Shown piece after piece: positions 1 through 64,000 of a stretch of DNA of 64,000 nt. The translations under genes and the position numbers were made by a program. Position 1 is the stretch's first letter, and every line of letters begins with the position of its first letter. Below the pieces are notes generated by a model, which saw only the letters and a list, made by a program, of their open reading frames with translations, did no database searches and was not told the DNA's origin. This DNA comes from Tyto alba. Its lineage: Eukaryota > Chordata > Aves > Strigiformes > Tytonidae. The stretch lies in the NCBI RefSeq assembly GCF_018691265.1, contig NW_024881316.1, positions 24,653,819 to 24,717,818 on the forward strand, in the 5' to 3' direction.

Positions 1-2299
1 TCTGAGAATGATTATAACATCATTCATGCATCATAACTCAGGAAAACACTAGGTTTACTTGAAAGGAAGACAGCAGGTATTGGAAATTACTGGTATATCT
101 CTTGGTTAGGTTTTAAATGAGTAACCTTCAGATTTCCAACTAAAAAGCACTGGTTGTAGAGAAGGATTTTGCAAGGAGGAGAATGTCTCATTTATTTTCC
201 TGCTTTCACAGGGAAGTGACAGATCTGATTTGCTTCATGCTGTTACAGAATGAAGATAAGGTTGCATGAAGAAGAGAATGCGGTTCTTCTAAATACAAAG
301 GTAATGCCTTCTTTTTATTATTCCCAGTGCTTTTCTTTGATGAAAACAATACAAATTACTACATAGTAACTAGCAGCACCTTCCCTTCTTTCCTTCTCTC
401 ATTCCTTCCTAAAGATCAAGGAGGTGCTTGGATTTCACAGTGCATCTGCCCACCCATTCTTTTTTGGAATTGCATTAATGACACTGACTTTCTCTCATTG
501 TGCTTTTAGCTCTGAGGAGCTCCCTCTAAGGGAGAAACATTGCAGGAGAAGTTAAGTATGAGCTTATATGTAATTTTAGATAAAGAAGAGCATTTTGGTG
601 AGGGCAGAGACTACAGGACAGACATCTAAGATTCTTATTACAACAGTAAGAGTAATGTTGGGCTTATAACTTGACAGAATTTTTCCTAATCATTTCAGCA
701 TCCAAACAGAACTTCACTGATAAAAAGGATATTTTAAATTAGGTGGAGACTTGTCAGTAATGTAAACCCATAAAGGGTAAATTCAGTATAAACAGTCCCT
801 AGACTCAAGATAGGTTCCTAAATAAGGAGCAATACAGGTGCCTGAAAGATGTGATTTTAAAAATCATCAGCCAAGGCCTACTCTGTGTTTTTTCACTACA
901 CTGAAAAGGGAAAGCACATAATTTTGAAGAACTAACCACATAAAAGAGAAAATGGTGAAAATCTGATGGTTCTTCAGAAGCCACCACCCTCAGGGCAGCT
1001 AGTAAGCGTGCCCCACATGTTTTGAGTTGCTCCTGGCTCTGTGTTGCTCTCCTGTCTCTCTTCAAGACAGCAGAAATGTTGATCTCCTTCTGGGTATCAG
1101 TGCTGTATACTTCCGTCCCTAGCAGTAGATCTCAAGGGAAATGGATGCCTTTCTTTAGTCCCTCTTGACTGAGAATGAGCAAAGGGGGTCATCTCTAGAT
1201 GTATTTGTGTCTTCTCTGCCACCCCCTAAACATGGAAAGACATTACTCAGTCTCAACATGGCCAGCATGGTATCCCCTGGTCACCTCCTCCTGCTAAAAA
1301 TTAGATTAAAAATTTGGGGAAAAAATTAGATAACATGCCCTGTACAATTACTTTGAAAAGTTCATTGGAGAAGACCTTCTTTGATTTGTAACAGAGAAAA
1401 CAGAAAATGTGTCATCTCTTGATGTTATTTCCTGACCAGCTCGTGGTGAGCCTGACACTATTATTTCTGCTGTATCTACACGCGGACAGGAATCCATCTG
1501 TATAGTCATAGTCAGTTACAAAACACACATTAGTGACAGGCCCCAGGGAACCAGCACACTCAGCTTGCTCAGCTGTACCAAATGGTATCTGACACTTTTT
1601 TTGAACTTTAAAGCTTACTATTTGACTCCAGCTAACATTATTTTAAGTGGTGAATGACCATCACCCAATAAGATGATAATCAAGGGAAATACAAAGAGTA
1701 CTGATAACAGCCCAGATAAATCCTCTTCTTTGCAGTTGACTGTCTTTCGTCTTTATAAATGCAACCACAATTTCAGCAGAGATCTTTATTCCACAGGTCA
1801 TGGCACAAATGTTCCAACTGATGGAGTACATTTAAGCTTTTAAATAAATCTGTTGATAGAAATTCTGTTCAAAGTATTTGTTTAAAATACAAAGGAACTT
1901 TTAGAAGACAGTGTTATAAATTTTATGTGCCTTGGAACAGACCAAGTTGGCCTCTAACCAAAGGGATTTTTCACTTCTGTTGTCATTGTCAATTCGAAAC
2001 ATGATACAACCTCATGCTTTCAAGAATATCTCAGTCACAGTAGACTGACTTTACAATGTCAGTACCAGATGCTTCACTTTCTGAACTACTCTTAATAACA
2101 CATCGGTTAAATTATGTGTCTTATTTCTTAAAAGAATTCTCTTTGAAAAGATTTCTCTTTCCATTAGATCTGCAAAACTCTCCCTCAATGTGTAAGTTGT
2201 AAAGAAGGGTGAGAGATGGGGATCTAGCTGTTTGCTTTCCTCTATTTTATTTTCAAATACAGGAAAATCAGCTGCATCATCGGAGGTCGCATATGTATA

Positions 2300-2314
2300 T
2301 ACACACACACACAC
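2300..2314. repeat. Short (CA)n repeat
   Basis: About seven CA units, flanked by an AT/ACAT-rich stretch up to about 2345, in the flank downstream of MLIP. Confidence 0.8.
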
Positions 2315-5300
2315 TCTTATACAAATACACATATATACATATGTGTATCAGAGTGCCTGATGTGATACAAATCTGTTTCATCTCAACACATTTATCCTCA
2401 GAACTATTCAGTCCCTCTCACCAATCTCTAATGGAATACCTTTACTTCAGTAATATTTCCAAAACTTTACAGATGAGATGGAAGAAAACAACCTATCTGA
2501 GAAACTCGGCAAGGTATTTGTTGTCTAATTCCATTTTGTGAAGGCATCTTGGGGCTTCCTTTGGATAGCTCCACAGCAGAAACCATAACAACTGCTTTCG
2601 AAAGAACCAAGAAGTGGCTCCTGGGAGGCAGAGGAAAGGGGATTGATGGTGTAGAAACAAGCAGAAAAGTCAAAGGCAAGGAAAATGGAGGAGGCTGGAA
2701 GGCTGTGATGAAGAGTGAAACAAAAGGAGATATGAAGAAGCTCTAAGTCCCTGCACAGAGAGGCCAGGGGTGCACATGAGAATAAGAGGCTACGTTCATG
2801 TCTCATATACTCCCAGTGCAGAACAGCAGTCCATTGATCCACCCGAGAAGTGAGATGTCTACCTTGGGTTTTATTTCTTACTTTTACCTTTTTTTTAACC
2901 TTTTTTCTCAGTGGAAACTGAGATAAACTGTGAGGATATATTGACAGGCTGTCAACAAACTCAGAATTCAGGCAAACTCTCTGCTTCCAACACCTGAAGA
3001 GCTTGACCTCAAAACTTCCCCAATATTTTTCAAAACAAGTTACTCATTTGGTAGCAATTATTGGCAAACATACATTTAATCTATTAAAATGCTCATCTTG
3101 CTGATTTTAACAATACTAGAATCTAATTTGAAAATAATGAATTAAAAATAAACTTTGTTACAAAAATGTAATTGTCATTCCTATCTATATTGTTAAACTC
3201 ATCAAAAAGCTCATTAAATAATTATGAGCATGCATCTGGTAACAAAAAGAGGTGTCAGTAGTAAAAAATTCACTCTTGTGTCATAAATGTACTCATACTG
3301 CTACTATTAGCAGTAAGTTATACCTCCTTATGTGAATTTTGAAAATAATATTGAAAATATCCTTTAATTAAATATGTTCTATTACATTCCAAAGCCTACA
3401 GTAAAGAATATATAGTTAATTAAATTACATATGTTTATTTCAACACTGAGGCTATAATTCAGCTTCATGTTCATGACCTTGTTGGAAAAAAAAGACTTTT
3501 CTGTGCCAGCTGAACCTTTTTAATTTTTAAATGCTCTGTCTCAAGAGAAAATTGATGGTGTGTAGCAGATTGCCTTAGCTCTCACTCAATGAATTATCAA
3601 GGGTGGTATCAACTATGGTCCGAGAGCTCACATATGTAAAAGTAGTGGTGAACTGGCCACTGAATTTAGACTTCAAGAAGATTTGTATCCTTCAAAATCA
3701 AATAAAATTGGCACTGGATTTTGATACTGGGCAAACTTGTACTATATGTTGTTTTATGTTTTCAGTCCTTTATGATATCCTCAATAACTAATTATCCGAA
3801 GCAATCCTGGTGGTTGATGTCTGGTATTTAAAACAGAAGCTATACCAGCAACTGCAAATTGTGGGATGTGTGATTTAAGTGGGGCTAATTTCATAATTTA
3901 ATAAATCCCCCTTGCTAACATCCCAACAGCACATATCAGAAACTTGAAGTGTAAATGCTAGTGTTACTCCAAACTCACATAGGCAACACAGTCTGCAAAA
4001 CAACTCTGTTTTTTTTCTTCATTAATCATTAAGAATAATTAATGCTTATCTAGTCTGTGCACTGGACAAAAGCAGATTTGGGAGATCAGCACATTTTTGC
4101 TCATTAACTCTACACAGGCTACATAAATAAAAGATAAACCTAGCATGCAAATGTTTAAACCCGTTAAATGTCAACTGATTACCTCCTTAGAGCCAAGTGT
4201 CTCATTTTCTGGAATAGGCACTATGGGATGATTGGGCTGCCGAGCCAAGATGTCACAGGTCGGAGAGAGCGTGAGGTTAAAAAAGGGAAAAGAAATCCAT
4301 TATCCATTCAATTTCTATATAAAATATCACTAAAGTTTAATAATGAAAGCCAATACCCTCAGTCATGCAAAGGATAGCAAGGTAATGAGATCCTATTTAT
4401 GTTCAACAGGCTGCCTCCTGAACAGGCTCTCTCTTACTACTCCTTGTCTGTATGAAAATCTATGGCCTGTTTTCTGTAATATCATATTCCCATAATTAAA
4501 AGGGTGGGGAAGGGATAAATCACTTTCCAATACGAAAGAGGCATCTCAAGTAAAAATCACAGCAAGGACACCTGTCTCATGATACATTTATTATGAGATA
4601 ATGAATGTAAAGTTATTTAAAACTGCAACTATATTCTTTCACTTTGAATATCTGTCTTCTTAAATCTCCAAAAGAGCTCTTCTTAATCTTAAATTTCATA
4701 CATATAAATAAATCAAACAAACATTTACCTAAAAATGCTGTATAGCAGTAATTAGTATGTGCATAAAGGAGTTTTAGATCTCAGTGATTTTCCAGTGTTT
4801 TGAGTATTATGACTTACATCTGAATAAGGAAGTTTGATGGATGTGGCTCAAGGGAAAAACCATACCAATTTCCATAATATTTTAATTAGAATACAGGTAA
4901 AAAGATAAACTGGAGCTTACAAAGGCAGTGTTAAGATCATAAGCTTGTGAGGTTTTCCTATACGGTGACACAGAGACATCCTCTTTAGAGCAAAGATTGC
5001 TGAAAGTGTCGGAGTTTGGGTATTTTGGAACTGTATGAAACCAAGGTTGAAAGAAGCTTGATATTTTCAGTGTATCAAAGGCATTACTTTGTTTTGGTAT
5101 TTAGATCAAGTAGTAAATTAAGAAATTATGTGTTGCTTAAAAAAATTATTTCTCTTGACCTAAGAAAATTAATTTTGAAGCTGTGCTTTTTGAGAAGCAA
5201 AACCTATCTGCTAAACTGGCCCTATATACAAAGAAGGATACTGAAGTGGAATATACTCATATTTTCTACAATTACATTATGGATCTGCTATGTATTTCCT

Positions 5301-8300
5301 TTCCCCTTTGCAAATTTGCCCTGATTCATTTTCAGGGAAGCAGGAATCAACTTTAGTAGCAACAGCAGCAGTTACAGAGGCTTTGAACCATTTACTTTTT
5401 TTTTTTTTCTTTCCCTCGAAATAAAAATGCATGTGAATAACTTTACGCAGTTTATTTATTTATTCAGTAGGTTTAGACAAGGGAACAATTTTAGGCAAAG
5501 AAAAGGTAAGGAAGGGGTAAGAAGCCTAGACCCTCTCAGCGGCAACATCCCTCTCTCTGCCACACCCCTGGCTCCCCGTTTCAGCCAGCACAGACACTGA
5601 GGCAGCTCCCAGACCTTACACCACCCCACTGCTGCAACACAGCTCTTCACAACAGACACAGGAGGTGTTTAATGGCCGATGTGTGAGACAGAAATCCTGT
5701 TGCCAAACCCAGCATCCTGCAGCTACTGAGGGCAGGCAATGCTTGGTGATACACAAGTACAAAGATCTAGTAACACCTGCGGTATCTTGGCAAGCTTATT
5801 TCACTGAAATAAACCCTAGAGTTGAGTTACCTATTGCCTCATCAGACTAAGGCATCCCTGTATTCCAGGCAAAGAAGGGTCAATCACAAAGAGAAGAGGG
5901 AATGTATTGACCATTTTCTGTTTACTTTCTGCTGTGCAGCTAGGCTATCTGAGGATTGTCCACTGCTTGCAAGACAGAAAAGCTCCCTACTCAGGTAGTG
6001 AGGTAGTTATCAGAGAATGCAACAGCTCTTTTTCTCAAATTGCACAGAGAGCCAATCAATGAAAAATGCACTTTTATTGTGTTATCTAGTCCTGGCCTTT
6101 CTTGATGGTATTCATTGCCTACCACGTTAACCCAAAATACCTCTCTGAGTCATGATTCTGCTTTATCTTGGTCCTTGAATATGAGGTCTCAAGTCACTCC
6201 TTAGACCTGACAAAAGTAATGTTCTTTTTTGTCCAAGAAATATATTTGCCTCCTTTATTTTGATAACATCCTCTTTTCAAACTAAAGAGCCAACATGTAT
6301 AACAGTCTCCATAGACAGGGAAAATTATCTGTATTTTCTGAAAAGCCACTGTTAACATTGATTATGTTGGAGAGGCTTAATTGAAAGAAGTGAGAGGCAA
6401 ACAAGGACTTCACTGATTAATAATGGAGGCAAAAAGTTAATACAGGCTTAAGACTTGGAGAAAAAATGAGCAATGTACAGTTCTCTCTCTTTTCACAAGA
6501 CTTCTCTGACATAAAACCCCCAAAGTTACTGTAGAAGAGTCTATACAGTCTACTAGTGAGTTGTCTGGAGACCTGATTTTGCCATGACATGGGGTCTAGT
6601 CTTAAGGAAGTCACATATGGATACATATATAAGGAACTTTAAGCACTACTTTAGTGAATATGGAGCACATGAGCCAAGTGCTACATCTTTTCTGCTGAAA
6701 CAATGTTTAGTCTTGCAAGTCTCTGAAAGAAGGGCGTTGGCTTTTTCCCCAGAATAGTACACCTCTGCTTCTTTCTGCCAGCTGCAAAGGAGCTGAGTGC
6801 CTTGGCCTCAGAGGCTTCATCCTAACAAGTCAGAGGCTTGCTCTCTGTGTTATTTCCATCAAATGTCAATGTAATCTGAAATGTGTCAGCCTTGTTGTGG
6901 GAAAGCTCCCATGCCTGTCCTCCCCGAGTTTAACCAGGTGGCTAGAGTCTTATTCTTTGCTCTCTGACTTTTCCATACAAATATGATTTTTGTGTTCTTA
7001 ACTGCACATCACAACAGTTCCACAAGAAGGATGGAACATGCTGTCCTGGTGCACTTGCTTTCTGAAGCTCTGTGGGTAACGGCCATACTCTTTTGGAGGA
7101 GAGAGAAGTTTGAATCTCTGCAGAGTGAGATGAGCACTGTAATCAGGACTCTCACTATCTGGGCAAGTACTAAAGGAGGACATTTGACATCTCCATGTTG
7201 TCTTCTCTCTATGGTGGTCAGCCCATGGTGTTTGGAGGACATTTCACAGGACAGATGGCCTACCTGATTAAACTCAGCCTTGTACTTGATTCATAGTACA
7301 ATTTACAGTGCTAAGCACAGGGGGAAAGAGCCTCACAGAGTATGGTCATCTCTCTGCAAAGATGAGCTACCAAGATCGGAGTACCAGACAGTCAACTTAT
7401 TTAAAAGTACCAGAATGCAAAGTAGGCAGAATGAGGTGGGATTATCACTTCCTTACTATACGTTGTATGGCTATCATCCCTCAGAGACATATAGGACTGT
7501 GGCCATGTCCACAAGATCTGAAGTGTGAATGCAACATGAACTATGTTTTTTTTTACATGTGTGTTATCTCAGTGAGACCTTAGCAAGCTCTGTCACTGGC
7601 AGTCTTTCATCTCCAGGCCAAAGCAGCTGGCAAGAAGCCCTATTTTCTTCTACAAATGTAAAAGGATTGCGTCTGTTGATGGTGGAAGATGACAATACTG
7701 CTTTTATAATTTCTATTCTTGTTTCTTTTGCTATTTATAAAATTCTGCATTACTCTTACAAAGTTAACTAATAATTCTTAACTTTTCCAAACATCACTCA
7801 GTTTTCTGGTAATGTGGCATTTTCTTTATTATTTCTAGGAACAGTGAAAAAGCAAGCTAGACAAATCTGCATTTGTGGCTGTAAAAAGTGTACTGGAGAG
7901 AGCAGAATATCCTGACAATATGTAAGTTTTTTCAGCATGTCAGTTCAAAGGGAAATCATATGCCTGGCCAAAATAACCTCTTACAGTCTCAGTCAAGGCT
8001 TAGAAAAGAGGTGGTTATATAACAACTTAGTTAGACCTTTGTTCATTTAGCTCTGTAGAGTAATCAGCAAGGCATATTTGCTGTTAAAAGGTCAGTTTAT
8101 CTTTATTGTGCTATGAATCATAGCTGTCTCTGAACTAATATACAGCTTTCTGAGATGTTCTCAATGTAAGACGTTTTTCATAAATCTAAGTCACTCTCTA
8201 GAGGGTCTGAAATCTTTGTTAATTGAGACACAGGTTTAAAACTCTTCGGAACCAGTGAGATAATGTACATAAGAAATAAGAATGTTTGAACTATAGTAAC

Positions 8301-11300
8301 CAGCAAACATTCATGTATATACTATGCTTTCAACCTACTCTCTTAAGTCTTTAAAATCCATTTTGAAAAGAAATTAGGTACTCTAGACTCTTATGAAACA
8401 GAGAGTCATTCCTTCACAATAGCTAAAATTAATAATTTCTCAAAGACTAAAGAATATTTATTTATACATTCATAACAAACTGTTTTTATAAAACAATTTT
8501 ATAGATAACCACTTTTTCTGAGTACAAGACCATGAAATCTAGGATACTGATAAAGGCTCAAACACCCACAGCAGCAGAGCAAGGGCTAACTTCAACTAAG
8601 GGCAGAGAAAATAGATAACGTAAAGAGACAAATTATAATTATGATGTCTATGGTCTCTCTGAAATGACACTGTTTAAAATCCATTTCAAAGATTCAGTCA
8701 GTTCTGTACCCAATTCTTTTGCATCTTTCACCTCTCTACAAAGGGAAATGTAAAGTAGAAATGATGATCACAAGAAAGATTTATAATGTGCCTTCAGCCA
8801 CATGTGCAATAGAACATCCTGACTGACTTGAAGATTTCAAAACTCTCTCCAGATGCAGATAACTATCTGCACAAGAGGGACAAAGCAGACATGGTCTCCT
8901 GAAAGGTTCTCACAGGACACAGGCCTGGAGGGCACCAGAGTGGGGTGAGACTGGAAGATTTGTACCTGAATACCAGAGGCTGGAGGAGTTTCAGGGCTTT
9001 GCAGTAGGGGTGCCTTATCTGTAAGTGGGGCTGGAGGGAGGGAGATACACACAAGCCCAGCCCTGTATCAATTTTCCTTGGGCTGCCTTTGCCCAGGCCA
9101 AGTTCAACTTCTTATGTGGGGCTAGTCTATGATGGAATTGGCTGAGGATTTTCTGCCAAAATGATTTTTCAGTGAAAAATAATAATAACAGAAAAATGAA
9201 GCTTTCTGTAAAACGTTGTAATGTCTCTTGCAAACTCTCACTAGTCATTTAGAAAATTAAAATGAAGTGTTTAATCATAAGAAGACCTGTCTATAACTGG
9301 AAAATTGTTTTTTCTGACCCAGTTGTTTCATTTTGGATCACTTCCATAAAAGATTAAAATGTATTTCACTATCAGTGCACTTTGTGACAATGATGATAAG
9401 AGCCTCTATTTTCTGCTGTGGGCTAATCAGACTCTGCAGTTCTTCACAGGGCTAATTTCACTATAGGTCATTACAGGAGCTGGTGGCCAGTGAGAGTAAC
9501 AGGCCTGTAATGAAGCTATGTGGCATGAGATCCACAACATAAACACCCATAGAGTAATGCAGCAGAAGAGACAAACACCTTCTAATCACGTGGATTAGAA
9601 CTATCTTCTTCAAGTTAGTTCATATAACCTAAATGATACGTATTGATTTTTGGAGTATTAAAATGTTTTCAAGTTTTCATCTATATTGGAAAGGAAATTT
9701 CAGAATTTCCAGCAACACAAGCTTTTGAAATTTCCCTCACCATATTGACTGTGAACTATTTATGAACTCACAGAAATCAAGTAATTGCTTAGAAGAGACG
9801 ATGCTTCCCTGCCCCAGGAAGGGGTTCATCACTCATTGACTGATAACAGCTGCAGAACTTTATCTGCTTTCCAGGTGAGAGTGTGAAATGAAATGGATTT
9901 CTTTTTCAAATCTGACCTTGCCCCACATATTTTCTTCCCAGATTAACTGCAAAACTGAATAAGCCCTGTTTTCTGCGTAAACTTCTCTTGCAACAGAGAT
10001 CTTTGACCTTAGCTACTTTAAATCCAAACCACAAACTTGGACTGAATTTTCAAGATCGTACATGTGTAACTGTCACCTACTATATTAAAATTTGTATTAA
10101 GATCATATTCTGCCTATCATATAACTACTAAAATGATAACCACTGTTTAATTAATAAAAAGAGAAAGCTAGTACTGTAATTTACAGTTTATCATATATGA
10201 CCTCTTAATCAAAGTTCAGAACACTTTGCCAAAAAGAAAAAAAAACACTAATGCCTGGAAGTTCATAACATCTCTGTAACATAGGTAAATACTGGCTTAT
10301 TTAATCCAAGCTCCAAGTACATACTTGGAATTTCACCAGAACTAATTATATTTTATACATTTTTCTAGTATAAATGGAAGTGGAGTTAATTAAGGCTATA
10401 TTTCAGAGTACACATTATATCAATACCCGCAATAAAAGTTAAGTGAATTCTAATTGTGCCAATTTGTCCTTTAAAATATAGAGTTTCTAGAGGCTCATCA
10501 GCTCACTGTTTACTTTTCTTTGATACTCCAGAAGAGTTTTTAACAATCTAAAAAACAGCAGGAAATTGTCTAGAAACATTTGTGTTTGGTGATGTCCAAG
10601 ATACAAATTTTTCTATAACACTGGATGTTTTGGGATATTTTCCAATAATTGTGAATTTTTCTCCTTCAGAATTTGTTTTCTCACAGTCTTAAATAAAAAG
10701 TATACAAGTAAACTTTTTGTTTCTCATACAGGTTGCATGTCCACTAAATTTTGTTTGATATTTTTTCACTCAACGGTATATTTTTGCTTTTGACATTAAT
10801 AACAGCTTTTACCTCTGAGTAGCTTCTGTTCTTTGTAATTTTGTCTTTTGTTTTTATTACTATTTTACAAGCAAAGATATGTCCCCAGGTTGCAGTTCCT
10901 ATTTGCCTAATAATTAATAGACACTATTTTATAACATTGCCATTTTCCATGGCTACAAATTCCCCTAGAAATGGAGTTGTATTCAGTCCCAATCCAGTCA
11001 TGGATCGGGATGCAGCCTTCAAGCTATAGCAAGCTTGCCGCCATTACCATTACCATGAGGCATGTCATAGAATCGCCTTCACAAACCAAAAGAGACATTA
11101 GAAGCAGATACTAGGAATGTTGTTGTATTTGGGCTGTTGTGTTTCCTTTGGTTGTTCTGCTAAAATGTGTGTTCACATATTAATCTAATGATACAGAAGG
11201 TTAAGATAAAGACATCTCAGAAACGAGTTGTTAGCTAGGGACAGAATTTCTATTATATTTGGTATTGGTTTATGTATTAAAAATTTCTGCCTGATATCCA

Positions 11301-13073
11301 CTATGCAGAAGACTAGATGCATAGTGAAAGGCAGGCATAAGACTGAACTCAAGTTTTATATTATGTAGTGACTTCTAAGAATGAAGACAAAGTATTTTAA
11401 AGTACTTTTTGGTGCTTGAGTCTGATTTAAGATATCCCAGCAGAGACTGTGTAAATGAGAAGGTGGAAAGCAACAGAAGTGGCTATAAGTGTGTTCCAAG
11501 AGGAAACCTGAACACTTCTGGACACAGCATTCACTGAGAAGATTTCAATTTCTAAGTATGAAAAGTTCCTGCTGGGGTTAGATCCTACTGTATTCAATAA
11601 AACATCTTTTTGTGTGCATGTTTTCCAAATGAACAGAAGTACACCAAAGAAATACCAGGGTCCTACCATCAACAGCTTCTCCTGGTGGAAATAAGACTGA
11701 AAGGCTCTCAAATTTGCCTAACTACCCAAGCCAAAAGGAGTGACACAGTAATCAATCCTGTTTTTTCCTTTGGAAGAGTTGTCTGCAGGAGTGGGTAGCA
11801 GAGTTCTGTCCAGGCAGTGCCAGACTTAAGACATCTCCACATTAAGTGCATGCTGCTGTGTTTCCTGTTGAGCCTAAGCTACCTTCATGTTTTGCTGCCA
11901 ATTTAATGGCTTTGAAGACAACTGATTACCAAGTTATAATGCTTCTAAAGTGCTTTAGGAGAAATGTCTTTCTTTAAAGATGAGCTGAGCAAGAACTCTA
12001 GAGGCATTTTCTGTAGGCATTATCAAACCCAAGTCCAAAGTGATAGAAATATCGTCTAAGAATGATTAAAATAGTTCACTAAGCCCAAGCAATGCCATAA
12101 AAAAATATACAAAGGAGACACAACAATATCAAGCATTAATATTTTCCCAATGAGGAGGTCCAATTTGTAGCACAGCACTAATGATCCAGCTTGTTTGCCT
12201 CTGATTTCTTTTTCTACTCTAAAGCAATTTTTCTGGGTCACAGATAGTAGAAGGTTGATCAACCACAATACACCTACACAAGTACAGCATTTAAATATCA
12301 AAGTTCAAAAGAGAGAAAGAAACTCTCTTCTAGAAATAAAAGCAGCTGGGATGATGTCTGGAAGAAAAGTGCTTTTCCATGGCAACCTCGAAAGGCTGCT
12401 GCATTCACAGAATGTCAATTCCCACTATGCTACTATTAATCAAATACAAAGTCCAATGAGTAGGAGATTGGATGGTGAGGTAAACACCACTGATTTAATT
12501 TAAAAAATAATAAAGATTCCCTTTAAATATTCTGCTTACCTATGATCCTGCAGACCTGCAAGTGATTATGGAAGACTGACACTTCCAACACAACAACATT
12601 TAGTGATTTCAAGAAAACTCTATTTAGGTCCAGGAAAAAAATTAAATTAACTTGAACCCAAAGTTGTACATTGAATAAAACTTGTCTTCTGCAAGCTTGG
12701 ACCTTTCCTTTTATAAGTAACATCTGAGTAGGTACAAAAATGGTAATTTTTTAACATTTCTCATACTTCTTGCAAAACGCCAGTTCCCACCAATCCATTT
12801 TCAAGGCTGTGCTGCTAAATATTTACCTGACAGGGAGATTTTCACAGGGATGTACATGAATCATGTGCTCAACCCTTGTTGACAGAAAGAAAAGGCAGTT
12901 TGAAAGTCAATAGGGACTGAGAGGCAGTCCCCAGCTGAAGGAGTTACACCTGCTCATCCCCTGCCTCTTCTCTTGGGCAGGTCATTCCTTTCTCCTTCAA
13001 AGTGACAGCTGGTTTCCCAAAATCTAATGCTCTCTGCCCTGACAGATATTTACATCAGTTGTGCCTCCATATG

Positions 13074-13545
13074 AATCACAGAATCATAGAACAGCTGAGG
13101 TTGAAAGGGTCCAACCTTTTGTGGGAAAGGCAGCCTGGATGACATTATCTAGCACCCTGTCCAAATGCATCTTAAACATGTCCCCACAGTGATGGGGACT
13201 CCACCATGTCCCTGGGGAGGTTGTTTCAGTGATTGTTCTCACTGTAAAAATATTCTTTCATATAACAAGATGAAACCTTTCCCAGTGCAAGTTGTACCCG
13301 TTGTCTCTTCTCTTCTCCATGTGGCTCCCTGAGATCCTTCTCTTCTCCAGGGAGAACAGACTTAACTCCTTCAGTCTTTCCTCATAGGGCAGGTTCTCCA
13401 GCTCTTTGATCATCTTTATGGCCCTCCTTTGGACTCTCTCCAGTCTGTCCTCATCTTTTTTTTGAACTGCATGGACCAGAACTGGACACAGTACTCCAGG
13501 TGCACAGATGTACTCTTCCACCCTACACAGTCCTTTGCTAAAGGC
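13074..13545 (-). mobile_element. CR1 LINE 3' fragment
   Basis: A 5'-truncated CR1 copy on the minus strand. The 3' end is marked by GAATCACAGAATCATAGAA at 13074-13092. Reverse-transcriptase C-terminal peptides are visible in two frames: [18 protein letters not shown], then [20 protein letters not shown] and [19 protein letters not shown]. The frame change shows it is decayed. It lies in the flank downstream of MLIP. The 5' limit is approximate. Confidence 0.88.
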
Positions 13546-14423
13546 TGGATGGATTCCCAGCAGGAGCATGCTTTGGAGTTAATCACAGAGCTAAATGTTA
13601 CCTCAGGCTTCACTGCAATAGTTGTGCTGAAGTTCACATTCCTGAGCTGGTTTATTCCAATCAAAAGGAAAATTAACTTTTTTAATAATAAATATTCAAC
13701 TCATAATTATTCAAGACCAAGGAGTATAAATAAGAGTGGGGAAGGAGATCACAAGGGAGATGACAAGGCCAATGAAAACAGAATCAAATAACTTGAATGG
13801 GCAACTTTTTTATTCCAGAAGCAACCTGTGCACAGATGAGTGGATAGAGCCTTCTCTGCTCTTCTCCAAGCAGGATAGACACAATACCTTGGTTCCTGCT
13901 GTCTCCTCACATCAAAGCTAAAATCACATTGTGAAATTATTTGGGGCACATCTTATGGATTTCATCACTCTTAGCAGTTATAATCTACAAAACCTGCCAG
14001 GTCTATCTTTCAGCTACATCTGTGTAATTCCATCAGCCACGAAGATACAGGCACTTGGTAGAGCTTCAGACAAAAGCAACCTGGCAGTGAGTCCAGTCTG
14101 CCTAAACACCACCACAGTGTCCTTTCAATAAAGCATTTCAGATAGAGACAGCTGTTATTTTCTTATGCTCTGAGCCAACAAATTAAATGATACTCATTTT
14201 AGGAGCTCACCATATCTAGCCTCCCTAATATAAGATACAGGTGATCATTCTGGTTTTCCCATATTCCATTTCCCATTTCTGAGGGAACACTTGTTTAAGG
14301 TAATTTTTTAATTAAAGTGTGGGTGAAGAATAGCAACTCCATTCACTGGCACATCCTGTCCATTCTCAATAGTGTATTTACAACATATCTCAAATGATTG
14401 TAAAAATTTAAGGCGACGGGTTT

Positions 14424-14444
14424 TGCCCTCTAGCGGCAGATGGC
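14424..14444. promoter_or_regulatory. Candidate CTCF site
   Basis: TGCCCTCTAGCGGCAGATGG sits in AT-rich sequence. It fits the reverse-oriented CTCF core (GCCCTCTAGTGGC type) closely. It lies about 3.4 kb downstream of the last MLIP coding exon, between MLIP and whatever gene follows. The match is by eye only. Confidence 0.4.
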
Positions 14445-15869
14445 GTAAAATACAACATATAGTTAAAAATGTAACGTTTGTAGGCTGACCATGTGGACAC
14501 TGACCATGTGTTTACGGTGTGGCTGGAGAGACAAGTGAGTCACAGGGCATATTATCCCTTATCTCAAGGGATGAGGAGTGGAGAGGGTAAACTCCAGAGA
14601 ATTTACAAGGATGACAGTCCAGGTTTAATAGAGAACAGAAAGCAATTCCCATGATGTCGGGATGTTGTTTACAGAACAGGACTAATACTGTGTCTACTGT
14701 ATTGTGTTTTCTGTTACTTCAATTATTTATGACAATAAATTAAATAATTTTGTTTTAAGAACATGAATATCTTAGACTCTAGTTGGGTGGCATGGAAGAC
14801 AGGGTTATTGAAAGAAATTAAAGACAAATATTGTCAGGGGTTTTACCAACATATATTGACTCAAATGTTAAATACTGATCATGTGAATACGATTGAAATT
14901 AATTTTCCTTTGGTTATCATAGAGTGTTAATACTATAGACAGAAACATTACAAAAAATATTAAGTGGTGAATATTGTGTAAATAAACTTCTGTTTGTATT
15001 AAATTAGCTCAGTATTGACATCTGATTATTCTGTTTTCCAAAGTATTGGGCCACACATACCTAGAGAGAGACCTCAGTTCAGATATACAATAAATTTTAT
15101 TAAAGGTATTTACTAGCACTACCAGTAATGCTTACCTACCTCAGACAATTGACTTGTCTCATTTTGTATCAGTTAACCTTACCTTCATTGGCTGAGACTT
15201 CAAAATTATTGCAAATAATTAAATAATCTAAATTATTTTAAACATTAGGAAACAATCAATGGTAAATTGACTTACACTGAAAATTCTCCAGAGAAGTCTC
15301 AAAAACAATATTTGTCTCAAAAATCTTTGTCATTCTCACCAATACCACTTCAGAAGATCTAATTATTGATCTTTTTGGTACTAATCATGATTAACATCAT
15401 AGATTCCTACAGCTTTTCACTAAATCTTATGGGATAGAAGAGAGAATTTGCTACATTAAATTAAGGGATGCATTTGGAGAAACACAAGCATTATCATTGC
15501 ATGTGGTCTTGACAAAGTCAAGAGCTTATTTCACTCACATGACAAGAGGGATGGCAGTGGGAAGTCAATCAGAAGCCCAAATGTGTGAACTTTTTTGCTT
15601 AAATTGTCACAGCAGGTCAGTATTAAGGCCTCATCTAAAACACAGCCCTCCCAATTAGCTCCCTGATGACATAACCATTCAAAATGCTGCCGCAGTAGTA
15701 TTTGAAATAAAATTAAATGATCCCCTGAGATTTTCTTTGATTGAATACAGCACTCTTCGGTGACTTCTGGGCTATGGGTGATAATGCTCAACCCTGGAAA
15801 GCTGCAGACTTAGAGTGTCCAAGTTCAATATGGAAATAAGAATATAAAAATATATATAATATATTAAAA

Positions 15870-15888
15870 AAATAAAATAAAATAAAAG
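15870..15888. repeat. (AAAAT)n short repeat
   Basis: Three to four AAAAT/AAAT units at the end of an AT-rich patch (15840-15888) in the downstream flank. Confidence 0.7.
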
Positions 15889-17737
15889 CTGTTTACAGAT
15901 GTGTGAAGTTTACAGGAAAACCATGTAAAACACCTTTGCTAACAGTGAATAGAAAAAAAATAATCAAGTAAGAGAGCAAATGTTATACAGGGAAATAGAA
16001 GAAATCGAAGAGATGATGTAGCTCTCATATTTACATTGTACAGTAAGAACCTGCTAACATCAGAAAGGTGTGCATTTATCAGTTTCCAAAACTCACAAAG
16101 GTTACTTGGAATGACAAAAGATCCTTGAAATTAAAAAATTGTGGATGTAGCAGCCTCGTAATCATCACCAAATGGGTGGAGTGCAAATATACAGTCTGGG
16201 CTGTCCTATGACCTCTGCATTCAAGAGACAAGTTTTGGGTGCACTGTGCTATGGGAAATCAGAGCAGAAGCAAAATTTCATTATTTCAGAAATTATTCAG
16301 CAAGAATATCCCTGTTTGAGAAAATAGCTAACATGGTATACTAAAAAATCACCTTAATTATCTTCAGGCAACTTTCCCTGTCTTATTTGCCTTCCTATAC
16401 AAATTTTTGACTTTCTATCAGTGTTTTCATTAGCAACAGCAAACTCCCATTTTCACTATAGAAACTGGCTTCAGCAGTCATATGAACTGTTTGTTTGTTC
16501 ATGAGAATGTACTGCAACGAACCAGGAAACTTGTTGAAAAATACTTGATCATAAATTCATTGCTGCCTAAATAAACATGTCAGCTCATAATAAAAATTGA
16601 AACAGAACAAAACCCAGTCTAGCAGATGTGAAAAGGTGTTTTTGTTCAGGATGCCTCAGACAGAATGGAAGGTTGAATTTTGTTTTAGTTTTAGTCCATC
16701 CTAACAAGTGGCTAAAATGGTAAATTCTATAAACCCCACAGGAGAGAAGGACCAACTTCAGACACTACTGACATTACTTATTAACCTAAATTATGTTTCT
16801 AGTCAATGGTGAGAGAAAGGCATTTTCAGGCATTTCTTCAGAGTCTGATGGCTGACCAACATACATTCTTTGCAGAGGTGATACTTCTCTCCAGAGCAGT
16901 CTCAGCTCCCAATGTGCCTGAAACTAGTTATTTGTATTTCACCCTGGTGCTTCCTCTGATGAGGAAACCATGACATAGCCTAAAGAAACAACACCTAATG
17001 CCTGTGGTTTAACCTCTTGCATCCCAAATAAAACACACTGTACATCTTGGAGTGGGATTATCTCTCCTGGCATCATTTTAGCATTTGCAGCCAGATTCTG
17101 TGTTAGAAGAAGAGGACATGGGAGGGATGCATCTGAGGGGTTCAAACAGCATCTTCATTGGACTTCCACAACTGATGGTTTTCTAACACCAGACAGGGGC
17201 TCTCTTGAGGTATTGTGAATAGCTTATGCCAGCTGCTCTTCAAAAAGATGTCAGTTAAGACACAGGGCCCAATTTTCACTTTACAAAGCTCATTATCCAG
17301 CCCTGTCACCCACACACCTTGGACTTCAGAGATTTTGTCTAACTCGTTCACTGCTGTTTCAAAGAAGACAAGAGTGTGATTCCCTTTGCATTGACAAGAG
17401 ACAACTGTTTGTTAGGATGACAGATAAAGCCACTGGAAAAGCCTGTATTTCTCTCTTCCCTTCCCTCAGTCCCCAAGAAGAAATAAATAGCCCATTAATT
17501 TAGTACAGGTAAATGTTAAATGAACTCTGAGCATGAGGGATGAAACAGATAATTACTCCTTTAGAGAACAAATAGCTTGAATGAAGAGTGGTGGGAGCCC
17601 TGTCCTAGCTGGTCTGGAGGAAGCAAGCCATGACACAAGCTGTGCTGAGGAAAGGAAAAGCAGCAGTATCTCCAGGGATGCTGGGGATACAGGCTCATCT
17701 GAGATGCACCTCTCAGAGCACCTACCAACACTGAATC

Positions 17738-17913
17738 CTAATGACTCAGCTGAACTCTACCTAGAATTAAAAGGATAAAAGCCTGACAAAGCTCTTGAAT
17801 CACATCACACTTGATGCTCACCTTATTGTACAAAGAGTTGTGACTGTAAGGGCTATAAGGATACTCGTGAACATCACACGTGATGGAAGACAAGTGGCTG
17901 AAAGGTTTAGACA
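17738..17913 (-). pseudogene. MLIP: Ancestral-frame continuation of MLIP C-terminus
   Basis: This is the part of exon J whose other frame resembles the human MLIP tail: KPFSHLSS, then HEYPYSPYSHN, NK-S and I-E positions, open to a TAG at 17738-17740. The resemblance fades after about 40 residues, and the final residues (ILLILGRVQLSH) have no visible counterpart. It is out of frame with the upstream half of the exon, so it is listed separately. Only this piece is decayed or shifted; the rest of the gene is intact. If the base loss is an assembly error, this is simply the true C-terminus. Confidence 0.55.
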
Positions 17914-18003
17914 GTGAGCGAGGGAGATGGATGGAGGATGCACAGGGGACCTAGTTGAAGGGATCAGTTTAGTTGGATACAGAGGATGTAGGAGAGCAGT
18001 CTC
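17818..18003 (-). CDS. MLIP: MLIP exon J, C-terminal exon, apparently frameshifted
   Basis: Minus-strand exon after a strong acceptor (TTTTTTTCATAG|GAGACT). Read in the phase 0 given by exon I, it encodes ETALLHPLYPTKLIPSTRSP and on to ISLAHC. Human MLIP has SLHPLYQTKLYPPAKSLLHP...SHADCL here, with about 16 of 28 residues identical. In this frame the protein then reads LNLSATCLPS... and stops at TGA 17818-17820 after 61 codons. One frame over, starting near 17905, the sequence reads KPFSHLSS and later YSHNSLYNKVS, matching human PFSHLSFS and LSHNACNKLS. That frame stays open to a TAG at 17738-17740. So a net one-base loss (or equivalent indel) lies near 17903-17913. It may be a real lineage change, an allele or a sequence error. 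A donor-like AAG|GTGAGC overlaps the TGA. Confidence 0.75.
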   Translation of the reverse strand, partial: ETALLHPLYPTKLIPSTRSPVHPPSISLAHCLNLSATCLPSRVMFTSILIALTVTTLCTIR

Positions 18004-19476
18004 CTATGAAAAAAAGAAAAGTAAACAGAAACAGATCAATGGATGTAAAAAAGAAGCTTTGGACAGAAAGCAAAGTGTTTGTCTTGCACCTTTTTTATAT
18101 TTCATAGGGCTTGATGATTAACTAGGAAAGCAACTCTACCTTCATGACAATACTCTACACTAAGTACTTTAATTGGCATGAAAGTATATTCAGAGAAAAT
18201 CTGCTGTAAATGTCCCATTAAAACAGTTATGCTTCAACTGCGTTCCAGTGCATCTCCCTCCTGCAGCAAAACTGATGCTCAAGTGGCAGAAAAGGAAAGC
18301 CCGGAAGGGTCTTGTGCTAGGATAAAATGGCCACATTTTGGGACATCTTCTGAGAGGACAGATTGGAAGAAAAACCAGTCTGAAAACTGTGTCTGAGAGG
18401 TAGAAAAAAAAGTCTGCCTTACCTAAGTACTAGCAGAAGCACTTCTGGCTTTTTAACAAGACTAACAAGCCTTTTCAGCTATTTAAGAGTTAAACCAGTG
18501 AAGGTTCACACACAATATATTTCACTACTGCAAGTTGTCAGCAGTTAATAGTGTTTCTGGTTAAAAAAAAACAGTATTTATGTGCTTTTTGAACCTATAG
18601 GATACAATCCTTTTTAAAAAATTATTTTTAAAAGATCTGGGATAGAATGAAGGAAGTGTACCCAGGTTTTGGCACAAATCTCGTGCTTAGGTTTGTCAAG
18701 GACTTTGACACAATACATCCCAAATTCTCACCGGCTCAGCTGCCTGAGTCTAGACCAGAAAGTCCCCTGTGTCCCTGACTTTGAGCTCAAGACCCAGAAA
18801 ACTTGTGACAAGAGCCACAATTAGTTCCTGCAGAAGCTAATATATCGCCCACTGAAAGAGTGAGCATGAGCAAAGGAGTGGATCAGAGCCTGACAGCAGA
18901 AAGAGTGGCTGGAAGGGGACCAGGCAGCAGTCGCTCCACACCAGCCTTGCCTCCCACCACTCCTCCTCAGAGGCACCAACCCTACTTCTACTAATGACAA
19001 AACTTGGCAAACTGGCCTCACAGCTTCATCTAATAACTAACTAATATCTCTTCAGTTCATCCTTATCTTGCTCTTCCATTGCCCAAAGTGGTTTATTTTT
19101 TTAATGACAAATGAACCTATGTACATTCTTGTTAATAAATACTTGCAAGAACACAAATGCTCCAACATTCGAGTTGTTTTCATATTACTACATAACAAAA
19201 TGCCCTGTTTTTTCAAAAAAAAAAAAAAAAAGAAGATTCTGTTTTCCCAGTTTCAAATTAAAATTTTCATGAAGCTGTCACGTCAGCGCTGCTCACAAGT
19301 TGCATATACTTCCATCATATTTTATGGTGCTTTTCTGAACAAATTAGAGCATAATTGCAAAGTTCCTGAAACATTACTGAAAAGTATTAAGCAAGAGGAA
19401 AATCATTCTTTCTCATGATGGGGAAATTACCATCTCCAGTAAGGGCATCTAAATAAAAAAAAAGGGCAGCTAATAA

Positions 19477-19499
19477 GAAAAAAAAAAAAAAAAAAAAAA
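19477..19499. repeat. Poly-A tract
   Basis: A pure run of more than 20 A. A second A run lies at 19215-19231. No LINE or processed-gene sequence is recognisable next to either. Confidence 0.9.
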
Positions 19500-21660
19500 G
19501 GAAAATGGGATTTTTCCCTGGTTTATAAATTCTATTGGCACATCAGTGTCAATCTGTATACAGTGTACCCAGAACACATATAAAAAGAGCCATCTGTGAG
19601 GTGAGCCACATCCTTTCCAGATGATCTTCACTAATTTAGAAATCTCTTTTTGTCTTCATCTATTACTTTGGATTATCTGCATGAGAACAGCTCCCTGTTA
19701 AAGCAAAAATTACTATATTTTTACAAGGGAAATGGCCTTTTCCACATGGGGATGTTTTTTAATGAAGTGAAAGGCAAACAAGCTACTCTCTGTTGTGAAA
19801 AATAAACGTGTTCAACACAGGGACATGGAGCGGAAGGTCAGCAGTTACGGCTGGCTGCATCATTATGTCTAAAACTGAATGTCACCCACGTAGTCACCAG
19901 TGCTCAGTGTCACACTAGGAGGTTTGGCAGGGAGGGGAGGTACTGTAGAGGTCTAAGAAAAATCAAAAGATTGAAGTTAATAAAGCTGATGCCATCTGGA
20001 ACCTCATCTAGTCTGTATCATCCTCAAAGATGCAGCCTGAAAAGGTCTGTCCTTTCAAGGTGGGCTGGGTGAAGGAGGGGCAGCAATGTCACCTAGGGAG
20101 GGTGTTGTTGGCAGTGGTATTAGAAAGAAATGAAAAGAAAATGCAGAGAAAGGGAGAGAACAGAAATGTAAGAGCTGAATCTCCCAGCAGGACTGGGAAA
20201 GTCTCCAGAGAAAACCAGGGAAAATGAGTAACAGTATGAGCAGTTTTACCCTAAGCCACAGTAGAGGCCTGTTAAGTCCTTATTTGAGGACGAGTGGACT
20301 AGCACCAGCTCTTCTGCAGAAAGCAGAAAGCCTAGCTGCTGGTCTGCTAGTTTTAACCCACAGCTCTCATATCCCATGAAAGCAGTCAATTTACCTGATT
20401 TGGGGGTAGTATTGGTGTGAACACCTCCCACTCTTTGGAAGCCAGCCATTGTGCAGCCAAAAATGCTAACTACTGAAAGCAGGTAAAGAGGGAGAATGAG
20501 TGTCCTTACAGGCTAACAACCCTGTGGTTAGAGACAACCGCCACAATTTTCAAGCTGTTGCCTGGGCATCAATCCCAGTTGCACAGGCAGTGCTGCAGCC
20601 CTCTTACAAGCAATAAACTGCTCAGAAGAGTTTCAAGGATGCTATAAGACTGTGAACACCCTCATGTGGGCACCCAAGTCTCCTCCACTCACGAGAGATT
20701 TATATTACCACCATAAACCTACTCTGGGAGGCAAGAGCTGAAGTCAGAAGCATATGTTGTCATGTTCAGCACTTCAGTATTTCCCCCAGTTCTGGCTACT
20801 ATCGTATTATCAATTGTTGTATTAGACCACCACTACAATCACATAGCCAAACAAAACCAGTTTCTGTTAAGTCAGTGAATCCATCTGAATATAGGTCTAA
20901 GTACTTTCTTTTTCAGAACAAAGATATCTTAATAGAGATCTCTCAAAATAAAAAGTATTTTACAGCAACCTATGGTATTTCTTAGGTTAGGGAAAAAAAT
21001 ACCAATTTATCAGTACTTTAAAGCATATGACATTGTTCTTTTAAATAAAGGAAGAAAAACTGAACATATTCATTGTGAAACTAACATTTTCATCTATCAA
21101 AGTCAATGCACTATGTGCTTAGTTCATTTTAATGCATAGATTTTATATAAAATAATTTTGACTTTTGTTATAACAACCACATTTGTTCATGGACTTATTA
21201 CATTCTCAGTACTTCAGTAATAGGTACCATAAGTAACTTATAAGGTGTTTTCACGATTAGTCTCAAATATCAGAAAGCTCCAAACTATGGCAATAACCCC
21301 AAGTTTGTATTTGCCTGAAAATACAAATTTTGGTGATTGTATCATTCCTTCATCAGCAAATCAGCAGAATCAGTCCCCAGCCCTGATGAAAAGGAGGTAT
21401 GAGCTGCCTTTGCCTTTGCAGAGAGGCCCTGCTGAGGTGGCCTAGACCAGAAGTTCTCTAGCAGCAGCTCTAGGTCAGCTCTCTTACTCTTTCATCCCAC
21501 GTGAATGGCAGCACAGTGCCTTGGCATCAAAAGAGTTTCAGAAAGTTAAAGTATGAAAAACTCATTATGAACTCACCTGTAGTCTCTGAAGTCAAATATT
21601 CACTGCCAACCTCAAAGGTTCAGAGGCAAATTGTAAATCATCATTTTTATTCAGTTTTTC

Positions 21661-21745
21661 CTATATTTTACAGAAACTCTACATTTTATAGAAACCTATA
21701 GAATTTACAGAAACATTCTATAGAAACCTACAGAATGATAAACCT
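21661..21745. repeat. Imperfect local repeat of AGAAAC(C)TA units
   Basis: Four or five loosely spaced units of the type TATAGAAACCTACAGAAT, in the intron between exons I and J. Spacing is irregular. Confidence 0.7.
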
Positions 21746-22864
21746 TCTGATGCCACCCATACATGTTGCTGGAATCCACTAATACTACCAATAAATGTTC
21801 CTCTGCTTGTAATGCTGCAGTGCTCTTGAGAAATGTTGGGATTGTCCTACAAGTCAGAGATATGGGCAGGAATGGAAAGAACCAAAATTAAAATCTTTGA
21901 AAAAAATAATTTCTAAAAGGAAGGAGAGAGGACTGCCATTGCTAAAGCCTCTCTCTAATGTGACTAAAGAGGCATAGAAGTAAGAGAAAATCAGTTAGTA
22001 AAGTATTTTATTCACATCGTGTCTGACAAAAGGACTACTGGCTTCATTTTAGTACCCTACAGATGGAAGATTCCAAACATACTGGATAGGTTAATAATAA
22101 GGTCTTACAGGGACATTCAGATTATATATTACAGTTCAGGTTTAATTCACAGTAATGCACAGAAACAAAATGCACAAAGTCTGACAGAACCATTTATCTG
22201 GGGTTTCTCTGAGATACATACAGGTCAGCAAAGTTCAAGATGTGTTTTTGCAACATGATTTTGATTTTGAACATGGCTTTATGAAGAGGTCTGTGGGAGA
22301 AGACAGCACTTTTGCTGCCCCATGGGCTGCCCTTTAATGCCCTTTGCATGTTGTAGAAGAGCTGTCTGCTCAAGCTGTGGAGAGACATGAATACAGACCT
22401 GGGGGAGCTATGTACTTGGGAGTGACACAGAAACTCACTGGGGCTCCTCTGCAGTCCCCCCTTGAAGAGGAAAGAATGAACTTTGCCCAGTCCTTGCTGT
22501 CCTTATTTCTCTCTGGACCCCAAATGGAGGAATTACTTTCTAGTAGATCTGATCCAGACACCTGCTTGACAGGGGAGCATAGGATTTCCATTTTGTTTTG
22601 TGCAGCATTTCCTACAGACATCATAAAAAGGTCCTCTCCTCAACATACAGGTTTTTAGATAACCAAAAAAATGTCCCTGTAGAAAGCCCAGCTGCCCACC
22701 TCCAGCCTGGAGACTCTCCTCCAGGATCCAGGTGCCCCTCATGGAATCATCTAACTTTGCAAAAAAACGAAGAGACCGGAACAAAATAAGCATCTAAGAT
22801 TATTCCATCATCTTTAAGGAAACTAGTTGAGGCTACAAAATGCTTCAGAGTAAGAGTTACTCAC

Positions 22865-22990
22865 CTGCTCATTATCTTGATCACTGATTTCTTCAAGGTA
22901 CTTTTTAAAAGGATTGGGTTGATAGGACTCCTCCTTTTGCTGTGCACTCTTTCCTTTCACCAGCACGGGACGAATGACACCAGGTTTTGT
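22865..22990 (-). CDS. MLIP: MLIP exon I (TKPGVIRP...PNPFKKYLE)
   Basis: Minus-strand exon of 42 codons, phase 0-0. The donor is GAGCAG|GTGAGT. The acceptor is ATGGGTCAAG|ACAAAA, the first AG after a long T/C-rich tract. The peptide starts TKPGVIRPVLVKGKSAQQKE, then ESYQPNPFKKYLEEISD, and ends NEQ. Human MLIP has TKPGVIRPVPVKSRILLKKEEEVYEPNPFSKYLEDNSD. The T of TKPG fixes the acceptor. The basic first half and the PNPF-KYLE core are conserved; PNPF resembles an NPF-type linear motif, but that reading is inference. Confidence 0.94.
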
Positions 22991-25808
22991 CTTGACCCAT
23001 AGTACACCCAGGAGAAAAGAGATGGAAGAAAAATAAAATAAAATACTTCACAATTTACAGAATATTTGTTAGACAAGTCAATTCCGGTGTATCTGCACTG
23101 ACTAGATTTTCAAAATTTTATTAATAACATATTTCACCACCAAAATTATTCAGGTGTCATGCTGCCTGGCCTACTTTTAATACACACTATGGACAAATAT
23201 GGCAAGAGCTGGTTTTGTGCACAGATCCTCATCACTGACATCTGTTTATTGCCCACACAAAAATAGATGCTGAGCTGTCAGACTACGGTTTGTGGGCTTT
23301 GCTGGCTGTTTTTTCTAGCTGTTCAGCTGCATCTTGATAAGTTCATCAAGTCACACTTCATGCATAGCCACACATCTGCTTTCACACTAAATTCCTTTCT
23401 GGGCTCCTCAAAACAGCAACTGTGAAACAAGGAAGGGCAACATGTGATGCTGTTAACTTACACCCAGGCAACAACATATTAGGGGGAAGTCTTTCTGGGG
23501 AATAACACCAGTAATTGCATGCTGGATTTTGACAGTATCTTTAAGAGTTCACTTGGAGAAGCACAATTTTAGAGAATGTAATCAACATGGATGTGTGATA
23601 TTCCTCATCTCAGATAAATTGGATTATTTCATCAAGAAAAAGTTTCTTCATTGGGCCAACCAAACGACTATTAACTTGTGAATTTAGTACATCTGTGATT
23701 TTCAGAATTCTTACTGTAAAGTCTGACATGATGGATTGTGACATAAACTCTAAATGGAAGCTAGGGGATAATTTTAAAGGAGACAACTTGTTTGGTAAGC
23801 AAAGAAAAGGAAGGAAAAAGTGTATATTTCCACTGGAATTTCATAAATACTGAAGTCCTGGAGGGGTCTGTGATTGAATTTAAACTTTTTAAAAAGTCAA
23901 TTATATTCTTCTCTGTTACAGTTACCCTATAGAAAACAGGCAGTCTTTGTCACAACTGATATAGATAACAACAGGAATACTGCTGAGCTCCTTTTACGGT
24001 TGCAGTCTAGAGGGGCAGCTTGCCCACCTGGGACTGAGAAATAGGCACTGTCACAGCTCCCATCCTCATTACCGAGTTGGGCACAAAAATGCAGAGAAGA
24101 AACCTGATCCACTATTAGATTTATCTGTAAGATTTAGACTGTATACATTTAATAACACCATACTGCCTATTTACAAGAGCAGCACACTTAAGTCTGTCTG
24201 GAAAAAAAGAGAAGCTTCCTGTGAAAGTAAGCTTAAAATGATGCAGCTGCTATTGCTGGATGTATCATGTAAACTGAGCTATGGATCACCTTAAAATAAG
24301 ATCTGCAGGCATCCAGCAAAGACAGGGCAAGAGGAGGTCCCATTGGAGGGGAGAGTGCAGGGGGAAGATGTCCTCATGTACTGTTCTTCTGCCTCTGCCC
24401 TGGGAAAGGACAGAGCAGTGCCCAGGGGCTGAGTGGAAGGTGGCAGAGATGGGAGGAGCACAACATGCCTGGGAAGACCAAGTCCCAGGCAGCAAAATAC
24501 CTTCCCTTAGCTTTATGTTTTATCCCCTCCCTCCTTCCCACAGGTCAGGGCCCTTTCATCTGCCTCGTCAAATAAGAAACATATTCAACTGAAAGCAAAA
24601 AATAAGCTGTGAGCTGATATTAACTTTTTAAAAAGAGTAATGACTCCCAAGTTGCATTGAAAACTTAAACTTTTTCATTAAGAAGGTCAGCTTAGTGAAA
24701 GATACAGTGCTTATTTAATGAACTTAGTCCATAGCTCATGACTCTTTCTTTGTAAGATTCACCATAAAATAATTATTTACCTCTCCAAAATTTCTGAGAA
24801 CAGTCTGTAAAAGTGAAAGACTCCTGGCTTTCAACACAAAGGTAAATATATATATAAAAAAAAAGAACGTTACAGTTGTTATCAAGTCATCATTACACAA
24901 ACAAAGGACCTGTGGCCTTCTAGCACTCCTCCACACCATGTAATCATGCAATTAAAAGCCCATTGAGGTACCTGAAATCACCAAGGATAAGCTACTCTCC
25001 TTGCATAGAAAGACTCTTGCAAAAGCATGCTGTAGAACAACATTGCACACTCAAGTGATGACTGAGTCATATGTTTATGTCTGACTCTGACACCAGAGTG
25101 GCAGATATCAAGCAGAAACCAGAATTTAAAATACTTTATTACCTCTCTGACAAGCTGTGTAAAATCTTTGATCCAAAACTAAAAACTTGAACTCTTTCTT
25201 TGATAGCAGGTGGCACAACTGACACCGCTGAGAAACAAGCTAAGGCTTAGTTTTGCCAAAGAAAGTGTTCATCTTCTTACAACAGCACTGAAAAATGGCA
25301 AGGGCTGTTATGGTAGCAGTGGGATGCTGTCATTTGGCTACAGCCGTATTAGCAAATTACATAGGGACAAGACATAAACTCCAGAGCTGACTCATAATCA
25401 GTTGTACTGATTAGGTGTCGGGGTGCTCCCTGGCATAGTTTTGGGCCAGGTCAGCGAGTGCACAGTCAGAAACAGAAAAATAGTCTGGGTCAGGGTGCCT
25501 CACGATAGGCAGTATGGACATGGCCACCCTTCTTCAGAGACAGAAGGTATTTTGGCTGCATGAAAATGAGCCTTATCGATATTTTTCTAATGCTATTATT
25601 CCTTGCTATGTTTGAAATCATCTTCTGTCTAGCCGTGAGTCCCTACAACTCCTATCCACAATCATTTATATGCAAGAATCTGTGCTGTGTTGTTTCTGTT
25701 ACTGTCATTTAAACCTGCTCACAAAATACAGAAATATCATTCTGTATTTGCTCTAAATATATGACTCCTCTTCTACTATTTTTGTGTATAAATACATTTT
25801 GATACATT

Positions 25809-28800
25809 ATAGAATCATGGAATGGTTTGGTTTGGAAAAGACCTTAAAGATCATCTAGTTTCAACCCCCCTGCCATGGGCAGGGACACCTTCTACTGGGT
25901 TCAGGTTGCTCAAAGCCCCGTCCAACCTGGCCTTGAACACTTCCAGGCAGGGGGCAGCCACAAACCTTCACAGTAAAGAATTTCTTCCTTATAGCTAATC
26001 TAAATCTACCCTATTTCAGTTTAAAGATGATACCCCTCATCCTGTCACTAAACTCCCTGATAAAGAATCCCTCCCCACCTTTCCTGTAGGTCCCAATTAA
26101 GTAATGGATGGCCGCTATAAGGTCTCCCCAGAGTCTTCTCTTCTCCAGCCTGGACAATCCCAACTCTCTCAGCCTGTCTTCACAGGGGAGGTTCTCCAGC
26201 CACCTGATCAACTTTGTGGCCTCCTCTGGACCCTCTCAAGCAGGTCCATGTCCTTCTTATGTTGCAGGCCCCAGAGCTGGACACAACACTCCACGTGAGG
26301 TCTCACAAGAGTGGAGCAGAGGGGGAGAATCCCGTCCCTCAACCTGATGGCCATACTTCTCTTGATGCAGCCCAAGATACAGTTGGCACATTGCCAGGCA
26401 ATGTCTATCCTCTCATCAACTAACACCCCCAATTACTTCTTCACAGGACTGCTCTCAATCCACTCATTGCCTGGACTGTATTTGTGCTTGGGATTTCCCC
26501 AACCCATGTGCAAGGCCTTGCACAGGACCCCCTGTCAAGCCTGACCAAGTCCCTCTGGATAACATCCCTTCCCTCCAGCACGTTGACCACACCGCATAGC
26601 TCAGTGTCATCAACAAACTTGCTGAGGGTTCACTCAATCCCACTGTCCATGTCACCAACAAAGATGTTAAACAGAACTGGTCCCAATACTGATCCCTGAG
26701 GGACTCAACTTGTCAATGCTCTCCTCTCTGACATCGAGCTGTTGACTGTAGCCATCTTTGAGTGCAACCATCAAGCCAATTCCTTATCCACTGAGTGCTC
26801 CATCCATAAAATCCATGTCTCTCCATTTTAGAGACAAGGATGTAATGCAAGACAGTGTCTAACGCTTTACACAAATCCAGGTAGATGACATCAGTTGATC
26901 TTCCATTATTCACCAACACCGTAACCCCATCGTAGGCCATCAAATTTGTCAGGAATGTTTTGCCCTTAGTGAAACCATGTTGGCTGTCACTAATCACCTC
27001 TTATTTTCCATGTGCCCTAGCATAGTTTCCAGGAGGATCCACTCCATGATCTTGCCAGGCACAGAGGTGAAACTGGCTGGCCTGTAGCTCCCGTCGTCTT
27101 CTTTTTTTCACATTTAAAAAATGTGGGTTAAATTTCCCCTTTTCCAGTCAGTGGGAACTCCACCGGATTGTGATGACTTCTCAACTATGATGGCTAGTGG
27201 CTTAGCAACCTTCCAAATTCCATCAGGACCCATAGATGCATCTCATCAGATCCCACGGACTTGTGCGCCTTCAGGCTCCTTAAATTGTCTCGAACCTGAC
27301 CTTCTCCTGCAGTGGGAAGTTCTTCACTTTCCCAGTCCCTGCCTTTGCCTTCTGCCTCTTGGGCAGTGTGGCTGGAGCACTTGACAGTGAAGACTGAGGA
27401 AAAAAGTCATTGAGTACCTTGGTCTTCTCCATATCTTAGGTAACGAGGTCTCCCATTTCCTTCTGGAGCAGGCCCACATTTTACCTAGTCTTCCTTTTAT
27501 CACCAATCTACCTACAGAAGGTTTTTTTGTTGCCCTTGATGTACCTGGCCACTTTTAATTCTGTCATGGCTTTGGCCTTCCTAACCTGATACCTGGACAA
27601 TTTTTCTGTATTCCTTCCAGTCTATCTGTCCTCACTTCCACCCTCTGTAGGCTGCTTTTTTGTGTTTGAGCTTGTCCAGGAGCTACTTGTTCATCCATGC
27701 AGGCCTCTTGGCGTTCTTACCTGACTTTTTCTTTGTTGGGACGCACCTCTCCTGAGCTTGTAGGAGGTGATCCTTGAATATTAATGAGCTTTTTTGGGCC
27801 CCTCTTCCCTCCAGGACTTTATCCCATGCTAGTCTACCAAGCAGATCCCTGTAGATGGACTGTACACGGCTTGGCAGTCTCTTGGTGACATCCCTGATAC
27901 GAGCTCTCAGTAAGCCGCACACCTCTACAGAGAGTGTATCAGGTCAGCAGATCATGCCTCTCAGAAGAGAGTCCCCTACTCCTGTCACCCACTGTCTTTC
28001 CTCAGATGTGCACGTTGCTCTACAGGGAGCAGGTCAGGCTGCCTTACTCAGCTCCAGCCTCTCTCCTGCTGTGACGGGTCTTTCCTCTTCCCTCTGCAGA
28101 GCGGTGAAGCGCTTCTGTGAGGGCACCTCAGGCTTTGGTGGAAGTCTCTTCCTCCTGCAGGTCCCTGCCATTGCAAGCTTCCATTCTTCTGCATTATTGC
28201 CCCCCCCCTCCCTTCCGTGTGTGCCAGCGGGGGAGTTTTTGGCTGTTTGGCCGTGGGCTGCGGTTCCACTGCAGACTGCTCTTGGAACCAGCTCTCTAAC
28301 TCCTTCTCAGCCCCCCTGACCCTACGCAGCCTTCCCACCGCCTCCCGCAGCCCGGCAGCGGCTCCGGCAGCTCCTCCGCCCGGGCTCCCCCTTTGCCGGC
28401 AGCTCTGCCGCCCGTCCCTGCCCCGGGAGAAAGGTCTGGGCGCTCCCTGCGGCCTGAGGCCTGCACTGCGGCCTCCCCCTCCCGCAGCCCCGGCTGGGGG
28501 GAGGCACCGGCCACCGCCGGGGCAGATGGCGCAGACCCCCCCGCCGGAGCTGCCGCCTCTGCTCTCAGAGGAGTGCCCGCCGTCCTGCCCTCAGGGGCAG
28601 GGAGGAGGAGTGCCCGTGGCCCGGGCGGGTGGTCACAGAAAGGTGCCCCGCTGCTGGGCTGGGGGGACTTCAAGCCTCTCCTCTTGGCCCGTGGAATGTC
28701 TCTCCTTGGAAGAGGAGCACGGACTGCTGTGCAAACCGCCGCGCCGCGCCCGGCCTGCCCGCCCTGGTCACCGCGCTCCCCAGGGCTGTCCTTCAAGTGC

Positions 28801-28830
28801 ACACTCAAACACCCTGAATGACTGTTGCAA
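25809..28830 (-). mobile_element. CR1 LINE, internally deleted, with ORF1 and RT remnants
   Basis: A CR1 non-LTR retrotransposon on the minus strand. The 3' end is at about 25809, where the plus strand starts TATAGAATCATGGAATGG, the usual avian CR1 tail. Reverse-transcriptase pieces follow: VRPHVECCVQLWGLQHKKDM and LRELGLSRLEKRRLWGDLIA at 26.0-26.4 kb, and [11 protein letters not shown] with [11 protein letters not shown] at 26.7-27.0 kb. At 27.7-27.9 kb the ORF2 linker (LAWDKVLEGRGAQKS...LLQAQERC) is seen. Just before it lies GVGDSLLRG, the start of the ORF1 esterase-like domain, so most of that domain and the endonuclease are missing. The 28.0-28.83 kb part is GC-rich and corresponds to the 5' region and ORF1 start. 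Frames are broken by shifts and stops, so it is inactive. The 5' limit is uncertain by about 50 bp. Confidence 0.88.
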
Positions 28831-29624
28831 CATTAAAATGTCTGAACAAAAAAAACCCTAGAAAAATAGTACCAAGGTATGGAAAACCGGTCCCATCTGA
28901 ATTTTGTCTTACTTGTTTTATACATAAAGAACAAAAAAATTATAATGATAACCACAATACTGTGTGTAGTGTTGGTGTGCTGGGTATGGCGTTGTACTTT
29001 GTTACCACGAGTCATTAACAGTCATCTTTTAAAACAGTAGAAGATCTATTGATGAGAGTCACAGAGGCATGCCCAATGTTTTACCTGTCCATCAGATAAA
29101 AGTCACATAGTTGAGAGGTATAGATACATGATTTCTGGTCACCACAAATAAGCGGTCCCTGGTATAGCTAGTCAGAGATTCTACAAGAGGAGAAGTATTT
29201 AGCTGAATCATAAATCCTGCAAAATTTCTAGGTCAAAATTTTACTGCTGAAAAATCATTCATGGAGATCACAACGTGCTCAGAGGGAGCACTGATGTCTG
29301 AACAAAAAGCATGCACAAGAATTCCACTGTAGTGATTGCAATTTAAAACAAGTGAAAAAAAAATAGTTAAATAATTAAAATAGTTATTAAAAAAAAAAAA
29401 GAAAAATTCAAAGGAGCTGCCAAAAAGATGAAATGGTTATAAGTGACCAGAATAATGTTTAAGACAGTAACATTTCAAAGAAGCTGTGCATCAGCTTATA
29501 AGACTTTAAGATATCAGTAAATATTAGGGTGTTCGAAGAACAGTGCAAAGTAAAAAAAGGAATCAAGAGGAAAAGGCTCTGAAGACAGAAAGTTGTATTC
29601 AAATAAAGTCTAAAGGAAAAATAA

Positions 29625-29673
29625 AGGAAGGGGGTGGGGGGGGGAGGGGGAAGGAGGGGAAGGGGGGGCAGGG
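29625..29673 (+). other. G-rich tract with quadruplex potential
   Basis: About 49 bp of the plus strand with successive runs of 5, 9, 5, 4 and 7 G separated by one to six bases. This fits the usual G-quadruplex pattern several times over. The G-rich strand is the non-coding strand of MLIP, so the transcript carries the C-rich version. Confidence 0.75.
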
Positions 29674-32080
29674 AAATCCAGGGGAAATCTAGTCCATGAT
29701 ATAAAAACATCATATATTAGGCCAAGAAAGGCTTTGAGAAAAGAACCTGCTAAATTTCCTTACAACTACTGGGGCCAGTAGTTATAATCAAGACATAAAA
29801 AAATGAATGAAGAGGAGACCCAAGCTGAAAATTAGTTCCTTACTTCAGTTTTCCTCACAGGAAGACTTAGGGAGGTTCTCACACTGACAAACAATTTGGA
29901 GGAACTGTCTCAAGTGCAGTGTCAATAAAACAGATTTGAGAACAAATCAATAAAATAAGCAAATAAAATGCAAGGAATAAATAAAGTTGTGAAGCAATTC
30001 CAGTGTGAAATCACCACACTATGAATTGTGATATTTAACTTAATCTTTCAGACATAACCAGCACCAGAAGAATGAGAAGTGGCAACAATGGGTCAGGTTT
30101 TACTACAGGATGCTAAAGGGTACCGGGAATCACAAATCACTACATGTGACATTTCAAGCTGTGCAAAGTAGTGGGAACAAATTACACTAAAGAACAGAAT
30201 TAGTATACATTTGGACAAATAATAGGGAATGGCTTTTGAAAGGGCACTCATGCCTGATAAATCTTTTACAGTTATTTTAAAGAGTCAGTGATGCAAGAAA
30301 GCTGGCTTATATGGCAGATGTAGGTTATGTTTAACCTAGCAATATGAGAATCTTTCAGCATCTAGGAACACACATTGGATGAAACCAAGTGAGAATCAAC
30401 AGGTCATCTTATGCGAGGCTTAGTATTTGGGGTTTTTTTCCTCACTGGGTCCCTAAATGTATAACCAGCGATAACAAAATGAGGCTGCATCACAGAGCAT
30501 GAAGTCCAGTGGAGGTTCAGCCATGCTGCATGTGGATTTCCAAAGGCTTTAGTGAACGTCTTTCAACAGGGTCTACTAAGAAAACGAAACTGCTGCGGAG
30601 TAAAAGAGTATTTCCTATGGATCAGTTAAAAGATAGGAAGCAAAAGGCTGGAATCAATGTTTAAATTTCACAGTGGAGAAAAGTCACAAATAGAGTTCCT
30701 CAGAGACATGCTCTGGAATCTGGGTTCTAAATTATGGATGTACTAGCTAGAAAAGAGTGGCTAGTAATATCAAAGTTTGCAGGTAATACTCAATCATTCA
30801 GAGAAGTGAAACCAAAATATCAGTGCAGAGAGTTGCAGAGAGATCTTATAATACCGAGTCAATGAATGATAAAAAGGCAGGTGAAATCTGACTAAATTCA
30901 ACATTGGTACATTTCACAGGAAAAAAACTAAATTACATCCTAAATTTACACATGCAGTGATGAACTAGTTAGAACAGAAACTAGCTCTCACTACTCAGGA
31001 AATATATCTTGGATCTATTGTATACTCTGCTGTGCAAACTTTAGCTTACTGATCAATACAAGTAAGAAGAACTAAATAAATCACAAGGAATTAAGAAAGG
31101 AATAGAAATAAGAAAGAACTCTATCACGTCATCATGTAAAAATGAAGCACTGTGTCCAGAGCTAGACAAGAGCAGTTTATGGTTTCAGTCTCCCAATCTC
31201 AAAAACAAAAACCTGAAAATGATATAAAAAAGGAGAACAAGGATCATCAAAGATATGGGACAGTATCCATACTTCTCAAAGAGCAACTAACTGACTATGA
31301 CTCTTCTGTACAAAAACGAGGTGACTGATAAGGTATTATGGTTAATACCTAGAAAATCATTAATATTATCTAAAATGTGAAGAAAGAACAACTGTTTACT
31401 GTTTCAATACAAGTACTGAGGTCAAGCAGTATCTTTAAAACAAAGAAATAAAGTACTTCACACAAGGCATTGTTAAAAAGTAAACCCTATTGCTACAGAA
31501 TGTTGTAGACACCAAAGTATAACAAGATTCAAAAAGTAACTGGAAAAAATAATGAAAGAAGAAGTGGTCAAAGATTACAAAACAGAAGAAAATGATTCAG
31601 GAAGTCCCTAAAATTCCTTTAGCTGAAATACAATTGGGAAAATTTCTCAACCACATCTCATTTTTTCCCTAGGCATTCATTTGTGGTCATTGTCACTTGG
31701 ACAGGCTCCATGACCTCTCTTCTGACTTTTATTCAGGAAGTTTAGCTGCAACAGGACTAAACTGTGATCAGAGCTAAAATGAACATCTGATGAATAGTCT
31801 CCCTTTCTTTATTTGATTTTACCCTTGCTTTTCCCTAGTTGAGCCAGATTTGATTTAAACAAGCATATAATAAGAAAATATATGCCAGAACATTGTTGCA
31901 TATAAACAAAATTGTAGGAATGGAATATTAAAAGAGTCCAAGGACCAGTAGTAGACTCCATAGTTGTCATACACCTCAAGATTCAAAAAGACTCTCTAGT
32001 TTGTAATTTGGTCCATGGATTTACAAGTAGGGTCAGAATTTACAGTTTCTTTAAAACAGGTGTGTATTCAATACAGAAGA

Positions 32081-32118
32081 AAGCAATGCAGCTCTGTATA
32101 AGCAATGCAGCTTTGTAT
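32081..32118. repeat. 19-bp tandem duplication
   Basis: Two adjacent copies of AAGCAATGCAGCTCTGTAT, the second with one C-to-T change, in the intron between exons H and I. Confidence 0.95.
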
Positions 32119-35100
32119 GAGGGTACTGACTGCAGCTTCTTTCAAAGGGCCAAGAAAGTAAATAATTACTTTAGATTTTGTGCTTGTGCAAATTTTGAAA
32201 AACAGCATATCACAGCTATGCAATACATACCACATGACTCTCTGTTACCATAGGTGCTGATTTGTAAAGGCTGGCCTGCAAAAAAGGTAAATATTTACAG
32301 TATTACATACAATATCATAGTGGTCATAGCAATGACAGAAGAAAAATCCATGGACATCAGTAATCTTAGGTACAGAAGCTTTTACCACTGATGCAGTGAT
32401 ATCCAATTGGTAAGAGAATTTAAATTACTATAATTTCCAGTTTATTTCTAGGTATAATCAAGTATGAATGCCTGTTGTTAAAATTTTAGGGATACTTTTT
32501 TCCAAGTTCAAGAAAATTTCACTTTTTCATCTCAATGTAAACTTGAGATGTAAGTCCTGACATTTTTGAGACTGCCATTGTCTGTTAATTTGCAGCATCA
32601 ATGTTTTTAACATTATCAATTGTTTTGGGAGTTCAGTCCAACCTTCTCATCTTTCTGACGTTACATTATGAAAACCAGAACAATCCTACTCAAGCATTAC
32701 TTTTTTTTTTCTGAGTATACAATGAACAGCAGAAGCCCTGTTTTCCAGATCAAGGGTAAATGTGGTGAATGCAAAGTATGTGTGTATGTATGTGAAATAC
32801 GCGTGTGCCACATGCTTATTTGCCCACACAACGGTGAGATTCAGAAGTTCTGGTGCATTAATCCATCCAATCACCTCCTTCAAGCTCTGTATGAGTTTTA
32901 CTGGATATCACAGTGTTTATGTACAGATAACATCCTTCCTTGATGCAGGTGTGATTTGGAGGCCTTAAGACTCTAAAATGTAAATATTCTTCAGTATGGT
33001 GGTAGAAATGTACTATATACAATCGTTAGAAGTTATAGCTGCAGTAGAAGACGAGACAGTGCCATTACTGCCTGCACCCACTGCAGAAGGACCACTACTA
33101 TTGTGTTTTTATCAACTCAATTATATGTTCCTCTCACTGTTTCAAGAAGAAAAACAACTCCATCACATTTGGAGATGGAAGAACATGCTCTTCCTATGTT
33201 TCCCTGTGACAAAGGCTTTGCAGAGATTTGACCACAAAACTCCAGACATGGTCTCTCAGGTGTTAAACAGAGACGTTTAATCACTCCCTGGACCTGTTGG
33301 CTCTACTCCTGCGTTGGTGGTGAGAACAACGTCACCACAAGTCATGGTGGAGGACTGTACTCATCACTGAGTGTTCACATCTCTAAACAGAGCCACTGGT
33401 GGAGGAAACCCTCCCACTCACAACGGGGCAGCTGTGATTTAGCACTAAATCTACCAGAAGTACATCTTTTTCCCCTGACAGAGTAAACTAGAGTTTTTAC
33501 TAATGGTTACTTACATACCACTGTCCTTCATACCATTAACTAAGTGTGATGACTGATCTCATGTGAGCTTAAAGACATCAAAGCACTTGAGAGTGATCTA
33601 CAGATACAAGCAGGCTGGGATTAAATTGTCTCACTTCAGTGGTGCAAATTAAGAGTAAATCTCACTTCAGAGGAGTTATCTGAAATGCATATAAACACAG
33701 CAGACCACAAATAAAGAAAAGCGCTACTTATTTCTACATGTCTGTGTGCATTTTTAGCTGCTTCATGTTCTTTCATTTTTTCACCTGTGTGTCATGTCTG
33801 TAACACTTAAAAAAAAATTTTAGAATAGAACTGTCAAAAAGAGCAAAATGCCAATAATATGTGAAGTAATTATTCCAATTAATCATGAGAAATTATTTCT
33901 AAAATAAATTAAGTGGGCTAAATGACAAAACTAAATTTGCTAGAATTTGAAATTAAAATTAAGAAAGCTTTAATTGGTGACTAATTATATGGAAATGTAA
34001 TGAATAATTATATATATTAGGGCACTCAATAACCATAAAAGTAATTCATTTAGAGAATGGTTATATTATTACATTATTATTACAAATCAGCAGTACCATC
34101 CCTAAAGCTAACAGACATACACTATTATAAAATGATGAATAGGATTATATCAAAGACTATACTGTTTAAAAAGTTGTTAAACGACAACTGTAATACTAAG
34201 TTGTCAGCTGGTACAAACTGCTGTAATTTCACTGAAGTCAGACATTTTTCTATACTTTTTATACACTTCCTTGCTGTTTGTACAATCATGTACGTCCTCA
34301 AAAGGTTCTGAAGCGCATGAGAAGACAAAAAGTAATTGAGGCGAAGGCAAATCTATGACATTTTAATAGTTAAATAACAGGATATTTCAACATATTTGTA
34401 TACTCTACTGTTCCACAGAACCTGCTGAAGTATTTAGTAGCACTATCATGTGTGCATACACATACATTTATATGTGTGCACGATTATAAATAAAACTTTA
34501 GGATGAGGACAGATTTTCCTATCCCTGACTCATAAACAAAATAGATCTTTTATTTTAACCAAAAACACCTTCAAAGAAAGATTTTGACAAGTATCTCAAT
34601 AGCAGACATCATGAATTCAAAAAGATTAAGAAAACTATATTGCTAAATTACCATTTTAATTCTTTTTAGTAAAATTAATTCAGTTGTATAAACTAAAATC
34701 CTACTTCTAAAAGAAAGAAAAAAGTTTTGCAAGAAAAGGATGGCTGAAAATCATTACTCCATGACATCTCACATGAGACACCACAGACCTCCTGGGGGAA
34801 CTCACAGTTTGATATTATGATAACAAGTGTCTGTACAATACTCAGTTCCTGATTTCTATCAAAGACACTGTTAAATTGGCTCAAAGTAGGCACCTTGTTT
34901 CAAAACAGACGTCTTGTACCTACTGTGAAGAAATGTTGGCCCCTGGACTATAGCTCCTCTGGTGAACAAAAGTCAGCATACACAGAGGCTTAGGAACGGG
35001 TCCTTTCCAGTTAATGGTTAGCACCCTACCTTCAATGCTTTGCTGTACACCAACTACCACTCTTCCAGACAGTTTTCCATCATGGTCTGCATGGTAGCTT

Positions 35101-36693
35101 AAGGGATGAGGCCATCCTGGGTCTTGTGCTAGGGGGGGCTCACTTTGAGGGGAGGGAAGTGGAAGGAAGAGATGAAGACAGATCTATGGAAAAGCACCTC
35201 ACTGTGACCTCACCTTAAGCACCAAAGGACAAGCCACCAGTAGGTTTATTAGCTGGGACAGAAATAGCCTTTGTATGTCCTACCAAGGAAACAGAGCAAG
35301 AGAGGCGGATAGAGCTGTGATGTATGAGGGCTGTTAGGGACACCTGGGTCATCCTTCAGGAGACTATGCTTAGAGTGCATTGATGCCAGAGTCCAGAAGA
35401 GCCTGGACCCACCAAGTTCAGCCACCACAGCACATCCTGAAGACCACAGTCTGTATTCTGACACACAAAAAATTCAACATGCCTGTACAATTTATAGGAA
35501 AGGTTAGACTATCAACAATCCCCTATGTTTTTCCCAAATGTATTTTTAAATAATGATTTGTTTCATTTATCTAGAAAGTTCCAGAGAGACTAGGAAGTAA
35601 GAGCTTATAAGGATGATTTTCTATGCCAGCAAAGAAAACTTAACTGTATCCCTAGGCATATAAAATGAATGCCTGAATTTATGTTATATGTCAGCCACAG
35701 TTTTGGGACCTGGAGATCTGCACTGGAGTGATATTAAATATACTCTGTTCTCACAGACTACCTCTGAAACACACTCTTTTATTTCATTAAAAATCTCTCT
35801 TCCAATATGCTTTCTAATTAGTATGAGCCAGCACAATCTGTCAAGTAAAAATCACAATATGCAATAAAATATGCATGCCACCACATTCAAGAATCAAAAT
35901 GGAATTGATCAGTCAAGCATTGTGCTGGCATAAAACTGGGAGGCCTCTATTGCTTTGCCAGCACTGCTTTGATTTGAGGTTCAATAGAAATGCTGAATGA
36001 TGAATAGTAAGCAGAGATTTCTCACCACATGACTAGATGAGTTCTAAGTACAATATGGAGCCTGAAGTAACTGTGTGTGCTAGTGAGAATTAAAATGTTA
36101 ATTGGGTTTAATGTTTCAATAATTGAACTGATGACTCAATACAGAGATTTGCTTTGTATGTTGGAATGTGTGTATATGTGACAAAACAGCTACTATTCAT
36201 CTAAGACTAAACTGTGGGTTTTCAGCCAGTTTGGAAGGAAAAGTTTGGGTCAGCCTCAAATTCTGATGGATAGGCAAGAACCAAAGGACTCCTACCAAAG
36301 CAAGTCCCCTACTATGCAGGCTGAGTCCGATAATAAACCCTTCCGCACCTGTAATAGTCTGTTTGTCAAGTAGCTGAGCTCTTGCCCAACACTCAAAGCA
36401 AACAACAATAGAGTGTGTGAATAAATGAATTTTAACAGCATATTCAGCGGTAAAATTTTCAGTACACACTGCACTGAGGAGATTTCAGCCATGATGGATC
36501 TACAGCAGTGGGATATCTCAAGTCTCAACTGCCACTGCTTTAACATACTTGTTTCTCTGTACTAGATGCAACGCCTCATGTCATGAGTAGAAGCCCATGT
36601 CTGCTACATGCAGAATCACATAGTACAGTAGAAAGATTAGACAAATGAGACAATTCTGCATGAAAAATATAGAGTAATTATAAAAGTACTTAC

Positions 36694-36738
36694 ATATCTT
36701 GTTTCACGACCAGCTGCTCTCTGCAGTGTTGTTGACAC
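36694..36738 (-). CDS. MLIP: MLIP exon H (TTLQRAAGRET, 45 nt)
   Basis: Minus-strand small exon of 15 codons, phase 0-0. The acceptor is TTTGTATAAG|GTGTCA and the donor AGATAT|GTAAGT. The peptide is VSTTLQRAAGRETRY, matching human TPTTLPRAAGRETKY. The donor has a full GTAAGT, while the acceptor has a T-rich tract ending in an AAG. The human protein then has about 15 residues (ANLSSPSSTVSESQL) for which I could not find a coding exon in the 13.7 kb before exon I. Confidence 0.93.
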
Positions 36739-38448
36739 CTTATACAAAAAAAAATAGTTATATTAAGAGCAATGTGTTAATTTGTGGAGTAACTCAGAGA
36801 TTTTCATCATTGTGACAAGTTACTAGTTGCTCAAATTCAAGAAAACACCAGTTTTCCATAAAGGTTCATGAGTTAAATGAGAATAAGGTATATTAAAGTT
36901 TTGCTTGAGGTACTTGTTGTAGAACATATATTTAATTTTTATTGCTCAAAAAATATTGATCCTGTTCTATTCAAGCTGGCTTTTGAATTATCTGTGAGAA
37001 CTCCCATAACAAAATGCCTATTAGTAGACAGCCACAGGTGTGGTTGTCCCATGACATTTGCTCACAAAATAACCTGAAACACCATCTTTCCATGTCCTTT
37101 GCAAGAACTTGCTGTCATCAGACTAATCCATTATATTGCTAAGGCATTTACTTATAACACCTACTCTTTTTCCCCTCCTGTCTGTGACTCCCTATTATCC
37201 TCTGTTTAAGCACTTTGTGCTCTCATTCTGAGGTTCTCACAATCTTTATCTTGGTCCCTATGCTGCATCCTGTTAAACTCACCTTTTGCCCCCTTTATTC
37301 GGTTTCATTACTGCTAACAAATGCCTTCCATTTGGCCCAAGGAAGTATTTTTTAGATGCTACAGCAAAAAAGTTCAACTTAGTACTAGATTTCTAACCAC
37401 TTTGGATTCAGTGCAGGCACTGGAAAACATTTTCTCAATAACAGTCTCTGCCTACTTTTTCAGCTACCATCTTTTAATTTGTTTCCATCTTACAGCTGCC
37501 TGAGGCCTGATTCACCACTGAATGATGGTTGACAGAAGTAATTTTAAAAATGAAAATGAAATTTGAAGTGTATATTGAATATAATCTCTCAGGAATGCTG
37601 TTTCTGTGCCCTATTTTTTCATGGTAGACTGGACATTGTGCAGGATTTTTTGAATATATTAACTTTTTGATAAATTCCTCTCTCAGAAATCCCTTTCCTC
37701 CTCTTTCCAGTTGGATTTCTGCCATTTTCACTCTCCTATAACTAGTAATACCAACTTAAATTTACCTCAAGCAAACTGAATACAGGACCCTCCTCCCTTG
37801 GTTATTCATCCTTCTGAACCCATAAGGCACACCAATATAAGGTAATGAAACCAGAAGATTAACACCAGTATAGAAAGTTATTCCTGCCTCTCACTACCTG
37901 TTTCTGAGTTAGCCAGGGTAAATGGATGTAGTAGATATCCCCCTGTTGTGAGGGGCCAGAGTTAAAAGGAAATCAGCACTTAAGAGCAAGTCAACATAAT
38001 AATTTAATTATCCCATTGTTTGAAAACCAGTAATGAATATGAAAATAAATCTGTTCTGAAGGTTGTTTCCAATCACTGAAGCTAGAAACACTGGCTCCTC
38101 TGCAGTAAGGACCCATAGATGGAATGAAATCTAGGAAAGAACCAGAGATCCTGCAATATGGAAGACAAGATATGAAGGACTTCTTTCTTGTGGATCCTAA
38201 CCTCTGAAACCTTAACAGATAGCTTCTCTTTCATAATATAACTCCTTCTGACTTCAGGAAAGCATCCTGCAACAAAGACTGTACGACTCCAGGGCTACAG
38301 TTCTGTCCTTCCATGTCTTTCAAATCACTAAACAAGTCTACTGATGTTGCACCTCTTAACTGGAGTTTTCTGTTGTTATAGGGTTTACTGTTGTGATTTT
38401 GTTTGCTTGTAAAGAGCCTGTAAAGAGCATTTGGACTTATTCACCTAC
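36739..38448 (-). other. MLIP: MLIP intron G-H
   Basis: A 1.7 kb intron of unremarkable AT-rich sequence. No repeat family, extra exon or RNA gene was seen in it. Confidence 0.8.
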
Positions 38449-38508
38449 CTTGCCAACATCTGACTCAGTGCTCATCTGCAGAAAACTTGGAGAAGATTCA
38501 CATCGGCG
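38449..38508 (-). CDS. MLIP: MLIP exon G
   Basis: Minus-strand exon of 20 codons, phase 0-0. The acceptor is AATTTTACAG|CGCCGA and the donor GGCAAG|GTAGGT. The peptide is RRCESSPSFLQMSTESDVGK. The human protein has 20 residues in the same place, HSSDSPSRSPKTLLGSDTVK, and the two share the S-SPS and SD-VK pattern. Sequence match alone is modest; the call rests on position, phase, length and good splice sites. The intron separating it from exon F is 95 bp. Confidence 0.87.
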
Positions 38509-38603
38509 CTGTAAAATTATTTTCAACAGAGAACAGACTTATTAGCGACAAGAGACAAAAGAAAAGGAAGATAAAAAGTCAATCCCACATACTGATGGGT
38601 TAC

Positions 38604-38687
38604 CATAGTCAATGGGTCCTGCAGAACTTGATCAATGACAGCACACAGCTCTTCTGTTTGTTGTCTGAGCTGGGCAGGGGAGCACAT
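38604..38687 (-). CDS. MLIP: MLIP exon F (PAQLRQQTEELC helix)
   Basis: Minus-strand exon of 28 codons, phase 0-0. The acceptor is CTCCTTTTTCAG|ATGTGC and the donor ACTATG|GTAACC. The peptide starts MCSPAQLRQQTEELCAVIDQ and ends VLQDPLTM. Human MLIP has FPAQLRQQTEELCATIDKVLQDSLSM, making this the best conserved part of the C-terminal half. The heptad-like pattern of Leu, Ile and Val suggests an amphipathic helix, a likely protein-binding surface by inference. The leading ATG is an ordinary internal Met codon here. Only 82 bp of intron separate it from exon E. Confidence 0.96.
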
Positions 38688-38769
38688 CTGAAAAAGGAGG
38701 ACACATCACTCAGTTAACATTTGCATTTCATTTTCAAATAAAGATTTGAAATTGATATAACAGCACTAC

Positions 38770-38835
38770 CTCTGAGTGGGTGTCCAAAACAGTGCCTTCA
38801 GTCACACTATCAGTCTTGGTTGGCTCTTCTAATGC
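38770..38835 (-). CDS. MLIP: MLIP exon E
   Basis: Minus-strand exon of 22 codons, phase 0-0. The acceptor is TTGAATTGTAG|GCATTA and the donor TCAGAG|GTAGTG. The peptide is ALEEPTKTDSVTEGTVLDTH followed by SE. Human MLIP continues after its EQK with ALDEPAKTESVSKDNTLE, so the identity and order are clear. The segment is acidic and Thr/Ser-rich and probably disordered. It is first in a cluster of three small exons within 390 bp. Confidence 0.94.
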
Positions 38836-39830
38836 CTACAATTCAAAAGATTTTGGTGTGATACTGAGTTCAAAATTTTAAAAATCAAGCAAGCATACAC
38901 TTTTTGCAATACTGTGTTCCCAGATGTGGCACTTTTCAGTTCACCGTGAAAAGATGGAAAAAGAAGAAATTACAGGCCTAGTAAGGTTCTTCTGGTTACC
39001 AACTTCTGATTCTGAATTAGAGGGGAACAATTTGCAGAGCAGGAGAGAGCTAGGTGAATTGTCTCTAATTTTAGAGATCGGAATCTACCAGTTTAAATTG
39101 TTCTCTCCTTCAACAACTCCCCTGTCCCTCCGTATGCCACCGAGGCGTCGGGGGTCTGACTGCTGCACACGTTCGGAGGAAAGCCAACTGCTATAAGTAG
39201 GCAGACAAGGCAGGGGTCTAAGTGCACAGGAGGCCCTTTCTTTTTCTCCTTTAGTCATTTTCTTTTAAAAGTGCCTCCTGTTTAAAGAAGATGGTGATTC
39301 AACATCATGACAAAACCAGTGCTGGACATTTGGGGATTTTAGCCTGAAATTAGAATTGTATAGAGTGAAGTATGTGCTATACATGTGTGATACCACACTA
39401 AAACATGTCTGTTCAAAGCAGGTGTGCAATCTTTCCAAAACAAAACACAAGCTGCTTCTGCTTGGATATATGTCCTGCTTTCCTACACTGGTACTTGGAG
39501 CAGGTTTGAGAACAATGGGAATCAGCTTGCTGATCCCTCCATTTTATTAGGAAACTAACAAAATTCCCTCAAAAGCCAAACTCCTGTGCTCAGTTCCCTT
39601 TTCATCTTCATCCAGAGTCTGCAAGGCACACTCTCACCACCATCACCCGTTTCTGCTTTGAAGTGATTTTCAAATAGACTCCATGCCAAGACCAAAAATT
39701 ATTCTGGAAGCCTGTTGGTGCGTGAAGCTGAGCTACAGGTGAGGAACCTGCAGGGTTTCTGGATTTTTTTTAACACATTACATTTTTCTGAGGCTTCATT
39801 CTGTGAGTTATTTGCAAAAAAAAAAAACTA

Positions 39831-39835
<5 letters not shown>

Positions 39836-39870
<35 letters not shown>
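39836..39870. repeat. (AT)n microsatellite
   Basis: An alternating AT tract of about 35 bp, preceded by a 12-base A run, within the intron between exons D and E, about 1.0 kb from exon E's acceptor. Confidence 0.95.
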
Positions 39871-39877
<7 letters not shown>

Positions 39878-42841
39878 ATAAGAGGAAAAAAAACATTCCT
39901 GTAAAACACTTTTTCGTGCATGTGAGATTCTGTGGGAAGTGACTGATCCCAGTAAGGTGGGTATCATGGCTGCCCATCACAGAAGACGTGGAGCTGGGGG
40001 GAAAATGGCAGAATCTTTAAATAAATAAAGAAATAAATACTTAAGTAATTTATTTTTTAGTTTAATTTTGCTGAGTACAGTCATTTTTCTCTCCTTGCCC
40101 AGCTACTGAAAGCATGCATCTACGTATGCAGAACTAAAAAGTTAATAGCAATTTACTTTTAATATTATTTTAATACCATCCACAAATGATCCTGCACAGA
40201 AGCACATCTATGGAACACCATGTCTTCTAACAGAGAGTACAATAACAAAAAATGAAGAGCAATTTCTTTCCAAACATATTTTTACCTCTCCTCCAGCTCT
40301 AGACAAACCTGTTGACCTTACAGTAGTTGTAGTTCAAAGGAAAAAAGCAAAAGGATGATTATTTTTGACACACATTAGTGTAATCTTATCCCAAACAAGA
40401 AGATGACAAGATAAATAGTCTTTCTCATCTCTGCTATTTGATCACTGTTATCCAGCTAAATTCTCAGATTAACAAACAGTCCAGTAGAAGAGGACTCAGC
40501 TAAAGAGGGCTCAGTACTACACTCGAGTACTGTGTCCCTGGTTCAGTTTCAGCTGAGATTGCATCCTCATGGTAAACATAAAATCAAGTGATAAAATGAA
40601 GTAAAAGAGTTATTCCAGTACCCACTGGGGCCAGGACTGATGAAGCAGACTGTTTTAAAGAGGTGATGAGTCTGAATGTGAGTTAGGAAAAACAACAAAT
40701 TTTAGTCAATCATGGGTTTAGAATGGATAAATTGTTAAGCTTCTCAAAACCCCTGAGAAATCAGTAGGGTAATGAACATAGTAAAGTACTTGTTAAGAAA
40801 AAAACCCATGTTTCTGTTTCATATTTACTTCACCAGAGCAGTGGGAAACGGTCATCAAAATCAAGGGTAAGAAATAACTACCCAGAAGATACTGAGGAAT
40901 ATTTCTAGAGGAACTACAGCCACATCCACAAGTCTCTGCTCAGAACCAAGACTCTTCATAATTTAAGTACCAAACATCCATCAGTTTCGGTAGAAATTGG
41001 CTACCCAAATATCTTTGTATTTTGAAGCCTTCATTGACTAAAGAACTCAGGTGACCACAGCACCAAGACCTATGCTCTCCACAGTCCCCCTAAGATACGG
41101 CCATTGTGCAGGAGCCATGTTAGAGAAACCTGCAGTATTCTTCTCACTTTTTGAACCTTTGGGAAAAGAAAATTTTAATCTTCAAAGTGATCCATCTAAA
41201 TTCTCTTACTGTTGTTTTATGACTTTTTTTTTCTTTATTTTCTATTTGAACAGTCCAATTCCTCCAAAGAAAGAGGAGAAACAAAGAGAACTAGATTCTA
41301 GATATCCCTATCACCTCTATAAAGAAAAAATGTTCTATTTAATCTGTTGTTAGCTTTTCAAAATACAAATTCCCCACACACACCCCCAGGAATGTCTTTT
41401 TTTTTTATTATTTTATTTCCACATAAAATATGAAATTAAAAAAAAAAAAACATAACTAGTATTTCTGAACTCATTATTGGAGTTATCAGGCAATAATGTT
41501 ATGATTTATTTAAAGCATTAGTGCTATCTACAGTACTGTTGACTAGTACTATCAATGGTATTCAAACTTCACTTCCTTCCACATGCTGATGGTCTAACAG
41601 TATCAAAAGTGGAGCATTCCTATTTAGGCATTTGAATTCTTTTATTATCTATGAAAAATATATTGGGACCACAATTTTAAAAAGAGGGCAATTTAGAGAA
41701 TGAAAATGTATTTGTGACAGAATGTAAATGTTCAGATTAAATAACCAGTTGTTGAATCACTTATTTTTTCCTTGCAAAGGGCAACCTTGGGGATGTGATG
41801 CATATATGCCATTGATGTCAGTGAGGACTACAACCCTTCCCTTCTCTTTGCTGCAAGCTACTTGATTGCTAGAGCTGTATCAGATCTGAAAGGATACTAG
41901 TAAATGGTCTCAACAGGATCTCCAATATTTTGTTAGAAGAATGAAAGCTCTTGGCAACATATAGGAAATACAGAACATAATTCCATCCACCAATAAACCA
42001 CATAAATAGTAGGTGAAAAATGAATATTGTAACCTGGATCCGACACACCTTCCTTCTTACTGTATTGCAAAAACCCTTGGCTGAGCAAAAACCAAGAAGA
42101 CCCCTCTTATTTCTTTCGCATATTTTTCTCATCATTTTCTGTTCCTAAGCCCTCATTACATACAAAATATCCTTCCCTATAATGAAACTGCACATACTAT
42201 TAGTTCCTTTAACTTATTCCTTGAAGATCTTGGAAGATGATATTGAAAAGACCTGACTACTTTTACTCTTATAAAATAATTAATACTAAATTGTCCAAGG
42301 ACTTTGAAAGAAATAGGGAGATCATAGCCTGTTCCTACATTGGTACATTTAGTTATTACTACAGATGAACTAGGTCTTTTATCACTCTACAACTGCACAA
42401 ATTATTTCCATTCTTTCTTACCACTAAGTATTTATCTCTCTCCTTGAGAAACATTTTGACATGAACACATAATCTGGATGCAAGTAAGTGCACACCAGAA
42501 GTACCTGGGAAAAATTAAAATCTTTTTTTACCAAAATATTCTCAACAAAATGTTGTCACAAATGCTTTCCAGGTCCAAAAAGATCATGGCATGCCTGATA
42601 ATAGCCAACTGTCCAGCAGTTAGGTCTACTATCTGAGAGTGGGGAAAAAATGGCTTCCAAGTTTCTTCTGTATCATTGTAAGGAGAAACTTGAAGCTGCA
42701 TTTGCCATGATCAGTCCCTGTACCAATGGTTGTTTGATAATACAATAGATAACAGTTCCCTCAAGGTAAGAACTTAAAGCTGGGAATTCAATGTAGCAGA
42801 TCATTGCCATACTTCCTCAGTTGCATTTCTTTCTTTTCATG

Positions 42842-42868
42842 AAAAACAAAACAAAACAAAACAAAAAC
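42842..42868. repeat. (AAAAC)n repeat
   Basis: About five AAAAC/AAAAAC units within the intron between exons D and E. Confidence 0.85.
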
Positions 42869-43916
42869 CACCCTCTTTTTCCTTCTGCATGAGGAGGAAA
42901 CTATTTTTTTTTTCCCTTTTTAATTCTTTTTTCTCCACAAGGACAATATACTGCATTGTTGGCAGTCTTCAGTGTAGATGACAGGTTGCAATTACTAGGT
43001 CTTTGGAGTTTTCCTAGAAATGTAACATCATATGGAAAGACTGTTTTAGACTCTCATGAAGTTATCCAAATTGCACTGTGACAAGAGAAAACATGAAGAA
43101 CAACCATAAACAAACAAAATAAAAAAAAAAAAAACTAAAATATTTTTTCAAGATGGATTTTTTTCTACATTTATTTAAATTGAAATTATAGTTCTCTACT
43201 TGTAATTAGTTGATAAATACAAGCCAGATAAGTCAACATTGCTTTCATTTTCACCTTTTCCATCCATAGCCAGCTATACCTAATTCTTTTCAGAAGGCTT
43301 GGTAAGTGTGGGATAAGCCTCGACTGTGGAGCAGGTGTGATTCATGTCACACCCCATCATCCTGGTTTCATCACAGTTCAGACTGGAAGAAGTCTGAGAA
43401 CATCTGTAGTGCCTCTCCCCCGCCAAGTCTGCATGCCCTGGTTTCCCTTCCATCAAAATGGTGCCCAGGGATGTTCACCCCAATCAGCATGCAGAAGAGG
43501 TGTGTATCTGGACAAACACAGCAAATCCAAATGTCACTGCATAGACCTTGCAGTAGACTAAAGACCACTGAATTGTTAAGAGAAGACTTTTTTGGTTTTC
43601 AATTCCAAGGTGTCCAACAGTTTTACAGTTACATCTTAAATATGACATAATTTTGAAGGTGAAGTAAGATCTGGTTTAAAAGACTGTCTACTTAAGAATT
43701 TTTCTGTACTGAACTGAATGAAACTATTCATCACTATCTGACTGAAAGATATTTTTATAGATATTTGATAAATACAATCTCTAAATAATAGATACATTAC
43801 TTTTTTAATACTATCTGATTAGGAATGGAATTTTGAATTAGACTGTAATCACATCTATATAACTGTAGAAGCTATACAAGAGTGAGTGTCAGTAGAGGGT
43901 TGACTCACTAACTCAA

Positions 43917-44180
43917 TGTTAATAAGGCCAGAAGGAACCACAGTGATCACCTAGTCTGACCTTTTCTTTAAACCACAGAACTGCCTGGAATTACTGTATG
44001 ATGTGTCAGAAAAGTGTCCTGTCTTGATTTTGCAATTTCTGTGATAGAGAGCCCATTTCAGTCTCTGGAACTTTTTTCTAATGGTCAATTAATGCTTTCT
44101 GTTAAACTTTTGACTTATGTCTACATTAAGCTTGTCCAGTTTCCTCTTCCAGCCAGTGGATCCTACCATCTGCTGGGCTG
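43917..44180 (-). mobile_element. Old amniote-type CR1 remnant
   Basis: The plus strand reads AAGGCCAGAAGGAACCACAG, then GATCACCTAGTCTGACC, and later GTCCAGTTTCCTCTTCCAGC next to CAGTGGATCCTA. These resemble the 3' part of CR1/L3-type copies that I know from turtles and crocodilians (AAGGCCAGAAGGGACCA... GATCATCTAGTCTGACC) more than typical bird CR1. It is diverged throughout, consistent with an insertion older than birds. Assignment rests on remembered consensus. Confidence 0.6.
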
Positions 44181-47100
44181 AAGAATTCATTATCACGGTC
44201 TGTGGACCTGCCTCACTGCTATGAATCTGTGTGGTTACAACTGCACTACTGACTGACCACGGTTACCACCACCTCATTACCACCATCTCTGCTCTCCTTG
44301 CTCAGGCACTGTGGAGCTGTGTGCTTGCTGCTGAGGACTCTGTCCTGCCAGCCTTGCTGTCACCCAGGCTCCCGGTTCACTTTCCCTGTGGAGCAGCCCA
44401 CTCCTGCTGCTTCCTGACAGAGCCTGACCATGCTGAGGATAAGTCCGTTAAAAACAAGCTCTTGTTCTTCTGGCCGTGAAGGAAGTTACAGCCCAATCTT
44501 CCAAGATATATCCTTGATTGAGCTTTTTCTGAGCAGAACACAAGTAGTGTGAGGAACATGAGGTTCACACAAGCTCAAACAGCTGGAAAGCATGCCAGTT
44601 TGGGATTTGATGAGATTAAGCCACTTCTGGGGTTGACAAAGTATACATATATATAGTCAATAAACCTTTTCATCTCTGCTAACGAGCACAGATTTGAGTA
44701 ACTCACTTTCAGTAAGAGTACTGGAGGATAAGAACATGTTTAAGAAAAACCATTAAGATGATGATAGCCTAATGGCTTCATAAGAAGAAGCTGAAAAATT
44801 ATGGCTGAAATTAAAACATCTACACACACATTAAAGAAAAAAAATGATGTGAGACAAAGTTAGACACAAGGAGACAATTTAGAGGCAGACAAAACATTGT
44901 ACCTTACATGGCATATTGATGGCAGCTTTCTATCATGGGATCTAATTAATACTGCACATGAATTGCCATTAAGATCACCCACATCACAGTTCTGACTAAT
45001 CTTATTTCTCATGACCACTCAAATTAGGTAATATAATTACTCACACCATGGAAAAAGTTGACTTCTGAGAATATGCATTTCCAGTTCAATCACATAGCAA
45101 AACACTTCTTTAGCACTTCAGGCAGATGATGTATTCCTAATCATGCATTCAGCTCAGTAATATCTGTGCCCTGCAGATGTTACGTGCCTGCCTTCCTTGC
45201 TAAAAAGAGCCACTTGAAAACTTCTCCACGAAACCATTATCTTAATAAAACATCACTTATGTAGTTAAAATCCTCTTGTCTTGAATCTCTCTCTTTTTAA
45301 TCCAGTGCAAAAATGCATTCCATGAACTGGGAGCAACATGATTACATTCAATGGTGTGGCATGAGTTACTTCCCGGTTTCCTCCTCAATATTTTTGAGGA
45401 GAATACTTTGATATTAAGGATCAGTACAGTGGGGTCTGTGTGTGACATGTGACTCCTCCATGCTTTTTTAAGATCCATACTCCAAATGCATGTCAGCTAA
45501 CACAACAGGACTACCTTAGGAGAGCTATAATTAGATGCTGGCATGAATCATTAAGAGATTGTTGTTCAAAATTCCCAAGATGAGAGAAAGCATATAGTCA
45601 GGCTGTGATGAAACATACAGTTTACAAAGTAATGGAGTCAAAAGCCTGTTCTGAAAGCAAACCCTGTGGCAGAAAATTGATTTCTTATTAGTTTTACATG
45701 ACTGCGATTTCACTACTGAAGTATACACCAAAGCTAGCTTTTTCAATAAAGCAGTGAATAAACAAAAGTACCTAAACACAGATATCTTTCAAGTCATTAC
45801 TTTTTCTACAGATACTGGCATTAGATTGTACAATTCAATTTTATGTGTTGGGGATAAGTAGCACGCATCTTGTGAGTCAATGCCCCAGAGAGCATCAGAA
45901 AAAAATATCAAAAGGAATTTCCTTCCTTCTGTGCAGTCAGATAGCTAGTTCACATCAGGAGTATGCTCTCAAAGTGAATACCCTGCTCAAAGTCACCTAC
46001 CTGTCTTGGTTTGCAGAGTAGTTCAGTCTTAGAGTGTATAAACTGGATGCTTTTTACACTGTCAGCCCTATAGTAGCATTTCAGGAATCCACCAAATGCT
46101 TCAAGCCACTAACAGGCACTCTGACCAAAAAAAACCCTCCCAAAATACATTCCATAGGGGTGTAGGATTCCCTGCATCAGCTATTTTCCTCTACAGAGAC
46201 ATTTCTATTAGACCACATTGCATGCTAATGCAGACATAGCCTTCATTAGTGCATTCAAGATTTAAGGAAGAGACATATCAGGTTTTATGCAAATAATTAA
46301 AGAGCATTGGAAAAGAATAGAATGTCCCTTTTTTTTGAAAAAACAAATCAATCTTATTTATAGCAGTTAACTGACAACTACTAGGTCACAATCAGTAATA
46401 TTTCAAGGGCAAAATTATCATCTTAAAAATTTTTCATAGTTAAGTTCACCCCCTCAAAGGTCTTCAAGCTCTGCAAATTCCTACTGAAATCAACTGAGCT
46501 ATGTATGTGAATATATATTTAAGTGTGTAGTTAGGAATGCTTAATCTTACAGAAATTAATCAGAGGCTAAGTTCCTGAACTAGGTCCACAGAAAGATTTT
46601 TCTGATAAAGCTATAAACTGGATGTCAAAGTGATTAAGCATGCCTTTAAACATATAAGACGCTTAGCTCATTGCTCATCATAGGAAATTTTTGTCAAACT
46701 TAGTGGGTTTTTCTTTTGTGCAAAACTAATTTGGGAAAAAAATTTAATAAGTAGACATTAGTAGGTACTTTGAACCCTTCATGCAAAATTTAAATTTTCA
46801 ATTGACTTCCAAAGGTGCATTATCTAAATACAACCCAACCTTTGTTGTCTGTGTCTTTGGTAGCAAATAACTGAACTAAAGACTGTTATTTGGATGTATC
46901 ATTCTACTCTACAGCAAATGATTGTTACTCCAAACTATGTACTGGAAACAGACCCCTGGACCATGTTAACTGTTGAGGAACTCAGGGAAGTTGTTTGGGA
47001 GAACTGTAGTTAATAGAGGCCAGTGCAATGGCCAGGACCATTCTCACAGTTTAACAATGCAGCTGGTCAAATTTGCATATCTTGGGATGTTAAATTGACT

Positions 47101-47244
47101 AGTATAAGCATAGCCATTGAATAATCATTAACTGATCAAGACCTACTGATTGGTAGGTCCCAGAATAGCAGTGCTCCAGACACTTTCCAATAACAAAACA
47201 GGCTCTGAGATCTTGCCATAAATGGCAATTCCTTTAGGACATGC

Positions 47245-47266
47245 TTTTTTTTTTTTTTTTTTTTTT
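47245..47266. repeat. Poly-T tract
   Basis: A pure run of 22 T, about 215 bp downstream (in transcript direction) of exon D. On the coding strand it is poly-A. No associated element was recognised. Confidence 0.9.
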
Positions 47267-47481
47267 AGTAAATTTATTTGCAGAAATGCAGATTAGTGCA
47301 GGCTTTGATCTTCAGTGGAAAGTGGTTGACCCTGAAAAATGGTTGGAATTATTATCCTGAGCAGTTAATTACCAGAGCTTACATTCTGTGATATCCCCCA
47401 CAGAAATGTCAGAATATGTACATAAAGTTGAATGGTCTCAAATATACAACACAATTCCCATGTCTTTGATGAAGCACTAAC

Positions 47482-47550
47482 CTTCTGTTCCATAAGTACT
47501 GTGTTTGTAGGGATTGCTGCAAATGCCTTGTAGCTTGTCTTGATCTTGTA
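47482..47550 (-). CDS. MLIP: MLIP exon D (SYKAFAAIPTNT block)
   Basis: Minus-strand exon of 23 codons, phase 0-0. The acceptor is CTTTTAGCAG|TACAAG and the donor CAGAAG|GTTAGT. The peptide is YKIKTSYKAFAAIPTNTVLM followed by EQK. Human MLIP has YKTKSSYKAFAAIPTNTLLL followed by EQK, so 19 of 23 residues match. Its strict conservation beside the weakly conserved exon C suggests a real binding segment, though I know of no structure. The 5.5 kb intron before it contains a 41-bp tandem duplication about 250 bp from the acceptor. Confidence 0.96.
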
Positions 47551-47795
47551 CTGCTAAAAGGGTAAACCAGAAAGCAGGAAGAGAAGTAAAACAAGTAGAA
47601 GAGGGAGAGGGAGAAGAGGGGAAAGGTAGAACAGAATGAAAGACTATTCCAATTGCCTTGCAGACACATTGCAACAATACAATGCTTACGTATTACCTAA
47701 GAAAGCTATTACTTAAATAAAAACTAATGTTTCTGTTAAGACTTTAAAGGGTTGTAACGTACATATTTTGCTTTTAGGAATGAAGTAAGACAAAG

Positions 47796-47877
47796 TGAAT
47801 TACCTGTAACAGCTTATAAATTCCAAAGTGATTTTATGAATTCCCTATAACAGCTTATAAATTCCAAAGTGATTTTA
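47796..47877. repeat. 41-bp tandem duplication
   Basis: Two adjacent copies of a 41-bp unit containing AACAGCTTATAAATTCCAAA and GTGATTTTA. They differ at only a few positions, near ATTACCTG versus ATTCCCTA. It lies about 250 bp upstream of the exon D acceptor. Confidence 0.95.
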
Positions 47878-49040
47878 ACCACTTTCTGGTGACTATTATC
47901 CTTAAATATATATCAGGAGAGGCTGTGAGTTTTTTCCAAGTTTGCTTGTGATTTGATATGTTAATGCACAGCTACTTCTGCCAGTACATGCACCTCAACA
48001 AATGCTGCTATGTGGTGAGGTCCTGGACCACTAAGTCAGAGGGATTTCTGTGACTGCCTTTATTGAGACTGGTTAGGAACCTTAAATGGTGAATTACTTG
48101 TGTGAGTGCGTAAATCATTTAAGTCATACCACTGCTTTTCATCTCCCAAATAAAAATCTCTACCACTCAAAAAAGTATTTCAAAACAAGTGTAGGAATTT
48201 TCACATTCTAACAAAGCATACAGAACTGACAATCTAAACCATACAAAGCACATGGGTTTGAGTACAAATATTCTAAAATCAGCCTCAAAAAGTATTCTTT
48301 TTAAACAATTTATATTTTAGAATATATTAACTTGCCCAGTTATTTCTAACTCTTTAGAAACCATACTTTCTACATTTTCTTTGTAATTATGGAAGTTGAA
48401 TTCAGTAATTTTTAAGTGATTGATGTGATTCTTCTATACTTACATGAGTTCAAGAGCTAGGACTCTTATTCACATGACTGCTGGATTTTTTTTCCTTTTT
48501 TAACAATTAAATAGGGATTCGCTACTTTGTTACCTTTCAACAACATTCTAATAGAATATCATAAATTCACATAATAATAGAGTTTTAAGTTATTGATCGA
48601 TTATTTCTTTGATCGTCACCCAGAAATAAAGTTACTTCTTGATCAGTTCACATTTTTTAATGTACTGTTTGCAGCAGTGACTACTGGTGTTTATGAGATA
48701 ACGGGATGAGCAGCATGCTGTACTTTGGGTCATTTTTTGTCACTTTTTTCTTTTCTTTATATCTAATAAAATTCTCAATGACAGCAGAGGGCTGAAATTT
48801 TAATTCAGATAAGAGAAATTTATATCATCCTCACACCTATCTTGAAATACTGTAGGACACAACCTTTTAATTCTTCCTATACATAACATTATATTTGCTT
48901 TCAACTTTGCTCATATTAGTCAGAAGTTGGAGACTGACAGACATTCAGGAAGTCAATAATCACAATAATCATATTAAATGAACAGTCTGACAAAGCAGAT
49001 GACTGCAAATTCTGGAACCCACTTATTTTCTTTTGGCGGC

Positions 49041-49052
49041 GGGGGGGGGGGG
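49041..49052. repeat. G12 homopolymer
   Basis: A run of 12 G following GGCGGC in otherwise AT-rich intron. Such runs are prone to sequencing length errors. Confidence 0.9.
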
Positions 49053-52000
49053 CTAGTAATTTATATGATATTTAGTGATTCTAACTTGGATGTCTGCCAT
49101 TTAGGTGCTTCAGTCAAAACTAATGTCTTTTATAGTCATAGGCATTTCCAAAGGATAATTCATCTCCACCCAAATAGGCACCTAGAAAAGTAAAATAAAA
49201 TAATTCTGTAAATAGACCATATTTTCTCCATTAACTATAATAGAATTGCACAAGTTGTGCTTGGATATCTAACTTTCAAACATCAAAAGTCACATGAGTT
49301 GAATGCTGTCCTTTGAACATTTAGACAGCAACACTCTGTTATACATGTGTGTATTTTATATTTATGTATATATAAAATCTCTATGCGGATAAGACATAAA
49401 ATACTGCTCACTGAAGTAAGGTGAAAGACTAAAATTCCAACTATTATAATTGACATATCCACAGAATGTATCCTTGTTTGCTTATAACTGATATTCAATC
49501 AATAAAATTATATAACTAAACACGTAAATAAAATGCAACATCTTCACTAGTCCATATGTTTTTACATGTGATATGGGCATCATATATGAGAATACTGTGA
49601 CCTCTTTGAAGCTAGCTGCACTGTTATATGAACTACACAAAGACATACCAGACTCTTAAAATGTAAAAGTTTTTATACTGCTTTAATGTGCTTTATCACT
49701 TACAGATACTGCAGAACCTCTGAGCAATGTGTTATTGTCACAGCGTCTGAGTGGAAAGTCTTTAATTCAGTTTCTCATCTATATGCATATGCTTCTTGAC
49801 ACATTAGTGTAATGCACTCAAAATTATTCTTCAGTGCTTAAATACATTTAATAATCTGGTTCATAGGAATCTAGCAGCATTTTTAAACAGCCATGGCCAG
49901 TTACATCTGCTGGCTTGCACCATGGTCCAGTCAGAAGCAAACCAACTCCAATATCAAAACTCAGGCAAATATCAGCCTGGAGAGTTTTGGGGAAAATGTC
50001 CTACTTTTTTTTGCTCAGATGATCACCTAGGGAAACCACAGAGCATTGCAAAGCGTGCTAGACGCATACCTATAAAGGCTTTAAAACAGTGACTAACCAT
50101 GGTAATGTAGAACTCATCATGAGTAATCTTTCCTGCTTTGTGGTAGGTTTTGCAGCTGTGCTGAACTCCATGTTGCTACAGCTAGTTTGTTCCCCAGCTG
50201 TTCTGGGTAGATCTACATGCATTCCTGTGCTACATTCAGATAGGAAAAAATCAAAGAATATGTAGGAATGATACCACATGAAACCACTGCAGAGAGTTTT
50301 CAAACAACAGCCAGAAGTTTTTGCTCTAATCTGTTCCTGAAGAATCAGCAATTTTATCTGCCTTCACTTCATCCTCCTGTTCATTTGCTATATTAGATCC
50401 ATGAGGACACTATTAAAGTGTCTGCAAAGTCCAGGGAGAGGATTTTTATTTCCTGTGGTCACCCACAGTTCACACTTCACACTGATCTGTGGATTTATGT
50501 TTATATTCACTTTGCAACACAGTCATATTTTTAAATCATTGACAAACATAAATATATAAAGCATGGGAAAGCACAGGTATTTATATATACAAATGCAAAC
50601 AGTTAAATAAGTTCATAGGTTATTCTTTGATTTGCATTAATTGGTGCATGCATAGGCATAGACATATAAATGATTTCCATTAAAGAATCTTTTTTGCATA
50701 ACTGCTTTGATATCATGCTAATGAAACAATTTGATGTGAATACTAAAAACTACATCTAATGTCAAAATTCTGGTTTAATGAGTGTGGTTTAATACATATC
50801 TTAACATTGCTTCAACCACTGTTGAAGCAACATGAAGGTTGCAAAATTACACGTGCCAAAGTCAAGCACTTCTAGGTGATGTGCTTTTCCCTTGGTATTC
50901 ACTTTGCACATCCATACATGCAAAAATTTTGTCATGCATCAACAGTCATCAGATGGAGCAACCTGCTTTTTCTCTAGTTCTAAAGTTGAGCTGATGGGTA
51001 CTAAAGAGACCTAAATTCTGCTTAGGATGTTAATGTCTCTCCTCAATATTTTCCTTTTTTCTCTGGAAATACACTGAGATTCGAGGCTGGAGTGTTAGCA
51101 GAGAGGCTGATACCGTTAACACATCGGCAAAGTTCATTGAGCTCTGCTGTAAATTAGTTATGGAAAGAATGAGAGCAGAAGAAAAGGAGGTTGTTGAATG
51201 CACACTATTATTAACTGCAAATGAAGTCTCAGCCTCACATTTTAAAACCACAAAAGACCTTTACTGCACTGAACACCCAGATACATTTGATCTAGAGATT
51301 TCAGATCCTCCACATCCCCAGGGGAGCCACCTTTGTCTCCGTGATTGAAAATTGCACCAGACTAATGGGCCAAGTCACTTAAATTGGTGGACACTCTCCC
51401 AGTCTCCATGAGGTTGTGGTGCAGTTTCAAAAGTGTCATCATGTCATATGACAAAGCAGAATTAGCAGGAAAAGGGGCAGTTACGAAAATAGAAAGAGCA
51501 TAATAACCTCTGTAAATATAAACCCAGACAATAGCTCTGCGTCACAAGCAGAGAACTCCTTACCACCAGACTCTCACACTGCTCATTGTACTGACTAGCA
51601 GAAACTGCAACTGCTTTGCAACCTGCAGGCTCAGTCACGCCTTCTAGCTTTGTCTCAGGGGCTTTTTTCTTGGAATTTCTACAATTTCATTTCTCTTTTT
51701 GTTTCATTAAGTAATACTGACAGGGTGTAGCAACACAGTACAGCTGTTCTTAGCACAATGGTTCCTCTTGGGTTGTTTGATTTTTAGAAGAACCATTCAT
51801 GACAACTGCTATTTTGTGCTGATTTAAACCTCTCATTTTCAATTAACATTTTCCAAGCAGTTCAAGCCACCCCTGCCATGGCCAAGCTGTTACGAACACA
51901 TCTGACACAACTTGATCTGGCAGACCAGGCTGTAACTTTGTGCTGTGAACAAATAAATCAATAAACTATGATAGCCTTTCGGTGATTGGCAGAGCTCAGA

Positions 52001-53102
52001 TACCAGCAAGAGGAGGCACAAAGGAAGCACTGAGTGCAGAGATATGATAAAAGAGGTTGGAAAGCCTTCTGCAGCTCTGATGTCTCTTGCCACCAGCTCT
52101 TCCTTTTTGCATAGCAGTTCCTTTTATTTTCACCTACCTGCTTCATATTTTTTGATCAGCTTTCCTTTCATTCTCCTTCCATTCTTGAGATTTATCTTTA
52201 AGTTTAAAGTGTGACTGGTTCCCAAGCCCTCCTGCAGCAATCGACATCATTGCTTATTCTCACTCTGCCTGGGGCTCCCCCGCCTTTGGGTGGATGACAA
52301 ACAGCAGGAGTGTGACTGATCTATCATGTGCGAGACTGCCATATTTGCAGTAGCTCATATTGGAGGAAGCTTGGCTTTTTTCCCCCCTCATTCTCTGTCT
52401 ATCACAACAAGATCAGAGAAGTGGCAAAGAAAGGGGAGAAGCAGGATACTGTCCTTGTCTTCTCTCTCTGGCTTTTGGCCCCAAATACCTTGCTCAGGCT
52501 GAGCTCAGTCATGCCTCTGGGCTGGTGCCAGAGTGGATAAGGTGAATACAACCTCCTGGGGTGTGGGCAGCACAGGTAGGAAGAGCTGCTTGGGAATCAG
52601 TTGTCACTGGAACAGCCAGTTCACATCAATCAGATTAAGTTGCTCCTAGCTCAGCCTCACACCTATGGTCATCATACTTCTGTTACTTTCAGTGGGAATA
52701 CGCGTGGGTTTACATCAGCATGGGGTAGATAGAACATGATTTATGGTTTATTTTTGACACACTAGTGATAAAGGTGAACATCAAAAAAAAGTGCACCAAA
52801 TGTATATCAGAGCCACTGGACACAAATCCACCTTCAGTAGTATCTCCTCCTACACATAAATAAAGACTTTTGTTTTTATGCTAAAGATTCCTACAGCATC
52901 TTCTCCATAATACAGAACACACTGCTAGAAATTTAATATGGTAGAATTTAGTCTTTGCTATCTTCACTATCAATACAAAAACTGTTCCTTTTTAAACATT
53001 TTTTCCACAGCTCATTTATTTTACTCACATTGTGCAACAAGAACGCATTTTTTTTCTACAAGGACAAAGAACTATTAGAAAATAAGCATGCACCAAGAGT
53101 AC

Positions 53103-54716
53103 CTTGGGTTTGATGTTTTCATGGTCAGAAGACAGGGAAAAAGACTGTGGTGAAGTCAGCTTTCTGGGTCTTGATGGCAGTGTGCCTGGTGACTTGTCTG
53201 AGACAGGAGATCTGCATGTTAAAACTGATGAGGTGGCAGATTGCTCAGGTCTTGGAGAGGAGGTATTAGATCTATAATTTGTGTGCACCAATGAAGAATT
53301 AAGCTTCAGTGAATGGGAATTAATACTATCAGTTTGTGGAACCAGTGGAGTAGAATGAATCCATGAGAGAGACTGCTGCTTTGAGACACTTGAAGGGGTA
53401 GGAGAGGAGGCACTCATCTCCTGAACAGACGTTTGGGATGAATCCGATATAGATCTAGAAGCTGAATGCAAAAGACTTGGGGAAGGAGGTGAGTGTTTTT
53501 CTAGGGTGGAGGAGAGTATGCCACTAAGACTGGTAGAAGAAAGCAAAGGATATGACCGACAGGTAAAGATGGGTGAGTAAGTGTGTACTCTCTGAGACTT
53601 CTGAGGTGCCCGGGACCTGGAGGCAGCATACCTCAACCCTTCTGGAGAAGGAGAGGTAGGGTGTGCAAGGGCACAAGGAGGAAGAGGAGCAGACTGCAAG
53701 CCTGGAGAGGCAATTGATTTTCTATGGGAGGAAATGGGGGATGACAGAGGACTTTGGAAGTCTGGAGAAAACGTTCTGACTGGCAGGTGCTTTTTAGGAG
53801 AAAGGGACCTCGCCCGAGGTGTGGGATGAGGCTTGGAGTGTAAAGGCAGATGTTGAGCCCATCCTGAAAGCCAATATTCCCCTCTGCTGGGAGAATCTGG
53901 CCTTATAGGAGGGCTTGAAACAGATTTCCTGGGGGTTGGGGGAGTTGTTTTGGATTTTTGATCTATTGCAAGTGTTGAGGAACTAAGGGAGCTAGAAGAA
54001 AATGTGGGACAAGAAGCAGGTGAAAGTGGTCTCTGCTGAGAAGATCCTGATCTCAAAATAGCAGTTAAGAGGGTCAGTCTGGTTGGCAGAGGGGATCTGG
54101 CTCCTGACTTTGCTAAATTTCCTCTAGGTGACATTTGTGTGCATGGCTCATTTATACTACATATGGTCAAAGAGGACCCATAAAGAGAGGGTGGAGACAA
54201 AGGTTTAGGGCTGGGAGATAGTGAATGTGTTATTATATGTACAGGGACAAGAGATAAAGCATTCAATCTTTTGGAAGAACTGGGGGATAAAGACAGAGCT
54301 GAAGATCCTTGAATTTCAGCTGAATGTAGAGGATTGGGGGAAAGACTTGGGCTCTTTGCTGGAACAAAGGATGTGGTGAGGTCTCCCATTTTGCAATCAC
54401 AGCCAAGAGTATAGAGACTTGGTGTTTGTAGGTTATCATACAATCGAGGAGTGGAGTAACAATTGTTTGATGCAGAAGAGGATAATTTAGACATGGAGGG
54501 AGGTGAACTATGGCAAGCAGACTGAAAGAAGATAGATGAATCTTGCTTAGAAAACCCAGTTGCTGACTGCCAGTTTCTACGAGAGTCTTCCAGTGAAGAA
54601 GCTTGATTCAGGTTAACCATGGCACCACACGCTACTTTCTGATTAGTCGGAGAAATTAAGTGGACAGCAGGTGTTTTAGAGGAAAGATGATCAGAGATGG
54701 AAAGAGTAGAAATTAA
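53103..54716 (-). CDS. MLIP: MLIP exon C, giant Ser/Pro-rich exon of the long isoform
   Basis: A single open exon of 538 codons on the minus strand, phase 0-0. The acceptor TTTTTCTCCAG|TTAATT has a long pyrimidine tract and a TACTAAC branch site. The donor is CCCAAG|GTACTC. The protein begins LISTLSISDHLSSKTPAV and ends DHENIKPK. It is dominated by Ser and Pro with many SP and SPS steps, for example SLSPSPKPLSPPSLYGSSL, ARSLSPKKHLPVRTFSPDF and LTSPQSFSLSSDHEN, so it is probably disordered and a target for proline-directed kinases. No folded domain, membrane span or signal peptide is visible. It lies between the exons coding for human QQKHGQ and YKTKSSYKAF, where long MLIP isoforms carry extra sequence. 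The open frame continues upstream into the intron, but that part lacks an ATG start and precedes a strong acceptor, so I exclude it. Confidence 0.9.
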
Positions 54717-54748
54717 CTGGAGAAAAAAGAAAAACATAAATGTTAGTA
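54717..54748 (-). promoter_or_regulatory. MLIP: Branch point and 3' splice site of exon C
   Basis: The coding strand has TACTAAC (54742-54748), identical to the optimal branch-site sequence. It is followed by a T/C-rich tract and CAG at 54717-54719. The likely branch adenosine is about 27 bases from the exon. The strength suggests constitutive recognition of the giant exon in permissive tissue. Confidence 0.6.
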
Positions 54749-56954
54749 TAGGTGGAACCTGTGGAACTCTTAAGCACCCCACATTTCAGTCCTGTGGTCA
54801 TGCATACAGTGTTGCCATTAGTACTGCTCTGTGGGTTAAAAGCACAGGTCTGTCTTAAACTCAGGGATACAGCCTAATGGATAAGGCTCTCATGGGAGGT
54901 GACTGAGTGTAGGCAGGTTATGTACTACTTTATTTTTATGAGATGTCTGTTTTGTTGACATAAACAATATTCAAAGCTACTGTATTTTTCATTTTGTCAC
55001 GAGATAGTTGTGCCATTAGTGTCCAGGATCATGTGATGCCATTCGCACTGTATAAACACAACGGAAAGTGAGAAAATTGCAATATTGTCTCATCTTATTT
55101 TACCAGTTCAGTGGAAAGTAGCCTTTCTGTAAACAAGATTTAAAGCAAGTACTCATTTTCTCATTTAGTAAACAACACCTTCTGCAGCACTTTGATATAT
55201 CAGAACAAGAAATTTGCTTGTAACGACTTAAATCAGACATCCAATTTGTTTTTCACTTTTCTTGTCATTCGCAGTGCAGTGAATCTGACAGTTTGCAGGC
55301 ATATAAGAGTCTTTATCCCCTTCTCCACAGTCTTACAATACACAAATAAAACAGTAACAAGCTCTTTCATGAGTGCCTTTTTTTCTTAGGTCTATTCTAA
55401 TTAGGACTTGTCAAAACTAATTAGAACATACAAGTATATTATCAACATTTTATACAGTTTTATGCTTTAAAGAAAGAAATTCCCTCAAAATCTTCCAAGT
55501 TACTATAATGCTGAAATTAAAAACTGGGGTATACACAATATGAATAAAATATATCAGTATGAAATACTGAGCTAAGTCAACTGTAAAATCAAAAGGCTAC
55601 AAATTATCACCTAACTTTTGACTGAGCAATTTGAAAGCAGGAAAATTGACTCCAATCCCTACAAAATTCACATAAATATAAGAACACCTATTTATCTACT
55701 GTTTGATATCCTGAAAAAAAAATATGCAATTCTACAAAAGACAGTCATACCATTCAGTTCCTACATATATAACTTGCCCATGGCTGTGGCTTAGCTTATG
55801 AATTATGTTTTTTAATATAAATATCTTCCCCATAGAAGAGAAGAATTGTGATGATGATGATGATTATGTCATACAGTATTGATACATCACAAAACAAAGA
55901 TAAGAACAAATCAAACAGTTTTGGAGTGAAAGCACATGCTGGAAGAAGTTGTGACAGAAAAGCAAGACTTAGAGGTTTTTAAGGGCTAAACTATACCTAA
56001 AAGGCTAAATATGGGCTAAACATGCACATCAGAACCTTATTAATCCTTATAACTTAAAATAAGTGAGTTCTTCCTACTGAATGACATCGTATAAATAGCA
56101 AGCCTTGTAAACTGAAGACAATATCTGTATAAAATACCTTCAGAAATGCCAAGGCAATTACTCAATTTATAGCAATAAACACCAACTATCAGAATGCCTT
56201 TAAACCGCACTAACTTCCCCTTATTCTATGAATGTGCTAAGGTGTCCCATTTCAAAGTGGAAAGCCAATGGATGTATACAGGGAAAACACTAGAATATAG
56301 AAATTAATATCCATGATATCATCGTACCATATATTGTATTGGACTAAGAAATTATGATTCATATTGAAAAAGCTTCTAATTAAGAAGAAGAAAAAATACT
56401 GGAAACTGAGAATAATTTGCCAATATGTAAGCATTATGAAAAATAATTATTAAATATGTCACAAAACATAAAAATATTTAGCAAGTTAAAAAGCAGCATG
56501 GTAATACACCTGACAATTTGGAAAAGCTTCTTGAATTTAATAATGAGTTCTGGAAGCTGATCAACTACCAAAGCAAAACTGGGGAATGAAATCTTTATAT
56601 TTCAAAATAGAATAGATAAATTTCCCTTACAAAGACAACGGAATAAAAGAAAATGAGAAACAAATATGAAACTCCATACTGAAAGAGCAGGATGTGCAAT
56701 GACTTCTAATTAATCAGAAGCTGATCAGAAAGATTTATGAGCAGCTAGGAAAATGTTCATGGTAACAGATGATAAATATGCTCCTGCAAATATTATAAAG
56801 ATATTTTACAGTAGTCTTCTTCCAGTTTGAACATCACTGAATATTTACATGTTGAGCTAAGCGAGCTATTATTTAAGTCTTCTGGAAAGATTTTGCTATT
56901 GTAGTACGGTGTTAACTACATCTATAGTTGATCACCCTCTTATTTACATAATCA

Positions 56955-57470
56955 AAGTTGGTTGGAAGTGACTTCTTGAGGTCATCTAGTCCAGCCTCCT
57001 ACTCAAAGCAGGGCTCTCCCCAACCCCAGTGGGTCAGGTCAGTGGTGGCCATGTCTCACCAAGTCTCTAAAGCCCCTAGCAGAGGTGGCTCCAGCAGCCC
57101 CTGGGCAGCCTGTGTCAGTGCTGCACCACTTCCCAGTGAGGAAGCTGATTTCCACCTGGGACCTCCCACACTTTGATTTACAGCCATTGCTGTCTCACCT
57201 GCCACTGCAGAGAAGAGTTTAGCTCTGTCATCTCTGTAACTGCCCTTCAAGTAGTTGTGGGCTGTTCCTAGATACCTTCTTGGCTGCCTCTTGGTGAGAT
57301 TCAGCAAATCCAGTTCCTTCATCGTCAGCTCACATGTTTCCCAGCCACCTTTATTGCTTTGTGCTGGATCCCCATTCTTCACATCTCTTGAATTTGACAG
57401 TGAGTGGCCACCAAACCGAACATGGTTTTACAAGTGCAGCCTCACCAGTGCCAGGAGGTGAGATATAACT
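56955..57470 (-). mobile_element. CR1 LINE 3' fragment
   Basis: The plus strand has GGTCATCTAGTCCAGCCTCC near 56980, the reverse complement of the CR1 3' region. Further on it reads GCAGCCTCACCAGTGCCAGG at about 57437, the usual reverse-complemented RT tail sequence. No intact reading frame remains. It is inserted in the intron between exons B and C, in the same orientation as the gene. Subfamily not assigned. Confidence 0.75.
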
Positions 57471-58576
57471 TCCCTTGATTTGTTTGGAACTTGTTTGCCT
57501 TTTTTTTCTGCTCAGTTTCTTTTCTGGTTTGAAACACTTCTGTAGTTGTACTGGATTAGTGCAGAGGAAGTGAGTCACCAAAGTAGATTTGTGTTCCATT
57601 GGTCTGCGATTCAACTGCAAGACTTTTTCTCTTCTCAGGAGCACCTCAGATACACATTTCCCAAAAACATATAAAGAAAGTTAAAATAGGTGGCAAGGTT
57701 ACCTTAGCACAAAGGGATCAAGGAACTTGGAAAAGACCTAGGTGCCTTGTAGATGATAATCCCAGAAATATCAAAGAGGTCATAGTGTTAGTACTGAGCC
57801 TTGCCCTGGAGACCTTCAGCACATTTGAAATGACAGAGCTGAGCTGGACACAAGGTAAGTGGTCTTTCTGGTGAGATCAAATAGTTTTGGAAGAGCACAA
57901 AAAATTCAGTTATTTATACTAGCAAGGTCCTGAGTGATGTGATGGTCAAACATGAAAAGAGGAAGTGTGTGACAAACTGAGAGCCCAAAAAGCAAAAATC
58001 ACATCTGAGAGAAGATATGGATTGATGTAGAACTGGTCCTTGGGCCAGTTAACCATGATTTATCTCAGTAGAATTTGATTATAGATATAAAAAAGTAAAG
58101 TAAATTCCCTATCAAGCCTGCAATTTGAGAACCAGAAAGTCAGAAATAAGCACTGGAGAGTGTAGAAAACTTAACAAAATCTCTGGAGACAGCACAGTAA
58201 ACCAGACTGCAAGCTGAGACCCAATTAATATAGATGCCATTCAGAACAGTTCTCTTTCTCCCATCAAGGAAGGTGCATTCTTCCTGGCGATGGCAGGAGT
58301 TTGTAGGGACTCTTGACTGATTTGTCTGGAAGAGCCAAACCAGATAACATGTACTGGACATAGGAATGTCAAGTCATTTTAACTAGATAAAAAAGCCTTC
58401 TGGCTACTGAACTCCCACCATGAGTCAAGAAGTTTCTCCAAGCTGAGTTCATGTCCTGGCACTCAGGGGAACAGACATCCCCCTTATTCTAATGGGCAAG
58501 ATGCCAAGGTCAGGAGTCAGTCTAGTCAGTCTACTTCTCTCTTGCATGGCTAGACTCTCTTTAACATGATAGATAA

Positions 58577-58600
58577 ATATATATATATACACACACACAC
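58577..58600. repeat. Compound (AT)n(AC)n repeat
   Basis: About six AT units run directly into six AC units, in the intron between exons B and C. Confidence 0.85.
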
Positions 58601-59223
58601 AATATATAAACAGTAAACTATCACTAAAAATTTCCAAATATGACCAGGATAACTGATTTTTTTTTTTTTTTTCAGACTTTGAATATAGCATGGCATTTTC
58701 CAACATCATTCAGGATGTTTACATCTCAAAGAACAATAGAAGCTTCCATTTTTTCAATGCTTTTCTTTTTTTTTTTTTTTTTTTCTTTCATTTAAACAAG
58801 GTCAGAAATGAATTAAGCTGTAGGAGCTCTCTGGTTTAGTTAGAGTGATCCCCTGTACGACACAGTGGTCCCCAGTGTCGGTCCTTGTTTTTCTCACCTC
58901 TGACAGGAAAGCCATAGTCTAATTATGCTTTTAAATGAACATAATGTTATATGTAATAACTCTTAAGTGTGACATGATACTGCCTTTATAATCCAAGAAC
59001 AGACAAAATAACCCCTATATGGAATACCTTGTACAAAGGAAATCAGCCAACAGATAAAAATGCATCCGTTTAATCTTTTTGTGTATTTTCTTCATTTCTG
59101 AACTGGTGATACTTCATTAGATAGTAAGCCAGAAAGAGTGATGCCTCAGGAAACACCAAAGAAGAATCAGAACATCAGTGAAAAGTAGCTTAGGAAAAAC
59201 ATCCCCTTCTTATGAAGCGATAG

Positions 59224-59358
<135 letters not shown>

Positions 59359-60796
59359 GAAGACTGAGGAAGTACTTACAGCCTTGAAAACCTGAATTAA
59401 GAACAATGATGAGATATGCATTACCCATATTACTACCTCTCTTCACATTTAAGTGAATAGTTAGTAAAGCTAGACTTTAATTCCTTGTTCTGTGCAGTCT
59501 GTATTTTCTGTTACTTTACCAAGCAAATCCCTGTTTACTTGTCAAGTAATCAAAAGCTTAACAAAGCTATAGCATATGAATTTTCCTGTTGCAGTCTTAC
59601 AAAAAATCCACCCAATTTTTGTAATAGCTTTTTAAGAAACCACCCAAGTAAGTCTGACAGAATCTGCATTCTGAACATTGCTGAAGTTAATTTGTATTTG
59701 CCTAGAACAATTATTCTGTTACAGGCTGCTTCCTCTACGTAGATTTAACTATGTCTTTACTCCTTCCTTGGGTAAAATTCTCACTGATTTCACTGGGAGT
59801 TTCTCAGAAGAAATGAATATTTCATAATGCTGTGAATCCTAAACCAGAGTGGATTTCTTATTCACAATTTCCTCAATAATAAATTGACACTGAATTTGAT
59901 GAAAAATAAAGTAGCACAACTATTTCAACAGAAGATAGAAAGTCCTATTCATTTTCAGAATCAAAGTCATGCTTAACTTTTTTTTTTTTTTTTTTTTAAA
60001 TTATCGAAGAAGAATTGCATTTTCAACTCATGGAAACCCTGTTGAGGTCAAAGGAAATTTCTGAATTTATTCAGTGTGAGAAGGATATTGCTATTTTGAT
60101 AAAGGTAGAATTTTCCACTCCATATACATCCTTGAAAACTATCAGTGTTCTTTCCAAGATGGGAGACATTAACATTTCATGAAGCAAATCAGATTGATGC
60201 ATTTTTAAAATGAAATATTTCAAAGACAGTTTTTCAAATTGTCCCGGTGACAATTTAAAATTTTAATAAATCAATAAATGTGTTTTATAAAGACTAACAT
60301 AAAATGGACCTTTCATCTTCATTAGTTCTTTACACCTGTGCAAAGGCAGTGCTATTACCAATTAGAATAATGGGATTTTTTACAGCTTCTTTCTCTAGCA
60401 TAAAGGACTGAGGCAGGTGCTGAGAAAAAAAGACTAGGCCTGGGATGTCTGATGCTAATAATTCAAACGGTGTATAGACTCCATGGATTTCAATGACCTT
60501 AGACAATTCAGGCTAGCTAGGAATCTAACACCTGATTAAATTGCTGTCAGGACGAGCTGCTCTTAAAGGAAAGAACAATAGATCTGCATTATATGTTCCA
60601 TATATACAACAGAGTCATATGGAGAGGCAGCAAGTCCAAAAGGTTGGAACAACTCCTTAGAGTCCAAACATTTCAGGAATGGACAACATAAATGCTAATT
60701 AAAGAATAAATTGGCCAAGCTGCTTTACAAACTGACTCAGTGTCCATGTCCTGAAAGCTTTGGAAAGTTAGCTCTAGAGTTTAAAGAGCAGCTTAC

Positions 60797-61165
60797 CTGA
60801 TGTTTTTGTGGATCAGTAGTGTTGTGGGAAAGCACAGCACCTGGAACATGCCCATCACCAGGAGGTTTCCCTGTCCCGGTGCCAGGGGAAACGTGGGATG
60901 TAGCCAGCAGCTGAGCGCTGATGGGACCATAGCCATTGGAAGGCCGATGAATGTTGTTGGAAGCAGCGGCTACTTCATCTTCATCACCCGAGTCCGTAAT
61001 CAGGATAAACTCAGCCTTGAAAAGGTCATTCTCCTGCATTTCTCCTTTGCTCAAGTTGCACCCCGGGGACTGAAAAGCTGTTCGGGTGCCGTCTGTATGG
61101 ACAGCGGACACACAGTCTTCTCTGTCCCCTCTCTTTAAGGCCAGATCATCAAAGACTGTGTTAGA
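60797..61165 (-). CDS. MLIP: MLIP exon B (acidic DLFKAE block)
   Basis: Minus-strand exon of 123 codons, phase 0-0. The acceptor is TCTTTTGTAG|TCTAAC and the donor CATCAG|GTAAGC. The peptide begins SNTVFDDLALKRGDRED, contains ENDLFKAEFILITDSGDEDE (about residues 45-64) and ends NTTDPQKHQ. Human MLIP has the matching QQSDLFKAEYVLIVDSEGEDEAA and, later, QQKHGQ just before the YKTKSSYKAF segment. The acidic DSGDEDE stretch after a hydrophobic strand is the most conserved part; the remainder is low-complexity Gly/Pro/Ser sequence. It joins in frame either to exon C or, if C is skipped, to exon D, giving long and short isoforms. The open frame runs past the donor for a short distance, which is intronic read-through. 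Confidence 0.94.
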
Positions 61166-63180
61166 CTACAAAAGATAGGAGGAAAAAGATCCCAATTAGC
61201 TGCGTTTAATTTGTATTCCCCAAAATGCAAAATAATTTTGGCTTGCAGCAGTGGCTGGCACTGCGCTACCAAAAGTGAGGAGGGCAAATGAAGAATTTGG
61301 GCATGAGCACCCAGCAGAAACCAGCTCCCCAGGTACCGCCCCAGCTTCCAGCCCCCCAGCCGATGCTGTGGAAGATGCCTTCCTGGTGACTCGCAGAGCA
61401 ACAGGGGACTCTGGGCACAACGATGGCCCGAGCCTGGGACTGGCACGGGAACCAAAAAAGAGGGTGCAGTCAAGCCGAATGAGCTGTCAGACCAGACTAC
61501 GCCAGATACGATGGGAAGGCATCCCAACTGTGGGATCCACGGGAGCAGACAATGCTCCTCAGAGGAGTCTGACAGATAAATCTGGGACAAAATCTATACA
61601 TATTAATGAAGAAACAAAGGCCATTAAGCCAGGGCATTCTCTGAAGAGAGCAGACAAAGAATCTGAGGTCAGAGAGCTTTACTGTATGTTCAAGCTTCTC
61701 AGCACAGACCACAATTGTTCTTCATATTTTCTGCATTTTCCACTTCCAGTATGTAACTTCTCAAGCGTACTCTGGGTGAGAGCAGAAGTAGCGCAGGCTG
61801 GACATAGGACACACACATCACCAAATCATTCAATATTGAAACTGTTATGGTAATCATATTTCTCTTGAAGAAGGAATCAGGTAAAAGAATAGAAATATTG
61901 TGCACTGCAAGAGAAAGTCTGTAGATGGGGCACAGATTTGAATCCTGCCTGAGGAATCTAGTAATGAAAAATTTTCAGTGGCAGCTCCACAAGTCCCTGG
62001 AGCTCAGTTCTTTAAAAAAAAATATTGGACCATAAAGAGGGATACCACCAGTATGTCTTTAGAGGTTTATCTTCATTATCTGATGTTGTTTGTTTTTTTA
62101 AAATGTTTTTTCAGGTTCTAGACATTTTAGAAAAGGGAGTAATCAGTGCGAGAAAGGCCTCACTACTGCATCACCTGCTTGGAAAGTTTTCTCTGCCTAC
62201 AGAGAAACACAAGGGGACAGAGGTCAGGAATACCGGATTCTGCCTTACCCAGGGCACTACTTGCAGCAAAACCAATACGGAGTGGCTGGAAATGTAACTC
62301 ATGAGTTAAACATCCTGAGGATAATATTCTAATGCATATCTCTTCAAACATGTCCGTTCTCTGCCCAGAACATCCCTTCTTTTAGTCAGATAGGACACTG
62401 AAAATGCTGGAGCATATTCTGGTCAGAGGACTATGAACTCACGTGAAAAGTCTATTAGCACCAAGAACTGCAGCTCCAGCAATGTCCCAGGGAAGGAGCT
62501 GTTACACAAGAGCAGAATCACCATAAGCATTAATATTAATCTGAGGGTTCCAGTTTCCTCTCAAGCAGCATGGAATAAAATAATATACTATTAAGCATTG
62601 TGAGGTAGGAAAGGAATAACAAACACTATGGGCTGACTAAAGGCAGGAGAACCAGGAATATTGTGCTGTTGACTTCACAGTCACAGGAAATCCTGTGGAC
62701 AAACTTCCAAAACCAAAAAGCAAGCTTTCACTTTGCTGTGTTACTACACGGTTATGAAAGGGATTGGCATCTTTGCTGGAAGCCACAGCACCGGTATTTG
62801 CTGATACCAGGATCCAGTAGCCAAGTCTTGGTCGATTCCCATGTGATAACACTCCTCACACACCACCCTCGCTCACTCTCATGAAGATCAAGAAGGAATT
62901 TCCCCTCATCTGCCAAGAATACAGCCCTTGCATGACTGACGGAGGAGAGTATGGAGATGTGCAAGGGTTGCCTTCAAATATAAACTCTGCCACAGGCTGT
63001 TGAGCAGATATCAGTCTTCTCTTGCACAATGATTTTGGTAGGCTTGGTAATTAAAATAAAACACAAGCCAAGAAATTGTTCAAGGGAAAGCGCTTCAGTT
63101 CAGCGATGCTCAGGACAAAACTTTCTGTAGCTTTTGAAAGAGTGGAAAAATTAGCACACAAAAAAAAAAAAAAAGCCTAC
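61166..63180 (-). other. MLIP: MLIP intron A-B
   Basis: A 2.0 kb intron between exons A and B. Its first bases after the donor form a 15-base poly-T on the coding strand. The part at 61250-61560 is more GC-rich than its surroundings and holds a long open frame on the plus strand that I do not recognise. No repeat family was identified. Confidence 0.8.
63160..63174 (-). promoter_or_regulatory. U-rich tract directly after exon A donor
   Basis: On the coding strand the donor GTAGGC is followed by 15 T and then GTGTGC. U-rich runs just after a 5' splice site are the known binding context for TIA1/TIAL1, which helps U1 recruitment at weak donors. The tract is seen directly; its use is inference. 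Confidence 0.45.
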
Positions 63181-63339
63181 CTTATTTATTATTTCTTGAT
63201 TGCTCAGATCCTTTGGCTCATCTGGAATTGTCACAAGGAACTTAGAAACATCTACAACCTCAAAATGAGTTGGAAGTCTTCCAATGGATGGTATGAATGT
63301 GAAGGTCAGTGGTTTCGTTCCAGATTCTTGAGAAGTGAC
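63181..63339 (-). CDS. MLIP: MLIP exon A (N-terminal conserved block)
   Basis: Minus-strand internal exon of 53 codons, phase 0 at both ends. It is bounded by an acceptor TTTTGTAG|GTCACT and a donor AATAAG|GTAGGC. The peptide starts VTSQESGTKP, contains FTFIPSIGRLPTHFEVVDVS, then KFLVTIPDEPKD, and ends QEIINK. This aligns closely with the human MLIP N-terminal segment IFTFVPTVRRLPTH...DTSKFLVKIPEE, as I remember it. MLIP binds A-type lamins, sits at the nuclear envelope and in nuclear bodies, and as CIP binds the cardiac factor ISL1 and restrains hypertrophic signalling; that role is family knowledge. The first exon with the start codon is not seen and should lie beyond the right end. The donor is followed at once by 15 T on the coding strand. 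Confidence 0.93.
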
Positions 63340-64000
63340 CTACAAAACACACAATCAGTTCAACATTTTGTCCAAGTAAAAGTTGTTTTTGTCAGAGTTG
63401 GAATAACATTAATTACTTCATCTACATAACTTACAAGTCTACTGTTAACTATACTGGTCATTGGGTTTTTTAACAGGTCATTGTATATTAAGGTGTTCTT
63501 TAACAGACAGAATACTGCCTTGATTGTACCCATCATCATCATCCTATATATTCTAATGGTGTGGCACAGCAGACAAGAGAAACTCTGTTTAGTAATTTGT
63601 TATTCTTTCCATTTTCCATACCAGAAACAGAAAACTATATTCAATTAATTTCAAGGCTGCTTTTATCTTTGTTTAACTCCTCTTTAGTAGAATAACTATG
63701 TAATTATAGCACTGTATCTGGTCATAATATAGCCTCTGGAGTATTTTCTTAACAGCTTATAACAAATTGGAAGAACCTTTGCTCTGGAGAAAGCAAGCAG
63801 AACATGTTTACATTTTCTAATGCAAATGCAGCTAATTCTGAACAACATCTGGGATGATTTCTGATTCAAGGAAAGTATTTTCTCCCATTTTCCTTGAACC
63901 ATGCAGCCACATGCACCAACTAATTCTGTGTCTGTCTTCTCATTTCTCCCTCTCCAACCTGCGTTCTCACTAGGGCCATGCATGCAGGGGCTGAATGCAC
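63340..64000 (-). other. MLIP: MLIP intron upstream of exon A
   Basis: About 660 bp lying before exon A in the transcript. It reads as ordinary AT-rich sequence with a short CAT/ATC repeat near 63530. I could not match the human first-exon peptide (MELEKREKRSLL) here, so the promoter and first exon should be further right, outside the window. Confidence 0.6.

What the first reader, a model, noticed from the sequence alone, without database searches (positions are those of the whole stretch)
17738..18003. MLIP C-terminal exon appears frameshifted: homology switches frame mid-exon
In the spliced frame the exon matches human MLIP from LHPLY-TKL through S-A-CL. From about 17905 the match moves to another frame (PFSHLS, then SHN and NK-S), consistent with a net one-base loss near 17903-17913. 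Both halves keep recognisable similarity, so the change must be recent or an error in this sequence. If real, this lineage has replaced roughly the last 45 residues of MLIP with an unrelated tail of about 29 residues ending at TGA 17818.
Basis: partly seen in the sequence, partly recalled or inferred. Interest (0 to 1): 0.75.

Follow-up and report, generated by a model that had tools for sequence, protein, structure and literature searches.

The report
Broken optional exon in barn-owl MLIP
An optional exon of a muscle gene, kept readable in many birds, reptiles and mammals, carries a small deletion in this barn-owl sequence, so including it would scramble the protein's tail, while skipping it, as the annotated owl protein does, leaves the protein normal.

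Summary
The frame switch is real in this sequence. The window is the Tyto alba (barn owl) MLIP gene, minus strand. The exon at 18003-17822 is not the C-terminal exon: it is an internal cassette exon with consensus splice sites, between exons 22990-22865 and 4236-4183. In 41 of 47 sauropsid rows it is 63 codons (189 nt), and it is recognisable in turtles, a crocodile, marsupials and placentals. In the owl it is 182 nt. The loss is 7 nt (not 1) at 17903-17906, removing the conserved Pro-Gly of CLN-PG-PFSHLSS and shifting the frame. The annotated Tyto protein (P0001) skips the exon and keeps the normal end. Included and spliced normally, translation would end at a TAG in the next exon after a new 32-residue tail. 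The TGA at 17820-17818 lies in the intron, within the donor signal. Protein models suggest separate frame breaks in this exon in canary, a ground parrot and a sandgrouse; none of 38 listed passerine rows has it in frame, though absence from a model is weak evidence. Best reading: lineage-specific frame loss in a dispensable alternative exon; well explained and modestly interesting. Reads, RNA and a second Tyto assembly could not be examined.

The parts
53103..54719 (-). Large MLIP exon, identity anchor for the gene
   Evidence: Pfam PF15274 MLIP E 1.2e-195 for the ORF that holds it; 100% identical over 539 aa to Tyto alba MLIP P0001
22865..22990 (-). MLIP coding exon upstream of the cassette exon (TKPGV...DNEQ), donor CAG|gtgagt, ends in phase 0
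   Evidence: 100% to P0001 residues 860-901; junction read
17822..18003 (-). Frame-disrupted alternative (cassette) exon, 182 nt, acceptor tttcatag|GAG, donor AAG|gtgagc
   Evidence: Two-frame match to MLIP of many birds; 63 codons in 41 of 47 sauropsid rows; skipped in P0001; one match in the assembly
17903..17906 (-). Breakpoint of the net 7-nt loss (ambiguous over a CC microhomology); removes Pro-Gly of CLN-PG-PFSHLSS
   Evidence: Match boundaries, lengths
17818..17820 (-).
   Evidence: Sequence and translation
4183..4236 (-). Next coding exon (PNHPIVPIPENETLGSKE); the shifted frame meets TAG at its bases 14-16, 38 nt before its donor
   Evidence: 100% to P0001 residues 901-919 (with the Q at the junction); joined translation; distances counted by hand

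Best explanation
This is a real 7-nt deletion of the barn-owl lineage inside an ancient, optional (cassette) exon of MLIP. The splice sites fit the consensus and the neighbouring exons join in frame when it is skipped; the skipped form is the annotated protein. Including it shifts the frame at CLN and ends translation in the next exon, giving either a truncated isoform with a 32-residue novel tail or an RNA removed by nonsense-mediated decay. The deletion was probably tolerated because the exon is optional. Shown: the exon's identity, the size and place of the loss, intact frames in relatives, the annotated skipped form, and the joined-frame consequence. Inferred: that the DNA is correct, the splicing pattern in owl tissue, the fate of the inclusion RNA, fixation, and neutrality.
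For: Abutting matches in two frames with E values down to 1e-25. In 63 of 66 proteins found with the exon as query it reads in frame from PG[PS]F to YNK/YNE; the exceptions are Pterocles P0030, one of three Anser models (P0117) and Pezoporus P0072. The strigid owls Athene and Bubo are intact, so by parsimony the change came after barn owls split from them. P0001 residues 22-919 match other exons in the window without an internal frame break. The loss is 7 nt at a CC...CC microhomology implied by two proline codons, not a homopolymer slip. The exon has one match in the assembly. Inclusion and skip isoforms are annotated in other birds. Models P0109/P0120 (canary), P0072 and P0030 show frame breaks of other kinds.
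Against: No reads, RNA or second Tyto assembly could be examined. The window and P0001 come from the same assembly (contig length 51,327,406), so P0001 is not independent support for the DNA. P0001 is named isoform X1, so other Tyto isoforms may exist; one search listed 120 of 555 hits and one search was insensitive. The test for relaxed constraint is not significant: private substitutions in this exon versus the rest are 4 vs 23 in Tyto and 42 vs 599 summed over 24 other birds, Fisher p 0.11. Gene models, not transcripts, underlie the skip/include evidence.
Confidence: 0.8

Rival explanations
1. Assembly or sequencing error in this exon of the Tyto assembly.
For: No read support could be checked; the protein annotation is from the same assembly.
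Against: A 7-nt loss outside a homopolymer is not the usual single-base error (general knowledge). P0001 residues 22-919 show no internal frame break in the window, a weak argument since P0001 was derived from this assembly.
Confidence: 0.08
2. The shifted exon is used as a new functional C-terminus: inclusion replaces the normal end by a hydrophobic tail (LSATCLPSRVMFTSILIALTVTTLCTISPIIP) that could act as a membrane tail anchor for a lamin-binding protein.
For: Splice sites fit the consensus; best 19-residue Kyte-Doolittle mean 1.96, against 0.92 for the best stretch of P0001; the canary's shifted tail reaches 1.92.
Against: Such stretches arise by chance: 268 of 44,472 stop-free six-frame windows of this sequence reach 1.96, and 1 of 318 windows in the corresponding shifted frame of the other exons does, with 11 of 318 at 1.6 or more (some exon edges there are approximate). 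The annotated protein skips the exon. The stop lies 73 nt before a possible 3'UTR splice donor, which if used would make the RNA an NMD target.
Confidence: 0.05
3. Segregating (polymorphic) deletion carried by the sequenced bird rather than fixed in barn owls.
For: Both halves remain readable, so the break need not be old; a single sequence was seen.
Against: No data either way.
Confidence: 0.07

Closest known systems
Intact MLIP cassette exon of other birds (e.g. Theristicus P0007, Pluvialis P0014, Athene P0020)
   Same: Same gene position (DQDxEQ-type end | exon | PSHPIVPIPENE), same start and same end codon; 70-93% identity in the two halves for these three
   Different: 63 codons in frame against 182 nt with a 7-nt loss in Tyto
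Canary MLIP models (P0109/P0120)
   Same: Exon read in the same shifted frame after about the same point, giving a similar tail (LSATSLPLCVMFMRILIALTDTTLCTIR)
   Different: Pro-Gly is kept, so it looks like a smaller, separate loss; protein models only, no DNA seen
Pezoporus P0072 and Pterocles P0030 models
   Same: Frame of the same exon broken, as read from the proteins
   Different: Other positions: after CHLS with an early stop; and near the 3' end with an altered end GEDQ|PSHP

Membership tests
MLIP (Pfam PF15274) | Match above the curated score | tested here: met
   653 bits against cut-off 27 for the large exon; the 61- and 60-aa exon pieces alone gave no Pfam match
Alternative cassette exon | Consensus splice sites, and skipping keeps the frame | tested here: met
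   tttcatag|GAG ... AAG|gtgagc; skip joins EQ to PNHP in frame
Alternative cassette exon | Isoforms with and without it | tested here: met
   In other birds' gene models: P0007/P0009, P0014/P0016. In Tyto one form was seen, and it skips
Frame-broken exon | Length change not divisible by 3 against relatives | tested here: met
   182 vs 189 nt
Functional loss of the exon | Relaxed constraint on the exon in Tyto | tested here: inconclusive
   Fisher p 0.11
Functional loss of the exon | Not included, or degraded, in mRNA | not testable with these tools
   No RNA data held

The most novel reading that the evidence does not exclude
The deletion turned an ancient in-frame MLIP insert into a switch. 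Skipping makes normal MLIP. Inclusion makes a C-terminally truncated MLIP with a hydrophobic, possibly membrane-anchoring tail (the canary's separately shifted tail is similarly hydrophobic), and frame breaks in several bird lineages have made the same exon into a repeated on/off switch for the MLIP end.
Probability: 0.05. Interest if true: 0.6.

Novelty: new member of a known kind. Interest (0 to 1): 0.33.

Why it matters
It identifies an MLIP segment (core LTPGPFSHLSS) kept readable from marsupials to birds but apparently dispensable in some birds. MLIP loss causes myopathy in people (PMC9174206), so natural losses of one segment hint at what part of the gene can be done without. It is also a caution that exon-by-exon comparison can mistake an optional exon for the end of a protein.

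Tried and rejected
Rejected: one-base loss (match boundaries and lengths give 7 nt); C-terminal exon (two further coding exons follow); TGA 17818 as the stop of a spliced mRNA (it is intronic). A secure escape from nonsense-mediated decay was considered and dropped. The stop is 38 nt before the donor of exon 4236-4183, but a possible further donor (ATGATG|gtgagt) 8 nt after the normal stop would put it 73 nt upstream of a junction (distances counted by hand). That donor is inferred only from sequence and from pigeon model P0121; the exon it would join was not found in 19.9 kb downstream of the window by a pattern for the pigeon's end. Looking for a Tyto isoform that includes the exon (canary query) gave the two canary rows and two intact birds out of 6 candidates; that search needs shared 5-residue words and is not conclusive. 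Pfam on the exon pieces gave nothing. Rfam at gathering scores gave nothing in the window. One search was a script that failed on an offset error, redone. One search used 24 of the 28 bird species, one row each: Pterocles, Pezoporus, Apteryx and Eudromia were left out. One search used exon edges taken; those of 38365-38520, 36682-36741 and 63178-63339 are approximate and include some intron.

Papers: PMC9174206 (part 1 of 4 of the text, and passages), PMC7998221 (passages), PMC7069322 (passages); the others only as listings. No paper on this exon in birds appeared in the listings. One search asked for any 2 of 5 terms, and its 10 listed papers (of 37,100) have no occurrence of MLIP.

Full report
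Identity. The window lies in a 1.25-Gb, 70-contig assembly at C56:24653819-24717818. Contig C56 has 51,327,406 bases, the same length as the contig listed for P0001, NCBI MLIP isoform X1 of Tyto alba. P0001 maps to the minus strand from 63339 to 4183 (residues 22-919), with the large exon 100% identical over 539 aa, and that ORF has an MLIP Pfam match of 653 bits. The window and P0001 are therefore the same assembly, and P0001 is not independent evidence for the DNA.

Observation. P0001 passes from exon 22990-22865 directly to exon 4236-4183 and leaves out 18003-17822. In other birds this exon is included in some models, between ...DQDxEQ-type ends and PSHPIVPIPENE. Matched to them, the owl exon splits into two frames that meet at base 17905. 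For P0014, residues 906-938 lie at 18003-17905 and residues 941-970 at 17905-17816. Two residues are absent and one base is shared, so 7 nt are missing. The lengths agree: 182 nt here, and 63 codons in 41 of 47 sauropsid rows. Of the other six, two are shorter in frame (Amazona 61, Eudromia 58) and four were not measured by the pattern (P0030, P0118, P0117, P0072). The breakpoint is ambiguous over CC, as expected if the two proline codons of N-P-G-P-F supplied a microhomology (inference; ancestral bases not seen).

Conservation. With the exon of Theristicus as query, 66 of 69 candidates passed E 1e-3: 35 bird rows (28 species), 10 turtle, 2 crocodile and 19 mammal rows. L.PG[PS]F is present in 65 of 66, and 63 of 66 read on in frame to YNK/YNE. 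The owl loss removes this Pro-Gly. Of the other owls seen, Athene and Bubo are intact; the Strix model P0047 ends before the exon and says nothing.

Consequence. Upstream donor CAG|gtgagt, acceptor tttcatag|GAG, donor AAG|gtgagc and downstream acceptor cggcag|CCC give phase 0 throughout in the ancestral 189-nt arrangement. Skipping gives ...DNEQPNHPIVPIPENETLGSKEAANERGSV, with the last coding exon about 3.44 kb beyond window position 1. Inclusion gives ...ISLAHCLN followed by LSATCLPSRVMFTSILIALTVTTLCTISPIIP and a TAG: 27 residues from the exon and 5 from the junction and next exon. If the exon at 4236-4183 is skipped too, the shifted frame runs through the last exon as RLPMKEVLFSYDG.... Pigeon model P0121 holds a similar string, so the alternative frame of the last exon occurs in at least one annotated bird model.

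Decay or function. The inclusion stop is 38 nt before the donor of its exon, and 73 nt before a possible donor just after the normal stop (counted by hand). Whether the RNA is degraded depends on whether that second donor is used. The tail is hydrophobic (1.96, canary tail 1.92, against at most 0.92 in P0001), but windows this hydrophobic are 0.6% of all stop-free six-frame windows here, and 1 of 318 in the matching shifted frame of the other exons (some exon edges approximate). I read it as chance. Private amino-acid changes are somewhat more frequent in the owl exon (4, against 23 in 726 gap-free columns of the rest) than in 24 other birds summed (42 against 599), p 0.11. This does not establish relaxation. 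Patagioenas, Amazona, Strigops and Chlamydotis, with readable exons, also have 4-7 private changes.

Recurrence. Canary models P0109/P0120 follow the same shifted frame but keep Pro-Gly, so a different loss is likely. Pezoporus P0072 stops after CHLSFHHV. Pterocles P0030 changes frame near the end and rejoins by GEDQ|PSHP. Of 38 rows that I class as passerine (taxonomy recalled), 0 hold PG[PS]F[SC]H, 2 hold YPTKL (canary) and 1 holds YNK (Zonotrichia), and no row is from a species I class as passerine. But non-passerine rows such as Ciconia P0006, Gavia P0021, Apus P0043 and Struthio P0111 also lack the exon, and these are protein models clustered at 90% identity, with 120 of 555 hits shown. 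Absence from a model therefore does not show a broken exon, and the number of independent breaks needs DNA.

Verdict. This is an ordinary kind of event (frame loss in an optional exon) in an interesting gene. It is real unless the assembly is wrong, and on present evidence it is not a wholesale replacement of the MLIP C-terminus.

Noticed in passing
window 28200-28800: CpG-rich island (GC 0.69-0.78, CpG observed/expected about 0.6) in the intron between exons 32275-32231 and 22990-22865; no Pfam match in the four ORFs scanned there. Could be an internal promoter.
   Followed up: partly
P0109, P0120, P0072, P0030, P0085: Bird MLIP models that suggest separate frame breaks in or near the same cassette exon (canary, Pezoporus, Pterocles, Melozone).
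   Followed up: partly
window 59224-59356: Perfect AGAT microsatellite, 33.2 copies.
   Followed up: no
window 13261-13578, minus: ORF piece that resembles the end of a CR1-type LINE (resemblance recalled; no Pfam match).
   Followed up: no
L002, about 3.4 kb beyond window position 1: Possible splice donor 8 nt after the normal MLIP stop; pigeon model P0121 reads the last coding exon in another frame and continues past it.
   Followed up: partly
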